DNA of 58,969 nt from Candidatus Bathyarchaeota archaeon (GTDB taxonomy: Archaea; Thermoproteota; Bathyarchaeia; Bathyarchaeales; Bathycorpusculaceae), in the NCBI GenBank assembly GCA_029881805.1, contig JAOULW010000012.1, positions 1 to 58,969 of the forward strand, read 5' to 3'. The notes under the pieces are model-generated. The model was not told the DNA's origin. It did no database searches and saw only the letters and a list, made by a program, of their open reading frames with translations. Position 1 is the first letter of the stretch, and each line of letters begins with the position of its first letter. A program made the translations under genes and the position numbers. Below, in pieces: positions 1 through 58,969 of the stretch.

Positions 1-4
1 TTCT

Positions 5-388
5 CTAGAACGACTTTTCCAGCTTCGCTTTTATTTCTTTTATCTTCTTCTCCGTTTCCTTGACTTTATCTTTCTTCTTCATAGCCGTGTAGCAGTCTCT
101 AGCGTATTCTAGTGCGCTTACTCCAAACCTGTCAAATCCTTTTTGGAACGACAACTCGGCAGATTCCAGAAAATGTTCGACAGACACTTTATAATCTTTG
201 AGGGTGTATGCACATTCGCCTGCCTTGTAAAGCATTGTTGTGGAGTCAAAATAGTTTTGCGCTTTACGATAAAGTTCTGCAGCTTTAAGAAAAACCTCCT
301 CAGCATCGTTGAATTTGCCAACTTCATAGAGTGTATTCGCGTCTTTATGCATCTTAACCGGGTCTTCCTTCACTTTTTCTTCGCTCAT
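5..388 (-). CDS. TPR/alpha-SNAP-like helical repeat protein
   Basis: A 127-aa, all-helical protein with three to four TPR-like helical hairpins; the pattern of YEVGKF, AEEVFLKAAELY and SVEHFLESAELSF resembles SNAP/TPR repeats. It ends in a Lys/Glu-rich coiled tail. No signal peptide or membrane segment is seen, so it is probably a cytosolic scaffold or adaptor; the partner is unknown. I chose the ATG at 388 rather than an in-frame TTG at 403 because a GGAG lies 9 nt upstream of the ATG. It is divergent from the ECF transporter gene across about 230 bp. The fold assignment is reasonable; the function is unknown. Confidence 0.7.
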   Translation of the reverse strand: MSEEKVKEDPVKMHKDANTLYEVGKFNDAEEVFLKAAELYRKAQNYFDSTTMLYKAGECAYTLKDYKVSVEHFLESAELSFQKGFDRFGVSALEYARDCYTAMKKKDKVKETEKKIKEIKAKLEKSF

Positions 389-592
389 GATGATCAACTC
401 CAAACTTGCTATCTATCAGCATAATACTTACATTTAGGTTTTCCCATTACAACATCAAAATTGCCTTCAGCAAGGATTGTTCGATTTTAATATTTCCCAT
501 TGTCATTTTTTTGTTATACATAGCTATGATTGCCACTAAAAGAAAAGCGCGAATTTTTTTAGCAAAAAATAAATGCGACCTGTTATCATTGC

Positions 593-602
593 GGTTATAA
601 AC
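593..602 (+). promoter_or_regulatory. TATA box of the ECF S-component gene
   Basis: GGTTATAAAC lies about 20-25 nt before the ATG at 619 with no Shine-Dalgarno site between, which suggests a leaderless transcript starting at or near that ATG. This spacing also argues against the GTG at 610 as the start. Confidence 0.4.
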
Positions 603-618
603 AACTTGCGTGTTTAGT

Positions 619-1371
619 ATGACGCAAAAAACTTCGACTTCAACATCTACTCGTCTAGCTCTCACAGCTATTTCTATTTCCCTTGTATGTGTGGCCACAA
701 TGGTGTTTTCGATTTATGTCCCGCAAACTAGAGGCTTCTTCAACCTTGGAGAGACCATGGTCTATACTGTAGCTCTGCTTCTCGGACCATTAATCGGTTC
801 TGTCGCTGGAGGGGTTGGCTCTATGTTCGCAGATGTATTACTGGGCTACTATCACTTCGCCCCCGCAACACTTGTGATTAAAGCTTTGGAAGGAGGCATA
901 GTAGGTTTTCTTGGCAAAAAGAGAACAGCATTCGCCGAAAGTCATACCAAACTTGAGTGGAAGATCTTTACAACCGAAATGGGCGTACTCGTTGGAATTT
1001 TGTTGGGTCTTATGGGTTTCCTTTATTATAGTGGTTTTGTTGAAGTGTACTCTGGAGTGATTTCTCCTGAAACACCAACTTTAACAATATTTGTCCCGGC
1101 AGAATTCTGGTTTGGGCTTGGTGCATTCGTCGCAGTTCTGGTGACTATAATCGCCTTTATTTCTGAGCCAGAATTTGGATGGATGATCATTTCGACAATT
1201 TTTGGGGGTTTGCTTATGGTTGCTGGTTATTTCCTTTACGAACAGTTATTTCTTGGAGTCTTTGCACTTGCTGAAGTTCCAGTAAATATTGGACAAATGA
1301 GTGTAGGGCTAATAGTGGCAACCCCAATAGTGAAAGTTGTTCGACGTGCTTTGCCACAACTTAAAAGCTAA
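619..1371 (+). CDS. ECF transporter S component-like membrane protein
   Basis: About 250 aa with six or more hydrophobic segments. The N-terminal half has the look of ECF-type substrate-binding (S) subunits: the pattern FFNLGETMVYTVALLLGPL followed by a glycine-rich GSVAGGVGSMFADVLLGYY segment is typical of riboflavin-type S components, which bind a vitamin or precursor in the membrane and dock on an EcfAAT energising module. No EcfT or EcfA gene is nearby, so it would have to share a module encoded elsewhere. The middle and C-terminal hydrophobic part (residues 100-240) is longer than in standard S units. Substrate cannot be assigned. Start taken at the ATG (619), placed for leaderless expression. 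Confidence 0.7.
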   Translation: MTQKTSTSTSTRLALTAISISLVCVATMVFSIYVPQTRGFFNLGETMVYTVALLLGPLIGSVAGGVGSMFADVLLGYYHFAPATLVIKALEGGIVGFLGKKRTAFAESHTKLEWKIFTTEMGVLVGILLGLMGFLYYSGFVEVYSGVISPETPTLTIFVPAEFWFGLGAFVAVLVTIIAFISEPEFGWMIISTIFGGLLMVAGYFLYEQLFLGVFALAEVPVNIGQMSVGLIVATPIVKVVRRALPQLKS

Positions 1372-1404
1372 ACATGTATACTACTATTTTTCAGAGGCGA
1401 AAAG

Positions 1405-2412
1405 ATGAGGTTGCCTCCGGGAAAGATTCCAGTTGATATACTAAAAGAAGTTGTCTTCAAGAATCTAGGCGTTAGACGCAGAGAGGTAGTTCTAGGGCCG
1501 TCAGCCGGCTTCGATGGCGCAGTAATAGACATAGGAAATACATCTCTAATCATTTCTATGGATCCGATCACCGGTGCAGCAAACCGAATCGGCTGGCTCG
1601 CCGTTAATATTAATGCAAATGACATTGCCACTTTTGGTGTTGAGCCAGCCTTTCTATTCTCATGCATCTTACTTCCTGAAAATGCAAATAGGAGAACTGT
1701 TGAAACGATATCCGCTCAAATGAATAAAGCCGCTGAAGAATTAGGAATGGCAATTGTTGGAGGGCATTGCGAAGTGACTCCCGAACTGGTTAGCCCAATA
1801 GTTGTTGGCTGTGCCGTGGGCGTTGCAGAAAAAGGAAACTACGTCACGGCAGGAGGAGCCGAATCTGGAGACAAGCTCATTTTGACTAAAAGCGCTGGAA
1901 TAGAAGGCACAGCTATTTTGGCCTCAGACAGAGAGAAACAGTTGAAGGCAGCGATTAATAATACAATGATTCGGAAGGCAAAGAACTTCTACAATCAGAT
2001 AAGCGTTGTCAAAGGCGCGATAACCGCCTTCAGAACAGGCGGAGTCCACGCCATGCACGACCCCACAGAAGGAGGCATAGCTGGAGGAATACACGAAATG
2101 GTAGACGCATCAAACATTGGCGTAAAAATCTTTGAAGACAAAATTCAGATTCAGCCAGAGACCGCAAAAATCTGCGACTTCTTTCAAATTGATCCATTAC
2201 AATTGATAAGCTCAGGAGCACTACTGGTCTCTGCTAAACCAAAATTTGCAGAAAAAATAGTTGACAATCTTAAACAAGAAGGTATCCCTGCTTCTCCTAT
2301 TGGTGAGTTTTTAGAAAACCCACAAATCCGCATGTTATTAAAGAAAAGCGGAGAAATTCAGACCCTACCAAGACCTTCATGTGATCATCTTTGGCTTGCA
2401 CTAACGAGATAA
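1405..2412 (+). CDS. AIR synthase-related (HypE/PurM-like) protein
   Basis: 335 aa with the two-domain ATP-binding fold of the PurM/HypE/SelD/ThiL superfamily. Visible landmarks are the N-terminal LPPGKIP, the nucleotide loop VGGHCEVTP and the conserved HDPTEGGIAGG near residue 218, as in HypE-like proteins. It lacks the C-terminal PRIC cysteine tail that true HypE uses to carry the cyanide ligand precursor, and ends PSCDHLWLALTR instead. It is therefore not a second HypE. Paralogues like this are common in archaea; their reaction is unproven but should use ATP to activate an amide or carboxyl group. RBS GAGGCG precedes the ATG. Its 3' end overlaps the convergent glycosyltransferase gene by 12 bp. 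Confidence 0.82.
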   Translation: MRLPPGKIPVDILKEVVFKNLGVRRREVVLGPSAGFDGAVIDIGNTSLIISMDPITGAANRIGWLAVNINANDIATFGVEPAFLFSCILLPENANRRTVETISAQMNKAAEELGMAIVGGHCEVTPELVSPIVVGCAVGVAEKGNYVTAGGAESGDKLILTKSAGIEGTAILASDREKQLKAAINNTMIRKAKNFYNQISVVKGAITAFRTGGVHAMHDPTEGGIAGGIHEMVDASNIGVKIFEDKIQIQPETAKICDFFQIDPLQLISSGALLVSAKPKFAEKIVDNLKQEGIPASPIGEFLENPQIRMLLKKSGEIQTLPRPSCDHLWLALTR

Positions 2413-3159
2413 TGGGCTTCTTCCAAAGTTTTTGCCTAACACTTGTAGGAGCCAGTAGAATGCAAAAAATGGATAGTAGAAAACATATCTGAAAGTGTGA
2501 GAATAAATTAGGCCACATTTTATTTCTAAGGCAGCCAATGAAAGACTTTCCTTCCAGTTCCAGTCCTCAGATGGTCTATAATGGAGACAGTAGATTTCAT
2601 CGCCTATTATTACATTGTAGCCCTTCTTTTTAATCCAATTCACTATGTAGGCATCTTCGTAGGCGTGCAGTTGTTCTGGAATTTCGATGTCTTCAACGAG
2701 CTCAAGTCGGAGAAGGGTATCATGCATGCCACCGCGGAGATTGAAGCATTCCCTGGCGACGAGTGCTAAGGATTTTAGAAAAAACTTGTTTTTGACGTTT
2801 GGGATAACATCAATGTTTAATCCCCATATCGCGCCAACACTATTATTTATATGTTTTACGGCCTTACGGAACCAATTCTTACAAAGGATTACGTCGCTGT
2901 CCGCAAACATGAACCATTGTGTTTCAACCTCTTGTATGCCTTTCTCTCTTGCTTTTGCTCTTGAACCTTTTTCAGTTATGATCTTAACGCTCCCGTATTT
3001 TCTGTTAAATTTGTCCATAATTTCTAGCGTGCCGTCTGTCGAAAAGCCATCAACGACGATTAAGCGTTTAACTGGAACGTTCTCATAAATTGACTGGAGG
3101 CATTCAGTCAGTAGATGTTCACTGTTTTTTGTGAGCATCACGACATCTATTGCTTCCAT
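2401..3159 (-). CDS. Family 2 (GT-A) glycosyltransferase
   Basis: 252 aa. The N-terminal GT-A fold is clear: DVVMLTKNSEHLL at the start, VVDGFSTDGT at 35-44 as the nucleotide-sugar loop, and the metal-binding DSD at 87-89. An acidic HAYEDAYIVNW segment fits the catalytic-base region. The C-terminus is aromatic (RYVFYYPFFAFYWLL) and probably touches the membrane. The likely role is transfer of a sugar to a lipid-linked or surface glycan; acceptor and donor cannot be told. It lies 16 nt downstream of a methyltransferase gene on the same strand, so the two are probably co-transcribed and may modify the same glycan. Confidence 0.85.
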   Translation of the reverse strand: MEAIDVVMLTKNSEHLLTECLQSIYENVPVKRLIVVDGFSTDGTLEIMDKFNRKYGSVKIITEKGSRAKAREKGIQEVETQWFMFADSDVILCKNWFRKAVKHINNSVGAIWGLNIDVIPNVKNKFFLKSLALVARECFNLRGGMHDTLLRLELVEDIEIPEQLHAYEDAYIVNWIKKKGYNVIIGDEIYCLHYRPSEDWNWKESLSLAALEIKCGLIYSHTFRYVFYYPFFAFYWLLQVLGKNFGRSPLSR

Positions 3160-3175
3160 ATAGTTTAATCTTCCA

Positions 3176-3832
3176 CTATCTTTTAATTAGGATTCTGGTG
3201 TCCAAGCCGAAATATGGTAATCTGAACGACTTAAAAAATAACAGCCTATCGGCAACCCTTAAACTTGCGTCAAAAAAAGGTTCAACTTTCACGATGGAGT
3301 GTTCAAAATTTTTTAAGTATTTCCTCCATTCCTCCGGGGCTCTAAGGTTAATGTGTGTCTTATCGAAATCTTTTACAAGCTTTTTTACCGGTTTTTCAAC
3401 TGCTTTGTTTGGAGTTGTGCAAATCATTACATTTCTGCAGGAACTAAACGCGTTTTTGATTGCTCGTAAAGGATGCGGAAGGTGCTCAAGAACTTGAAAA
3501 CATGTAACTAGATCAAAAATTCCATTCAAAAATGGAAGATTTCTTTGCACATCGCAAACTACAAAACTGGGTGAGTAGGTTTTTTTTGCGTGCCTAGCAC
3601 CATGCTTGGATACATCGATACCGCAAGCATCGTATCCAAGTGATTTCAAAACGTCCACGGCATATCCATAAGCGCATCCAACATCCAACGCGGTCTTACC
3701 ATGACCATCAAGAAGTTTAGAATTAGAAACCTCAGATCCCCATTTGAGGACTTCCAAAACATATCGCCTAATAAGATGTTCTCTCTGTGAATATCTGAAA
3801 CGTTTGAAGTATTCTTCTTCGAATTGCAACAA
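3176..3832 (-). CDS. Class I SAM-dependent methyltransferase
   Basis: About 218 aa. Motif I ALDVGCAYGYA (residues 48-58) binds SAM; the acidic GIDVSKHGA follows, then DLVTCFQVLEHLPHP, the post-motif typical of the Methyltransf_11/UbiE-like group. The frame stays open upstream to an in-frame TAG near 3886, but only TTG or CTG codons are available as starts, so I used the TTG at 3832; the adjacent TTG at 3835 is equally possible. It precedes the glycosyltransferase in the same operon and is divergent from a radical SAM gene. Substrate unknown; a glycan or lipid head group is a guess from context. Confidence 0.8.
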   Translation of the reverse strand: MLQFEEEYFKRFRYSQREHLIRRYVLEVLKWGSEVSNSKLLDGHGKTALDVGCAYGYAVDVLKSLGYDACGIDVSKHGARHAKKTYSPSFVVCDVQRNLPFLNGIFDLVTCFQVLEHLPHPLRAIKNAFSSCRNVMICTTPNKAVEKPVKKLVKDFDKTHINLRAPEEWRKYLKNFEHSIVKVEPFFDASLRVADRLLFFKSFRLPYFGLDTRILIKR

Positions 3833-3975
3833 GTTCGCCAGCTCAAATACTCTAAGTGCTTCCTGTATCTTGGTAATTATCTATTTCAGGCTCTATTTTT
3901 ATATTAGTGTTTTTTTATCTTAGCAGAATTAATAAAGTACGTTAGGACAGTATAACAAAATCAAGTATAGATGGA

Positions 3976-5073
3976 GTGGCGCACTGTTTGGTCATGACCT
4001 TGGAGAAAGCTGCTAGCATCGCAATTCGCTCTTTGACTCCCAATAGGCCCTATCATGTGCAGTGGATGCTTACAAGAAGATGCAATTACAATTGTAAAGG
4101 ATGCGATGTTTGGCAGGAACAAGACGGAAGGGAATTATCATCATGGGAAATCAAGAGAGGTTTAGACGTCCTTAGGGAATTAGGCGCGATTGAAGTAGTC
4201 CTATCTGGGGGAAATCCACTCCTAAGAGATGATATTGACGAGATTATCGAATACGCTTCCCGTTCATTCATTACTACTATTTACGACAATGGCAGTATGG
4301 CCGTGGAGAAAATCGATGCTTTACGAAATGCGGATTTTGTTGCAATCTCTATAGACAGTCTAGATCCGGCAAGAAATGACCATATCAAAGGCGTTAAAGG
4401 CGCCTGGAAAAAAGCCATGCAAGCGGTTGAAAAGTTGCATGACGAAGGAATTTCCGTAACCGTCTCGCCAACAATTTCTCAACTCAACCTATACGAGATT
4501 GCCGATTTCACCAGATTCTTCTTGCAAAAGGGTATTCCACTTTGGTATTGCTTATATTCCTATGATTCTTCTGAGGACCTTGGTCAAATTTTCAGAATCG
4601 GAAAAGAAAATGACGAATTCATAATAACTGACCGAGAGGCAATGGTTAAACTCTGTGACTTTCTCATTGAGATGAGAAGAAAAAACGGGAATATTTTCAT
4701 GACAACAAGAATACTGAAAGCCATCAAAGATCTTTACCTAAGAGATGCAAGAACGTGGAAATGCCGGGCGCTCCAAAACTTCTTCATGGTAGATCATCTA
4801 GGCAGAGTTGCTGGGTGCCATCTCCATAGCTCGGTAGCGTCAATCTTTGATCTGCGTCATGCTTGGCACAGCAAGAAGTTTAATTCACTACGCAAGATCT
4901 ACAGTGATTGCACTCAGTGCACATACCTTTGCTACATTTTCTACTCCATTCATGGGAGCGTATTCGGCAACATCAAAATAGCGCAAGAGCAGTGGAAAAG
5001 CGCGAAGCTTTTTCTAAGGAGAGACAAAACTAAGCCTGCAAACTTGACAAGCCCAGTCCTGAAATCATACTGA
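3976..5073 (+). CDS. Radical SAM protein with SPASM-like C-terminus
   Basis: 365 aa from a GTG; a start at the ATG (3994) would drop six residues. The radical SAM cluster motif CNYNCKGC (C36, C40, C43) lies in a TRRCNYNCKGCDVW context, followed by the GGNPLL glycine motif and the SIDSLDP strand motif of the barrel. The C-terminus carries further cysteines (WKCRALQNF, VAGCHLH, CTQCTYLC) consistent with one auxiliary iron-sulfur cluster, as in twitch/SPASM enzymes. These modify peptides, lipids or cofactors. The neighbours on the opposite strand are a glycosyltransferase and a methyltransferase, so a role in lipid or glycan tailoring is possible but not shown. Confidence 0.82.
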   Translation: MAHCLVMTLEKAASIAIRSLTPNRPYHVQWMLTRRCNYNCKGCDVWQEQDGRELSSWEIKRGLDVLRELGAIEVVLSGGNPLLRDDIDEIIEYASRSFITTIYDNGSMAVEKIDALRNADFVAISIDSLDPARNDHIKGVKGAWKKAMQAVEKLHDEGISVTVSPTISQLNLYEIADFTRFFLQKGIPLWYCLYSYDSSEDLGQIFRIGKENDEFIITDREAMVKLCDFLIEMRRKNGNIFMTTRILKAIKDLYLRDARTWKCRALQNFFMVDHLGRVAGCHLHSSVASIFDLRHAWHSKKFNSLRKIYSDCTQCTYLCYIFYSIHGSVFGNIKIAQEQWKSAKLFLRRDKTKPANLTSPVLKSY

Positions 5074-5162
5074 AGACACTGCAGCTTCTAGGTTTGAATG
5101 TTGTCGGTGCAGAAATAGCTCTAGAACGGGTTTAAAGAATTGTCATTGATTAAGGGTTTTGA

Positions 5163-5774
5163 TTAATTTTCGAAGTTGAATGCGACGTTTTCTATCACTG
5201 CGCATAGAGTCTGAAACACTTCGTCAGCTTTGAGATTATTCGTGTCTAGGATCAAATGAAAGGGGGTAAAATCTTTGCCTAGGTCAAAGCCATATAATTT
5301 CTTGTAAATAGTCCTTGTTTGCTTTTCCTTGCTTCTTAACGCTTCAAAAGCGTTTTCTAGGCTTATTCCGTCTCTTTTGGCTATTCTTTTCGCTCGTTTT
5401 TCTAGGGAAGCTTCTAGCCATATTTTGAAGCCTTTTCTCAGAAGCCATGGCATTGTCCAACTGTCTAAGACCACGTTTCCTTGTGCTGCTGTCTTCAAGA
5501 GTTTTTTGTCAACCGCTTTGTCATACTTCATATTTTCTGTTCTTTTCACTAGAAAGCGCTTTCCTTCTTTGCTTTCCCACCATCCATGTCGGAGGGGCTT
5601 GTAGCCTTCTTCTATTGCTAAAGCTTTCAGTGCGTCTCCGCCTGAATAGTATTTCAGTCCATACTTTTCGGCAAGTCTTTTTGCCAGTGTGCTTTTTCCG
5701 CTTCCAGCCATTCCACTTATGCAGATGACTACTGGCGCTTTGGTTCTCTTCGTTGTTTTCTCGTCTGCATCCAT
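5163..5774 (-). CDS. cmk: Cytidylate kinase (archaeal type)
   Basis: 203 aa. A P-loop GMAGSGKST (residues 21-29) is followed by YYSGGDALKALA, the nucleotide-binding segment of archaeal CMP kinases, and DSWTMPWLLR. The enzyme phosphorylates CMP and dCMP with ATP in the cytosol. Position supports the call: archaeal genomes commonly carry cmk just after rpl34e in the secY region, as here. I used the ATG at 5774, since GAGG lies about 7 nt upstream, rather than the TTG one codon earlier. It is the last gene of the ribosomal block here; the rpl14e and cbf5 genes that often follow are absent. Confidence 0.88.
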   Translation of the reverse strand: MDADEKTTKRTKAPVVICISGMAGSGKSTLAKRLAEKYGLKYYSGGDALKALAIEEGYKPLRHGWWESKEGKRFLVKRTENMKYDKAVDKKLLKTAAQGNVVLDSWTMPWLLRKGFKIWLEASLEKRAKRIAKRDGISLENAFEALRSKEKQTRTIYKKLYGFDLGKDFTPFHLILDTNNLKADEVFQTLCAVIENVAFNFEN

Positions 5775-5795
5775 CAATTTGCCTCAAAAATAGTC

Positions 5796-6065
5796 TTATT
5801 TGGCTCTTGCGGCTTGTTTCAAAGCATTTTTTAAGCATTTGCCGCATAGCTGTCCACCGTATGGTCTTCCAATTCTTCTTTTACTGCGGTTTAATTTGCG
5901 TATTTCTACGGGAGTCAGGTGTTGCATTCCAGACAATTGTTGTCCGCACATAGAGCACGAAGGTGTAGGTACAATTTCCTTTTCGTAGTGTATTTGACTT
6001 CTGCCACTAGGCAATGTCACTTTCAATCGTTTTTTGCTTCTTGTACGTAAATGGGGTCTAGGCAT
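5796..6065 (-). CDS. rpl34e: Ribosomal protein eL34
   Basis: 89 aa, the usual length. It begins MPRPHLRTRSKKR and has two CxxC pairs (C37/C40 in CSMC, C74/C77 in CGKC) that should bind one zinc ion, plus the strongly basic LNRSKRRIGRPYGG segment for rRNA contact. It is part of the large ribosomal subunit of archaea and eukaryotes and absent from bacteria. The frame is open far upstream, but the ATG at 6065 matches the conserved family N-terminus. It lies 11 nt after the DUF106 gene and 21 nt before cmk, the standard archaeal order. Confidence 0.95.
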   Translation of the reverse strand: MPRPHLRTRSKKRLKVTLPSGRSQIHYEKEIVPTPSCSMCGQQLSGMQHLTPVEIRKLNRSKRRIGRPYGGQLCGKCLKNALKQAARAK

Positions 6066-6076
6066 GGTTTCGCTTC

Positions 6077-6550
6077 CTATTCTATGGGCATTATACCCAG
6101 TAAGCGGGATGCAAGTGTTCCGAAAAGAAAGGAACAGATGAAATACCACCAAATTACAGGTATTCCTCCGATACCGGGGATGTATGCCACGATGTTTATT
6201 CCATATATTGGCAAGAGTATGAACCACCAGATGAAAAGGTAACTGAAGTTGATCCCAAAAAGGGCTAGTTGGGGTTTAGCCATTTTTTTCTGCATATTGA
6301 GGATTTGCGGTTCCTTCTTTTTCAGTTTCTCCTGGAGTTTCTTATCCTTCGATCGTATTGCTTGAGATGTTAGCTTTCGATATTCACTAATCTCTTTCTG
6401 CATGGTTTTATATTGTTCCCAGCCAACCAATTTGCTTGTTAAGAGACGATTGATTGATGAGTTTAAGAACGAAATACCCATACAAAAGAACATTATTATA
6501 ATAGTTGCGATGGGTGGTTCTGGGTTCAAGAGCCATGCGAGGAAGTCCAT
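6077..6550 (-). CDS. EMC3/TMCO1-like (DUF106) membrane insertase-like protein
   Basis: 157 aa from the ATG at 6550. One transmembrane helix near residues 14-32, then a charged coiled-coil (residues 50-95, EISEYRKL to KKEPQIL), then two more hydrophobic segments with GIGGIPVIWWYF. This is the archaeal DUF106 family, distant kin of YidC/Oxa1, EMC3 and TMCO1, which help insert membrane proteins. It sits directly after secY, consistent with a translocation role. In many archaea an adenylate kinase gene lies between secY and DUF106; it is missing here. A TTG six codons upstream (6568) is an alternative start. Confidence 0.88.
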   Translation of the reverse strand: MDFLAWLLNPEPPIATIIIMFFCMGISFLNSSINRLLTSKLVGWEQYKTMQKEISEYRKLTSQAIRSKDKKLQEKLKKKEPQILNMQKKMAKPQLALFGINFSYLFIWWFILLPIYGINIVAYIPGIGGIPVIWWYFICSFLFGTLASRLLGIMPIE

Positions 6551-6628
6551 TCTTTTTTCCCTTGCCAATTTCGATTTTTCAGTTTCTTTCTGTTTTGTTC
6601 TTATTAATAACTATTTTTACTTAAGGGT

Positions 6629-8068
6629 TTACTCTCCAAATATGCGTCTAAATGCTGGATACATTTCACTGGCTCTTTCCCGCATTAGTATTTGATAATA
6701 TTGGTAAATTATTCCCACGGAAAGTAAAATACCCATCCCTGAACCGAATACCCCGAAGAAATCTGAAACGCCTGCAATCAACCCTACGACAATTCCACCC
6801 AAGATCGTGACTGCAGGGATATACCTCTTAAGAATGGATTCAACAGCCCTTTCCGAACGTCTATATCCAGGGATCTGCATACCGGCGCCAACGAGTTGTT
6901 TGGCCACTGTTGATGGGCCTAGACCGCCAACTTCAAGCCATGTGAGCGAAAAGATGACGCAAAAGGCAATTAGGATTCCCAGATATCCAAAAGCCCTAAT
7001 TGGTTGTGTTGTCACTTCTACAAAATTGCGGGGTGCCGTTACAAAATGCACAAGGCCCCCTACAGTTTCAAGGTGTCTAGCGTCGCCCTCTCCAATCCAT
7101 TGATATTGCCCAAGAAGGTCAAGCCAGAAATTACGTCCAGGAGGAGGTTGACCGTTCAGGCTCCAGAAAAGTTGAGAGAAGAAATACACGTTGGCAAAAA
7201 GAGCTGATGCAAAAATCACTGGCAAGTTAGATACGTATAAGAGCTTTATTGGATACCGGCTGCGGAAGCCTCGATAGCCAGCGTAGGATAGCGGCAACTC
7301 AACTCGCACACCTTCCATGTAAATTATGATCAAAAATGCGGCAATCGTAGCTATGAAGCCGAGCATTGATGGGTTTTGAGGGTTTTCTCTCAGCCAAAGC
7401 AATGATGCTGGCTGACCACTTGACAATACTTCGACCAGAGCAACAAAGAAACCGTAGCTTCTGAATTCGCCCACAGCAGGTATCGTTGCAAAGCTCTGCC
7501 AGAAAATATGTTGCGCAACGCCAGCCATAATGAATAGGCTTATTCCGCTACCAAAGCCCCAGCCTTTTTGGAGAAGCTCATCTAACAACATAACAATTAT
7601 TCCAGCTGATAAAAGCTGTAGGAAAATGACTATGCCTGTCGTACCCATTAAGCTGCCGTACATTCCGCCAATTATATAAGCTGAGGCTTGGACTCCAGTA
7701 AGAACTATTGAGAATACCTTGCTGGCTGTCGTGAATAAGCTTCTATCCTCTGGGCGCGACATGTCGCAGTCTATCATAGCTGAACCGACTAAAAGCTGTA
7801 GGATTAATCCCGCAGTGACAATTGGACCTATTCCAAGTTCCATGAGGCTGCCACGGTTGGAAGCAAAAATTATTCGAAGTGCAGCAAGTTCCCCTAACGG
7901 CTCTTTAGAAATGCCGTAGAGTGGGACCTCAGACATTACTAGGTAGATTATCAACACAAGTACGGTCCAGAAGAGTTTCTCAGTAAATCTTATCCTGCGT
8001 TCCGGAGCTTTGATTTCCGGGATAATCCTTGCAATGGGCCCGAATAAGCTTAAGAGTCTGCCAGCCAT
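6629..8068 (-). CDS. secY: Preprotein translocase subunit SecY
   Basis: 479 aa with ten predicted membrane helices, forming the protein-conducting channel with SecE and Sec-beta. Visible landmarks: the N-terminal amphipathic IIPEIKAPERRIRF, a plug/TM2 region LMELGIGPIVTAGLILQLL, the cytosolic RVELPLSYAGYRGFRSRYPIK loop and the C-terminal MYPAFRRIFGE. It follows rpl15 by 10 nt in the usual archaeal arrangement, so membrane insertion capacity is co-expressed with ribosomes. Confidence 0.96.
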   Translation of the reverse strand: MAGRLLSLFGPIARIIPEIKAPERRIRFTEKLFWTVLVLIIYLVMSEVPLYGISKEPLGELAALRIIFASNRGSLMELGIGPIVTAGLILQLLVGSAMIDCDMSRPEDRSLFTTASKVFSIVLTGVQASAYIIGGMYGSLMGTTGIVIFLQLLSAGIIVMLLDELLQKGWGFGSGISLFIMAGVAQHIFWQSFATIPAVGEFRSYGFFVALVEVLSSGQPASLLWLRENPQNPSMLGFIATIAAFLIIIYMEGVRVELPLSYAGYRGFRSRYPIKLLYVSNLPVIFASALFANVYFFSQLFWSLNGQPPPGRNFWLDLLGQYQWIGEGDARHLETVGGLVHFVTAPRNFVEVTTQPIRAFGYLGILIAFCVIFSLTWLEVGGLGPSTVAKQLVGAGMQIPGYRRSERAVESILKRYIPAVTILGGIVVGLIAGVSDFFGVFGSGMGILLSVGIIYQYYQILMRERASEMYPAFRRIFGE

Positions 8069-8078
8069 GAATTAACAA

Positions 8079-8519
8079 CTACTCTCCCTGTTCTTGCGTT
8101 TCCATTAAGATTTGTCCGCCACTCTTCTTTATCTTTTCAGCTGCGGACTTTGAACAGTATGGCACTTTCACAACTAATGGTTTGGCTATTCTGCCTGTTC
8201 CGAGAAGTTTTGTATAGCCTAAACTTTCTAGATCTATAAGAAATTTCCCCTTTTCTTTTTCCACAGAATATCTTTGGGCTATTTCGTCGAGTTTTCCAAC
8301 GTTCATAATTTTTACTTTTTGTTTTAGGCTTTTGGGTGAAGTGAACCCTTTTCTGCCAAAATAGTCTGGCTCATAAGTTGTAACATATGACCATCCATGT
8401 TTATGTCGCCCAGCCTTTCGCATTCCTTTAGAACCTGTTTTTCTATGTTGACCTACTCTACCGTAGCCGTGCGTTCTTGAACCGCGCTTTTTTCTGATTT
8501 TTCTGAGTTTATGTGGCAT
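8079..8519 (-). CDS. rpl15: Ribosomal protein uL15
   Basis: 146 aa. The N-terminal basic, glycine-rich tail MPHKLRKIRKKRGSRTHG and the GRHKHGWSYV segment are typical of archaeal/eukaryotic uL15 (L27a-like). It binds 23S rRNA late in 50S assembly. It lies just upstream of secY as expected. Unusually, the gene before it is an Hsp20-like gene whose stop codon is 2 nt upstream of this ATG, rather than rpl30. Confidence 0.95.
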   Translation of the reverse strand: MPHKLRKIRKKRGSRTHGYGRVGQHRKTGSKGMRKAGRHKHGWSYVTTYEPDYFGRKGFTSPKSLKQKVKIMNVGKLDEIAQRYSVEKEKGKFLIDLESLGYTKLLGTGRIAKPLVVKVPYCSKSAAEKIKKSGGQILMETQEQGE

Positions 8520-8521
8520 TT

Positions 8522-8977
8522 CTAACCAGCTACTTTGTCTATAGCTCTTTCTTCAATAGCCTTTTTCAATCGAATTTCAAGTACGCCATTCTTGTACGCT
8601 GTGCAAATTTTGCTTGGAATCACTCTTTTTGGGAGATTTAAACTTTTGTGGTATTTACGGTTTAGAGTTTCAGCGGATAAGGTCAAACGTTGATCTTTCA
8701 AGCGAATTCTCAGATTCTCCCTCTTAAAGCCTGCAAACTCGGTAATGACTATTATTTCATTTTTTTCCTCGAAGACATCAATCAAAGGCTCAGGCTCTCT
8801 CAGTCTTCTTTCTCCATAAATCCTTGAAGTCCTATACTTGTAGGGATGTGATTGTCTCTTAATCTTGGAAGTTTTGGTTCGAAACTTAGCTGTATTCTTG
8901 TCCTTAGCCTTGTTTAAGGCCTTGAAGACGTCGAATCGTTCCGAATGTCTTTTGGTTCTTCGCCACTTCGCGCTCAA
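8522..8977 (-). CDS. Hsp20/alpha-crystallin-like protein inside the ribosomal operon
   Basis: About 151 aa. The N-terminal half is strongly basic and Arg/Lys-rich (TKTSKIKRQSHPYKYRTSR). The C-terminal half is an alpha-crystallin domain: EPLIDVFEEKNEIIVITEF, then LRIRLKDQRLTLSAE, and KNGVLEIRLKK, which matches the conserved GVLxI/LxK strand of small heat shock proteins. I moved the start from a TTG at 9013 to a TTG at 8977 because GGGGGAG lies 9 nt before the latter. The basic N-terminus could bind rRNA and the ACD could chaperone nascent ribosomal proteins; this is inference. It lies between rpl30 and rpl15, which are normally adjacent, so it is an insertion into a conserved operon. Confidence 0.78.
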   Translation of the reverse strand: MSAKWRRTKRHSERFDVFKALNKAKDKNTAKFRTKTSKIKRQSHPYKYRTSRIYGERRLREPEPLIDVFEEKNEIIVITEFAGFKRENLRIRLKDQRLTLSAETLNRKYHKSLNLPKRVIPSKICTAYKNGVLEIRLKKAIEERAIDKVAG

Positions 8978-9060
8978 ATTTGCCTTCTCCCCCAGATACC
9001 AATGGCATTTCAAAAGTAACTATAAAATCTATCGCAAATAAACATGTCAAAAATAGAATG

Positions 9061-9549
9061 TCAGAGCATTCGCTTTATCAATTCGTTGATTTTTTCCCCT
9101 CGGTATCCCAGTTCGCCACCCATGCCGTAGCCCTTCTTTATTTTCCCTTTAAAGCCTTTGGATGGTGGGTGCAGTTTGAAAACTGTTTGTGTGTGCGGCA
9201 ACTTCCAATATTCAATTTGACAATTGAAAACTGCTTCTGCGAGCCCTTCTAATGTTTCATAGCCGATTTTTTGAAAGTACTCATCGGCTAGTTTCTTGTT
9301 ACCGGTAGCTCTTCCTCTTTCCCTTATCATCATATTCACAATTTCTTTTGACGTTTCGCCCCACGCGATGAAATTCTGTGCTGTTTTCAGCATCCCCAGA
9401 AATGACGGACGATCATCGAGTAACACCGCATGATTATTTCTTGTTAAATTAAGCATTTTTAGGGTCTCCCTAACATGCCTTGAGGCGCTAATTGTTCCTC
9501 GAATTCTCACAACTGCAATGCATTTGCGTTCCTTCGCTTCCTCTCCCAA
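9061..9549 (-). CDS. rpl30: Ribosomal protein uL30
   Basis: 162 aa, the long archaeal form. The core AVVRIRGTISASRHVRETL and LNLTRNNHAVLLDD is the uL30 ferredoxin-like fold; the C-terminal part, with HPPSKGFKGKIKKGYGMGG, is the archaeal/eukaryotic L7-type extension. It starts with a TTG immediately after the TAG of rps5, and GGTGA upstream supports this. It belongs to the central protuberance side of the large subunit. Confidence 0.94.
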   Translation of the reverse strand: MGEEAKERKCIAVVRIRGTISASRHVRETLKMLNLTRNNHAVLLDDRPSFLGMLKTAQNFIAWGETSKEIVNMMIRERGRATGNKKLADEYFQKIGYETLEGLAEAVFNCQIEYWKLPHTQTVFKLHPPSKGFKGKIKKGYGMGGELGYRGEKINELIKRML

Positions 9550-10191
9550 CTATTTCACCCAATCCACTGACGTTATTAAGCTGTAGGTTTTCTTTAACGC
9601 ATCAAAAACTGCGTAGGCAAAGGAAGGAATTGTTCTTGTGGAACCGTAACTTCTTGTCCAGCAGTCTCTTATGCCGGCAAGATTCAAAACTACTTTCGCA
9701 ACTTCACTCGCGACAAGACCTAAACCCCTTGGTCCAGGAATAATATTTACCCTTACACTACCACATTTCCCCTCAACTTGAAACGGTATGGAGTGGGATC
9801 TTCCGCAACCACATTCCCAGCTTCCGCATCCGCGTCTTACTGGGACAATATTTAGGCGGGCGTCTGCTGCGGCTTTCTGTATGGCTGTTCGCACTTGTCT
9901 TGCCTTTCCTGAACCTAAACCTATATAGCCGTCTCTGTTTCCAACGGCAACAATTGCCTTGAAACTTGATTTTTCCCCGGCATCTGTCTGCTTTTGAACC
10001 AAGTTTATGTTTATGACCTCTTCTTGTAATTCTGGAAGTAATACATCAACAATTTGGTGCTCACGTATCTGCAAGCCTTCCATGAAAACTTCTTCGATGG
10101 ATGTTACTCGTCCCTCTTGAATCATTTTTCCGAGGCGGGTCTTCGGAACCCACTGGTCCAAGCTTTCCGACGCTCTTCTTCTGGATTTCAA
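9550..10191 (-). CDS. rps5: Ribosomal protein uS5
   Basis: 213 aa. An S5 N-terminal double-stranded RNA-binding domain is followed by the C-terminal domain with [15 protein letters not shown] and [14 protein letters not shown]. It sits at the mRNA entry and decoding-fidelity region of the 30S subunit. The start is a TTG with a perfect GGAGGT 8 nt upstream; it overlaps the end of rpl18 by 4 bp, indicating translational coupling. Confidence 0.95.
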
Positions 10192-10796
10192 GTTTTCTTA
10201 CCTCCATTCTTAAATGCGGCGATGATGTCCGCTTTGACTTCTGCAAAATGTTTTGGAAGACTATCTGGAGAGATTTTTTGTTCCAAATATCTGGAAAATT
10301 TGGACTGGTACTCTTCTGGATTAGTGGCTAAATTCTCTGCATACTTTGCGATATGTTCGCCTTCTACCTTCTTTTCATCAGGTAGCTTTTCCTCGTTGCA
10401 TGGTACATCTACACCAGCGTCCAAGATCCCCTTTAACGCAGCGAATACTCTTGCACCTTTCGAAGGAGAGTGTAATCCTATATCCAGAATTGCTTCGCCT
10501 ATGTCGCTGGCTTTGGCTTTTAATCCACAAACTAACCCTGTTAAATAAGCCGCTGGAAGATTTCCTCTTGGAGCCTTCCATCCGTACTTTCTTGCTAATT
10601 CTCTGCTGTGGGATGAGACTATAACTTCATCTCCTTTTGGCTTAGCTACTATTATCTGAGCAGTAATGTTATTAAGAGTGCCACGTACTACCAGCCGTGG
10701 TTTTCCAGAAAGCACAAGTCCCTTTCTTTTTCTATAATCTGTTTTTCCCTCTCTCCTTCGCCGAAAAGGAACGTATTTGAGGGAGTTTTTGGGCAC
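10188..10796 (-). CDS. rpl18: Ribosomal protein uL18
   Basis: 202 aa from a GTG at 10796. The conserved [20 protein letters not shown]-terminus and [17 protein letters not shown] strand identify the archaeal/eukaryotic uL18 (L5-like) that binds 5S rRNA. The GTG overlaps the TAG stop of rpl19e by one base (TAGTG) and has GGAGG 8 nt upstream, so I prefer it to a TTG five codons earlier. Confidence 0.95.
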
Positions 10797-11251
10797 TAGC
10801 GTTTCCTCCAAAGTTCTCGAGTCTTTAGATAGCGCTCCATATCGGAGACTGATGAAAATCGTCCACTGCTTGCCATCTTGTACATTTTTCGGTACGTACT
10901 TTCTGCGATAATTCTGCTAGTTTTCAGTTCGCGCAGTCTCTTTCTTAAAGCTCGAATCCTAATCATCCAAGCCTCTTTCTTGGAAACTCTTGCATGTGCT
11001 GATCCGCTTCTGCTGCCTGGCCCGCTTCGTCTTCCTTTCTTTTTCTTTTCACGTATGAGGCGCGCCCTAGCGCGGCTTACGCCTTTTTCTGGCAGCGATT
11101 TAATGACTCCTTCATGGATTAATTTCCTAATTTCCTCTCGAGTTATTGCTGTTTCTGTATCCTCTGTCTTCTCGGGATCTATCCAAACTCGGTTTTGTCC
11201 TACCTTCAGTATTTGCGCTGCTAGGCGTCTTTGACTCTTAAGATCTGTCAT
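10796..11251 (-). CDS. rpl19e: Ribosomal protein eL19
   Basis: 151 aa, usual length. Begins [18 protein letters not shown] and has the [20 protein letters not shown] basic linker and the long C-terminal helix ([16 protein letters not shown]) of eL19, a protein of archaeal and eukaryotic large subunits that forms a bridge to the small subunit. Its start overlaps rpl32e by 4 bp. Confidence 0.96.
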
Positions 11252-11790
11252 CGAGTTTCAGCACTTCCTTTAGGTTTTCTAGCTTTTCTCCGAGGTCGCT
11301 TCGTCTTCTTCTTTTCTGTTATTTGTTCTTTCTCAGGTTTTTCTTCGTCTTCCCGTTCTTCTAGCAATTCTTTTTCTTCTTCAGCCTTTTCTTTAGCCTC
11401 TTTTAGATTTAAAACTCTTATTTTCCGCTTTCTTGCTTCAACGAGGATTTTCACTCTTTTTCTTTTGCCAACTGTACGTGCAATTCGTATGGCGTGAGTT
11501 TTCCGGTCAATTTCTTCAAGCTTTTCTGCATTGTGTGTTAAAACTTCTTGGAATCCAGATGGATGCATTCCTCTCGTAATTTTTGGTCCCCGGTATCCAG
11601 TGCTAACTGATGGTGGCCATCCCTTAATTTTTCTTCGCACTTTGTTGTCTAAACCTTTTGGTCTTCGCCAATTTTTCTTCAAGCGCTTATATCGCCAACT
11701 TTCTTGTCTTGCAAAATTGGGCTTCTTCTTTTTCAAACGCTTCCTCAGTTCTAGTGAATTTCTTGTTGGTGGGATTTCTTGTTTCGCCAT
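11248..11790 (-). CDS. rpl32e: Ribosomal protein eL32 with charged C-terminal tail
   Basis: 180 aa. The core, with PNFARQESWRYKRLKKNWRR and GWPPSVSTGYRGPKITRGMH, is a clear eL32. From about residue 130 it continues with a Glu/Lys-rich, low-complexity tail of about 50 residues (KEAKEKAEEEKELLEE onwards, ending in a basic KRPRRKARKPKG), which is beyond the usual family end and probably disordered. It overlaps both neighbours by 1-4 bp. Confidence 0.95.
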   Translation of the reverse strand: MAKQEIPPTRNSLELRKRLKKKKPNFARQESWRYKRLKKNWRRPKGLDNKVRRKIKGWPPSVSTGYRGPKITRGMHPSGFQEVLTHNAEKLEEIDRKTHAIRIARTVGKRKRVKILVEARKRKIRVLNLKEAKEKAEEEKELLEEREDEEKPEKEQITEKKKTKRPRRKARKPKGSAETR

Positions 11791-12335
11791 TATCCCATTC
11801 CCTCGCTACGTTCGTGCACGTATATGCCATCTAGGAAGACGCGGGGATCTTTCCTCTTCACTCTTGTTGCTTGTTCAATGTTTGCTGCTGTCTGGCTTAC
11901 GTCCTCCAGATTTATGCCTTGAATAATTATGTCTTCGCTCTGAACCTTGACTTGAGAATCACCCATAATCTTGGCCTTTCTCGGGTTTCGCTCTCCAGTG
12001 AAGTTTTCAATCAGAATAGTTTTATCCTTAACCTTGATTGAAACTGGAAAGTGAGAGAAGACTATTTTGAGTTTGTATGTAAATCCTTTTCTGACTCCTG
12101 TAATCATGTTTTGGATATGTGAATAAATGGTGCCCACTAGAGAGGCTTCTTTTTTTCGTGGCCATTCAGCCCAGATACGAATGACTTTCTCGCGGAGTTC
12201 AATTGACACAGGAGCAAAGGAAAAATCTTTGGTTAGTGTTCCTTTGGTGCCTTTGGCTGTGACTTTTCTCCCCTCTATGGTCACTTCTACGTCGTCTGGG
12301 ATTTGAATTGTTTTTGATATTTCTACAGCTCGCAT
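11790..12335 (-). CDS. rpl6: Ribosomal protein uL6
   Basis: 181 aa, two tandem uL6 domains. It opens ISKTIQIPDDVEVTIEGRKV and contains GTIYSHIQNMITGVRKGFTY, both conserved in archaeal uL6. It binds 23S rRNA near the factor-binding centre. The stop and the ATG of rpl32e overlap at one base; rps8 precedes it by 16 nt. Confidence 0.96.
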   Translation of the reverse strand: MRAVEISKTIQIPDDVEVTIEGRKVTAKGTKGTLTKDFSFAPVSIELREKVIRIWAEWPRKKEASLVGTIYSHIQNMITGVRKGFTYKLKIVFSHFPVSIKVKDKTILIENFTGERNPRKAKIMGDSQVKVQSEDIIIQGINLEDVSQTAANIEQATRVKRKDPRVFLDGIYVHERSEGMG

Positions 12336-12351
12336 TTGGGGGCACCTTTTT

Positions 12352-12738
12352 CTAATAAACGAATGCTAATAGTCTGCCTCCGATGCTTTTTTCTTTTGCT
12401 TCTTTGTGGGATACTACTCCTTTTGAGGTCGAAACGACTAGTATGCCCACATCTCTTGATGGAAGGAAGTTTTTCTCCCATTCTTCTATCTCGTCTATGC
12501 TGACGGAAAAGCGCGGTCTTATGGCTCCGCATTTGTTAACTCTCCCTAAGAGTTGAACTTTGAATTTTCCAGAACGCCCATCGTCAATAAATTCGAACTC
12601 TCCAATGTAGCCGTTCAACTGTATAATCCGTAAAACCCTACCTAAGAGCTTAGACGCTGGGTTGATTATGCATTCACGTTTGTTGCGCATCTCATTGTTT
12701 ATGATTGTTGTCAAACCATTTGCCAAAGTGTCCATCAT
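12352..12738 (-). CDS. rps8: Ribosomal protein uS8
   Basis: 128 aa. Typical archaeal uS8 start [19 protein letters not shown] and a C-terminal rRNA-binding segment with [17 protein letters not shown]. The start is ATG-ATG (12738 or 12735) with GAGGT just upstream. A primary binder of helix 21 of 16S rRNA. Confidence 0.95.
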
Positions 12739-12749
12739 GATTTACCTCG

Positions 12750-12914
12750 TTACTCATATTTTTTGAACCCAAGTTTTCTTGCTACTTCCCTAAAACAATG
12801 ACGACACAAATATAAATCGTAACGTCGGATAACAGGTCCGTAAGACCCACATCTGCTGCATGGTCTTGTCACCTTACCAAACTTTCTTTCTTTTTTAGGT
12901 CTCTGCTTGCCCAT
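12750..12914 (-). CDS. rps14: Ribosomal protein uS14 (zinc-binding, 54 aa)
   Basis: A short gene found by reading the gap between rps8 and rpl5. The 54-aa product starts [18 protein letters not shown] and carries two CxxC pairs, CSRC (C19/C22) and CRHC (C37/C40), which bind zinc, and ends with the conserved [14 protein letters not shown]. This is the archaeal zinc-containing uS14 (S29-like) of the small-subunit head. The order rpl5-rps14-rps8 is the standard spc arrangement. The ATG is at 12914; an overlapping ATG 4 nt upstream is in another frame. Confidence 0.95.
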
Positions 12915-12929
12915 ACATATTCACCAATT

Positions 12930-13469
12930 CTATGTGACTTCAATTCCCAAAAAATCTTTAGCAAGCGTGATGGATTCGTCTGGCTTCAAAATGTGTTTTG
13001 AACCTAACATCGCCTTTTCTCTTCGACGGCTCCTAATGCGGTATCCAGGACGACTGACCGAGACGCAGACATCCATGCCGAATATGCCTACTTCTGGATC
13101 GTATTTTACACCAGGAAGTTCGATGTGTTCCTTTATACCAAAAGAGAAGTTACCATATTCGTCAAAGCATTGTCTAGAAAGCTTGTTGTCCACTACTGGT
13201 AAAACTTTCTTTAAGAAATCTATTGCTTTTTGTTTCCTGAGCGTTACGATGCACGCTATCGGCTCGCCTTTTCTTATTCCAAAATCTCTTATGGTTTTCT
13301 TGGCTTTTCTTTTACATGGTGTTTGACCGGCCAATTCTTTCAAGACCGTTGTGGCCCTTTCTAGTGGTTCTCCGGATTTTCCAACGCTAATATTGACCAC
13401 AACTTTGTCAATTTTCGGTTTAAGCATCGGCTGTTCTTTCCATGCCTTGCGGATTTCGTCTTCAGACAA
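12930..13469 (-). CDS. rpl5: Ribosomal protein uL5
   Basis: 179 aa. KIDKVVVNISVGKSGEPLERA and PIACIVTLRKQKAIDFL are conserved uL5 segments; the C-terminus has SRPGYRIRSRRREKAMLG. It anchors 5S rRNA to the large subunit. Starts with a TTG at 13469 that has GGAGG 9 nt upstream and lies inside the last codons of rps4e (8 bp overlap), suggesting coupled translation. Confidence 0.95.
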   Translation of the reverse strand: MSEDEIRKAWKEQPMLKPKIDKVVVNISVGKSGEPLERATTVLKELAGQTPCKRKAKKTIRDFGIRKGEPIACIVTLRKQKAIDFLKKVLPVVDNKLSRQCFDEYGNFSFGIKEHIELPGVKYDPEVGIFGMDVCVSVSRPGYRIRSRRREKAMLGSKHILKPDESITLAKDFLGIEVT

Positions 13470-14235
13470 CGTTGGCTGCCTCCGTTATGGAAAAGAGTGG
13501 TTTTGTCTCGCCTACTGCAAAGATAAAGTTCAGAATTGTTTGATAGCGAGTGCCATTTTCGCTCTCAATTGTTACAAGGGCGCTCCTTTGCTTCTTTCCT
13601 TCTGCCTTTTCAATTCCAACTATTTTGCCATGTTTCCCGATGTTTTTTCCGCCTGTTATCATCGCAAAATCGTTTTCTTTCATTTTTACATGTTCAAGGA
13701 TTTGCCTCTCGGGCAGACTTATTTTCAAAGTGTCAAGAGTCTTGTAAATGTCCTCTTGCGGGTTTTTTGGATCAGCAATTTTCAATAGTAAGTTTGAACC
13801 ATCATGAAGACTAAGCTGTACGTGCCCATTCCTAACAACCCTTTTGTCTTCTATTCTACAAAGCTTGAACGTTGTCTCTTCCTTGTCAATTGGGTTTAAG
13901 ATTAGACCCTTCTCAGATGGCAATACTCTGAAGAATTTTTCGGCGTTTGGAATGGAAATAACGTCCATTAAACCTACTGGAAAGTCATCTTTCCGCCTAA
14001 CTTTTCCATCTACATACACTTTCCCTTGCGCGACTATTTTTTTTGCTTCTTTCCTTGTCTTGGCGAATCCAAGAACGTTGCGAAGAACCAGAGCCAGAGG
14101 TAGGCAGCTTTCTATTGGGTGAGGTCCAGGAGATGGTTTTACAACCCAGACAGTTTCTTTTCTGTGAATTGGCCAGAATCTCGGAGCAGGTTTACTCTTT
14201 AAACCTCTAGATCCTCCTTTCTTGCCCAAATTCAT
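13462..14235 (-). CDS. rps4e: Ribosomal protein eS4
   Basis: 257 aa, full family length. N-terminus RGLKSKPAPRFWPIHRKE, an S4-like RNA-binding domain (VLGFAKTRKEAKKIVAQG), a central domain and a KOW motif (FAMITGGKNIGKHGKIVG). Archaeal and eukaryotic small-subunit protein. It overlaps rpl24 upstream by 4 bp. Confidence 0.96.
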   Translation of the reverse strand: MNLGKKGGSRGLKSKPAPRFWPIHRKETVWVVKPSPGPHPIESCLPLALVLRNVLGFAKTRKEAKKIVAQGKVYVDGKVRRKDDFPVGLMDVISIPNAEKFFRVLPSEKGLILNPIDKEETTFKLCRIEDKRVVRNGHVQLSLHDGSNLLLKIADPKNPQEDIYKTLDTLKISLPERQILEHVKMKENDFAMITGGKNIGKHGKIVGIEKAEGKKQRSALVTIESENGTRYQTILNFIFAVGETKPLFSITEAANVV

Positions 14236-14858
14236 TTTCCTCCTACAGTTTTCATAGTACTTTTGCGTTTAGCTCTTGTTTTCTTTTTCTTCGGTTTTTC
14301 TCCTTTTTTGGCCTTCTCGGCCGCCCTTTCCTTTTTTACTGCAGCTACTCTTTTGATTGTTTTTTTCTTTCTTTTCCTTGTTTTCTTGGCTTTCGGCTTC
14401 TCTTCGACAATTTCTTTTACTTCTGCAACCTCTTTTGGGGGTCTCTCTCTAATTTCTATCTCCATTGCTTCTTCTACTTTCTTGTGAGCTTCTTTTCTCC
14501 TTTCCAATATTTTCTTTCGCCATTTATCATCAAGGTTTATGCTTGTAATCATCACTTTAGATGGATGAACGGGAACAAATATAGTGGTTCCATCAACTTT
14601 TTCCCGTGTTAAACCTTCAACATAAATTCTGTATTTTTTCCTGTCTACGCGATTTATTTTTCCTTCAAATCCTTTGTGGTCTCCTCGCATTATGCGCACC
14701 GTGTCGCCGCTTCTGACCGAGAGGGATTTCACCTTGTGTGAGGCTTTCAGCTGTGGCGAAAGAGGCGAACCGAAAAATTTGTAACGTATGTGATCTGGTG
14801 CCTGGTGAAGCATTTTTCTTTGTTTTTTCGGTTTTGTTACTGGCTTTGTTGCTTGCAT
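14232..14858 (-). CDS. rpl24: Ribosomal protein uL24 with long basic tail
   Basis: 208 aa. The KOW domain (SVRSGDTVRIMRGDHKGFEG) and the archaeal N-terminus HQAPDHIRYKFFGSPLSP mark uL24, an early 50S assembly initiator. After about residue 115 there is a Lys/Arg/Glu-rich, probably disordered tail of some 90 residues (for example KKTRKRKKKTIKR and KPKKKKTRAKRK), much longer than the family core. RBS GGAG lies upstream. Confidence 0.94.
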   Translation of the reverse strand: MQATKPVTKPKKQRKMLHQAPDHIRYKFFGSPLSPQLKASHKVKSLSVRSGDTVRIMRGDHKGFEGKINRVDRKKYRIYVEGLTREKVDGTTIFVPVHPSKVMITSINLDDKWRKKILERRKEAHKKVEEAMEIEIRERPPKEVAEVKEIVEEKPKAKKTRKRKKKTIKRVAAVKKERAAEKAKKGEKPKKKKTRAKRKSTMKTVGGK

Positions 14859-14871
14859 TTTCTTTTCTCCT

Positions 14872-15312
14872 CTATACTATTATGCTGGCGGCACTTGCTA
14901 TTCTAGGCCATCTTTCTGCGGCTTCTTTTGCTACTGGTCCGCGGATTTCTGAGCCTTTCATTTCCCCATCTGGAGTTATTACCACTGCCGCATTATCTTC
15001 GAATTGAACCCATACTCCTTCTGCTCTTCTGTACGGTTTTCTCTGTCTCACAATCACGGCTTGGAAGAGTTTCTTCCTCATGTCAGGTGCACCACGCCTT
15101 ACAGAAACTGTTATCCTATCTCCCACAGCGGCGGATGGGTAGCGTCGCAGTCTTCCCTTGTAACCCATAACTTGAACTAATCGCAGTTCTCTGGCTCCGC
15201 TGTTGTCAGTGCATCTTAGCATTGAGCCAGCTGGGAGTCCCCTGGATATTTTTGGTCCATGTCCAAGCATTCCTTTTGCAATTAATGCCCTATGTTTTCC
15301 TTTTGCCGCCAT
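14872..15312 (-). CDS. rpl14: Ribosomal protein uL14
   Basis: 146 aa from the ATG at 15312; a GTG two codons earlier (15318, overlapping the rps17 stop) is an alternative. Conserved [19 protein letters not shown] and [18 protein letters not shown] identify uL14, which sits at the subunit interface and is the docking site of anti-association factors. GGAGG precedes both candidate starts. Confidence 0.95.
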
Positions 15313-15314
15313 TT

Positions 15315-15632
15315 TCACTGTTCCTCCAGTTTCTCAACAACAGTAAATGATACGGTCTTGCTTATTGGGCGGCATTCAGCTATTATTACCCTGTCTCTTT
15401 CTTTGGCATCTATGCACGGCGGGTTATGGGATAGAATGCGACTATGTCTCCTTTCGTATCTCATAAATTTCGGAACGTAGTAAAGGTAGTCACGCTTCAC
15501 TGTGACCGTCTTATCCATTTTTGCGCTTACAACGAGCCCTTCTAGTACACGACCTCTTACTGGGAGCTCTCCGTGAAACGGACAATTTCTGTCGTTGCAG
15601 GTTTTTTTGGGCTTTTTGAAAGTCAACGACAT
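15315..15632 (-). CDS. rps17: Ribosomal protein uS17
   Basis: 105 aa. [20 protein letters not shown] is the archaeal/eukaryotic uS17 N-terminus and is followed by the OB-fold [18 protein letters not shown]. The start ATG at 15632 overlaps the TAA of rnp1 (TAATG) and has GGAG about 9 nt upstream, so I prefer it to an ATG two codons earlier. Confidence 0.95.
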
Positions 15633-15913
15633 TACCATAATCTCCTAATATGCCTTTTGAGGCGGTCTTCTGGTCTTCCCACCAGAAGTTCGCCTTTGAT
15701 TTCGACAGTTGTTCCGTCTGAAAACCTGAAATGAAAGACAGCCGAGTTTTTTACAACGATTTTTCTTTTTCCTTCGTGCGATACTGTAAAGGTGTTGCGG
15801 GTCTCATCTATTATTTTTCCGCATATTCCGACATAATTCGGATGCCTACTTTTGGCAACTTTGACCTCATTTCCAATAAATTCGGAGCGGATCACATCGG
15901 GCGTTACTTTCAT
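15632..15913 (-). CDS. rnp1: Ribonuclease P protein component 1 (Rpp29/Pop4)
   Basis: 93 aa, the usual archaeal size. The Sm-like barrel is seen in EFIGNEVKVAKSRHPNYVG and GICGKIIDETRNTFTV. With Rpp21 it binds the specificity part of RNase P RNA for tRNA 5' maturation. Its place between rpl29 and rps17 is conserved in archaea. The eIF1/SUI1 gene that sits here in some lineages is absent. Confidence 0.94.
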   Translation of the reverse strand: MKVTPDVIRSEFIGNEVKVAKSRHPNYVGICGKIIDETRNTFTVSHEGKRKIVVKNSAVFHFRFSDGTTVEIKGELLVGRPEDRLKRHIRRLW

Positions 15914-16149
15914 CTCTTTCTCTTCCCCTTAGGCTTCGCTTTTTCTGGTTCGAGTCTTTGCTCGTTCTCTATTGTCAATATTCTGGCAATGGTTTTACGT
16001 AGCTCTTTTATTCTAGCTGGATTTTCAACTGTGCCGCCTGCTTTAATCATGGTTTTCAGTCTAAGCAGTTCTGTTTTGAGTTCATTGAGTTTTTTCATTC
16101 GACTTTCAGATGACATATCGCGTATTTCTTTCAGTCGCAGTATCGGCAT
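15910..16149 (-). CDS. rpl29: Ribosomal protein uL29
   Basis: 79 aa, two long helices. LRLKEIRDMSSESRMKKL and ENPARIKELRKTIARILT are typical. It lies near the exit tunnel of the large subunit. It abuts the stop of rps3 and overlaps rnp1 by 4 bp. The C-terminus is strongly basic. Confidence 0.95.
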   Translation of the reverse strand: MPILRLKEIRDMSSESRMKKLNELKTELLRLKTMIKAGGTVENPARIKELRKTIARILTIENEQRLEPEKAKPKGKRKR

Positions 16150-16836
16150 TTATTCGGTTGCCTCCTCTTCATTGTTTGTTTCTTCAGGTACCGGTTCCAG
16201 CGTTTCTTCTGTTTCCTTCACGATTTCTTCTTCCGGCGGAGGTTCCTCTGCTATTTGAATCTTGTCTGGAAATCTTGCGTCTGGAGGCATTATCTTAACT
16301 CTTACACCGAATATGCCTGGTTTCAATTGGACATGAAACTCAGCTTTTCGCATGTACTTTAGTGGAGGGTCTCCGCATTTCGGAAAGTATCCGGCTTTGA
16401 ATTTCTCATATCTTGCCCTTTCGGTTCTTAATTTACCGCTTATGATTATTTCCGCGCCTAAGGCTCCGGCTTCCATAACTTGATTTAGAGCCCAAAATCC
16501 AGCGCGTCTATAATGCACGCCTCTTTGTAAGGCTGAGGCGATACGTGAGGCAACAACATAAGCGTTTAACTCGGGAATTTCAATTTCGGAAACAGAAATT
16601 TGGGGGTTTGGAACTTTGAATTTTTCTTCTAAAAGACTTGCAAGTTCTCTTATGGTGCCTCCACCACGTCCTATGACCAAGCCTGGGCGCATCGCATAAA
16701 TCACTATATGCGTTCCCAAGGGTGTTTTTGATATGGTCACCCCGCCATATCCAGCTCTTTCAAGTTTTCTCTCTAAAAATTCGTCAATTTCCGTTTTCTT
16801 TATAGATTCTGTTATAAAATGTTTCACAGCAGCCAT
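16150..16836 (-). CDS. rps3: Ribosomal protein uS3
   Basis: 228 aa. An N-terminal KH domain with VIGRGGGTIRELASLLEEKF and the S3 C-terminal domain with IKIMPPDARFPDKI-like sequence. It lines the mRNA entry. The last 30 residues are acidic (EEPPPEEEIVKETEETLEP), an extension common in archaea. The ATG overlaps the rpl22 stop (TAATG). Confidence 0.95.
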   Translation of the reverse strand: MAAVKHFITESIKKTEIDEFLERKLERAGYGGVTISKTPLGTHIVIYAMRPGLVIGRGGGTIRELASLLEEKFKVPNPQISVSEIEIPELNAYVVASRIASALQRGVHYRRAGFWALNQVMEAGALGAEIIISGKLRTERARYEKFKAGYFPKCGDPPLKYMRKAEFHVQLKPGIFGVRVKIMPPDARFPDKIQIAEEPPPEEEIVKETEETLEPVPEETNNEEEATE

Positions 16837-17324
16837 TATGCTTTTTCTCCGGTTTCTGATCGCTCCTCTAGTACTATTTCAATGTGGGACAAAGTTTGGA
16901 ATTTCGGTGTGGCTCTTCCATGTGCTCTTTGCATGAATCGTTTGATTTTCATTCCGGGATACGCAGATGCGTGTATGATGCGGAGTCTGTCGCTGTCTAA
17001 GCCTTTGTTTTCGGCGTTTGTCTCTGCCCCTTCAAGTGTTTTTAGGATATGTTTTGCTGCTTTTATTGGGTATCTGCCTGCGTAGGCTCTTTCGAGTCCG
17101 TGACGATGTCCCAGTTTTTTTGTGAATCTTCTGAATGGAACTGGCTTCTTTTTAGCTATGACATCTCGCAGGTATTGCTTTGCGTGGGGAAGCATCATTC
17201 CCTTAATCGTTTTACATACTTCTCGGGATGATTTATGGGATACCCTAACCTCTCGTCCGCTTGCTTTTGCGGTTTTCTCTGGGTCTAATTCCTCTTCTGT
17301 TATAGAGTATCCCCATTTTGGCAC
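16836..17324 (-). CDS. rpl22: Ribosomal protein uL22, first gene of the operon
   Basis: 162 aa from a GTG at 17324. The product then starts at VPKWGYSITEEELDPEKT, the normal archaeal uL22 N-terminus; a TTG 28 codons upstream would add a non-conserved stretch that lies across the TATA box. GGAGAG is about 8 nt before the GTG. Conserved KPVPFRRFTKKLGHRHGLE and the RAHGRATPKFQTLSHIEIVL hairpin that reaches the exit tunnel. In most archaea rpl22 follows L3-L4-L23-L2-S19; here it is the first ribosomal gene and has its own promoter. Confidence 0.94.
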   Translation of the reverse strand: MPKWGYSITEEELDPEKTAKASGREVRVSHKSSREVCKTIKGMMLPHAKQYLRDVIAKKKPVPFRRFTKKLGHRHGLERAYAGRYPIKAAKHILKTLEGAETNAENKGLDSDRLRIIHASAYPGMKIKRFMQRAHGRATPKFQTLSHIEIVLEERSETGEKA

Positions 17325-17365
17325 TCTGTATTCTCTCCAACTGTGCAAATCAACAGCGTTATGGC

Positions 17366-17375
17366 GATTTATATG
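17366..17375 (-). promoter_or_regulatory. TATA box of the ribosomal protein operon
   Basis: On the minus strand this reads CATATAAATC, a good archaeal TATA box, preceded by the purine-rich AAGGAAAAC as a possible BRE. Transcription would start about 17341-17345, leaving a leader of roughly 20 nt that holds the GGAGAG ribosome-binding site of rpl22. The box lies 35-45 nt past the stop of the EamA gene, showing that rpl22 can be transcribed independently of it. Confidence 0.6.
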
Positions 17376-17409
17376 GTTTTCCTTTACCTTAAATGATTCT
17401 AAGACCAAT

Positions 17410-18312
17410 TTATGGCATCTGCGCCGTTCTATTCTGCGATTTCGGTTTATAAAAAAGTAAGATTACTCCTGTCAATGCTAGTGTCACTCCTATGATCTGT
17501 AATGGTTCAAAATTTTCTTGGAGGATGGTTGCTGAGAAAATCGCCGCTGACACAGGTTCGAGAACTGAGAGTATGCTTCCTCTTGAGGATTCAACGTGCT
17601 TAAGCGCATAAGAGTAGAGGAAGTATGCCAATAAAGATGGAAACCACGCTATTGAAAATATTAGAAGCCAAAGTTGCTGTGGATAACTGCCAATTTCGTA
17701 AAGCGAAGAAAAGATTATTGGAGTCAAAGCTACAGCGCCTATTGTGTCGCCATAAAGGATTAGAGTCCAGTTTGTGTAGCGGTTTCTCATGCCTTTGATG
17801 ATGAAGAAATAAAGGACAAAGAAAATGCTCGATAGTATACCAAAGATTATTCCGAAGAGATTAGCGTTCAACCGTGAGGGTTCGTAGGCTTTTACGACTA
17901 GTCCAGCGCCTGAAAGTGTTAGAATTATGGCTAATATGATTGACGAGGTGATTTTCTCCTTTAAAAATAACGTTGCATAGACTGTCACGAAAATTGGATA
18001 CGTGTAGAAGAGTACCGCTGCCATGGTGGCAGTCGTTAGGTCAACTGCATAAAAATAGGTTATTCTTTGAAGAGCCGTGGCGAAGATGCCAAGAATCAAA
18101 AGCTTGAGCGCATCGCTCTTCTGGATTTTGAATAGTGCTCTTTTGAACATGGCTATGAGTATGAGTATTGTCATGGAAGATATGAGGAGTCTTAAGGCAA
18201 TTAATATCGTAGGACTGATGCCGTAACCGAAAGCAAGTTTTCCAAGGATTCCCATTGTTCCCCAAATGATGGATGCGGTGGCGATCAGAAGATACCCAAA
18301 GGCTTCTTTCAT
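17410..18312 (-). CDS. EamA/DMT-family transporter
   Basis: 300 aa with ten hydrophobic helices in two five-helix repeats, as in EamA (drug/metabolite) transporters. Landmarks: IIWGTMGILGKLAFGYG in TM1, and the second-half LLAYFLYSYALKHVESSRGS with SVLEPVSAAIFSATILQE, the conserved end of each EamA unit. Probably exports or imports a small metabolite across the cytoplasmic membrane; substrate unknown. It occupies the place where rps19 and rpl2 would normally precede rpl22. Read-through into rpl22 is possible but there is a separate promoter between them. Confidence 0.88.
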   Translation of the reverse strand: MKEAFGYLLIATASIIWGTMGILGKLAFGYGISPTILIALRLLISSMTILILIAMFKRALFKIQKSDALKLLILGIFATALQRITYFYAVDLTTATMAAVLFYTYPIFVTVYATLFLKEKITSSIILAIILTLSGAGLVVKAYEPSRLNANLFGIIFGILSSIFFVLYFFIIKGMRNRYTNWTLILYGDTIGAVALTPIIFSSLYEIGSYPQQLWLLIFSIAWFPSLLAYFLYSYALKHVESSRGSILSVLEPVSAAIFSATILQENFEPLQIIGVTLALTGVILLFYKPKSQNRTAQMP

Positions 18313-18433
18313 AGTTTTCTAGAAAAATGTATTGAATGATAAAAGATTGTTGGATGACTGCATGCTGTTATTACGATGCATTTATGTTAAACCGTAAATC
18401 TAGTATTCCAAACTAAGAAATAGGTGTGAAAAA

Positions 18434-19504
18434 TTGACGGCAAAGGATGATCGCATTACAATGTTACATGGTGCTGGCGGTACAGTCATGCACGATTTGG
18501 TGAAAAATTACATTTTGAAATATTTTGAGGGCGGTGCAGGTCTCGCAGAGGTTCCGCTCGAGGCTTTGGATGACGCTGCTGTCGTCGACGACATCGTTTT
18601 GAAAAGTGATTCACACGCTGTTAAACCAATCTTTTTTCCAGGCGGCGACATTGGACGTTTAGCTGTTTCTGGCACAGTTAATGATATTGCAGTTCTGGGT
18701 GCCGAACCACAAGTTTTAACATGCGGCTTCGTTTTGGAAGAAGGTCTGGGCTTAGCAGATTTCGAAAAAATCTTGGCTAGTATGCAACGGACATGCGTTG
18801 AAGCTGGCGTGAGCATAGTTACTGGTGACACGAAGGTTGTTGAAAAAGGAAGCCTAGGTGGCTGCATAATAAACACCTCAGGAATTGGTAGAAGAACATC
18901 AGTCTTGGAGAAAAACCTCGAAATTGTTAAACGCTTTAGAAGTGATTTTGAATCACGATGGGTTTTGGATTCGAATTTAAGGGCGGACGACAAGATAATA
19001 TTGTCCGGAACTATTGGCGATCATGGCTTGGCTGTTTTGTCGGCTCAAGAAGGCCTAAGTTTCGGCAGTGGCATCAAGTCCGATGTTAAACCTTTGAACC
19101 GTTGGATTCAACGTTTGTTGGCCGAAGTTGGCGGTATAGTAGCTATGAAAGATCCAACTAGGGGAGGATTGGCTGATGCTTTGAACGAGTTTAGCGAAAA
19201 GTCAAGAATTGGCATACTGATCAGTGAGGACAGAATACCGATTAGAGAAGATGTGCGAGCGGCGTGCGAAATGCTGGGCTTGGACCCGTTTGAGGTTGGA
19301 AACGAAGGGAAAATAATCATCGGCGTAGTTAGAGATAAAGCTCAGGAACTTGTGAAGCTTCTGAGAACTACTGAAGAGGGTCAAGACGCGGAAATCATAG
19401 GTGAGACCACTGCAGATTTCTCTGGTGTAGCAATGCAGACAGTTGTTGGCGGAAAAAGAATAATCGCAAGACCGATAGGAGACCCTGTTCCAAGAATCTG
19501 CTAG
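18434..19504 (+). CDS. hypE: Hydrogenase maturation protein HypE
   Basis: 356 aa. HypE dehydrates the carbamoyl group passed by HypF to a thiocyanate on its C-terminal cysteine and hands cyanide to the iron of [NiFe]-hydrogenase. Visible: ITMLHGAGGTVMHDLV N-terminus, the ATP-binding core PIFFPGGDIGRLAVSGTVND, AMKDPTRGGLADAL, and the C-terminal PRIC (C356), the active cysteine. Start is a TTG with AGGTG about 8 nt upstream. It is separate from, and convergent with, the hypF-hypC-hypD run. Confidence 0.96.
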   Translation: MTAKDDRITMLHGAGGTVMHDLVKNYILKYFEGGAGLAEVPLEALDDAAVVDDIVLKSDSHAVKPIFFPGGDIGRLAVSGTVNDIAVLGAEPQVLTCGFVLEEGLGLADFEKILASMQRTCVEAGVSIVTGDTKVVEKGSLGGCIINTSGIGRRTSVLEKNLEIVKRFRSDFESRWVLDSNLRADDKIILSGTIGDHGLAVLSAQEGLSFGSGIKSDVKPLNRWIQRLLAEVGGIVAMKDPTRGGLADALNEFSEKSRIGILISEDRIPIREDVRAACEMLGLDPFEVGNEGKIIIGVVRDKAQELVKLLRTTEEGQDAEIIGETTADFSGVAMQTVVGGKRIIARPIGDPVPRIC

Positions 19505-19588
19505 TCCTTTCTAGAAGTGTTCAATATTTAATCCGTCTGGGTTGAGAGCACAATTCTGACGAGAAAAAGGGAAAATCGGGGCGATGTA

Positions 19589-20218
19589 TTAGGTGGGTTG
19601 CTTTGGCGTTTCTTGTGGCTGCGTTGGTTGCGTCTTGATCGAAAAGAAGGCGACAGCGACTAGTATCCAGGCGACCCAGATTAGTAGGTAACCGATAGCT
19701 ACTACTGCCAAGATGCCGCCTATGAGCATTAGTATTCCTGCGGTGCCGAACATGCCTGTTCCAGTTTTTGCTGACATAAGATTCAATGATTTTCTTGCGA
19801 AGATTGTTGCGATTATGATGCAGATTGAAAACACTATCCAAGCCAAGATTAAAGCGCCAAGTAATTCCAAAATAAAGCTTATGTCTCCTTCCATTATGCG
19901 TTGTTGAAGTTCCAGACCCATGTTGGCCCAATCACTAGTGTCTATACCTAGGTCAGCAATTGCTGAAAGAACACCAAACGCCACAATACCTACAAGAGAT
20001 ATGACGCCTATTATTCCCATGACTATACCATAAAGCCCGTTGTTGAATATGCCTCCTTCGCCGTAGTGGTCCGTCAAGCCTTTCGCTGATATTAGCACAA
20101 GTATTATTCCGACGAGTCCTAGCAAACCTACGTATATTGTACCAAGGGCGCCCAGTCCAGCGATTACAATCAGTATGGCACCTATGCCGCCTAGATTTTT
20201 GCTCATCTCTAAAGTCAT
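19589..20218 (-). CDS. DUF996-family membrane protein
   Basis: 209 aa, mostly hydrophobic with about five to six glycine-rich transmembrane helices (GGIGAILIVIAGLGALG, AILMLIGGILAVVAIGY-type segments) and an amphipathic loop around residues 90-115. The N-terminus LGGIGAIL and the overall design match the archaeal DUF996 family, of unknown function. The Pro/Gln/Thr-rich tail is probably disordered. It follows hypD on the same strand after 76 nt, so it may be a trailing gene of that operon, but no functional link is known. Confidence 0.7.
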   Translation of the reverse strand: MTLEMSKNLGGIGAILIVIAGLGALGTIYVGLLGLVGIILVLISAKGLTDHYGEGGIFNNGLYGIVMGIIGVISLVGIVAFGVLSAIADLGIDTSDWANMGLELQQRIMEGDISFILELLGALILAWIVFSICIIIATIFARKSLNLMSAKTGTGMFGTAGILMLIGGILAVVAIGYLLIWVAWILVAVAFFSIKTQPTQPQETPKQPT

Positions 20219-20294
20219 TTTAATGATACCTCGAACAGAGCGGTTTATACCTTTAAGAATAAAAGGTTTTCCAGTCAGTTTGGATTTGAATACG

Positions 20295-21377
20295 TCAGCA
20301 GGTTTGTGTCTTTGCCCAGATTCGGCACGTTCCCTCTGTGCTGACCATACATGCGCCTACGGGTTTATGCGGCGTGCATGCTTTCATAAACAAAGGGCAT
20401 TCTGTTGGGCGAATCTTTCCGATTACAATGAGATGACATCTGCAACCTTTTTGGATGTCGACACCTTTTTCAACTTTTACATCATGCTTTAGGTGAGCAT
20501 CGTATGAAGTGAAGTCTTCATTTAGTTCAAGTTTCGAAAATGGTATTGTGCCAAGGCCTCGCCAATTACCGTCAACGGTGCCAAAAACCTTTTGCATAAT
20601 CTCCTGTGCTCTTGTGTTGCCTTCCCAATGCACTGCCCGCACATACTCATTTTCCAGTTGCGGTTTGTTTTCGCTCAATTGTTTTAGAATCATGTAGACG
20701 CCAAATAGGACGTCAATTGGTTCGAAGCCTGCTACAACAACTGGCATCTTATAATGCTTTGGAAAGAGTTCGTAGGGTTTAAGCCCAATGATTGTGCTCA
20801 CGTGGCCTGGTGCAATGAACCCGTTTAGGCTTAGATCTTTCATTTCGACCAGTAGTTTCATGGCTGGCGGAATTACACGATGAGAGACTAGGAAGCTTAG
20901 GTTTTCTGGTGGCTTGTTGATTATTTCGACGGCTGTAGATGGAGCAGTTGTTTCGAAGCCGACGGCGAAGAAGGCAAAATCTTTTTCCGGCTCTTTTTCA
21001 GCCATTTTGACAGCGTCAGCAACGCTGTAGACGACGCGAACATCAGCGCCTTCAGCTTTAGCATCTAGGGGCGACATTTTTGAGCCTGGAACGCGCAGAA
21101 CGTCGCCAAAACATGTGATTGCCACGCCTTTCAAGGCTAATTGTACTGTTTCGTCAATCTCGGAGGCCGGTACTATGCAGACTGGGCAGCCTGGTCCAGC
21201 GATGACTTCTATGTTTTCTGGTAGGAGGCTTCGTATGCCATAATGCGTGATTGTCCATTCGTGTGTGCCGCAGACATGGCAGATCTTAACGGTTCCTTCT
21301 TTTGGTGCGATTTTGTGGATTTTTTCTGCTACACGTTTTGCCAAGTCTGGGTCTCTAAACCTTAATTTCTCAACCAT
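20295..21377 (-). CDS. hypD: Hydrogenase maturation protein HypD
   Basis: 360 aa. HypD is the iron-sulfur scaffold on which, with HypC, the Fe(CN)2CO group is built. Conserved motifs are present: CHVCGTHEW (C33, C36), GPGCPVC (C64, C67), AVGFETTAPS, and a C-terminal cysteine set for the [4Fe-4S] cluster (GCRCH, ECPLFMKAC, GTCRIW). It starts 16 nt after hypC ends. Confidence 0.96.
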   Translation of the reverse strand: MVEKLRFRDPDLAKRVAEKIHKIAPKEGTVKICHVCGTHEWTITHYGIRSLLPENIEVIAGPGCPVCIVPASEIDETVQLALKGVAITCFGDVLRVPGSKMSPLDAKAEGADVRVVYSVADAVKMAEKEPEKDFAFFAVGFETTAPSTAVEIINKPPENLSFLVSHRVIPPAMKLLVEMKDLSLNGFIAPGHVSTIIGLKPYELFPKHYKMPVVVAGFEPIDVLFGVYMILKQLSENKPQLENEYVRAVHWEGNTRAQEIMQKVFGTVDGNWRGLGTIPFSKLELNEDFTSYDAHLKHDVKVEKGVDIQKGCRCHLIVIGKIRPTECPLFMKACTPHKPVGACMVSTEGTCRIWAKTQTC

Positions 21378-21393
21378 GCCACGTCAACTTGTC

Positions 21394-21630
21394 TTACTTT
21401 TGTTGGATTTTGGCTTCAGCCTCAAGGATTTCATTCCACAAACGTATTGTTTCCAATGCTTCTTTTTCGCTTAAAACTTGAATGGCATAGCCAGCATGCA
21501 CTAGAACGTAGTCGCCTACTTGAGGACTTACGAGTGTTACATTGACTTCTCTCAAGACGCCTTTTCCGAAGTCTACCTGTGCTTCGTCTTCCTTAACGCT
21601 TATGATCTTCGCTGGTATTGCCAGACACAT
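21394..21630 (-). CDS. hypC: Hydrogenase maturation chaperone HypC
   Basis: 78 aa. The mature family N-terminus MCLAIPAKI, with the essential Cys2, sets the start at 21630 even though the frame is open further up. The GDYVLVHAGYAIQVLSEKEA segment is conserved. It carries the Fe(CN)2CO moiety with HypD and delivers it to the hydrogenase large subunit. It lies 77 nt downstream of hypF and 16 nt upstream of hypD. Confidence 0.96.
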   Translation of the reverse strand: MCLAIPAKIISVKEDEAQVDFGKGVLREVNVTLVSPQVGDYVLVHAGYAIQVLSEKEALETIRLWNEILEAEAKIQQK

Positions 21631-21707
21631 CATTATCATTATATATGCAAAAATACACAACAATAAATCAATTATGGTATTAACAGCGCAATCTTGTCCT
21701 TAATGGC

Positions 21708-24062
21708 TTAACACTGGAAGAAACCACATGCGACCGTTTGACCAAAGGATAGTCCGCCGTCGCCTGGAGGAACAGCCTCATGAACAAGAAACCTTAAACC
21801 AGCAGCTTCCACCGCTCTCCGCATAATCAAAGCCAATATTTGGTTGCATGCGGCTCCGCCCGAAAAACCAATGTTCTTGATTGTGTTTTCTGATGCCTTT
21901 TCTACGGCTAATATCGCCAAACCTTTAGCTAGATATGCATGAGCAGAGTAAGCCAAATTAACAATTGATTGTTTCTCTTTGTTTTCAAATACTTCCAAAA
22001 GCATTTGCGTAGTTTCTAATGTGTTGCCTTTTATTGTTGGTTTTAGCTTCAGCACATCCTTGCCTTTTATTGCTGCAGATTCAAGTTTCATGGCTGGCTC
22101 GCCTTCGTATGTGCGTTCATAGCATACCCCTAAGACGGCTGCAACAGCGTCTAAAACTCTTCCACAACTCGTCGTTTCAACTACGCCATAACCCTTCTCA
22201 AGTTGATCAAGGATAATTTGAGTCTCCTTTTCGCCATGGGGAAAATGTTGCTTGTTCTGCAGAAGCCAATCTTTCAAATCCGTTTTTCTGGAGAGCATTC
22301 CCGCGGCCATTCTGAGCGGATAGCGAGTAGCCAAATCCCCGCCTACCAGTGGCTGTTTTTCCAAATGCGCCACTCGTTTAAAACCAGATTCCTTCCGAGT
22401 GCAGAACAGAATTTCGCCGCCCCACGCTTCACCATCAACACCATATCCGTAACCATCACAACAAACGCCAACCATTTCCTTCACGTTATGCTCTAGCATC
22501 AGCGCAGCAACATGCGCATAGTGATGCTGAACGCGGACAAGTTGCCAAGCATTCTCTTTTGCCAAGTCATGTGCAAGCTTCGTCGTCGTGAATTTTGGGT
22601 GTAAATCGCACGCAATAGCCTCTACTTTGCTATTTGTTAAACGAATTAGGTGCTTTGTTGCTTCCTTCAGGAATTCTCTTGTTTCAACGTTTTCCACGTC
22701 GCCTATGTGCTGTGAAATGAAAGCCTTATTATCAAGCAATATGCACGCAGTATTGTTTAATTCTCCGCCTAAGCCTACGACACAGCGTTTCGCCTTTTCC
22801 TTCAACATTATAGGTGCAGGCGCATAACCACGAGAACGTCTAATAAAAGCTAAGTTCGTGTCGTGCATGCGGACTACTGAATCATCACATCGATGGGCGA
22901 TCTGCCGATTATGAAAAAGAAAATAGTCAACCGTTTCACCAAGCGTTCGCAAGGCTTCTTCGTTGTCTCTCACTATAGGCTGGTTCGGCGGATTAGCGCT
23001 GGTCATAACAAAGGCTGGCTCATCGACCCCATCAAACAGCATATAATGCAAACCAGTGTAAGGCAACATAACGCCAACATTATGCAAATCAGGAGCAACC
23101 AAACTCGAAAGATAATATGCATCGCTCTTGTTCAGCAAAACTATAGGACGGACGTAAGAAGCCAAAAACTCCTCTTCCCGCTTGCTCACCTCGGCAAAGG
23201 TTTTTGCGGCTTCCAGACTTCGAGCCATAATGGCAAAAGGTTTTTGTCTTCTATGCTTGACCTCTCGAAGCTTGGCTAATGGTTTGTCTTTTGTTGTCGA
23301 TGTTGCAACGTGGAATCCGCCGTAGCCTTTGATAGCTAATATGAAGCCTTCTGAAAGAAGCTTGCCCGCCTCTTTGATAGGCTCTTTGTGGTCAATTAAC
23401 TCGCCTTTTCGTGTTGTTAAATATGCTTTGGGGCCGCATTTTGGGCAAGCAACTGTTTGAGCGTGAAAACGCCTGTTTAATGGGTCTGCGTACTCGCTTT
23501 TGCAGAATTCGCACATCGGAAACTCTCGCATCGTAGTGTTTTCCCGGTCGTATGGAAGATGCTCGATTATCGTGAATCTTGGACCACAATCAGTGCACGT
23601 GATAAAGAAGTATTCATATCTTGGGTCTTTTGGGTCTCTGAGCTCTTGTAGGCATTCGTTGCATATGGCTATGTCAGGTGGTATAACAGAACCAGAAAGT
23701 TCTGCTTCATTCGAGCTCCTGTATATCGTGAAATTTCGGCATATTTCCTTGCCTTCAAGCTTTTTTGTTATGATTTCATGCATCCGCGCCAAAGGAGGCT
23801 TCTTCAATTTTAAATCTTTTATAAAATCTTTGACGTTAGTCTTCTTGCCTTCTAGAAGTATTTCTACTCCAGCATCGCCTCTGTTTCTGACGTATCCGTT
23901 TAATCCATTTTTTACCGCTGTCCGGTAGATGAAGGGGCGGAAGCCTACCCCTTGAACTATGCCAGTAACACTGACTTTTACGCGCACACTAGGCCATCTC
24001 TTCAGTTTAGAAGTAACGTATGATTCATATACATTTTTACTTTCCACAAAGTTTTTCAACAT
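21708..24062 (-). CDS. hypF: Carbamoyltransferase HypF
   Basis: 784 aa. Domains in order: acylphosphatase (VQGVGFRPF at 36-44), two zinc fingers built from CNEC, CTDC, CEFC and CPKC pairs (about 135-215), a YrdC-like domain (KGYGGFHVATSTT) and a Kae1-like carbamoyltransferase domain with VQHHYAHVAA metal ligands and the GFSGGAACNQIL nucleotide loop. It makes the carbamoyl group for HypE. The ATG at 24062 lacks an RBS; a GTG at 23987 would start just before the acylphosphatase domain and place a TATA-like TGTATATGAA (about 24021-24033) at a suitable distance, so the shorter 759-aa form is quite possible. Confidence 0.95.
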   Translation of the reverse strand: MLKNFVESKNVYESYVTSKLKRWPSVRVKVSVTGIVQGVGFRPFIYRTAVKNGLNGYVRNRGDAGVEILLEGKKTNVKDFIKDLKLKKPPLARMHEIITKKLEGKEICRNFTIYRSSNEAELSGSVIPPDIAICNECLQELRDPKDPRYEYFFITCTDCGPRFTIIEHLPYDRENTTMREFPMCEFCKSEYADPLNRRFHAQTVACPKCGPKAYLTTRKGELIDHKEPIKEAGKLLSEGFILAIKGYGGFHVATSTTKDKPLAKLREVKHRRQKPFAIMARSLEAAKTFAEVSKREEEFLASYVRPIVLLNKSDAYYLSSLVAPDLHNVGVMLPYTGLHYMLFDGVDEPAFVMTSANPPNQPIVRDNEEALRTLGETVDYFLFHNRQIAHRCDDSVVRMHDTNLAFIRRSRGYAPAPIMLKEKAKRCVVGLGGELNNTACILLDNKAFISQHIGDVENVETREFLKEATKHLIRLTNSKVEAIACDLHPKFTTTKLAHDLAKENAWQLVRVQHHYAHVAALMLEHNVKEMVGVCCDGYGYGVDGEAWGGEILFCTRKESGFKRVAHLEKQPLVGGDLATRYPLRMAAGMLSRKTDLKDWLLQNKQHFPHGEKETQIILDQLEKGYGVVETTSCGRVLDAVAAVLGVCYERTYEGEPAMKLESAAIKGKDVLKLKPTIKGNTLETTQMLLEVFENKEKQSIVNLAYSAHAYLAKGLAILAVEKASENTIKNIGFSGGAACNQILALIMRRAVEAAGLRFLVHEAVPPGDGGLSFGQTVACGFFQC

Positions 24063-24100
24063 TGCCCAATAGTTGTTTTTTCTCTGCTGAGGTTTGACTG

Positions 24101-25342
24101 TTGGAAGTCGAAGACGCGTTCAACTATAGGTCTCGAGTTTTTGTCGTTTTATGGATCGTGAATTTTCTGCTGACCTTTGCCATTTCCTTGGTTGCTACGC
24201 CAATTCCTTATCTGATGAGGGAATTTGTTGTTGGGCAAGATGTCCAGAGTGCGATTACGGAAGCGTATGGTATTGTTCTTTCTTTGGGCTACGTAGCAAC
24301 CACTTTAGGGTATTTTCTTGGCGGTTTTATGGCAGATTCGGTGGGAAGAAGAACGATAGTGGCATCTTCCTTTTTTATGTTGGCAGCGGGGTTTGGACTT
24401 TTCGCTGTGGCTTCAAACATGTATTTCTTGTACGCTGCAAGGTTTATTCAGATGTTTGGGTTGGGATTTTCTGCGCCTGCTCTTTCCGCTTTGGTGGCTG
24501 ATTACAGTGAACAAGGTTCGAGAGGAATGGCCTATGGCGTTTACAACCTTTCATGGATTACGGCGCAGATTCCAGCGCCTTTACTAGGCGGAATGATAGC
24601 GCAGTTTGTGAACTTGAGAATTCCGTTCGTGATGGCAATTTTTATCAGCGTTATGGGCTTGCTGTTTTCGATTCCTATGAGAGGAAAGCATGTCGAGAAG
24701 AGCCGTGTAGGTGATGAAGAGGCTGTTGTTGTGGAAGTAGATTCAAAGAAGAAGGTGTCAATTAGGAAGATTGTTCTCATTTTTAGCCTGACAAATCTGA
24801 TGAACGGCTTATTAAACGGTTTTGTTGGTCCAGTGTTCAACGGTTTTCTTATGTTCAGGCTGAATGCTGAACCAACAGAGTACGGATTGGTTTCCGCGAT
24901 TGCGATAGGAGTTGTAACAGCGATCGTTCAAATCCCTGGCGGAAAACTAACAGACAAGTTTGGAAGAAAACACTTAGTCATCTTCAGTTTCCTAGGTGCT
25001 CCTTTGGTATTTGCATTAGCGTTTAGCCAATCGCTTCTTGAGTTTGGCTTGATATTGGGGGCAATAGCTGCTGTTGGAAACATAAGTGGGCCGGCAACGT
25101 CAGCGTGGCTGATGGATTTTGTTCCAAAACATAAGCGGGCCAGCGTTTCTGGAATAACTCGAACGCTCAATGGCGCAGGTTTGTCAATGGGTCCGACAGC
25201 CGGAAGTTATGTATGGAACATGACCAAGCCAGATGCTGTTGTGCCATGCTTTGTAGCATCTTTGATATACGCAATCGGTTTGCCCTTTTATCTGATCCTT
25301 GGTGAATCAAGAAAGACTTCGGAGGCTGTAGAGGCGAACTGA
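24101..25342 (+). CDS. Major facilitator superfamily transporter
   Basis: 413 aa, 12 transmembrane helices in two halves. The MFS motif A appears twice: GGFMADSVGRRTIV after TM2 and GGKLTDKFGRKHLV after TM8. The central cytosolic loop (about 200-225) is charged. Start is a TTG with GAGGT 8 nt upstream. It is divergent from hypF with only 38 bp between the start codons as annotated. The substrate cannot be read from sequence; a multidrug or sugar-phosphate type is equally possible. It is followed after 85 bp by the tes gene in the same direction. Confidence 0.9.
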   Translation: MEVEDAFNYRSRVFVVLWIVNFLLTFAISLVATPIPYLMREFVVGQDVQSAITEAYGIVLSLGYVATTLGYFLGGFMADSVGRRTIVASSFFMLAAGFGLFAVASNMYFLYAARFIQMFGLGFSAPALSALVADYSEQGSRGMAYGVYNLSWITAQIPAPLLGGMIAQFVNLRIPFVMAIFISVMGLLFSIPMRGKHVEKSRVGDEEAVVVEVDSKKKVSIRKIVLIFSLTNLMNGLLNGFVGPVFNGFLMFRLNAEPTEYGLVSAIAIGVVTAIVQIPGGKLTDKFGRKHLVIFSFLGAPLVFALAFSQSLLEFGLILGAIAAVGNISGPATSAWLMDFVPKHKRASVSGITRTLNGAGLSMGPTAGSYVWNMTKPDAVVPCFVASLIYAIGLPFYLILGESRKTSEAVEAN

Positions 25343-25427
25343 TTTTTGATTGACTGTTTGTTCATAATTAGAAATATTAATAGCCTCTGGGCTTACCTAC
25401 TATTCGAATCTTTAAGAAGATGATTGA

Positions 25428-26957
25428 ATGTCCAAGCCACACGAGACCACGAAATTTGAGTCGCATTCGACGAGCCTTTGTCCAGAATGTATGAAGAGAA
25501 TTCCTATGAGGGTCTATGAGGAGAAAGATGTCATCTTTCTCGAGAAGACTTGTCCTGAGCATGGGAAGTTTGAAGATGTTTACTGGGGAGACGCGGAGCT
25601 CTTCAGATGGTTCTATGAAAACTGGTACAATGCCCGATACGTAGGAAGTGGCTTAGAGAATCCGCACACAAAAACCGTTTTGGGATGCCCGTTTGACTGT
25701 GGAATCTGCCCTCAACATAGGACCCCTACGATTTTAGGCATAATTGACGTCACAAACAGGTGTAACATGGCTTGTCCGGTTTGTTTCGCTTATGCTGGCG
25801 CAGCGAATTATGTTTATGAGCCTTCCTATGAGCAGATTGTGGAAATGATCAAGCTTTTGAGAGCAAACAACCCGTGGGCCTGCAATGCCTTGCAATTCAG
25901 TGGTGGAGAACCCACCGTGAGAAACGATTTGCCAGACTTGATTAAAGAGGCTAAGAAGGCTGGGATGAGCCACATCGAAGTTAACACTAATGGTTTACGC
26001 ATTGCTGAGAACATTGATTATTTCAAGAAACTGTTGGATGCTGGTTTGAGCACGCTTTATTTGCAGTTTGACGGCCTAAGAGAGGAAATTTATAAGAAGA
26101 CTAGGGCAAGAGCAAACCTCGTTCCTGTCAAGCAGAAGGTTATTGAGAATGCAAGAGCGATTGGTCTGGACTCGATTGTTTTGGTTGTCACTTTGGCGAA
26201 GGGTGTGAATGACAAAGATTTGGGCGACATAGTCGATTATGCCGTGAAGAATCATGATGTTGTGCGATGTATTAACATCCAGCCGGTTTCGATGGCTGGC
26301 AGAGCTCGCAAAGACGAGATGCGAAAAATGCGTATCACAATACCTGACACTATAAAGGAGATAGAAGCGCAAACAAACGGAGCTATAACCCGATGGGATT
26401 GGCGACCTGTGAATTGGCCTGTTCCAGTTTCTAAGGGCATGGGCGTGATTAAGAGCAGGACCTATCCCGAGTTTACAATTCATCCTATGTGCGGAGCCGC
26501 AACATTCCTAGTTGTTGACAAGGATGGTTCTTACAAGCCTATTATGCGTTACGTAGACGTAGATAAGTTTGCGGAAGTGTTCTGGGAGGTTTACTATTCT
26601 GGTGTTAAGGGCAAGAAGACCATGGCGAAGGTGAAGATGCTAAAGCTTCTGCCCATGGCGAAGTCAGATTTTGTCAGAGGTTTGATTAAAGATGTTGTGA
26701 CTAAGGGAAGCTACGAGGCGCTTGGAAATCTTATGCAAAGAATAGTCATGATAGGCATAATGCATTTCCAAGACGTATGGAACTTTGATTTGGACAGAGT
26801 GCAAAAATGCGCGATTCACTATGTGACGCCTGACATGAAGATAAGGAGTTTCTGTACGTACAACAGCATACATAGACCCAATGTTGAGAAGCAGTTTGCC
26901 ACACCCATAAATGAATGGACTAGAAAAACAGGAAAGAAAATCAACGAACCTGCATAA
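25428..26957 (+). CDS. tes: Tetraether lipid synthase (Tes), radical SAM
   Basis: 509 aa. Several cysteine groups: LCPECMKRIP with TCPEHG (C18, C21, C42; rubredoxin-like), GCPFDCGICPQH (C87, C91, C94) and the radical SAM motif TNRCNMACPVCFA (C112, C116, C119), then FSGGEPTVRNDLP. The C-terminal FCTYNSIHRPNVEKQF closes the set. This arrangement is that of the MJ0619/MA_1486 family, which couples the phytanyl ends of two archaeol lipids to make GDGT membrane-spanning tetraethers. It implies a monolayer-type membrane. Homologues in the same family may have other roles, so the exact product is an inference. Confidence 0.82.
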   Translation: MSKPHETTKFESHSTSLCPECMKRIPMRVYEEKDVIFLEKTCPEHGKFEDVYWGDAELFRWFYENWYNARYVGSGLENPHTKTVLGCPFDCGICPQHRTPTILGIIDVTNRCNMACPVCFAYAGAANYVYEPSYEQIVEMIKLLRANNPWACNALQFSGGEPTVRNDLPDLIKEAKKAGMSHIEVNTNGLRIAENIDYFKKLLDAGLSTLYLQFDGLREEIYKKTRARANLVPVKQKVIENARAIGLDSIVLVVTLAKGVNDKDLGDIVDYAVKNHDVVRCINIQPVSMAGRARKDEMRKMRITIPDTIKEIEAQTNGAITRWDWRPVNWPVPVSKGMGVIKSRTYPEFTIHPMCGAATFLVVDKDGSYKPIMRYVDVDKFAEVFWEVYYSGVKGKKTMAKVKMLKLLPMAKSDFVRGLIKDVVTKGSYEALGNLMQRIVMIGIMHFQDVWNFDLDRVQKCAIHYVTPDMKIRSFCTYNSIHRPNVEKQFATPINEWTRKTGKKINEPA

Positions 26958-27056
26958 CCACGCTTCAAGTTAAACCACAACGGACTAACCTTAAAGAGTA
27001 GAAGTTATTATACGAAGTGATAGGGCAGTAATTCAAACTTTGAAGGGGAGGATTTT

Positions 27057-27593
27057 GTGCTCGGAACAACTGAAATATTCCTTTCTGATAGAGCTTTCCT
27101 AAGCATTATTCTCTCTTCCGTGGAAGTCTATAAGAACGAATGCCATGGAGCTTTGTTGGGCATTCAATCCCAAAGACGCATAATTGCTGAATATGCCATT
27201 CCTTTTCAAGCTGCAGAAAGAAAATTTTCAGAAGTGACGCCAAATTGGCGAAGAGAACTTAAGGTAATTGAGGTGCTTCCCAAGCTGGTACATTTGCAAA
27301 AGCTTGGATATTTTCATTCGCATCCCCAATTTGGGAATAAACGAGGCACGACCGAATTAAGCGAATTTGACAAGGATTTCATGCAAGAAGGAGAAACGGA
27401 AATCGTGGTGGCTATTAATGATGCTAGAAAGACACTGCCGTGGACAGAATCAAAAACGGGATTGTCAGGTACTTTGGGAAAGTATCGTATCACCATCGCA
27501 GGCTTTTACAAGCGAAAAAAAGATGGTAAAATCGTACGGTACAGAGTTTTATGTCCATACGCTGTTGGATTCGACTATGCTTTTAAACGATAG
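27057..27593 (+). CDS. JAB/MPN (JAMM) metalloprotein
   Basis: 178 aa. The JAMM zinc motif is recognisable: E28 in NECHGALLG, H87 and H89 in YFHSHP, and S102/D105 in LSEFD. The gap between the second His and the Ser is 12 residues instead of the usual 7, so the active-site loop has a five-residue insertion. JAMM proteins are isopeptidases for ubiquitin-like proteins (for example SAMPs in archaea) or release sulfur-carrier tails. No ubiquitin-like, E1 or E2 gene is adjacent. Start GTG with GGGGAGG at ideal spacing (5 nt). Proteolytic activity is plausible but unproven. Confidence 0.72.
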   Translation: MLGTTEIFLSDRAFLSIILSSVEVYKNECHGALLGIQSQRRIIAEYAIPFQAAERKFSEVTPNWRRELKVIEVLPKLVHLQKLGYFHSHPQFGNKRGTTELSEFDKDFMQEGETEIVVAINDARKTLPWTESKTGLSGTLGKYRITIAGFYKRKKDGKIVRYRVLCPYAVGFDYAFKR

Positions 27594-27655
27594 CAGATCA
27601 GCAAAAACTTGAACCGTTATCATTCACGTTAGGTCTTTGCTGCTTTTTGCGAATC

Positions 27656-27666
27656 TTTTTATAATT
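27656..27666 (+). promoter_or_regulatory. TATA box for the KAS III-like gene
   Basis: TTTTTATAATT lies about 25 nt before the ATG at 27688 with no ribosome-binding site between, the layout of a leaderless archaeal transcript. Confidence 0.4.
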
Positions 27667-27687
27667 TCTTTTATCACTCTTACTGAC

Positions 27688-28799
27688 ATGCAAATATTAC
27701 AATTATCAACTGCCGTGCCTAAAAACAAATATTCGACTGAAGAACTGATCGAAATTTTTCCATGCCAAATTCCTGAAGACGTGAAACAGAACATACTCAA
27801 CTTAGGAGTTGTAAAAAGGCACCTAATTGACCATGCTAGCCCGCCTTTAAAATCAGAGATCATTTTGAACGAGGCTGACATTGTCAATCTTTGCTTAGAG
27901 GCTTGCGAAGACGCTGTCGAAAATGCTGATCTATCCATTAGGAACATAGACTATTTCATCATGACTTATGATGCGAACCCGTTTTTGTGTCCAGGTCTCA
28001 GCCAGCTTTTGATCCGAAAACTTGGTTTTAACCCTTACATTAAATACGTCAACGTTCAAGGAATGGCGTGCGCAGCTTTCACAAAAGGTTTGGAACTTGC
28101 TGAAAACTACCTGGCAACGCGCCCTGAAGACTATGTCTTGCTTTGTTTTTCTGGAGTAAACTCATATTGGTTCTACAATCAAGTGCGAGGAACAAAAGAC
28201 ATCATGGGAATCAGACAAATTAACCAGATAAAAACAAGGCTAAAAGGCAGACGGAACTTAGGAAATGGATTGCAAGCATGGAGTTTTTCCTTTTTGGAGA
28301 TGGAGTGGCTGCTGCTATTGTGACAAAAAAAAGGAATGGATTGTCCGTCAAGAAAATTGTTGAAGTTACAAATGCGAGAGAGAAAGACTATTTGGCTGGC
28401 TGCGGCAGACTTGCAAGCACAAACGAACCTTTCAAGTTCGGCTTCTACTCACATCTGGATAAAGAAATTCCAAGACTAGGCGTTAGATACACGGACATGG
28501 CTCTCAAGAGGCTGTTTGGGAAAAAAGCTGAAAAAATTACGAAGGCTACAAAGAAGTGGGCGTTTCACACGGGCAGCCAAAAAATATTGAACGTTTTGGC
28601 TGAACACAATGGGGTTCAACGTGAAAAACTGAAAGAGTCATACGCGGTTCTCAGGGAACACGGCAACTTGGCAGGAGCAAGCTTGCCATTCATTCTTAAA
28701 CGGATAGTTTCGAAGAATAGGTTTTCAAAAGGCGACATTATCCTGATGCTTGGTTACGGATGGGGGTTTTCAGCCTCCGCTGCCATGCTAGAATTTTGA
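27688..28799 (+). pseudogene. Ketoacyl-ACP synthase III/chalcone-synthase-like gene with a frameshift
   Basis: Two overlapping frames together make one thiolase-fold protein of about 370 aa. The 5' part (27688 to about 28230) has the active cysteine in VQGMACAAFTKGLELA; the 3' part has EFFLFGDGVAAAIV, the catalytic His in KKWAFHTGSQKIL and the Asn in EHGNLAGASLPF. All three residues of the Cys-His-Asn triad are therefore encoded. The break lies around the A5 run at 28230-28234: one extra A would join the frames with sensible sequence (KNKAKRQTELRKW) between. It is either a sequencing/assembly error in a homopolymer, a recent mutation, or slippage. If intact, it would condense acyl-CoA with malonyl or a similar extender. 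Confidence 0.75.
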
Positions 28800-28822
28800 G
28801 AAAAGAAAGAAGGATTGTTTGT

Positions 28823-29992
28823 TTATGGTTGTTTTGCAAGATAGTTGCTTATTGTTAGTTTCTGGATTTCGCTTGTTCCTTCGTAGATTTCAGTGATTTT
28901 TGCGCACCTGTGGAAGCGTTCCACGTGGTAATCAGCCAGATAGCCGTAGCCTCCGAAAATTTGTATGGCGTCGTCCGTCACTTCCACCGCCACCCGGCTT
29001 GCATAAGCCTTGGCCATTGAGGTTGAAACTGGGTTTACTTTCCCTTGGTCGTAAAGCCATGCTGCCTTGTAGGTGAGCATTCTTGCGGCTTCGATTTTGA
29101 TTGCCATGTCAGCGATTTTGAAAGAAACTCCTTGGAATTGGATTATTGGGGAGCCGAACTGTTTCCTGTTTTTTGAGTATTGCAAGGCCTTTTCGAAGGC
29201 TCCTTGAGCCATCCCAACGGCTTGAGCAGCGACTGCAATTCTTGATTTGTCGAAAAATTCAAGGACGTAATAGAAGCCTTTGTTAAGCTCGCCTACGAGA
29301 TTGTTTTCTGGAACTTTGACTTCGCTTAACGAAACTGAGCCTGTGATGCACGGTTTAATTCCCATTTTTCCGTGGAGCTTTGTCACTTCGAGCCCGGAAG
29401 CGCCTTTCTCTACGATTAGAAGGCTTTGGCCTCTGTGTGATGGTGCGGCGTTTGGATCTGTTTGGCAGAGTATCATAAAGTAGTCGGCTATGGGGCTGTT
29501 TGTTATGAATTCTTTGCTACCGTTGATGACCAATTCGTTTCCGCTTTTTGCGGCTGTTGTGTCCATGCGTGTTATGTCGCTTCCATGTTCAGGCTCTGTG
29601 ACCGCTCCTGATGAAACTGCTTCACCCTTGGCCAGTGGCGGGATGTACTTTTGTTTTTGTTCTTCGGTTCCGTGTTTCAGAAGGATGTCGGCGACCATGA
29701 AGGTTCCTGAAGATATTGCTGTGCCAAGTCCAGGGTCGACTCTGCACATTTCTTCCACGACGATGCAGTCCTCTAGTACGCCGTATCCCTGTCCGCTGTA
29801 TTCTTGAGGGAATTTCATGCCAGTGAATCCAAGCTTGCCAGCTTTTCTGTACAGTTCTGTGGGAAACTCTTCTTTTTGGTCAAGCTCTAGGGCGATCTGT
29901 GGTGTGAATTCTTTTTCGCAAAATTCTCTGATGGCCTTCTTTATTTCTTTCTGCTCTTCGGTTAGTTCAAAATGCACTTTGCCCATCTCCAT
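28823..29992 (-). CDS. Acyl-CoA dehydrogenase
   Basis: 389 aa, normal length. N-terminal helical domain (FELTEEQKEIKKAIREFCEK), the FAD/substrate motifs GAVTEPEHGSDITRM and KEFITNSP, the FAD-binding RKQFGSPIIQFQGVSFKIAD and the C-terminal ITEIYEGTSEIQ, whose Glu is the catalytic base of short/medium-chain enzymes. It oxidises an acyl-CoA to the enoyl-CoA and passes electrons to ETF. It is the third gene of etfB-etfA-acd on the minus strand, 13 nt after etfA, so its electron acceptor is encoded with it. Chain length cannot be told. An internal ATG at the third codon is an alternative start. Confidence 0.94.
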   Translation of the reverse strand: MEMGKVHFELTEEQKEIKKAIREFCEKEFTPQIALELDQKEEFPTELYRKAGKLGFTGMKFPQEYSGQGYGVLEDCIVVEEMCRVDPGLGTAISSGTFMVADILLKHGTEEQKQKYIPPLAKGEAVSSGAVTEPEHGSDITRMDTTAAKSGNELVINGSKEFITNSPIADYFMILCQTDPNAAPSHRGQSLLIVEKGASGLEVTKLHGKMGIKPCITGSVSLSEVKVPENNLVGELNKGFYYVLEFFDKSRIAVAAQAVGMAQGAFEKALQYSKNRKQFGSPIIQFQGVSFKIADMAIKIEAARMLTYKAAWLYDQGKVNPVSTSMAKAYASRVAVEVTDDAIQIFGGYGYLADYHVERFHRCAKITEIYEGTSEIQKLTISNYLAKQP

Positions 29993-30005
29993 TTTGATTT
30001 GAGAG

Positions 30006-30995
30006 TTATGCCTTTTGTCCTTTCAACTCATATATTTTGCCTTTAAGCGCTGGAACTATCTTGAATAAATCTTCTACTATGCCATAATCGGCGAAGCTGA
30101 AGATTGGGGCTTTGGGGTCTTTGTTTACTGCTATTATGAGGTCTGAGCTTTTCATTCCTAGAACGTGCTGGAAAGCGCCGCTTATGCCAAGTGCCAAATA
30201 CAGTTTGGGTTTCACCGTCTTTCCAGAACTGCCTACTTGTCGGTCACTGGGGAGCCAACCTTTGTCCACAATTGGGCGCGAGCAGGCGAGCACTGCACCT
30301 AAGGTTTTGGCCAGTTCTTCAATCATGGACATGTTCGTCTGATCTTTTATGCCGCGGCCAATGCCTATGAGTTTTTCCGCGGCTGTTATGTCTACTCCAC
30401 CCGATGGCGGCAAAACATATTGTAGGAAACGCTTTTCGGCTATTTCTTCGGTCAGTAGCGAAGGTACTTCCGCGATTTGTCCGTTTGGGGGTGTTGCAGG
30501 TTTTTCTGCTGTAAATGTTGCTTGGCGTACAGTTGTCATATACGTTTCCGCCTTGCGCAGCATTGCTTTGACGTTGACTTTGCCGCCGTACATTTGTCGT
30601 GTTACAGCTAGTCCGTCAGCTTCGAAGGTTAAGTCTAGGCAGTCTGTTGCGAGTGGTGTGCCTAGCGCTGTGGCTAATCGTGGAGCTAGTTCTATGCCGT
30701 AGCTGGTGTGCCCCATCATGACGAGTGATGGCTTGTGTTCAGTAATGAGTTTTGCTAAGATTTTTCTGTAGGCTTCTGAGTTGAAATTCTCCAGTTTCGG
30801 ATCTTGAACAAGCAGAACGGTTTTTGCGTATTCCGTCAGGGTTTTTGCATGTTCTACAATGTTGTTGCCTAGCAGGACGGCTGTTGTTTCAGCGTCTGTT
30901 TTTTCGGTTAGTTCGTTGGCTTTGGTGAGCATTTCGAATGTTATGTCTCTTAATCGTCCTTGTCTATGTTCGACTAGAACGAAGATTTTTGCCAT
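30006..30995 (-). CDS. etfA: Electron transfer flavoprotein alpha subunit
   Basis: 329 aa. The C-terminal FAD domain is clear: KLIGIGRGIKDQTNMS, VGSSGKTVKPKLYLALGIS and SSDLIIAVNKDPKAPIFSF, ending with ADYGIVEDLFKIVP. With EtfB it takes electrons from the acyl-CoA dehydrogenase encoded next door and would pass them to a membrane quinone reductase or another partner, neither of which is in the window. Two bases separate it from etfB. Confidence 0.95.
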   Translation of the reverse strand: MAKIFVLVEHRQGRLRDITFEMLTKANELTEKTDAETTAVLLGNNIVEHAKTLTEYAKTVLLVQDPKLENFNSEAYRKILAKLITEHKPSLVMMGHTSYGIELAPRLATALGTPLATDCLDLTFEADGLAVTRQMYGGKVNVKAMLRKAETYMTTVRQATFTAEKPATPPNGQIAEVPSLLTEEIAEKRFLQYVLPPSGGVDITAAEKLIGIGRGIKDQTNMSMIEELAKTLGAVLACSRPIVDKGWLPSDRQVGSSGKTVKPKLYLALGISGAFQHVLGMKSSDLIIAVNKDPKAPIFSFADYGIVEDLFKIVPALKGKIYELKGQKA

Positions 30996-30997
30996 TT

Positions 30998-31786
30998 TCA
31001 GATCAGCCCCCTTGATTTCACGATGTCAGCGATTTTTGTGGCGATTTCTTCGGGCGTGCCCTTGAGGAATTCGGCTTGTTTTTCAACCGGCGGCACGTAG
31101 AGTTTTTCGATTGTTGTCCATGACCCTGCCGGCCCCACATCAGCCTCGGTCAGACCCGTGTCAGCTAAGCCCATAACTTTGATTTCTTTCTGCATGGCTT
31201 TACGGATGCCCATTATTGAGACGTAGCGAGGCTCGTTTATGCCTGTTTGGACAGCAAAGAGTGCAGGCAGCTTGATTTCTAATTGCTCTTCTAGTCCGCC
31301 TTCGAGTTCACGGTTGACTTTTGCCGTTCCAGTGTTTAACTCTATTTTTTTTGTCATCGTTGCGTGTGGAATGTTTAACATTTCTGCAAGGATTGGGCCG
31401 ACCATGGCTGAGCCGTCGTCTCCTGCTTGTGCGCCGAGTAGAATTAGATCATAGTGCAGGTTTTTAATTGCGGAGTGAAGGATTTTCGCTATTGCATAGG
31501 CGTCTGAGTTTTCGAATTTTGGGTCAGTTAAGCGTATTGCTGTGTCCGCCCCTCGGGCTAAACACTTGCGTAGTGTTGATTCTGAGTCTTGTGCGCCAAC
31601 GGTTATGACTGTGACTGTTCCGCCTTGTTTTTCTCTTATGCGGACAGCCTCTTCCAATGCGTAGTCGTCCCACTCGTTTATGTCAAAGACTAAACTGGTT
31701 TTTTCTATGGCTTTGCCTGTTTTGTCGATTCTTAGTTCTGCTTCTGCTGTTTCGGGAACGTGCTTAACACAAACAACAACATCCAA
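30998..31786 (-). CDS. etfB: Electron transfer flavoprotein beta subunit
   Basis: 262 aa from a TTG at 31786 with GGAGAG about 9 nt upstream; a GTG at 31825 is a longer alternative. The family pattern DVVVCVKHVPET at the start, DINEWDDYALEEAVRI, and LILLGAQAGDDGSAMVGPIL are standard EtfB. Whether it is of the bifurcating type (a second FAD in EtfB) cannot be decided by eye. First gene of the etfB-etfA-acd operon. Confidence 0.94.
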   Translation of the reverse strand: MDVVVCVKHVPETAEAELRIDKTGKAIEKTSLVFDINEWDDYALEEAVRIREKQGGTVTVITVGAQDSESTLRKCLARGADTAIRLTDPKFENSDAYAIAKILHSAIKNLHYDLILLGAQAGDDGSAMVGPILAEMLNIPHATMTKKIELNTGTAKVNRELEGGLEEQLEIKLPALFAVQTGINEPRYVSIMGIRKAMQKEIKVMGLADTGLTEADVGPAGSWTTIEKLYVPPVEKQAEFLKGTPEEIATKIADIVKSRGLI

Positions 31787-31986
31787 GTCACTAAACTCTC
31801 CATTATGCTTGGAAGTGTTAAACACACATTTTCATAAAACTTTTGCTTGAAATACATATTTCGGAACATGTAAAGGATTGACGCATCCAAGTGGATGATG
31901 TTTCAATGCTGGGCCTCCTCTGAATCAAAGGAGTTTCCGTGCATCCTATCCCGCGAGCATCACGTTAGCCTTTTCCTAAAACATGT

Positions 31987-32718
31987 TCAGAAATCTGGAT
32001 GGTTTTTCATGGAACCTCCAGTTAAGTGCATAAAAGTGTTTCTCCGTTTTTGTTCCGGTCTCAATAAACTTTCTACCATCTTGAATTGTCTTTCATATAT
32101 ATGGCAATTCTTGGAGTGAAAAATGAGCTTGCCTGTTTGCAAGTTTAGGCCTCCGCGTTTGTTTATTTCTGACACTATTGCCTCATTGAATAATTGGATT
32201 CCGGCTATGTTGGCTGGAAGTCCAGCATATGCGTCCCATGACCTGAAATAGCAAGTTAAGTGCATTTTCCCATTGTACATCTCGGTATCTATTAGGCTCA
32301 AGCAAGGAGGTTCGTGTTTTTCGTTGCCAATGTGTTTCATAATATCTTCAGGCAACCTGACTACAAGAGTAATCTGTCTGTCATTCTGCTCTTTCAAGTA
32401 TCTTTTGACGAGTTCTTCTATCTGGTCCACGGGTTTTCGAAGCCTTGAACCGTATGTGTAAGTTTCGTCTTCTATTACTCCGGACCATAAATATCTTAAA
32501 GCATACCATTGCACATATTTCATGTCACAGGGTGCCTTCTCCGCCACTAATGGTCTATTTTCGGGATGAAGGATTTCTATGCTGAGATTTAATTTTCTAG
32601 TGACAGAACATTCGGATCCATATCTGACTTCGAATAGATCTCCATTTTCCCGTATCGCCACTAATGATTTATACCAAGCATCAGGACAATCGAACGCTTC
32701 GATTTTGAGGTATTTCAT
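31987..32718 (-). CDS. thyA: Archaeal-type thymidylate synthase-like protein
   Basis: 243 aa from the ATG at 32718 (GGAG 10 nt upstream). The catalytic cysteine is in EPPCLSLID, the dUMP-binding part in TCYFRSWDAYAGLPANI (the R-S-x-D motif), and the closing segment in GKLIFHSKNCHIYERQF. This pattern is the thymidylate synthase/dCMP-hydroxymethylase fold in the diverged archaeal branch. It should methylate dUMP using a reduced folate or methanopterin C1 carrier. It is a single gene upstream of the etf operon with about 200 bp between, and no dihydrofolate-reductase gene is near. The function call rests on motifs only. Confidence 0.72.
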   Translation of the reverse strand: MKYLKIEAFDCPDAWYKSLVAIRENGDLFEVRYGSECSVTRKLNLSIEILHPENRPLVAEKAPCDMKYVQWYALRYLWSGVIEDETYTYGSRLRKPVDQIEELVKRYLKEQNDRQITLVVRLPEDIMKHIGNEKHEPPCLSLIDTEMYNGKMHLTCYFRSWDAYAGLPANIAGIQLFNEAIVSEINKRGGLNLQTGKLIFHSKNCHIYERQFKMVESLLRPEQKRRNTFMHLTGGSMKNHPDF

Positions 32719-32755
32719 GAACGGCAAACTCCAAGTTTCCTTGCATTTTTCTAAT

Positions 32756-32777
32756 ATATAACTATCATATAACTATC
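32756..32777. repeat. Two tandem 11-bp repeats (ATATAACTATC)
   Basis: Two perfect back-to-back copies of ATATAACTATC. On the minus strand they give GATAGTTATAT twice and end in a TATA-like TTATATATTAG just upstream of the thyA-like gene, so they probably form part of its promoter. Confidence 0.6.
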
Positions 32778-32831
32778 TGCAACTGCAATCTAAGTTGTGG
32801 GCTTTGTTATAATGCATTGGTTTATCCGCAC

Positions 32832-32966
32832 ATGCTCCTACCTCTCAAATCACAGCAACAGCGGAAACAAAGTCAGAGCAAAGGCAACAACTCAGAGTTT
32901 CTTGTGCAGTTTCTCTTAAAAGAAATGCTAGGTTCTATATTCAGCCTCATTATTGAACTCATCTAA
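32832..32966 (+). CDS. Possible leaderless 44-aa small protein
   Basis: An ATG-started frame of 44 codons in the gap between two divergent genes. The product has a basic, Gln/Ser-rich N-terminal half (SQQQRKQSQSKGNNSEF) and a hydrophobic C-terminal half (LVQFLLKEMLGSIFSLIIEL), so it could be an amphipathic or membrane-bound microprotein. A TATA-like TGTTATAAT at 32805-32813 lies about 25 nt before the ATG, fitting leaderless transcription. There is no RBS and no known family, so this may be chance. Confidence 0.3.
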   Translation: MLLPLKSQQQRKQSQSKGNNSEFLVQFLLKEMLGSIFSLIIELI

Positions 32967-32983
32967 GTCATAAAAATCTTTAA

Positions 32984-33361
32984 ATGATGAGAGGTTTGGA
33001 AATCAAGAGTATGAAGCTTCAAGTGAAAAAGGCTCATAAAGCGTCGTTCAATTATTCAGTCGTTTTCAAGAAGGGAGACAAGGTCAAAGTAGGACGTGAG
33101 GATCCTGATATGCCGGGATGGTACTGGTGCGAAAACATAGATGGCGTGTTGTCGTGGATCCCCGAAGACTACCTCAACAGAAATGGCACAGAAGGAACGA
33201 TCACCCATAACTACGATACAACGGAGCTCACCGTCAAAACAGAAGATACGCTGGAATACGTGACAAAAGTCAAGTTCTGGACCCTTTGCCGAACCCGTGA
33301 CGGCAAGAAAGGGTGGGTACCGACTGCAAATCTGGAACATGTGAAAAGTCCAAAAGGTTAA
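32984..33361 (+). CDS. Small protein with two SH3-like repeats
   Basis: About 125 aa (an ATG at 33011 would shorten it by nine residues). Two SH3-like barrels can be seen: the first with KKGDKVKVGRED, GWYWCEN and GVLSWIPEDYL, the second with LTVKTEDTLEYVTKV and DGKKGWVPTANLE. The W-[IV]-P motif in both is typical of SH3 and variant SH3 domains. No signal peptide, so probably cytosolic. Archaeal and bacterial proteins of this type are annotated only as SH3-domain proteins; ligand unknown. Weak promoter evidence, with AT-rich sequence just upstream. Confidence 0.6.
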   Translation: MMRGLEIKSMKLQVKKAHKASFNYSVVFKKGDKVKVGREDPDMPGWYWCENIDGVLSWIPEDYLNRNGTEGTITHNYDTTELTVKTEDTLEYVTKVKFWTLCRTRDGKKGWVPTANLEHVKSPKG

Positions 33362-33461
33362 AGGTTCTCGTACGCAATTGCTTGTCTGAAGGAAAAAACG
33401 GGCGTTCTAAAGCATAGTATTATTTGTAACGAACAGAATTGTTTCATTAGAGATCGTAGAG

Positions 33462-34061
33462 ATGAAGCCAAGTCGTCAAATCTATTTCGTCATCAGTATT
33501 GTATTAGTCAGCGTTTTCGCTGTGTGGTATCTTTATCCAAATCCTATATTGTATGATAAAACCTTTGAGCAAGACTTTGAACTGGATTTCGGTGGATGGA
33601 CGAAAGACGCTCAAGTCCCTCCAGATCCAAATAATCCAGGTCACCCTGTTGCCTGGGAAGTTTCTCGGGTGACCTCTTTGTCCCATTCTGGGCAATACTC
33701 AGTGGAGTTGTACATTGATGGGAGGCAGGATGACGGCACGGTCTGGATAGAGAAGAAAATATCGGTGAAACCCAACTCGCAAATCCAAGCCAACGTTTCT
33801 TTTGAATTCTACAGCATAGACGAAAGTTTCAACACTATAGCAGGCGTTTGCGCCTATGCTGGAATCTCGGACCCAGAAGCTGAAGAAGATTTCTTTGTTG
33901 TCGACCCTGCCAACTTGAAAGCAGGATGGAAAAACTATAATTACACTACAACTTTTAACACAGACTCTCGCGGAGAAATGTGGATTGCTCTGGGAATCAC
34001 TGTGTTTTGGGAAACTGAGATGACCTATAACATAGACGATGTGAAAGTTGCAATAACCTAG
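33462..34061 (+). CDS. Membrane-anchored extracytoplasmic protein, unknown function
   Basis: 199 aa. One N-terminal hydrophobic helix (YFVISIVLVSVFAVWYLY, residues 8-25) acts as signal anchor, followed by a beta-rich extracytoplasmic domain with FGGWTKDAQV, SHSGQYSVELYIDG and YNIDDVKVAIT. The plan of a jelly-roll with the final DDV strand resembles carbohydrate-binding-module-like domains, but there is no catalytic signature. I do not recognise a specific family. It stands alone between an SH3-like gene and a HAD gene. Confidence 0.55.
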   Translation: MKPSRQIYFVISIVLVSVFAVWYLYPNPILYDKTFEQDFELDFGGWTKDAQVPPDPNNPGHPVAWEVSRVTSLSHSGQYSVELYIDGRQDDGTVWIEKKISVKPNSQIQANVSFEFYSIDESFNTIAGVCAYAGISDPEAEEDFFVVDPANLKAGWKNYNYTTTFNTDSRGEMWIALGITVFWETEMTYNIDDVKVAIT

Positions 34062-34304
34062 CTTTAAAACTCTATTGCGCTGGCGCACGATTCTTGTGCA
34101 GAAGGGACAATAGAGAGGTACAGAAAGGTTTCACGTTTCATAATAGCACATGTCAAAAAAGGGTTTGCGGGAGTAGACCTTACGATTAGTTGGTTTTTTG
34201 AAGCAAATGATATACGCTGAAAAGAAAGCACAGTCTTGATATAACCATTATTCTAATAGAGAATCCCAGATAGATGGGGAACAATGAAGAATGAGTGAAA
34301 ACTC

Positions 34305-35021
34305 TTGACGATTAAGGCAGTCTTGTTTGATATGGGAAATACTCTGGTTAAATACGATTATGGTTTGCCTGAAGAAGTCTTTCGAAAGGTTTTATTTTCA
34401 TTAGGCATCTCCAGATCATTAGACGACATGAAGAAAGCATTCGTGAATGCTGAAAAGGAAGCAGAAGATAATAAGCTGCTAGAATCCATGGGCAAGATAA
34501 AACGAGCTGAGTTCTGGCACCAATGGGATTCTCTTGTAATGAAACATCTCGAAATAGCAGAGCATGAAGAACTTGCCAAATCGTTCACTCATTCCAAATG
34601 GATGGAATTCGTGGATAGCAGATTGTATCCAGAAGTAAAGGAGGTTCTATTGGAGTTAAAACGAAGAGGATTGAAGGTGGGACTTATAAGTAATGGCTAT
34701 GAGGAGGAGATCATCCTCGTTCTCAAAAAGGCAAATCTTGAGAGGACAACCTTTGACATCATAGTCGGTGTAGACACAATAAAGAAAGTCAAGCCTAACC
34801 CAGACATTTTCAGGTATGCTATCAGCAAACTTGATGTAAAACCGGAAGAGACGATATTCGTTGGAGATAATTCAGAAGTGGACTATAAGGGAGCTGAAAA
34901 TTCAGGCATACACGCATTGTTAATTGACAGAACGGAAAAGCAGCAGAGTGACTTGAGGACAATCAAAAATCTGAAGGAGCTTCTCTCTCTCAAATTGACT
35001 GATTTCTTCCACAAGTCATAA
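34305..35021 (+). CDS. HAD-superfamily hydrolase
   Basis: 238 aa from a TTG. HAD motif I is FDMGNTLVKYD; the nucleophile is D9 and the +2 residue is Gly rather than the usual Asp, as also seen in the YihX-like group. Motif II is GLISNGYEEEI, motif III/IV is KVKPNPDIF and IFVGDNSEVDYKGA. A helical cap (about 20-95) places it in subfamily I. It probably removes phosphate from a small metabolite; the substrate is unknown. No operon partners. The RBS is weak (GAGTG). Confidence 0.82.
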   Translation: MTIKAVLFDMGNTLVKYDYGLPEEVFRKVLFSLGISRSLDDMKKAFVNAEKEAEDNKLLESMGKIKRAEFWHQWDSLVMKHLEIAEHEELAKSFTHSKWMEFVDSRLYPEVKEVLLELKRRGLKVGLISNGYEEEIILVLKKANLERTTFDIIVGVDTIKKVKPNPDIFRYAISKLDVKPEETIFVGDNSEVDYKGAENSGIHALLIDRTEKQQSDLRTIKNLKELLSLKLTDFFHKS

Positions 35022-35344
35022 GAATTGAGCGAGACGACCACATCGTTAAAGAGAAAGAAATCGAAGAAGGAATTCAAGACCTAAACTTAGGTCAAGACAA
35101 GAGAACCATACAGACCTATAGACGATTGCTTCTAGACCTTCAGCGCATTAAACCGCTAGGCAATGGCAAATACGAAATATCAACCAAACCCATGAGAACC
35201 AGAACAAGAAATATCCCATGTGATGTCCGACTTCGGGAGATATCTCCATGCGCAGCGAGGTTTGAGTCCTATTCCGACATAACCGTCGTGGAATTGTCGA
35301 GGTCGTTCGGAGGTTTTATATTAAACTCAGCTACAGTACATTGA
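35003..35344 (+). pseudogene. Possible degraded coding remnant without a start
   Basis: An open frame overlapping the HAD gene end reads like real protein (DDHIVKEKEIEEGIQDL, then DKRTIQTYRRLLLDLQRIK and PLGNGKYEIS) yet has no ATG, GTG or TTG before codon 42 (TTG at 35126). The last third looks less protein-like. It could be the remains of a small helical or winged-helix DNA-binding protein. No family is recognised and the evidence is only compositional. Confidence 0.28.
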
Positions 35345-35408
35345 TACGCGCACTTTGGAGAAGGACCGTTGTCGAAAATTTTCTCATGCGCACTAGGAGT
35401 AAAAACAC

Positions 35409-36356
35409 ATGAGAATTCGATTCGCTGTCCACATACCTGCACAGTTCGGATTCGACTATGAGCATGCTAAGAGAGTCGCACTCATAGCGGAGGAACTTAG
35501 CTATGATCTAGTCACCATTGGAGATCACCTTTTTCTAGATGAGCAATCACAAGACCGCAACTGCATGGAGGCTTGGACACTAGCAAGTGCCTTGGCTGTA
35601 GTGACATCCAAAATAAGGATTGGAACGCTTGTCACTTGCAATTCATTCAGACACCCGGGAATACTGGCTAAAATCGCTGCAACGGTTGACAACATTTCGC
35701 ATGGACGTACTCTATTTGGAATAGGAGCCGGGTGGAAGAAGCTTGAATATGACGCCTATGGGATTCCATTTCCGCCAGTGAGTGAACGGATGGATCAGCT
35801 AGAAGAAGCAATTCAGATTGTTAAATTGCTCTGGACGAAACCTAAAACGACCTTTATTGGCAATCACTACAGGATCAAGGATGCACTTTGTGCACCGAAA
35901 CCTATTCAGAAACCTCATCCGCCAATACTCGTGGGTGGACATGGAAAGAAGAGAACACTGAAGATAGTTGCGAAGCATGCAGACATGTGCAACATGAATT
36001 TCGAAGTCGGACCTGAACTTGACGAGCTGTTGGAGACGTTGAAAGGACATTGTGATGCAGTGGGGCGAAATTATAATGATATTGAAAAGTCCTTCTTTGC
36101 GTATTGCTACATCACAGAAAATGAGGAAGAGGCTGAATCTCATTTAATCGATGTGGCGAAACGTAGTGGGCGAACTGTAAGCGAGTTGAAAACTGATATG
36201 CCAGGAATCTGGGTCGGCACTCCGGAAACGGTCAGGGATCGTTGTCAGAACCTAATATCTAAAGGTTTCACGAGCTTTCAAATAAGATTCCTATTCGGCA
36301 AAGAATGCGAAATGAGCGAGTTGTTTGCCAGACAAGTCATTCCTGAGCTATCGTAG
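35409..36356 (+). CDS. LLM-class F420-dependent oxidoreductase
   Basis: 315 aa, luciferase-like TIM barrel. The N-terminus MRIRFAVHIPAQFGFDYEHA, SKIRIGTLVTCNSFRHPGILAK, the GRTLFGIGAGWKKLEYDAYG segment and the later PHPPILVGGHGKKRTL are the standard landmarks of bacterial luciferase-like, F420-using enzymes. It should transfer hydride between reduced F420 and an unknown substrate in the cytosol. RBS AGGAG is 9 nt before the ATG. No F420 biosynthesis gene is in the window; FMN-based members of the same fold cannot be excluded. Confidence 0.85.
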   Translation: MRIRFAVHIPAQFGFDYEHAKRVALIAEELSYDLVTIGDHLFLDEQSQDRNCMEAWTLASALAVVTSKIRIGTLVTCNSFRHPGILAKIAATVDNISHGRTLFGIGAGWKKLEYDAYGIPFPPVSERMDQLEEAIQIVKLLWTKPKTTFIGNHYRIKDALCAPKPIQKPHPPILVGGHGKKRTLKIVAKHADMCNMNFEVGPELDELLETLKGHCDAVGRNYNDIEKSFFAYCYITENEEEAESHLIDVAKRSGRTVSELKTDMPGIWVGTPETVRDRCQNLISKGFTSFQIRFLFGKECEMSELFARQVIPELS

Positions 36357-36379
36357 CGGATTTGCTGACTATTCGCGCC

Positions 36380-36469
36380 TTAAGCACTACAACAGCTTTG
36401 ACTCTCTTTTTGCTCACTATTGCAGCAACTTGAAGCTTCCTCTTTTCTTGTTTTTTTCTTTTCCTCCAT
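36380..36469 (-). CDS. 29-residue peptide with two Cys-Cys pairs
   Basis: A short gene downstream of arsM. It has one of the best ribosome-binding sites in the window (AGGAGGTGA, 4 nt before the ATG). The product is a charged N-terminal half (MEEKKKTRKEEA) followed by a Ser/Cys-rich half with SSCCNSEQ and SQSCCSA, giving four cysteines as two vicinal pairs. It lacks a signal peptide. It is the last gene of the nitroreductase-protease-ArsM operon, 49 nt after arsM. Possible roles: a thiol-based carrier of As(III) or another soft metal, a metallothionein-like peptide, or a peptide substrate for the neighbours. All roles are inference; the strong RBS and clean stop support real translation. Confidence 0.62.
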   Translation of the reverse strand: MEEKKKTRKEEASSCCNSEQKESQSCCSA

Positions 36470-36518
36470 TATTTCACCTCCTAGCACATTTGCCGAAAAT
36501 TCATTAGGTTTGCATATC

Positions 36519-37250
36519 CTACGTTTTGAACCCTTGAACTTGTACGCTCGCGATTTTCGCATATGAACAGCAATCACCCGAGGTTCTTTCGGAGACAATT
36601 GTGACGTTTTTGAAACCTGCTCTTTCTATAAGTGTCAAATATTGACCTTTCTCGAGCGCGCCTGCGACACATCCTGCCCATGCTTCGAGGCTTTCCTTGA
36701 CCTCTTTGGGTAATTCTCCCTCTGTCACTATATCTGAAATCATGATTCGTCCGCCAGGCTTGAGAACCCTGCAAGCCTCTCGGAACACTTTTTCTTTGTC
36801 TGGAGCTAAATTGATTACACAGTTGCTAATTACGACGTCTATGGAGTCATCTTCGATTGGAAGATCTTCTATCTCTCCAAGTCTAAACTCCACACTCTCG
36901 TAGCCATGCTTCAGTGTCATCTCTCTCGCCTTTTTAACCATCTCTTCAGTCATGTCGACTCCGATAACCTTCCCTTTGGACCCGACTCTTTTTGCGGCCA
37001 TGAAGACGTCAATTCCGCCACCTGAACCTAAATCAAGAACTGTTTCTCCTTCCTTCAAGCTTGCTAACGCCACAGGATTCCCGCAACCCAGACCCATGTT
37101 AGAGGTTTCGGGAACGTTTCTCAAGTCTTCCTCAGAATATCCGATGTCGAGCGCCCTGTCCGCAGATGGCGGTTTACAGCAGGATGTCGCTTCCCTAGCG
37201 ATTTCGCCATACCTTCTTCGTACATAATTTTTGATCTCTTCATGTTTCAT
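36519..37250 (-). CDS. arsM: Arsenite S-adenosylmethyltransferase (ArsM) homologue
   Basis: 243 aa from the ATG at 37250 (AGGAGGTGA 7 nt upstream; a GTG two codons earlier overlaps the preceding stop). SAM motif I is [16 protein letters not shown]. ArsM-type cysteines are present: SCCKPP (C24, C25), GLGCGNP (C56), [12 protein letters not shown] (C144) and WAGCVAGAL (C194), plus another pair GDCCSYAK (C227, C228). It would methylate trivalent arsenic, or a related thiophilic element, using SAM. Two bases separate it from the tandem protease gene, so the two are co-translated. Other members of this family methylate different substrates, so arsenic itself is unproven. Confidence 0.82.
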
Positions 37251-37252
37251 TT

Positions 37253-38092
37253 TCACTTCACCTCCTTGACGTTGTCATCAACTTTCGACGCATCTTCTTT
37301 CTCGAAAGACATTTCCCGTTTAGGATAATTGATGGTAACTCGGTAGTCTTTCATGAAAGTATAGCCCAACACCCCATCAAGAGGTGCTCCAACTGCGTCA
37401 CAAAGCAGCTGCAAGTCTTGCACCCCAACTTCAACATCACTAGACTTAGCTTTGCCCACTTGAATAGACTTGACTTTCGACAGAACCATGGTCGTACCAG
37501 CGAAAAACCCGCTGAGAGCTTTCTTTTCGCCACATATATTTCCGTGCAGACCAAAGGTCTGTCCGATCTGCTCTGTCATAACTGTTTTTGTTGCGCCGGT
37601 GTCTACTAAGAAGTTGAAAGGCCCTTTTCCATTAAGTTCGGTTTCAACGACAATGAAGTTCGCTTTACTAACTAGCCTAAATTTTGTAGGCAATCTACGT
37701 TCTTGTCTTGACTCTTCGAAAAGTATCTCCATTTGCGGATAGTCGATAACTACTTCGTAGTCCTTCATAAACGGTGAACCGATTATACCATCCAGCAGAG
37801 TACCTGTCTCTTCGGACAGCTTTGAAAGGTCTCCAAGAGCAATTGGAACTTGTCTCTTGCCTATCCCGCCGACTTGTATGGAAGCGACAGCTAGCATTTT
37901 CGATGAGTAACAACCGCTTGTTGTGGAGTTCGAAGTCTGAGATATTCCCAAAACTTCAGTGGCTTCCCGGCCAACAACTGTCACACTTGAGCCTGTGTCT
38001 ACAACGAATTTGAATGGACCTTTGTTGTTCAGTCTTGTCTCAACGACGACCAATGGGGCTTTATCAGCAAATTCAAACCTCATGCATAACAT
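37253..38092 (-). CDS. Tandem retropepsin-like aspartic protease, single chain
   Basis: 279 aa made of two similar halves. Each has a retropepsin signature: [13 protein letters not shown] with D32TGS, and [13 protein letters not shown] with D164TGA. Each half closes with a near-duplicate segment, [20 protein letters not shown] and [20 protein letters not shown]. Retropepsins normally work as homodimers with one DTG per chain; here both are in one polypeptide, as in pepsin but by a separate duplication. No signal peptide is seen, so it acts in the cytosol. It lies between the nitroreductase gene (23 nt upstream) and arsM (2 nt downstream). Substrate unknown; the 29-aa operon peptide is a candidate. 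Confidence 0.8.
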
Positions 38093-38115
38093 CCCGACAT
38101 TTTCTGCCTGCCGAT

Positions 38116-38691
38116 CTAGTCGAGTTCCAGCCTTTTTCCGTATGTTTCAGCAAAGCAGATTTCTTCGAGGGGTTTCCTTGGTTTGGGCTGTGGGGTTTCA
38201 TCTGGAATTCCTATTGCCACGAGGACGACAATATCAATGTAGTCTGGTATTTTCAGGGTTTTCCTGACTTCTTCTACCCATAATTTTGGTCTTGACTCGT
38301 AGTTTGCAATCCAGCACGTCCCATAACCCAAAGCAGTTGCTGCCAACACAATATGCTCAGTTGCTATCATGGGATCGTGTGTTGTCCATACAGACCGTCC
38401 GCAACATCCACCTCTGCCATCTCCGAGTACCACGACTATTGCATTGGCTTCAGAAATGAAACTTTGCGTTGAAGGCTTCGCGAGCAGTTCTTTGGTTTTC
38501 TTGTCTTCGACAATGATAAAGCGCCAAGGTTGGTTATTGCTCGCTGAGGGCGCAAGCCGAGCGGCGTCAAGTATTTTCTTCAGATGATGTCTTGGGATAT
38601 TATGCGCCTTATATTTACGTATGGCTCTCCTCTTTTCAATAATCTCAAATAAATCGTTTGTTAATGGGCTTTTTGCAGTGCTTCTTTTCAT
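38116..38691 (-). CDS. Nitroreductase-family flavoprotein
   Basis: 191 aa. FMN-binding start EIIEKRRAIRKYKAHNIP and LDAARLAPSASNNQPWRFI are standard; later GYGTCWIANYE contacts FMN. An unusual GDGRGGCCGRSVW places two adjacent cysteines (C96, C97) near the substrate side. Nitroreductases use NAD(P)H to reduce nitro groups, quinones or related electrophiles; here the context (ArsM, Cys-rich peptide) suggests an electrophile or metalloid substrate. GGTGA before the ATG is a good RBS. First gene of its operon; its promoter overlaps the palindrome at 38708-38727. Confidence 0.85.
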   Translation of the reverse strand: MKRSTAKSPLTNDLFEIIEKRRAIRKYKAHNIPRHHLKKILDAARLAPSASNNQPWRFIIVEDKKTKELLAKPSTQSFISEANAIVVVLGDGRGGCCGRSVWTTHDPMIATEHIVLAATALGYGTCWIANYESRPKLWVEEVRKTLKIPDYIDIVVLVAIGIPDETPQPKPRKPLEEICFAETYGKRLELD

Positions 38692-38707
38692 TTTCTCACC
38701 CTACTCT

Positions 38708-38727
38708 CTACTACCATTGAGTAGTAG
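38708..38727. promoter_or_regulatory. Palindromic operator in the TrmB/nitroreductase intergenic region
   Basis: CTACTAC, six spacer bases (CATTGA), then GTAGTAG: a perfect 7+7 inverted repeat. It lies next to the TATA at 38732-38739. A second copy of the left part (TCTCTAC[TC]AC, first at 38705-38714) is found at 38744-38753, so the TATA box is flanked by direct copies. For the nitroreductase operon the palindrome falls at the expected start site, fitting repression. Confidence 0.6.
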
Positions 38728-38731
38728 AATA

Positions 38732-38739
38732 GTTTATAA
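38732..38739. promoter_or_regulatory. Symmetric TATA box serving both divergent genes
   Basis: TTTATAAG contains the self-complementary TTATAA, so it can be read either way. Transcription would start near 38760 for the regulator (leader about 20 nt with GGAG) and near 38710 for the nitroreductase operon (leader about 20 nt with GGTGA). Confidence 0.5.
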
Positions 38740-38779
38740 GTGTTCTCTACCACATTCTTATTAGAAAGGCGGAGAAAAT

Positions 38780-39535
38780 TTGGAAAAAATAGATCCATCT
38801 GTGAAGGAAAATCTCATATCAGAATTCAAGACGTTGGGTCTTTCAGCTCTGGCATCCAAAGCATACTTGGCGCTATTATCAAAATCCAGTGCTTCTGCAA
38901 GTCTTCTCTGCAAAGAAACCGGAATACCTGACTCCAAGATATATTATGCCGTAAGTGAGCTTTCTAGAAAAGGAATGATAATTGTTCAAAATGGAACGCC
39001 AAACACCTACAAAGCTATCAATCCTAAAGAAGCCATAGGCAATTTGAAACAACAGTTATCTGAAAACCTCAGCAAGCAACTTAGCCGAGCAGATGACCTT
39101 GCAGTTTCTCTCTCACCAATCTTTGAGAGCGCCGAAGGCAAAGAGGAAATCGAATTAGCCTATGTAGTTCGCGGACAGAGAAACATATCCAGAAAGATGA
39201 AAGACCTAATAAACTCTGCCAAGAAGGATATTCTGCTTTTAATATCAGAAGAGGACCTCTGGGACTGGTTAAGTTCATCCCTAGCGAAAGTCGATGATAA
39301 TATCGAAGTCAAAATCGCCATCCCCCGAAAACTTCGGCAAAATAGATCTCTAAAAGGAAAGATACTAACCAAAATACTGGAATGTCCCGTTAATATTGTC
39401 ATTTCTGACATGAAAATGCTCATCACAGTGTCCAGCTGGGAAAATGAGGTTGCAATAATGACAAACGACAAGGCATTAATGAGTATGTCTATGGAATACT
39501 ATGAGAACCCAAAATGCTGCAGAAAAAGTGATTGA
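38780..39535 (+). CDS. TrmB-family transcriptional regulator
   Basis: 251 aa from a TTG (GGAG upstream). An N-terminal TrmB winged helix (LGLSALASKAYLALLSKS, then ETGIPDSKIYYAVSELSRKG) is followed by a coiled-coil and a C-terminal regulatory domain with AYVVRGQRNISRKMKDL. The sugar-binding extension of classical TrmB is absent, and the chain ends NPKCCRKSD, so a vicinal cysteine pair (C246, C247) lies at the tail. It is divergent from the nitroreductase-protease-arsM-peptide operon and probably binds the palindrome between them. A metal or thiol-reactive effector is a guess from the CC tail. Confidence 0.85.
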   Translation: MEKIDPSVKENLISEFKTLGLSALASKAYLALLSKSSASASLLCKETGIPDSKIYYAVSELSRKGMIIVQNGTPNTYKAINPKEAIGNLKQQLSENLSKQLSRADDLAVSLSPIFESAEGKEEIELAYVVRGQRNISRKMKDLINSAKKDILLLISEEDLWDWLSSSLAKVDDNIEVKIAIPRKLRQNRSLKGKILTKILECPVNIVISDMKMLITVSSWENEVAIMTNDKALMSMSMEYYENPKCCRKSD

Positions 39536-39553
39536 TGCTGACGTTGGCTAAAC

Positions 39554-41332
39554 TCACTTGACTTTCCTGTTTCTTCTGTAGACTGTGGCTGCTAATAGTA
39601 TTGCTATCATGGATAATAGCAGTACAGAGTGTGTTGGTAGCTCCGGAATTGTGATTATCACTTCGTGTGTTGAATGTGTGTAGTTGAAGTACAGGTAAGT
39701 GTGAGAGCTGTTCGAGCATGGGAGCACTGTGCTGTTGACGAATTGTCCATTGATTAAGACTACGTATGAAGATGTGTTCAAGACATTGTTCGGGATCATC
39801 ATTCTGCAAAAGCCAAATGTGGTGTCTTCTCCGGTTACGTTGAAGAGAAGAAACAACTGACCTGACTGAAAGTATTCGTTCGGTGAACTTAGCCAAGCGC
39901 ATAATTCTAAATCAGAAATCGTGGAGTTGGTGATGACTTCCACCGTTTCCGTCACATTACTCAAATAAGGTGGAACTTCGACAGTAAAACTGTGAAACAT
40001 GCCCATTAAAGGAAAACGATCAGTATTGTTTTCATTGATAACATATTGAGTATCGCCGACGCCATCGGAGTCTGAGTCTGTGCCGTTGTAATCGCTCCAG
40101 TAGTTTCCACCTGAGGGATAGCTATCGTCCCAAAAGTTGATTGGAATTGATTCGGGAATGTAAACGTGCTGGGTGTTTTCTATGAAGTTGTTATGGTAAA
40201 TTGAATTCCAGTAACAGTAGCTGTCTATTTTGATGCCATAGTCATTGTTGCGTATGTTGTTTTCAGTCAGGGTGTTGTTTGAGGAGTAATCGAAGCGGAT
40301 ACCGCAATCGTTGTATGTAATGTCATTTCCTGTTATGCTGTTGTTCGAACAACTGTAGAGGTAGAGGCCCTCGCCGTTGTTTTTCAATGCGTTTTCTGAC
40401 ATATTGTTAAAAGAACCACGAAGATAAAAACCGACGTAGCTGCAGTTGAGTACGTTGTTTCCGTAGGCAGTGTTGTTGGTCCCTATAAGACCTATACCGC
40501 CAAAGGTGTTTGTCACATTGTTTCCACTCACATAATTTGAGGAACCATAAATTCCGATGCCCCCGCCAAGACTATTCCCTGTAATGTTGTTTCCGGCAAT
40601 GGTGTTGTGGTTTGAATCTTCGAGCCAGATGTCATAATTGTTTGTTGTCATGTTATTTCCTAAAATAGTGTTGTCTGAAGAGCGTGAGATGTATATGCCA
40701 ATATTGTTGTTTGTTATGGTGTTTTCAAATATCTGGTTGTTTTTGCCATGCTGAAGGAGATGGATAATTGACGGTATATCTATAATAATGTGATCTATAA
40801 GAATAGGTGCAGCATTCCACATCGCAATGGCTGCGCCGGTGTTGTTTGCTATTATGTTTTCAGATATGGTGTTGTTTGGAGAATAACGCACCAAGATGCC
40901 CTCACCACCCCACCAACTGTTGTTTGCTATTATGTTGCCGGTGACAGTGATGTTGGAAGCCCATATGAGATCGATTCCCGTTCCGAACTCTCTGATTTCC
41001 ATGTTTTTGACTGTAACATTCTTCATACCGTAACCATACATAGTAATCCCTGTTCCTCTTCTGTTGCCCTGAAGCTTGTATCCGTTTCCATCAATTATTA
41101 TGTCGCTTCTATACACGACAATTTCGTCGTTAACGTTATCTAAGAACTTGTAAGTAACATTGTCTGCACTCGTAATCTTGTCCGTGCCAGAGACCTTACC
41201 GTTAGCCCTAATGTAAATGGTTCCAGAAGCCTCAACTATTGGAATTTTAAGTGGTATACTTAACACGGAAGTTAGCAGTATGCCAAGACCGAGAAGGGTC
41301 ACAACTGAGTTTCTCTTTGGCATTGTCATCAA
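39554..41332 (-). CDS. Exported NosD-like beta-helix protein with C-terminal anchor
   Basis: 592 aa (start TTG at 41332, or ATGs at 41329 and 41323). A signal peptide (VVTLLGLGILLTSVLSIP) is followed by a right-handed parallel beta-helix of many ~22-residue rungs (NTISENIIANNTG, NTILGNNMTTNNY, NSITGNDITYNDCG), then the archaeal NosD-type GGNYWSDYNGTDSDSDGVGD segment, a beta-sandwich and a C-terminal IPELPTHS, hydrophobic helix and basic tail. Many Asn-X-Ser/Thr sites suggest N-glycosylation. It probably is a cell-surface glycoprotein binding or processing a polysaccharide. It is convergent with the trmB-like gene. Confidence 0.82.
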   Translation of the reverse strand: MMTMPKRNSVVTLLGLGILLTSVLSIPLKIPIVEASGTIYIRANGKVSGTDKITSADNVTYKFLDNVNDEIVVYRSDIIIDGNGYKLQGNRRGTGITMYGYGMKNVTVKNMEIREFGTGIDLIWASNITVTGNIIANNSWWGGEGILVRYSPNNTISENIIANNTGAAIAMWNAAPILIDHIIIDIPSIIHLLQHGKNNQIFENTITNNNIGIYISRSSDNTILGNNMTTNNYDIWLEDSNHNTIAGNNITGNSLGGGIGIYGSSNYVSGNNVTNTFGGIGLIGTNNTAYGNNVLNCSYVGFYLRGSFNNMSENALKNNGEGLYLYSCSNNSITGNDITYNDCGIRFDYSSNNTLTENNIRNNDYGIKIDSYCYWNSIYHNNFIENTQHVYIPESIPINFWDDSYPSGGNYWSDYNGTDSDSDGVGDTQYVINENNTDRFPLMGMFHSFTVEVPPYLSNVTETVEVITNSTISDLELCAWLSSPNEYFQSGQLFLLFNVTGEDTTFGFCRMMIPNNVLNTSSYVVLINGQFVNSTVLPCSNSSHTYLYFNYTHSTHEVIITIPELPTHSVLLLSMIAILLAATVYRRNRKVK

Positions 41333-41607
41333 TTAGGACCCTGCAATAGGCACTTATAATTCTACGTTTTAGAACAGCCATTCAAAAAGGCTAGACCGTG
41401 CTATTTTTTGGGGATTTACGGAAGAACCATCGATTGAAACATGGGATATACTGAAGTCGATTCCATACATTTTTTTCTGCAAACTGCAACCGATAGGAGT
41501 GTTGCAGTAATTAATAGTGTCCAAACCGTTGAAGCAGTGTCCGTTATCATTCTCGATTATCAAACCTCGCAGATAGTTTAAATCTGTTGGCTACTCAATT
41601 AATTCCC
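41333..41607. other. Intergenic region, about 275 bp
   Basis: Holds the promoter of the next gene: AGTTTAAATC at about 41575-41585 lies 25-30 nt before the ATG at 41608. A 64-codon minus-strand frame is present but has no RBS or recognised family, so I do not call it. Confidence 0.35.
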
Positions 41608-42063
41608 ATGTCAAACAACAAAACAAAAGAAACCATTGTAAGCAAAGCCCTACACTACTTTAACGTTGACGGTTGGAACTGTGCTGAGTCCGTTTACATG
41701 GCTATTTTCCGAGAATACTACAGAATAGACGTGACACCAAAGACTGTTACTGCTTACGGCGGCGGCATCGCCAGAACAGGCAGCTTCTGCGGCGCAATAA
41801 ACGTCGCTATTATGGGCTTAAGCCAAAAATATGGTAGAGAAAACTCCCGCCAGCCCTTCATCCGCACGCAACGCCCAACGCTCGAGTTCCTGAACCAACT
41901 CATCGATCAATACGGCACATTAAACTGCAATCGCCTGAAACAGAGTCAACTAGCCAAACAGAAAGCAAAAACCACTAAAGAAGAAAACCTTTGCACGCCT
42001 CTCATAAGGAAAGTAATAGAGACATTCCTAACCATGGTAGAAAACAACAAACAAAACCTTTAA
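41608..42063 (+). CDS. C_GCAxxG_C_C family redox-like protein
   Basis: 151 aa from the ATG at 41608 (leaderless layout, see the upstream TATA). The family cysteine pattern is present: WNCAESVYMAIF, then GGGIARTGSFCGAINVAIMG, then LNCNRLKQ and a last ENLCTPLI. The cysteines and the CGA glycine motif identify the C_GCAxxG_C_C family, often found next to redox or metal-related genes; its function is unknown. A TTG 21 nt upstream would lie between the TATA and the ATG, so it is less likely. Confidence 0.75.
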   Translation: MSNNKTKETIVSKALHYFNVDGWNCAESVYMAIFREYYRIDVTPKTVTAYGGGIARTGSFCGAINVAIMGLSQKYGRENSRQPFIRTQRPTLEFLNQLIDQYGTLNCNRLKQSQLAKQKAKTTKEENLCTPLIRKVIETFLTMVENNKQNL

Positions 42064-42423
42064 CATTAGTGAGTTTCTGCTATAACCTCTGGATCCGAGC
42101 ATCAACCTCTCGCGCCAGATTTCGACCTAATCTTTTACCTTGTTATTTCTCGGTGGTCTTGAGTCCGTTAATGTTCTTTCTTGTTGGCATCAGCAGAGGT
42201 TTATTTTGACAGTTGCTCATCTTGCCCATTGCTATCAGATTGGGTTCAGATCCATCGAGGTTTCCACACCTGCAAAGACAAGTTGATTTGGTTTAACTAT
42301 GAACTCCCGTAAAACCAAAAACTTGGTCATGACGTGTGGTTGATAAAACTGAGTTTCTGATTCTTATTTTGGTTTCATAAGTCTCTAATTTGTGTTTTGA
42401 ATTGTTACATAGTGGGCAATACA
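42064..42423. other. 360-bp region with no confident gene
   Basis: No frame with a believable start is seen. The minus strand has a short open stretch without a start reading CLCRCGN then NCQNKPLLMPTRKNI, and another ending RLGRNLAREVDARIQRL; both could be remnants of lost genes or chance. The right part should contain the promoter of the zinc-ribbon gene that follows. Confidence 0.3.
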
Positions 42424-42723
42424 ATGATCGATATATGGATTATATTTCTGGCGCTTCTGTTCACTTTTGGCATTCCGTTAGTAGTCGTGTTTCTAATTTA
42501 TTACTTTGAAAATGTCCGCAAGCCTCTTGAGCTCGCCAAAATGGGCAAGTATGATGAATACACTGAGGCTAAGAAGACTATAAGGGAAAAAGTCATTGTC
42601 AAAGAGATAGTAATGATTCCATGTCAATATTGCAATGGGATGATGCCAGAAACATCTACATTTTGCCCCTATTGTGGAGCTCCAAGAAAAGCACTTGTCA
42701 GTGAACACTCAAAATCGAGATAG
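42424..42723 (+). CDS. Small membrane protein with C-terminal zinc ribbon
   Basis: 99 aa from the ATG at 42424. One transmembrane helix (WIIFLALLFTFGIPLVVVFL) is followed by a short charged stalk (AKKTIREKVIVKEIV) and a zinc ribbon made of CQYCNGMMPE and CPYCGAPRK. Type seen often in archaea as a small anchored adaptor; no enzymatic motif. A TTG at 42397 would add nine residues. Its partner is unknown; the following genes on the other strand are a heat-shock pair. Confidence 0.6.
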   Translation: MIDIWIIFLALLFTFGIPLVVVFLIYYFENVRKPLELAKMGKYDEYTEAKKTIREKVIVKEIVMIPCQYCNGMMPETSTFCPYCGAPRKALVSEHSKSR

Positions 42724-42930
42724 AACTTGCAACCAAAATACAAAAAAAGAGTGTTCAGCACACTTTGATTTTTTGCAAGTCACGGAACTCTGGCATTGTC
42801 TTGTTTTTGCGCTCGTAGAAATTTGGGTTTGGTTGCGGAAAAAAAGGCCAAGTGTTCCTACACACATTCAGCCAAGTAAGCAGTGATGCGATGCGCATAG
42901 ACCGCGTTATTGTTGCATACTTAGAAGTAG

Positions 42931-43488
42931 CTAAACCATCTTCTGTTGGTCTGCAAACTCAGAGTAAGATTCTCCCGTCTTCTGAATTGTTATCTCCAGC
43001 ACACCGTTCTTGTACTTCGTTGACACGGAATTCTTGACAATCTCTCGCTCTGGCAACTCTACGACTTTGCGGAAGTTCTTGGTCTTGATCTCAACACCGA
43101 CATCGGTCACGTTCACTTGTATGTTGTCTTTTTCCTCTCCAGGAAGCTCCATGTATATCTTTACAGCGCTCTTATCGCTGAAGACATCCACCAATGGTTC
43201 ATGCTCTTCCCTCAAAGCACCCTCTGGAACTTCGAATAATCTTTTGGGAATAGATCTACGCTTCAAAGGTATCAGTGGCTCAATCGGTTCTACGGATTTT
43301 TCTGATCCAAATCGGCCTTGAGCAATGTACCCATTTACTCCTGGTTCGTCAATTTCCTCAAGTTCCCAATTACCTTTGATTTTCCCGCTCTTGATTCCTT
43401 CAAGAATCTCGTTCATTTCTGACTGAAGTTTTCTCATGAACTTACTGCTGAAGAAATCTAAACCATCAAAATCTTCGTCAAATGACAA
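42931..43488 (-). CDS. Hsp20/alpha-crystallin family chaperone
   Basis: 185 aa. N-terminal helical part (SSKFMRKLQSEMNEILEGI), an acidic linker, then an alpha-crystallin domain: EPLVDVFSDKSAVKIYMELPG, KNFRKVVELPEREIVKNS and YKNGVLEITIQK (the conserved GVLxI). A typical archaeal small heat-shock protein that binds unfolding proteins without ATP; the C-terminal IXI oligomerisation motif is weak. It lies 13 nt after a winged-helix regulator gene and shares its promoter with three operator-like sites, so heat or stress control is likely. Confidence 0.85.
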   Translation of the reverse strand: MSFDEDFDGLDFFSSKFMRKLQSEMNEILEGIKSGKIKGNWELEEIDEPGVNGYIAQGRFGSEKSVEPIEPLIPLKRRSIPKRLFEVPEGALREEHEPLVDVFSDKSAVKIYMELPGEEKDNIQVNVTDVGVEIKTKNFRKVVELPEREIVKNSVSTKYKNGVLEITIQKTGESYSEFADQQKMV

Positions 43489-43501
43489 CTGCCTTCACCT
43501 C

Positions 43502-43915
43502 CTACAAATTCTCCATTTCTTCCAGCGATTCTATCAAACGGCGTAAAGCGAGACTCATCATCATGAAAGCTGTCTGTCCTAACTCTGAACAGCTATACTT
43601 TCCTCTCCCAGTCTTCTCCATTAGCCCTCCCTCCCTCAGTTTTCTCGAGCTCTCCCAGACTATCTTTGGATTCAAGTCCAGCTCCCGCATGAAACCCGCA
43701 AAGTTCATCGTACGGTCTTCTTTCTCCAAAAGCAGCCTCATCATCCTGAAGGATGTCTCATGGGACAACGCATCAAAGATATTCGAGAATCTTTGGAAGT
43801 CATCTTCGATAGACTTGAACTCGTTTTCCAGATCCTCTCTAGGCCAATCTGCCGGGGAGAGAGGAATCTCGAATATGGTCTCTCCGTCTCGCACCAATTG
43901 AAGTTTCAACTTCAT
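43502..43915 (-). CDS. Winged-helix (ArsR-like) transcriptional regulator
   Basis: 137 aa. A short N-terminal beta part (LKLQLVRDGETIFEIPLSP) then a winged helix-turn-helix: ALSHETSFRMMRLLLEKEDR, FMRELDLNPKIVWESSRKLR and the wing GLMEKTGRGKYSCSELG. It is placed just upstream of an Hsp20 gene in one operon, with three palindromic sites around its own TATA box; an autoregulated heat-shock repressor like Phr of Thermococcales is a fair analogy by arrangement, not by proven homology. An AGGCGA upstream is a moderate RBS. Confidence 0.78.
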   Translation of the reverse strand: MKLKLQLVRDGETIFEIPLSPADWPREDLENEFKSIEDDFQRFSNIFDALSHETSFRMMRLLLEKEDRTMNFAGFMRELDLNPKIVWESSRKLREGGLMEKTGRGKYSCSELGQTAFMMMSLALRRLIESLEEMENL

Positions 43916-43930
43916 GTTAGGTCGCCTTTA

Positions 43931-43981
43931 TTACCATAAAGTAATTACTATTTAGTAATATATAAACTTACCTTTAAGTAA
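43931..43981. promoter_or_regulatory. Three TTAC-N6-GTAA operator sites around the TATA box
   Basis: Copies: TTAC-CATAAA-GTAA (43931-43944), TTAC-TATTTA-GTAA (43945-43958, within the perfect 16-bp palindrome ATTACTATTTAGTAAT at 43944-43959) and TTAC-CTTTAA-GTAA (43968-43981). The minus-strand TATA (GTTTATATAT, about 43957-43966) lies between the second and third. Two copies cover the start-site side and one covers the BRE side, fitting repression of the regulator-Hsp20 operon. Confidence 0.75.
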
Positions 43982-44113
43982 TATCGGTTCACAAGAGTAA
44001 TAACTCGCAATTACGAGAGTCTTACGTCCGAATCTTCAAGAAATGGAAACACCGCACTATTCTTGGTAAAAAAAGGGTGGCGCGAGTGGCGATTACAGAC
44101 TATATCTCCTTTC

Positions 44114-44422
44114 TCATTCGATTCTTCTAAGTTCAAAGACCACGGGTCTCAGTCCATCAGTGCAGCAGAAGACACCAGTCCCCTTCTCTTTCATCCATGG
44201 AAAATTTCCACCGAACATCAATGTCAATATCTGCTGGTATATATTGTTCCAAGCCCACGTGCAGAATCCTTCCGGCATTTCGCCTTCAGTGATGAACTCT
44301 TGACCTACCTTGAAACGAGTGCAACCCTCAAAAGTCTCTCCGAATGGGGGGGCATCGCCAAATACTTCTTTTGTACTCGGTGTTTTTGCAACTCTTATTT
44401 TTACCTTAGTTTTCTCTACCAT
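44114..44422 (-). CDS. TIGR04076-family protein
   Basis: 102 aa from the ATG at 44422, with GGTGA 7 nt upstream. The family fingerprint is present: VGQEFITEGEMPEGFCTWAW with FGGNFPW and then GVFCCTDGLRPVVFEL. This small family occurs in many anaerobes and archaea, often near redox genes, with no known reaction. Conserved cysteines (FC, CC) may bind metal. Upstream in-frame sequence to 44515 is not conserved and lacks an RBS. It precedes the hdrA-like gene on the map but both are on the minus strand with hdrA upstream; co-transcription is possible (about 160 bp gap). Confidence 0.72.
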   Translation of the reverse strand: MVEKTKVKIRVAKTPSTKEVFGDAPPFGETFEGCTRFKVGQEFITEGEMPEGFCTWAWNNIYQQILTLMFGGNFPWMKEKGTGVFCCTDGLRPVVFELRRIE

Positions 44423-44584
44423 GAAGCTATCACCTATCTCTAGTGTATCTTCAGAAGAACCTACTCTCCATAGAGTTTTCTTATAAAAATCTTTTGGGAA
44501 AATTTTGCCGCGCACTCTCTATAGTGTCCTTATATTAGCGACTATAAATTTCGCATAAGACAACGGAGAAAACGATTTGGAAGT

Positions 44585-46951
44585 CTAAACCTGCAGTTTC
44601 TGTTTTATCGCATTCCGTTTCTCTTCCGCTAGCGGTCCAAACTTCTTGATCCTATCAGTAAACATACCAAACAATTCAGTAGCCTTCTTATACACAGGTA
44701 AAGGCACGTAACTATACCGCACACGCATGCTCTCGACCCCAAACTGTGCTAGCTCTCGTCCAAACTCGATCATGCGCTTCTTGGTAAAATGTGCATCAAT
44801 CTCCTGGCTGCCTTCGATCACCAAAACTCCATCAGCGCCAAAAGCAAATGCCGAAAGCAGATGCTTCAAACCCAAAATCGCCGTGGAAGGTACAGCCACG
44901 ATTCGAATATTTTCAGGATAATTTGCTCTATCCAAACCCAAAAAATCCATGCCCGTATAACCCACATTCCTATCAACAAAAGCCACAACCCTCACCTCTC
45001 CAGCCTCCTTATCAGCCAATACACCCCGCAGCTGCGCAAACAACTGCCTACTCGTCGAATTCTTGAAATCAATAGCCTCCCGCGGGCAGACAGGGACGCA
45101 AGCGCCACAACCAATGCACTGGAATGACTCAACCTTCGCCTTGCCGTCCTGCATACTAATCGCGTTCACCGGACAAACGGGTACACACGCTTCGCAGCCA
45201 TCACACAAATCAACGATCACAAAGGCCTTTTCTGGGCTAGTCGTAACATAATCACCTTTCAAAAACAAAGCTACCTTCGCAGCGGCACCTAAACCGTCAG
45301 AAACCGTGTCGCGTACATCCTTCGGGCTCAAAGCACAACCACCGACGAAAATCCCAGTAACAAGCGAATCAACAGGATCCAACTTCGGATGCTTCTCAGT
45401 GACAAAACCGTCCTCACCAATCGGAATCCTCATCTTATCAGCAAGCTCCTTCAGACCTCTAGGCGCAACCATCGGCGTTGCCAAGCAAACCATGTCGAAC
45501 TCCTCCTCGCCAACCTCACTCGTAAGTGTATCTTCAGCCTGAACCACAAGCCTACCATTACTATTATTCTTGAAAACTTCAGCCACTTTACCGCGAATGA
45601 AGCCAACACCAGCCTCCTGATCACGCCAGTACAAGTCTTCATAACCCTTGCCAGTCGCCCTAATGTCCGTATAATAAACCGTCACGTCGACACCAAGCAT
45701 CTTCTTCAAAACAAAAGCCTGCTTCAGCGCATACATACAACAAATCCTACTACAATAAGGAACATACTTCTTGTCACGAGAACCCGCACAAAGCACAATT
45801 GCCACGCGCTTAACATCACTGCCATCGGCGCGCTTCAAATAACCACCAGTCGGCCCAGTAGCAGAAACTAACCTCTCCAAATCCATCATCGTAACAACAT
45901 CTTTATACACCCCATAACCAAAAGTCTCCAAATTCCGTGCATCATAAAGCTCGTAACCCGTAGCCAAAACAATCCCACCCACATGCAAGTCAACAGTCTG
46001 ACCTGGATCATCAATGGTGATCGCTTTAGCAGGGCACAATTGCTCGCATTTCATGCACTTGTTGCAAGCGTCAAAATCTATCGCATAAGCAGAAGGCACA
46101 GCCTGCGGAAACTCGATGTATGCGGCTTTTCTCTGCGACAGGCCCTCATTAAACTCGTCTGGAACTGAAACCGGACAGACCTTGGCACAGACTCCACAAC
46201 TTCTGCACGTCTGAACATTCACACCACGCGGTTTCATGAACACCTTCACATAATAATTACCTGGTCGTCCGCCAACCTCCTCCACCTCAGCGTAAGTAAG
46301 CAAATTAACATTCGGATTCCGCCCAACTTCAGCCATTCGCGGCGTAAGAATGCACTGAGCACAATCCAAGGTCGGGAAAACTTTCGTCAACTTCGCCATA
46401 TTGCCGCCGATGCTGGGCTTACGCTCCACTAAATGCACCTTATAGCCCAGATACCCAAGCTCCAGAGCAGCCGTGATTCCAGCAATCCCACCACCAACAA
46501 TGAGAATTTCCCTAGAACCTTTCTCACTTATAGTTTCTAGCGACTCAAGCTCCTTACTCCGCTCATAACCTCCACGAATTAGGCTTATGGCCTTCTTGGT
46601 GGCCTCCGGCGAAGGATGCGGACCCATGACCCACGAATCTTGCTCGCGGATGTTAACGAACTCAAGCATGTAGGGATTTAAACCAGCCCGTTCCAGCACA
46701 CTTTGAAAAGTGGCAAGATGCATACGCGGCGTACAGCTGGCAACAACGACCCTATCTAGATTCTGCTTCTTTGCGGCCTCAACAATCATATCTTGAGCAG
46801 GCTTCGAGCATAAATATTTATGATATTTGGCTACAGCGACTCCTTCCCAGCCTTTAACTGCGTCGACAACGGCCTTAACGTCAACAACATCCCCGATATT
46901 TCCGCCACATTCGCAGACGAAAATGCCTATTCTTGGCGTCTTTTTCTCCAA
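44585..46951 (-). CDS. hdrA: HdrA-like flavin iron-sulfur protein with degenerate MvhD tail
   Basis: 788 aa from a TTG at 46951 (GGAG 10 nt upstream); the frame extends further but the conserved start is near RIGIFVCECGGNIGD. Then the FAD loop ILIVGGGIAGITAALELG, the HdrA cysteines TLDCAQCILTPRM, and ferredoxin pairs CRSCGVCAKVCPV, CNKCMKCEQLCPA, CDGCEACVPVCPV and CIGCGACVPVCPR. After these comes an MvhD-like fold (VVAFVDRNVGYTGMDFLG, FAFGADGVLVIEGS) in which the usual [2Fe-2S] cysteines are all replaced. HdrA is the bifurcating flavoprotein of heterodisulfide reductase. It is divergent from the hdrC-hdrB fusion over about 100 bp. Confidence 0.93.
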   Translation of the reverse strand: MEKKTPRIGIFVCECGGNIGDVVDVKAVVDAVKGWEGVAVAKYHKYLCSKPAQDMIVEAAKKQNLDRVVVASCTPRMHLATFQSVLERAGLNPYMLEFVNIREQDSWVMGPHPSPEATKKAISLIRGGYERSKELESLETISEKGSREILIVGGGIAGITAALELGYLGYKVHLVERKPSIGGNMAKLTKVFPTLDCAQCILTPRMAEVGRNPNVNLLTYAEVEEVGGRPGNYYVKVFMKPRGVNVQTCRSCGVCAKVCPVSVPDEFNEGLSQRKAAYIEFPQAVPSAYAIDFDACNKCMKCEQLCPAKAITIDDPGQTVDLHVGGIVLATGYELYDARNLETFGYGVYKDVVTMMDLERLVSATGPTGGYLKRADGSDVKRVAIVLCAGSRDKKYVPYCSRICCMYALKQAFVLKKMLGVDVTVYYTDIRATGKGYEDLYWRDQEAGVGFIRGKVAEVFKNNSNGRLVVQAEDTLTSEVGEEEFDMVCLATPMVAPRGLKELADKMRIPIGEDGFVTEKHPKLDPVDSLVTGIFVGGCALSPKDVRDTVSDGLGAAAKVALFLKGDYVTTSPEKAFVIVDLCDGCEACVPVCPVNAISMQDGKAKVESFQCIGCGACVPVCPREAIDFKNSTSRQLFAQLRGVLADKEAGEVRVVAFVDRNVGYTGMDFLGLDRANYPENIRIVAVPSTAILGLKHLLSAFAFGADGVLVIEGSQEIDAHFTKKRMIEFGRELAQFGVESMRVRYSYVPLPVYKKATELFGMFTDRIKKFGPLAEEKRNAIKQKLQV

Positions 46952-47003
46952 GTGCAGCAATCTCCATTTCAATGATGGGTTTTGAAACATACAAGGGAAA
47001 ACA

Positions 47004-47016
47004 CTTATTAAAAATC
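47004..47016. promoter_or_regulatory. Shared AT-rich TATA element between hdrA and hdrCB
   Basis: CTTATTAAAAATC on the plus strand, read as GATTTTTAATAAG on the minus strand, is the only clear TATA-like stretch in the 99-bp divergent region. It is well placed for starts near 47035 (hdrCB) and 46985 (hdrA), suggesting joint control. Confidence 0.35.
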
Positions 47017-47050
47017 TTACTCCCTCATTTCTGTCAAAAGTGACGTTGAA

Positions 47051-48160
47051 ATGAATGCTCAAGAGCTTGCCCAAAAACACAAGCTTCTGGAATGTATCCA
47101 ATGTGGAGCATGCACTGGAAGCTGCCCAGTCGCAAGGAAAGCTAACTTAAACGTAAGGCGTTACATGCGCGACGTAGCCACTTTCGGCAAGCTAACAATT
47201 CATCCGCAAAACGAGCTATGGAGCTGCACCACATGCTCCACGTGCGGTATTCGTTGTCCGAAGGAGATAAACCCATATGAATTCTTAATCGACATTCGCA
47301 GCATGGCGGTCGAAGAAGGACAGATTGCACCTACAATCCGAGATGCTTTAGAGAGCATATTCAAGAACGGCAATCCATGGGCAAGGATCCGCAATAAGCG
47401 TTCAGAATGGCTTCAAGGCTTAAATGTTAAGCACATTTCGCAAGGCGCAGACATCTTGCTCTATGTCGGCTGTACCTCTGCCTACGACCCGAGAATACAG
47501 AACGTGGCAAAAAGCCTTGTCGCATGCCTTGAAAAGGCGGGGCTAAACTTTGGCATCTTAGGCGATGAGGAAAACTGCTGCGGAAGCGAAGTGTATGGCA
47601 TGGGCGAAAAAGGATTATTCGACTATCTAGTAGAAGAGAACATGAAAATCTTTGACAAATACAATGTGAAACAGGCTGTCACAAGCTGTCCACATGGTTT
47701 TCACGCGTTCAAAAGTCGATATAACCAAACGAGCTTCGAAATACAGCATTGCACACAGCTGCTTGCGAAATTGATAGAAAACGGAAAACTGACCTTCACA
47801 AAAGAGGTAAACAAGAAAGCTATCTATCATGACCCATGCTTCCTAGGGAAACAAAACGGCATATACGACGAGCCGCGCAAAGTCATCGAAAGCGTGCCAG
47901 GTGTAAAGTTGTTGGAGTTCGACCGCTCAAGGGCGAGGAGTCTCTGCTGTGAAGGTGGCGGTGGAAGAATGTGGATTGACATCCCAGGTCCGCGTTTAGC
48001 GGAAATCCGTGTTAAGGACGCTGTTGAACAAGGCGCGGAAATATTGGCTGTAGCTTGTCCATTCTGTCTTTTGACTATTGAAGACGCGGTTAAAACCACA
48101 GGAAACGAGGGCAAAATTCAGACAATGGACATAGCAGAACTAGCTTCACTGGCTCTGTGA
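47051..48160 (+). CDS. HdrC-HdrB fusion (HdrD-like) protein
   Basis: 369 aa. The N-terminal ferredoxin part (HdrC) has two [4Fe-4S] groups: CIQCGACTGSC (C15-C25) and CTTCSTCGIRC (C59-C69). The C-terminal HdrB part has two CCG domains: VGCTSAYDP with ENCCGSEVYG and SCPHGF, then HDPCFLGKQNG with SLCCEGGGG and ACPFCLL, which would hold the noncubane clusters that split the disulfide. The fused layout is HdrD-like. The true substrate may be CoM-S-S-CoB or another disulfide; methanogenesis genes are absent here, so another disulfide is plausible. Start of the trxB cluster. Confidence 0.9.
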   Translation: MNAQELAQKHKLLECIQCGACTGSCPVARKANLNVRRYMRDVATFGKLTIHPQNELWSCTTCSTCGIRCPKEINPYEFLIDIRSMAVEEGQIAPTIRDALESIFKNGNPWARIRNKRSEWLQGLNVKHISQGADILLYVGCTSAYDPRIQNVAKSLVACLEKAGLNFGILGDEENCCGSEVYGMGEKGLFDYLVEENMKIFDKYNVKQAVTSCPHGFHAFKSRYNQTSFEIQHCTQLLAKLIENGKLTFTKEVNKKAIYHDPCFLGKQNGIYDEPRKVIESVPGVKLLEFDRSRARSLCCEGGGGRMWIDIPGPRLAEIRVKDAVEQGAEILAVACPFCLLTIEDAVKTTGNEGKIQTMDIAELASLAL

Positions 48161-48229
48161 CATTTTCAAGAGAGGTTTCATTCTTAAATAGCAAATTGCC
48201 AAATTAGTCTACGTGAAAGGTTGTTTTAA

Positions 48230-49162
48230 ATGCAAAGCTGGGACTTGTTAGTCATTGGTGCTGGTGCCGCAGGTTTAGCTGCTGGAATTTATGGAGCTCG
48301 AAGTGGACTTAAAACGTTGATTTTGGAGGAGAAAATGGCTGGAGGCACAACCGCAGACGCTCCATTAGTGGAGAACTATCCTGGTTTCCAAAGCATAGGT
48401 GGAATGGAGCTGGCGGAGAAAATGGCATCACAGTGTAGAAGCGCTGGGGTAACAATTCACGAATTTGAAAGCGTGACTGGCTTAGACCTTAAAGGCGAAA
48501 AGAAGATCATAAGAACTAATAGGGCTGTTTATGAAGCGAAAGCGGTCATCATTGCTTCCGGCTCGCACTATTCCGAACTTGGAGTTCCAGGTGAAAAAGA
48601 ACTTCGGGGAAGGGGCGTGAGTTATTGTGGGATTTGTGATGGTCCACTGTTTAAAGGTAAGCGTGTGCTTGTTGTTGGTGGTGGCAATTCAGCAGTTATT
48701 ACAGCCTTATACATTGCAGAACTTGCATCGGAACTCAAAATTGCTCACAGACGAGACACGTTTCGCGCCGAGGAGGCTCTTGTAAAAGATTTAGAGACCA
48801 AAAAGAACGTTGAGATCTTATGGAATACTGAATTGAGAGAAATCAAGGGTGAAAAACTGGTTAACAAGGCCATACTTCACAATAACAAAACAAACGAGAC
48901 AATGGAATTGCTCGTTGACGGCGTTTTTGTCCAGGTTGGAGAGGCGCCAAACAGTCAGCTAGCCAAAGAAGCAGGCGTAGAGGTTGATGAAAAAGACTAC
49001 ATCAAGATTGACATCTTGCAGAGAACGAACATTAGAGGAGTATATGCTGCTGGTGACGTTACGAATCATCCTGTCAAGCAGATTGGAACAGCAATCGGAC
49101 AGGGCATAACCGCAGCATTAGAGGCTTATGGTTTCATTAGAAGACCATATTACAAACGATAG
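48230..49162 (+). CDS. trxB: Thioredoxin reductase-like flavoprotein
   Basis: 310 aa. FAD loop VIGAGAAGLAAGIYGARSG, NAD(P) loop VLVVGGGNSAVITALYIAE and the redox pair C133-G-I-C136 in SYCGICDGPLF, ending with VYAAGDVTNHPVKQIGTAIG. It reduces a thioredoxin-like or glutaredoxin-like protein using NAD(P)H or possibly reduced ferredoxin or F420; no thioredoxin gene is next to it. It lies between the HdrCB fusion and the ferredoxin/MvhD protein in the same direction, so it may supply or take thiol electrons within this redox set. Confidence 0.93.
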   Translation: MQSWDLLVIGAGAAGLAAGIYGARSGLKTLILEEKMAGGTTADAPLVENYPGFQSIGGMELAEKMASQCRSAGVTIHEFESVTGLDLKGEKKIIRTNRAVYEAKAVIIASGSHYSELGVPGEKELRGRGVSYCGICDGPLFKGKRVLVVGGGNSAVITALYIAELASELKIAHRRDTFRAEEALVKDLETKKNVEILWNTELREIKGEKLVNKAILHNNKTNETMELLVDGVFVQVGEAPNSQLAKEAGVEVDEKDYIKIDILQRTNIRGVYAAGDVTNHPVKQIGTAIGQGITAALEAYGFIRRPYYKR

Positions 49163-49261
49163 AAAACACTCCAAAAATATTATATCATTCGGAAGTCCCT
49201 TTTCAAATCTTCTAAGCGTCAGCAATGCGTAGAAGGTAAGCTAAAACTGGAGAAATCTAAC

Positions 49262-50470
49262 TTGAGCGAGAAATGTATTGCCGCGGTAAATATTAACCAA
49301 GACTACTGCAGTAGATGTTCAATTTGCCATTCCATCTGTCCGTACGAAGCAATAAAGCGTGATGCAGAAACAGGAGAAGTCGAAATAGACATACAAAAAT
49401 GCCAAGTCTGCGGGATATGTTACAGCGCATGTCCAGTTTTTGCAATAGAAATTAGCTATTATGATCATAAAACTTTGGCTAATTATGTTGATTGTCTAAG
49501 GGAAAAGGTCAAAGGCGACACTCTTGTCTTGATGTGCCGCGGAAACTCTCCTTCCACGTGTGAAGTTGAAGAAATTTTGGCAAATCAAGGCTTAAGCATA
49601 AAGGATTATATTCCGTTACGCTTGCCTTGCTCGGGGCGTATCCCAACAGAATTTGTCTTCGAAGTCTTGAATTCAGGCATAAAAAACATTGTTTCAATTC
49701 AATGCGAAGACGCGTTTTGCCGCTTCAAGGAAGGCACAAAAATTAACACCAGAAGGTTATTGTTGAGTAACGTGGTGCTTCAGCAACTGGGGTTCAGCAA
49801 AGACGTCGTCAAAATTGTGAAGTATTCTAGAAAAGTAGTTTACGAAACTGAAAAGTGTGTTGGTTGCGACAAATGCGTTTTCATCTGCCCATATGCCGCC
49901 ATCGAAGCTGAGCCTTTCGCAACTCCAAAAATACTCTCTGATGATTGTATGGGCTGCGGAGCATGCGCGCTAGTTTGCCCACATCACGCGATTCAGGTTA
50001 AAGGTTTTGAATTCGAAAGTGTTCTAAACCGCTATGGAGAGGCAGCGAGAAAACTAAAAGCAGAAGGAAAATCACCAGTTATTCTAGTCTTTTGTTGCCA
50101 ATGGTCAGAGTTTTCGGCTTTGGACGACCCCGAAAGCGTGCTTTTCAAAAAGAACGCCATAGCTTTAGAAGTCCCATGTTTCAAGGCTCTAGACCCTGTG
50201 CATGTTTTCAATGGCTTGCAGGGCGGCTTTGATGGCGTAATGGCCGTCGTGTGTTCTGCTGAAGATTGCAAGCTGCAAGAGGGTAGAGATACCTCCGAAA
50301 GGAACATGACCGTGCTGAATGACACTCTAAAGAAGATGAATTTGCATGAGCGTTTCGAGCTTTTTGAGGTTTCACCGCGGTGCGTGGACGATTTTAATCA
50401 GAAACTAGACAGGTTTTGGAAGAAAATTGCAGCCATGCCTCCTTTGGGGCTGGTGAAAGCGGAGGCTTAG
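49262..50470 (+). CDS. Electron-transfer protein: two ferredoxin and two MvhD-like units
   Basis: 402 aa from a TTG (GGAG 9 nt upstream). Layout: first double-cluster ferredoxin (C16-C26 CSRCSICHSIC; C47-C57 CQVCGICYSAC), first MvhD-like unit with its cysteines (LMCRGNSPSTC, LPCSGRIP, QCEDAFC; about 88-160), second ferredoxin (CVGCDKCVFICP, CMGCGACALVCP), second MvhD-like unit (VFCCQWSEF, VPCFKALD, VCSAEDC; about 273-345). MvhD normally links hydrogenase to HdrA; here the same fold, doubled, probably wires HdrA to the NfnAB-like pair that follows. No hydrogenase is encoded nearby. Confidence 0.85.
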   Translation: MSEKCIAAVNINQDYCSRCSICHSICPYEAIKRDAETGEVEIDIQKCQVCGICYSACPVFAIEISYYDHKTLANYVDCLREKVKGDTLVLMCRGNSPSTCEVEEILANQGLSIKDYIPLRLPCSGRIPTEFVFEVLNSGIKNIVSIQCEDAFCRFKEGTKINTRRLLLSNVVLQQLGFSKDVVKIVKYSRKVVYETEKCVGCDKCVFICPYAAIEAEPFATPKILSDDCMGCGACALVCPHHAIQVKGFEFESVLNRYGEAARKLKAEGKSPVILVFCCQWSEFSALDDPESVLFKKNAIALEVPCFKALDPVHVFNGLQGGFDGVMAVVCSAEDCKLQEGRDTSERNMTVLNDTLKKMNLHERFELFEVSPRCVDDFNQKLDRFWKKIAAMPPLGLVKAEA

Positions 50471-50474
50471 GCGA

Positions 50475-52719
<2,245 letters not shown>

Positions 52720-52827
52720 CCCTTAGGTAATCTTCAAGAGCAAGTTCGCCCTCTTTATGAGGCCTTTAAATTCATTAGTTTGCCTATATTATTATGAGAA
52801 TTATAGAGGATAAGAGGTGAAGAGCAA

Positions 52828-53370
52828 GTGAATAATCCGTGGAGGGAACTTCCGCCTGGTCCAAGTCCTCCAAGTAGAGTTTACACTATCGTAGAGGTTC
52901 CTAAAGAGTGCAGCAATAAGTATGAATTTGACTGTGAAACAGGAGTTTTCAAGCTTGATCGGGTATTGTACTCAGCCCTTTATTACCCAGGCGATTATGG
53001 CATAATTCCAAGGACATGGTCTGTTGACGAGAACCCTCTTGATATTTTAGTGTTGACAACAAAGCCTACGTTTACTGGCTGCATAATGGTTGTCAAGCCT
53101 ATTGGTGTATTGACTACTGTGGATGAAAATGGAGCGGACGACAAGATTTTGGGAGTACCCGTTGGAGATCCTAGGTTTCAAGAGGTCAGAGACGTGATTG
53201 ATATTGCTAAGCATCTGAAGGCCGAGATTGCTGACTTCTTTTTAAGTTACAAGAAACTTGAGCCAAAGAAGTGGGTACAAGTCAAAGAGTGGAAGGAAGC
53301 AAAAGTGGCGGAAAACATAATATTGTCTGCAATTCAGCTCTATAAGGACAGATTTGAAAGGATTACTTAG
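52828..53370 (+). CDS. ppa: Inorganic pyrophosphatase (family I)
   Basis: 180 aa. Conserved ELPPGPSPPSRVYTIVEVPK, the YPGDYGIIPRTW loop, DENPLDILVLT (usual DGDPLDVLV) and ADDKILGVPVGDPRF give the metal-binding Asp residues. It hydrolyses pyrophosphate to phosphate in the cytosol and pulls biosynthesis forward. The start GTG/ATG choice is taken at 52828, the family start. The 108 bp upstream contain TATA-like ATTATTATGAG. Not obviously linked to the redox cluster it follows. Confidence 0.93.
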   Translation: MNNPWRELPPGPSPPSRVYTIVEVPKECSNKYEFDCETGVFKLDRVLYSALYYPGDYGIIPRTWSVDENPLDILVLTTKPTFTGCIMVVKPIGVLTTVDENGADDKILGVPVGDPRFQEVRDVIDIAKHLKAEIADFFLSYKKLEPKKWVQVKEWKEAKVAENIILSAIQLYKDRFERIT

Positions 53371-53446
53371 TGCGGGAATCTTGGGCTTTTCTGTTTTCTA
53401 CTTCTTTGTGTCTGCACGGTTCAGAAAAATAAAAAACGGGGTGTGT

Positions 53447-55066
53447 TTAAGGTTTCTTTTTTGTTTTGTAGGCTGTGACTGATAGTAGCGTTGCCGTCAT
53501 GAACAGAAGCATAAGCGTCGCGAATGCAAATTCTGGGATTACGTGGTATTCGAGTGTGTATTCCAGTTCTTGGCTTGTTATAGTGTTGTTGGCGTTGTCT
53601 TCAGCTATGATTATGTAGGTTATAGTTGTGCAGTATGGGAAGGCAGGTATGGTGCCGTTATAAATTTCTGCTTCGTACGGTTCCATCGTCGTGGTGAACC
53701 ATGTTCCGTTGCCTGTTGTGTAGTTTAGTGTTACCTGTTTTATTCCGCTTAAGTCGTCAGTTATGTTAGCGAAAACGTCAACTGTGTCCTCTTCGTACAC
53801 GTTTTCTTTGTCTGGTTGCTGCCAAACGTCGTTTATGTCGGGCGGAGTTGAGTCCACAGCAGTTTTGAACACGTATAGGCTATCATAGCCTGGTCCCGCG
53901 ATGGCTATGGTTGCTCCGTCTCCTGACATTGAAACCATGGGGCTGAGCTGTGCTAGCGGATATTCACCTATTTTGACGCCGTCAGCTGTGAAGAAGTAGG
54001 CTGTGTTATTGTATGCTTCGTCTTGAGCAGGAGCTGCTATGATATTTCCGTCATCGCTTATGGCCACGTCGAACACGACTTCGGACACGAGGGCAATCCA
54101 ATCTTCCGACTGCGTTCCATTCCGTGTTCTAGCGTCCGACCAGAAATGCAAGCTTCTTGGCATAAGGTATCCGCCGGCAACGACGTCGTCGCCGCTAGCG
54201 CTCATGTCAATTGACGTGAAAATTCCAGGGCATGTCCATGTCGCATTTGGATCGCCTGTTAGATTTGTTGCGTTTGCCCAGTAATACAGTGTGAGTGCGA
54301 CGAGTTCAAAGCCTACTGCCGCCACGGCGTAGCCATCGTCTGAAAGTGCCAAGTCTATTATTAGAGTATTTGTGTGATTTGTGAACCATAAAGGTGTGTA
54401 GTAGTCTGTGGCTGTGTCTGCATCTTTAAAGAACATGACGAATCCATTCAAGAAACCTCGTTGTCCTCCGCCTGCGACGTATTTACCGTTTGGTGAGATG
54501 TGCACCGTATAGAAGTCGGCTACGGGTGCATTATACATCCATGTGAAGTTCTGCTCTGATCCTGTTCTACTTGTGCAGCCTGCATAGTAATAGATGATTA
54601 CACCTGTGCCGCCGACTACGGTGTAGTTTCCGTTTGCTGACATATCCAGTGTGCCTCTTTCTATGGGTCCGTACAGGTCTCTGCTGATCCATGTTGGCTC
54701 TGTCTGATTGTCTACTCGCTGGGTTGATTGGTTGAAATAGTGCAGATATCCGTCGCCGTCTCCTGCCACCACGTAGTCGCCGTCGGTGGATATAGCCACT
54801 GACCTGAAGACCACGGCTTGTAGCTCGTACCGCCACAGCGGGTTCTCATTATCAGCGTCAAAGTAGTATAGGCCTGTGCTGTTCACGGCAGCCACATAAT
54901 TTCCGTCTTTCGAAACTGCCATGTCGTTAACAGCCATCGAGTTTACCCATTTGAGTTGCACGATGGTTGCTGTTGCGTTTGCGGTGTTAAGCGGGTTTAG
55001 TGTTACGTGTAAAAATGCCGTCAGCAATGTTGCTGTGATTAGAATTAGAATGATTTTTCTTTTCAT
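53447..55066 (-). CDS. Exported WD40/beta-propeller-like surface protein with C-terminal anchor
   Basis: 539 aa. A signal peptide (IILILITATLLTAFLHVTL) is followed by about seven repeats of the type ISTDGDYVVAGDGDGYLHYF, MSANGNYTVVGG and ISPNGKYVAGGGQRG: the D/N-G-x-[YW]-V-[AV] pattern of a WD40/PQQ-like propeller. After about residue 415 an Ig-like domain follows (DINDVWQQPDKENVYEEDTV) and then a C-terminal VIPEFAFAT, hydrophobic helix and basic KTKKKP. Probably a surface protein with binding function. The tail matches that of the NosD-like protein, hinting at the same sorting route. It is convergent with ppa. Confidence 0.8.
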   Translation of the reverse strand: MKRKIILILITATLLTAFLHVTLNPLNTANATATIVQLKWVNSMAVNDMAVSKDGNYVAAVNSTGLYYFDADNENPLWRYELQAVVFRSVAISTDGDYVVAGDGDGYLHYFNQSTQRVDNQTEPTWISRDLYGPIERGTLDMSANGNYTVVGGTGVIIYYYAGCTSRTGSEQNFTWMYNAPVADFYTVHISPNGKYVAGGGQRGFLNGFVMFFKDADTATDYYTPLWFTNHTNTLIIDLALSDDGYAVAAVGFELVALTLYYWANATNLTGDPNATWTCPGIFTSIDMSASGDDVVAGGYLMPRSLHFWSDARTRNGTQSEDWIALVSEVVFDVAISDDGNIIAAPAQDEAYNNTAYFFTADGVKIGEYPLAQLSPMVSMSGDGATIAIAGPGYDSLYVFKTAVDSTPPDINDVWQQPDKENVYEEDTVDVFANITDDLSGIKQVTLNYTTGNGTWFTTTMEPYEAEIYNGTIPAFPYCTTITYIIIAEDNANNTITSQELEYTLEYHVIPEFAFATLMLLFMTATLLSVTAYKTKKKP

Positions 55067-55233
55067 AATGCATCAGCTTCATAATTGTTGCTACAGTATG
55101 CTATTATGTTTTGCGCAAAAAAGATTGTGAAGAGAACGAAAATCCAATGTAAAGCCTGATTTTTAGACAATCTTATAATTTACAAGTTACAAAGTTCAGT
55201 ATTAGGATCGTCAGACAATTCGGAGCGACCATT

Positions 55234-55698
55234 ATGACACAACCGAAACTCGTTTCAAGATGTGGAATTTATTGCGATGCTTGTTACGTCTACCGCGCAT
55301 TCAAAGACGGCGGCGAGTTTCTGGACTCTGTCTCAAAAGAACTAGGCGTGCCCAAATCTCAGATAAGATGTGGTGGATGTCTTGGTCCGGAGGAAGAACT
55401 GTGGCAAAACTGTAGGAAATGTCGGGTGCGGGCATGTCTCAAAGAGAAGGGATTTGATTTCTGTTATGAGTGCCCGGAGTTTGAGAAAGGCTGCGACGGA
55501 TATGAAAGTCTGTTTAGTTCTTGTTTACAAAGAGGCGAAGACACTAAAGAGGCACTGAAACACTTCAGAATTGGCAAGACAGAAGAGTGGCTGAAAGAAC
55601 AAGACAAAAAGTGGCGTTGCACTAAGTGCAAAGGTAAACTCTCTTGGTATGAAAAAACTTGTCACCACTGCGGAGGTTCTATTTCACCGACGAAGTAG
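55234..55698 (+). CDS. DUF3795 cysteine-rich protein with zinc ribbon
   Basis: 154 aa. The N-terminal RCGIYCDACYVYRAF and CGGCLGPEEELWQNCRKCRVRACLKE are the DUF3795 fingerprint; a long spacer follows with FCYECPEFEKGC, and a C-terminal rubredoxin/zinc-ribbon pair CTKCKG and CHHCGG that is an addition to the family core. Some 17 cysteines, so at least two zinc or iron sites. The family is common in anaerobic archaea and bacteria, with unknown function. A second, shorter member is at 57604-57942. Confidence 0.8.
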   Translation: MTQPKLVSRCGIYCDACYVYRAFKDGGEFLDSVSKELGVPKSQIRCGGCLGPEEELWQNCRKCRVRACLKEKGFDFCYECPEFEKGCDGYESLFSSCLQRGEDTKEALKHFRIGKTEEWLKEQDKKWRCTKCKGKLSWYEKTCHHCGGSISPTK

Positions 55699-55899
55699 AC
55701 TAGAGAGACATTGGTCTGAATTTTAATCCAACCGACCAACCAACACTACGACAACGACAACCCAACCTTTCTTTACTCCTATTTCTACGTCTACCTATAC
55801 TATGATACGTCGCATAAGCTAGACTCCTTCATTTGACAACCAAGGGCATTGGAAGCAAAACCTTTTAGAATGAGGTCACCTCCCGATTAACCGATAGAA

Positions 55900-56892
55900 A
55901 TGCGTTGGTCAATCTTCGCAGTTCTAGGCTCAATACTCTTGACGTTAGGAATCACACTTATCATCTACGCGCAAAACATACCCGTCTACTACGCTGGCGG
56001 AGGAACAGGAGTCTCCGTGACTGGCAAAGTCGTAGGAGGACTAGCGCCCAGCTATTGCGAAATTCCCATAATCACAGTGCCGAACACGCTCCATATTCAC
56101 GCAAGATCAATTGAACCAGTCACCGTCAGAATCGACGCACCAAACAGAACCAGTCTAGCGCAATGGCAAAACGAAACGGTAAGCGTAGACTATCCTGTGG
56201 CAGAATGCGGGTTCTGGCGAGTCTACATCTCACAATCCTCAGGATACTTCGTGTACGGCGAAGTGCTTGCCACCGCCCCACTGTATGCACATCCAGTGCT
56301 CATGTACGCGTCAATACCAATCTTGCTCGGCACCATGAGTCTCCTGCATTCGAACTACAAGAAGAAACAGACTTCCTACCTCGAAGACATTCAATTTGAA
56401 CAAAACATCGGGGGAAGATGGGTCTTCCTCTCTTGGATCCCAATACTCGCAATCATTTCTCAGGCACCCTCTTACATTCCGAGCTTTCCCTGGCTCTACG
56501 CTCTCCTAATAGCAGTAATAGTCGCAGCTGTCTTCTTCTCATTCGCCCTCGCCTACGTTAAGATATACTTGTCAAACAAAGGCTTCTACATCGAAGCCCC
56601 ATTCCTCAACTTTCACAAACACTATGAAACGCACCAAATCTTGGGATACAGTATCACACAGGAAGACAAGCAACGGCTGCTAGGCTTCTGGACAATACCG
56701 TCAAGGCATCCGAAGAAGGAAGACCAGATCACCATCTCCATCCTAGACCCCTTGCCAACACGAATCTGGATAACATCGCTCGCAACAAGACTGTACCCCA
56801 ACAAGATAGTCTTCCGCCCAAAATCCACAGAGAAATTCATGGATGCTGCCAGAAAACTGGGCATACCAAAGAAAGAAGCCGCTGATATTTAG
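55900..56892 (+). CDS. Membrane protein of unknown function
   Basis: 330 aa. An N-terminal signal/TM (IFAVLGSILLTLGITLIIY), an extracytoplasmic beta-rich domain (residues 30-125), a TM near 130-150, two more TM helices near 170-220 (WVFLSWIPILAIISQ and LYALLIAVIVAAVFFSFALAY), and a cytoplasmic C-terminal domain with a PH-like beta pattern (IYLSNKGFYIEAPFL, RIWITSLATRLY, FRPKSTEKFMDAA). The PH-like part resembles bacterial bPH domains. No catalytic motif. Upstream GAGGTCACCTC is palindromic and could be an operator. Stands alone. Confidence 0.55.
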   Translation: MRWSIFAVLGSILLTLGITLIIYAQNIPVYYAGGGTGVSVTGKVVGGLAPSYCEIPIITVPNTLHIHARSIEPVTVRIDAPNRTSLAQWQNETVSVDYPVAECGFWRVYISQSSGYFVYGEVLATAPLYAHPVLMYASIPILLGTMSLLHSNYKKKQTSYLEDIQFEQNIGGRWVFLSWIPILAIISQAPSYIPSFPWLYALLIAVIVAAVFFSFALAYVKIYLSNKGFYIEAPFLNFHKHYETHQILGYSITQEDKQRLLGFWTIPSRHPKKEDQITISILDPLPTRIWITSLATRLYPNKIVFRPKSTEKFMDAARKLGIPKKEAADI

Positions 56893-57257
56893 AAGCGGGG
56901 GTCTCCATTTCACAATGCTTGTATTTAGAAACTCTGTTTTCAGCTGGTATATCAGACTAAAAGAAAAGCCGATTAATAGTTTGAACCTCGGGAGCAATCA
57001 CCACACTGTTGAAGTTACGACCAACACGCCAGCCCACAGCGAAACCAATCATCTATTTGGGTTTTCTGAAGAGCATGATGTTTTGGGGAGTCGTATAGAC
57101 GGAGACAAAGCACGCGTAGTCCGTTTTGAAACAATCCCACTCATTAAGATTCATGCCTCTATTTTGCCGTGTTTCGGTCTTCCGTTGTTGTGGCGCAAAA
57201 AAGCGCGCTCTGAAAAGGATAGAACTAGGGGTCGCACTTGATGAATAGTACTTGGCT
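56893..57257. other. 365-bp region with no confident gene
   Basis: A plus-strand open frame continues from before 56893 to 57241 but its product looks unlike a protein and has no RBS, and a minus-strand frame overlaps it and the small gene that follows. Neither is called. Confidence 0.3.
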
Positions 57258-57434
57258 TCAGCTATCCTCCAGAATCCCAACGCTTTCAACATCGTCAGGA
57301 ACGATGGTGAACCTAGTCATTTCGTTCTTCTTGTCCTCCTTTGACACCCACATTATGGCTCTGTGTACTTCGACGTTGTCTGGAAGCGTGAATTCATGAG
57401 TTTTTCCGTTCTTGAGACGGAACCGAAACTTCAA
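57258..57434 (-). CDS. Small 58-aa protein, unknown function
   Basis: A gene below the usual size limit. The product begins MKFRFRLKNGKTHEFTLP and continues with DNVEVHRAIMWVSKEDKKN then EMTRFTIVPDDVESVGI, a compact alternation of strands and a helix that looks like a small ubiquitin-like or beta-grasp-type fold, but I do not recognise a family. The start is a TTG with GAGGGGG about 8 nt upstream, one of the stronger RBSs here. No cysteines. It is followed on the same strand only by intergenic DNA. Real gene likely by RBS and protein-like composition. Confidence 0.5.
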   Translation of the reverse strand: MKFRFRLKNGKTHEFTLPDNVEVHRAIMWVSKEDKKNEMTRFTIVPDDVESVGILEDS

Positions 57435-57523
57435 GTTGAATGCCCCCTCAGCTTATTATCCTGGGGGTTTGGGCAAGAAATATCATTTGTAAATCGACAA
57501 TATGTAGCAGTGACACTGCTTTG

Positions 57524-57545
57524 GGGGTAAAGTTTTACCCAACCA
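57524..57545. repeat. Repeat with palindromic core, copy 1
   Basis: GGGGTAAAGTTTTACCCAACCA. The core GGGTAAA-GT-TTTACCC is a perfect inverted repeat (57525-57540). A near copy lies at 57992-58013; the two flank the DUF3795 gene at 57604-57942 in the same orientation. Confidence 0.6.
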
Positions 57546-57603
57546 ACCATTTGGTCTTCTGGCAATCATTCATTCTGGAGGCGTACAGTCTTCAGGAAAT
57601 ACG

Positions 57604-57942
57604 CTATTTTCTCTGTTCATCTTCTTTTTTGAGTCTTTCGGACATTTCTATGAATTTCTGAGTTCCGACTCTTCTTCGGTATGCCAAAAGTCCAGCTCTA
57701 GTAAAGGCGCTCTTCTGTCCATGTGCAGGGTCAAACTGGTTTACGAAAAGGTCACACGGAAAGTCCTCACACATGCCACAATGCTCAACTCGACCCTTCG
57801 CACAAGCATGTACTTTGCACTTGCCCCAGAAAAGCTCTCCATTCTGATTGCCACATCCTGAGCAGCTTGGCTTTTCCTTTCGGTTAAGGAAACTGCATAT
57901 TCCACAGTATGTGCCACAAGGTGCAACTAGCTTCTCGTTCAT
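57604..57942 (-). CDS. DUF3795 cysteine-rich protein
   Basis: 112 aa. APCGTYCGICSFLNR, CSGCGNQNGELFWGKCKVHACA and HCGMCEDFPCDLF make the DUF3795 cysteine array (about twelve cysteines). Similar to the N-terminal part of the protein at 55234-55698 but without its zinc-ribbon tail. Function unknown; metal binding is likely. It is flanked by two copies of a short palindromic repeat. Confidence 0.78.
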   Translation of the reverse strand: MNEKLVAPCGTYCGICSFLNRKEKPSCSGCGNQNGELFWGKCKVHACAKGRVEHCGMCEDFPCDLFVNQFDPAHGQKSAFTRAGLLAYRRRVGTQKFIEMSERLKKEDEQRK

Positions 57943-58402
57943 TCATTCCGCCTCGAGTATCAACAGATTGGTGCCATTATTATTATTGGTTGGGGTAAAG
58001 TTTTATCCAACAACAACAACCAACATTTTACGTGCCACATGACTTCAGGAAAAGACTACTGAAACGGCAGTATACACGGTTCAGCATACACGGTGTTGTG
58101 AGAGCTGAAAAGAGGGTACTACCAGAGGTCAAGGCAATAATGCGGGTAGTATATAGGTAGTAGCGGAATCGAGTATACGGTCTGTCCTGACAATGGATAG
58201 TTGCCATAGCCAAGCTGATCCTTTCTATTCAGGTATGTCTATGTACATTTCTACCCTTGGCTGATGTTTGTGCTGCCCCGCGTGCCGCGACATCTATTAA
58301 ACCGCGAGGGAAGAGCGCGCAAAAGTAAAAACTTTGATTCGCAGGAAAAACTTATTGTTGAACCAGATATAAGTAATATATCATAATCATGTGGAGTACT
58401 AA
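57943..58402. other. 460-bp intergenic region
   Basis: Contains repeat copy 2 (57992-58013), two ATACACGGT direct repeats near 58075-58095, and at its right end an AT-rich stretch with GATATAAGTAATATATC, the likely promoter of the partial methyltransferase gene. No coding sequence is supported. Confidence 0.4.
57992..58013. repeat. Repeat with palindromic core, copy 2
   Basis: GGGGTAAAGTTTTATCCAACAA, differing from copy 1 at few positions; the inverted repeat has one mismatch (TATCC for TACCC). Confidence 0.55.
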
Positions 58403-58969
58403 ATGTATAAGCTACTAAAAGAAATCAATTCAAGACCACAACCTTTTGAATTTTACACCGCTGCTGAATTGTGGACAAATGAGCATACAGCCAAACAGAT
58501 GCTGAAGTATCATTTGAATGATGATGTTGATCTTGCATCACGAAACAGAAATTTTATCAAAAAATCCGTGCAATGGATAGTTGAACGCTTTGAATTAGAT
58601 GAAAATTCAGAGATTGCTGATTTCGGTTGCGGACCAGGATTATATACGACTAGGTTTGCGGAACGAGGTGCAAAAGTCACCGGAATAGATTTTTCAAAAA
58701 ATTCAATTGAGTATGCGAAAAAAATGGCTAATGAAAAAGGACTGGATATTAAATATTTTAATCAGAACTACCTGGATTTTGAAACCGAGGATCGTTTCGA
58801 TTTGATTATCATGATTATGTGTGATTTTTGTGCGCTAAGTCCGGAGCAAAGAAAAAAACTACTGTCGAAATTCAAAGAATTTTTAAAACCAGAAGGATCA
58901 GTGCTGCTCGATGTGCATTCATTAAATCTATTTGATCAAAAACAGGAATCGGCTACTTATGAATTGAAC
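58403..58969 (+). CDS. Class I SAM methyltransferase, cut by the window end
   Basis: At least 189 aa are visible; the frame is open at the last base. RBS GGAG 6 nt before the ATG. N-terminal TAAELWTNEHTAKQML, then motif I IADFGCGPGLYTTRFAERG, the acidic GIDFSKNSIEYAKK, and DLIIMIMCDFCALSPEQRKK with LKPEGSVLLDVHS later. This is the Methyltransf_11/25 class. The base composition here is more AT-rich than in most of the window, so it may be a recent arrival. Substrate unknown. Confidence 0.82.
   Translation, partial: MYKLLKEINSRPQPFEFYTAAELWTNEHTAKQMLKYHLNDDVDLASRNRNFIKKSVQWIVERFELDENSEIADFGCGPGLYTTRFAERGAKVTGIDFSKNSIEYAKKMANEKGLDIKYFNQNYLDFETEDRFDLIIMIMCDFCALSPEQRKKLLSKFKEFLKPEGSVLLDVHSLNLFDQKQESATYELN

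Follow-up and report, generated by a model that had tools for sequence, protein, structure and literature searches.

The window analysed here is a stretch of 58,969 nucleotides (59 kb) from a Candidatus Bathyarchaeota archaeon, in which a gene encoding a cysteine-containing micropeptide was found 49 nt downstream of arsM. The following genes and features make up the locus.

35409-36356, plus strand: luciferase-like monooxygenase, convergent, not found in related loci
36380..36469, minus strand: micropeptide gene, 29 aa MEEKKKTRKEEASSCCNSEQKESQSCCSA plus TAA (translation, homologues, codon selection)
36474..36482, minus strand: ribosome binding site AGGAGGTGA, 4 nt upstream of the micropeptide ATG; the 9-nt SD match is the same in front of all four homologues
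36519..37256, minus strand: arsM, predicted arsenite methyltransferase, likely start ATG 37250 (NCBIfam PRK11873, PDB matches, alignment)
37253..38092, minus strand: aspartyl-protease-like protein with two DTG domains (Pfam Asp_protease_2; in all four cassettes)
38116..38691, minus strand: nitroreductase-family protein with conserved CC (Pfam Nitroreductase; alignment)
38708..38727, no strand: operator-like inverted repeat CTACTACCATTGAGTAGTAG between the divergent units
38733..38739, plus strand: TATA-like TTTATAA ahead of the regulator gene; the four genomes share an A+T-rich TATAA box at this place
38780..39535, plus strand: TrmB-family regulator, divergent, with C-terminal NP(K/R)CC (Pfam TrmB, 58.6 bits; alignment)

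The initial annotation placed an overlooked ORF of 29 amino acids at 36380-36469, with two CC pairs (SSCC and QSCC) and a near-perfect ribosome binding site 4 nt before its ATG. These coordinates are correct and the strand is minus: translation from 36469 to 36380 gave MEEKKKTRKEEASSCCNSEQKESQSCCSA, which starts with ATG, runs for 29 codons in all and is followed by TAA. Its four cysteines form the two pairs as described, the C-terminal end being CCSA, and the gap between AGGAGGTGA and the ATG is exactly 4 nt. AGGAGGTGA is the complement of the 16S rRNA 3' end in archaea. Three copies of this 9-mer are present in the window, against 0.38 expected by chance, and they precede the micropeptide ORF, arsM and an hsp20-like ORF, which are the only ORFs of at least 15 aa in the 59-kb window with the 9-nt SD match before them. 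Two CC pairs are found in 0.28% of the stop-free 29-codon stretches of the window. A 72-aa version of the product from an upstream TTG start is unlikely, because the similarity to relatives begins at the SD/ATG. The micropeptide gave no family match in Pfam, NCBIfam or PDB.

Reading downstream of the closest arsMs revealed the homologues MEEKKKIGKEETEKAKESQGCCGT in G088, the closest relative, and VDDKKIGKKAEKPGKQQSSCCDTEKKETSCC in G090, located 304 nt and 12 nt after arsM, respectively, each with the 9-nt SD. A query with a single peptide failed to reach the true homologues, whereas a profile built from three rows (the window, G088 and G090), with no arsM information in the search, recovered MSEEKVEKKVKQRSSCCDTERKSTSCC from G114 among 163 genomes of the order (E = 0.00135). 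This third homologue also has the 9-nt SD and is located 44 nt behind arsM. All four peptides are found behind arsM, are Lys/Glu-rich, 24–31 aa long and end in an (S/G)CC motif, and they span four genera and three families of Bathyarchaeia. A profile search of 257 genomes of the class gave no further homologue beside arsM, and a draw of 398 genomes from the phylum gave no strong further member as judged by profile score, with weaker matches at E 0.015–0.05; the family is known from four members only. Weak profile matches (E > 0.005) were dropped, those that were checked having no arsM nearby. In the neighbour scans downstream of arsM a single CC was the criterion, and L005 and L046, masked (N) at the relevant place, were counted neither way.

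The surroundings of the micropeptide gene vary somewhat. In G088 (L139), about 300 nt with an apparent gene remnant lie between arsM, which ends at 4470, and the micropeptide gene, which retains its own ribosome site and frame despite this separation. In G090 the micropeptide gene lies between arsM and a flavin-reductase-like gene (L140:3756-4316); such a gene also follows the arsM unit in G108 (L202:4749-5312), where it was assigned to Pfam Flavin_Reduct.

A dN/dS comparison with relatives had been named in the initial annotation as a check, and its outcome favours the reading frame. Over the ungapped codons of the window and G088, 9 of 10.1 synonymous sites were changed (pS 0.89) versus 6 of 52.9 nonsynonymous sites (pN 0.11; Fisher P = 1.9e-6), while the other two forward frames of the alignment had no bias. 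One reverse frame gave a weaker bias (P = 0.004), which we ascribe to the third codon positions showing through. The arsM pair, for comparison, gave pS 0.47 and pN 0.10. At both positions of the conserved CC the window and G088 use different, synonymous codons (TGT/TGC), and the sequence past the micropeptide stop codon is unlike between relatives. Judged by its codon pattern, the peptide is under purifying selection for its protein.

A chance ORF, or a non-coding conserved sequence, is extremely improbable. The ORF is very short and one relative is without the first CC, but the synonymous bias is in frame, the same SD precedes the ORF in four genomes, and the G114 homologue was found by the profile alone and lies behind arsM. 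The protein-level conservation in related genomes removes the doubt, and the micro-ORF is near certainly a genuine gene, too short for normal annotation. The proposed overlooked, translated micro-gene linked to arsM was expected to keep both its frame and its CC pairs in close relatives. The frame is not broken, since it is intact in all four genomes under purifying selection, and the C-terminal CC is invariant (4/4 peptides), forming the last residues in G090 and G114. The inner SSCC, in contrast, is present in three of the four and is absent from G088 via an in-frame difference. From this distribution, a single terminal dithiol preceded by a charged stretch seems to be what is essential; binding at two sites is not, given that G088 is without the inner CC.

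The micropeptide gene is the last of a cassette whose order is common to all four loci: a divergent TrmB gene, followed on the other side by nitroreductase, aspartyl-protease-like, arsM and micropeptide genes. The outer flanks differ among the four. Alignment revealed vicinal cysteines kept 4/4 at the C terminus of TrmB, NP(K/R)CC, in the nitroreductase, CC, and at the N terminus of ArsM, SCC. In G103 and G108, TrmB, nitroreductase and arsM genes are found without the protease or the micropeptide, and ArsM there is without the extra CC described below. The peptide is therefore accessory to the cassette, and the peptide and the ArsM C-terminal CC were probably gained by one branch. Since the members span three families, and the ArsM of the window (family f1) pairs with one of family f7 in the ArsM tree, the cassette may have been transferred horizontally in one piece. 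A gene for a putative redox protein of the C_GCAxxG_C_C family is located near the cassette (window 41587-42063).

The protease gene brings up a reading of the micropeptide as a precursor, in which the aspartyl-protease-like protein would cut off the Lys/Glu-rich leader and so free a small peptide with the CC, much as in RiPPs. Such processing would fit a leader that varies and a Cys core that is conserved, and the protease gene is present in 4/4 cassettes and absent from two peptide-less ones. However, no RiPP-typical modifying enzyme was recognised, and L043 combines arsM with a partial match to the protease but has no peptide. We regard this reading as quite improbable.

The product of 36519..37256 is, by family match, an arsenite methyltransferase (338 bits versus a cutoff of 263, NCBIfam PRK11873), and methylation of As(III) is predicted. 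Its cysteines are Cys26-27, Cys58, Cys145 and Cys195, with an extra CC at 228-229, and those of GLGCGNP, ISNCVIN and AGCVAGAL fall on cysteine positions when aligned to arsenite methyltransferases of solved structure (PDB). Cysteines 72, 174 and 224 of CmArsM bind arsenite (PMC5552862); their equivalents are kept in the window ArsM. The nearest named relatives of this ArsM are from Candidatus Bathyarchaeota, and viral contigs contained no ArsM relative. The four cassette ArsMs form one clade (support 88/93; 93% of bootstrap trees), and among about 80 distinct ArsMs compared they are the only ones with the extra CC near the C terminus. Common descent accounts for some of the co-occurrence of the peptide with this CC. 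A second arsM and an acr3 are found elsewhere in the window genome, which therefore has more than one way of dealing with arsenic.

A role as redox partner of ArsM has also been considered. The CC pairs would then act as reductant for the disulfide that arises in ArsM with every cycle, replacing thioredoxin or glutathione, and the nitroreductase could give the electrons. Such a role would suit CC pairs that adjoin an oxidoreductase gene in the cassette, yet no member has a CxxC. Disulfides between adjacent cysteines are strained, and in comparison with CxxC such pairs rarely serve as dithiol reductants. On balance this role is unlikely, though somewhat less so than the precursor reading.

CC-rich C-terminal tails were also found fused to other ArsMs, in L056 (GAGSCCATSCCGGKDLA) and in L085 and L087 (SSGGCCC, NSPQGCC). 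They resemble the micropeptide in having CC motifs that could serve ArsM and differ in being fused, whereas the peptide of the window is a separate gene product. These tails may be its equivalent, and a detached tail serving ArsM is therefore plausible.

Other small products were observed beside arsM elsewhere. A micropeptide family ending in AQCC(A/S)K(T/S)SK(V/I)ISGCHD is encoded directly after arsM in one Spirochaetia and one Bacillota genome (L081, about 36 nt; L086, about 14 nt); it had no NCBIfam match, and the L086 peptide was without a match in plasmids. A Dependentiae contig (L080:629-799) encodes, upstream of arsM, a Lys-rich peptide of 51 aa ending in LQSCCCCSKDKDNKKSCC. Small MazE/AbrB-like proteins with CC pairs, one of which was checked by Pfam, adjoin arsM in many archaea and bacteria (L012, L014, L018, L019, L024, L027, L028, L030, L046, L048, L050 and L088).

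The regulator has a TrmB winged-helix domain (Pfam, 58.6 versus a cutoff of 25.6 bits), and the operator-like repeat has the consensus CTACTAC-N6-GTAGTAG. CTACTACCATTGAGTAGTAG is matched, with at most one arm mismatch, in the four cassette genomes and in G103 and G108, and at no more than one mismatch it is a single site in the 2.2-Mb genome of the window. Distant TrmBs of the same type, 38–45% identical, have the repeat nearby in four further genomes. Counted by locus, it accompanies all six of the close TrmBs and four of the five distant TrmBs. The neighbours of the distant TrmBs include arsM and an AhpD-like gene (G023), an AhpD-like gene (G096), and hgcA with an arsA-family ATPase gene (G135, where HgcA scored 419.6 bits versus a cutoff of 275). 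TrmB-family regulators combining C-terminal Cys (CC in most) with the shared repeat were found in the window, L204, L205, L206 and L208. Repeat-linked TrmBs beside arsM, AhpD-like and hgcA/arsA genes thus support, by inference, a metalloid- or mercury-responsive regulator, and the TrmB-type regulators with the shared operator-like repeat are a candidate new family of metalloid/mercury sensors.

The location of a related TrmB-operator locus beside hgcA suggests that the wider system may see mercury. This, together with four thiols in 29 residues, is consistent with a metallothionein-like function, where the peptide would soak up As(III) or soft metals (Hg, Cd, Zn) without dealings with ArsM. 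The peptide shares with metallothioneins that it is short, Cys-containing and probably unstructured; it differs from them in its Cys content of 14% (4/29) and in having no Pfam or NCBIfam match. This content, with two Cys only in G088, is low for storage, and the tight linkage to one ArsM clade further argues against pure sequestration, which we consider rather unlikely but the most credible of the alternatives.

The reading that we prefer is that of a translated dithiol micro-gene ending a regulated metalloid-detoxification cassette, whose peptide binds As(III), either as a buffer or for delivery to ArsM; we hold the arguments for and against it to be about evenly balanced. As(III) entering the cell would bind the C-terminal CC of TrmB and relieve repression, upon which the cassette would be made. 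The micropeptide, Lys/Glu-rich and probably unstructured, would bind As(III) as thiolate at its one or two dithiol sites and buffer it or pass it to the ArsM cysteines, a hand-over which the extra C-terminal CC of ArsM could join. It would thereby take the role held elsewhere by glutathione or ArsD. The CC pairs of the cassette regulator, the nitroreductase and ArsM strengthen the case for As(III) binding by the peptide, which like the hand-over we infer from sequence.

Vicinal thiols bind As(III) in ArsD and in some ArsR proteins, and ArsD, which has vicinal Cys pairs, serves ArsAB pumps as their As(III) metallochaperone (PMC2440759). Like ArsD, the micropeptide is a small arsenic-operon protein with vicinal Cys pairs, SSCC and QSCC in the window and the last pair only in G088. 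ArsD is, however, about 120 aa long and serves the ArsA ATPase, whereas the peptides are 24–31 aa long, have no recognisable domain and are tied to ArsM. Another comparison is SaoC (NF040734), a selenoprotein that has a Cys-Cys-COOH or CU motif and a link to Hg/As resistance (PMC13188914). A terminal CC is likewise found in two of the four peptides, but the peptide of the window, with its CCSA end, had no NF040734 match. The titles and abstracts of open-licence papers on arsM and small peptides, Bathyarchaeota arsM, or TrmB and arsenite contain no description of the peptide. By these comparisons it would be a vicinal-thiol peptide of minimal size encoded in an arsenic operon.

More specifically, and only tentatively, the encoded dithiol peptide may carry As(III) to ArsM in archaea that presumably have no glutathione, under a new TrmB metalloid sensor (C-terminal CC, CTACTAC-N6-GTAGTAG) that stands beside hgcA and arsA-family genes in other Bathyarchaeia. 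If true, arsenic methylation would gain a class of peptides that has escaped annotation, and there would be a candidate explanation for how ArsM is supplied with As(III) in archaea without glutathione. An undescribed metalloid regulator of the TrmB type is also indicated by the cassette, and the combination of codon pattern and operon context can validate genes below 30 aa, even in uncultured archaea. Bathyarchaeia are abundant in anoxic sediment, which is a site of arsenic and mercury methylation.
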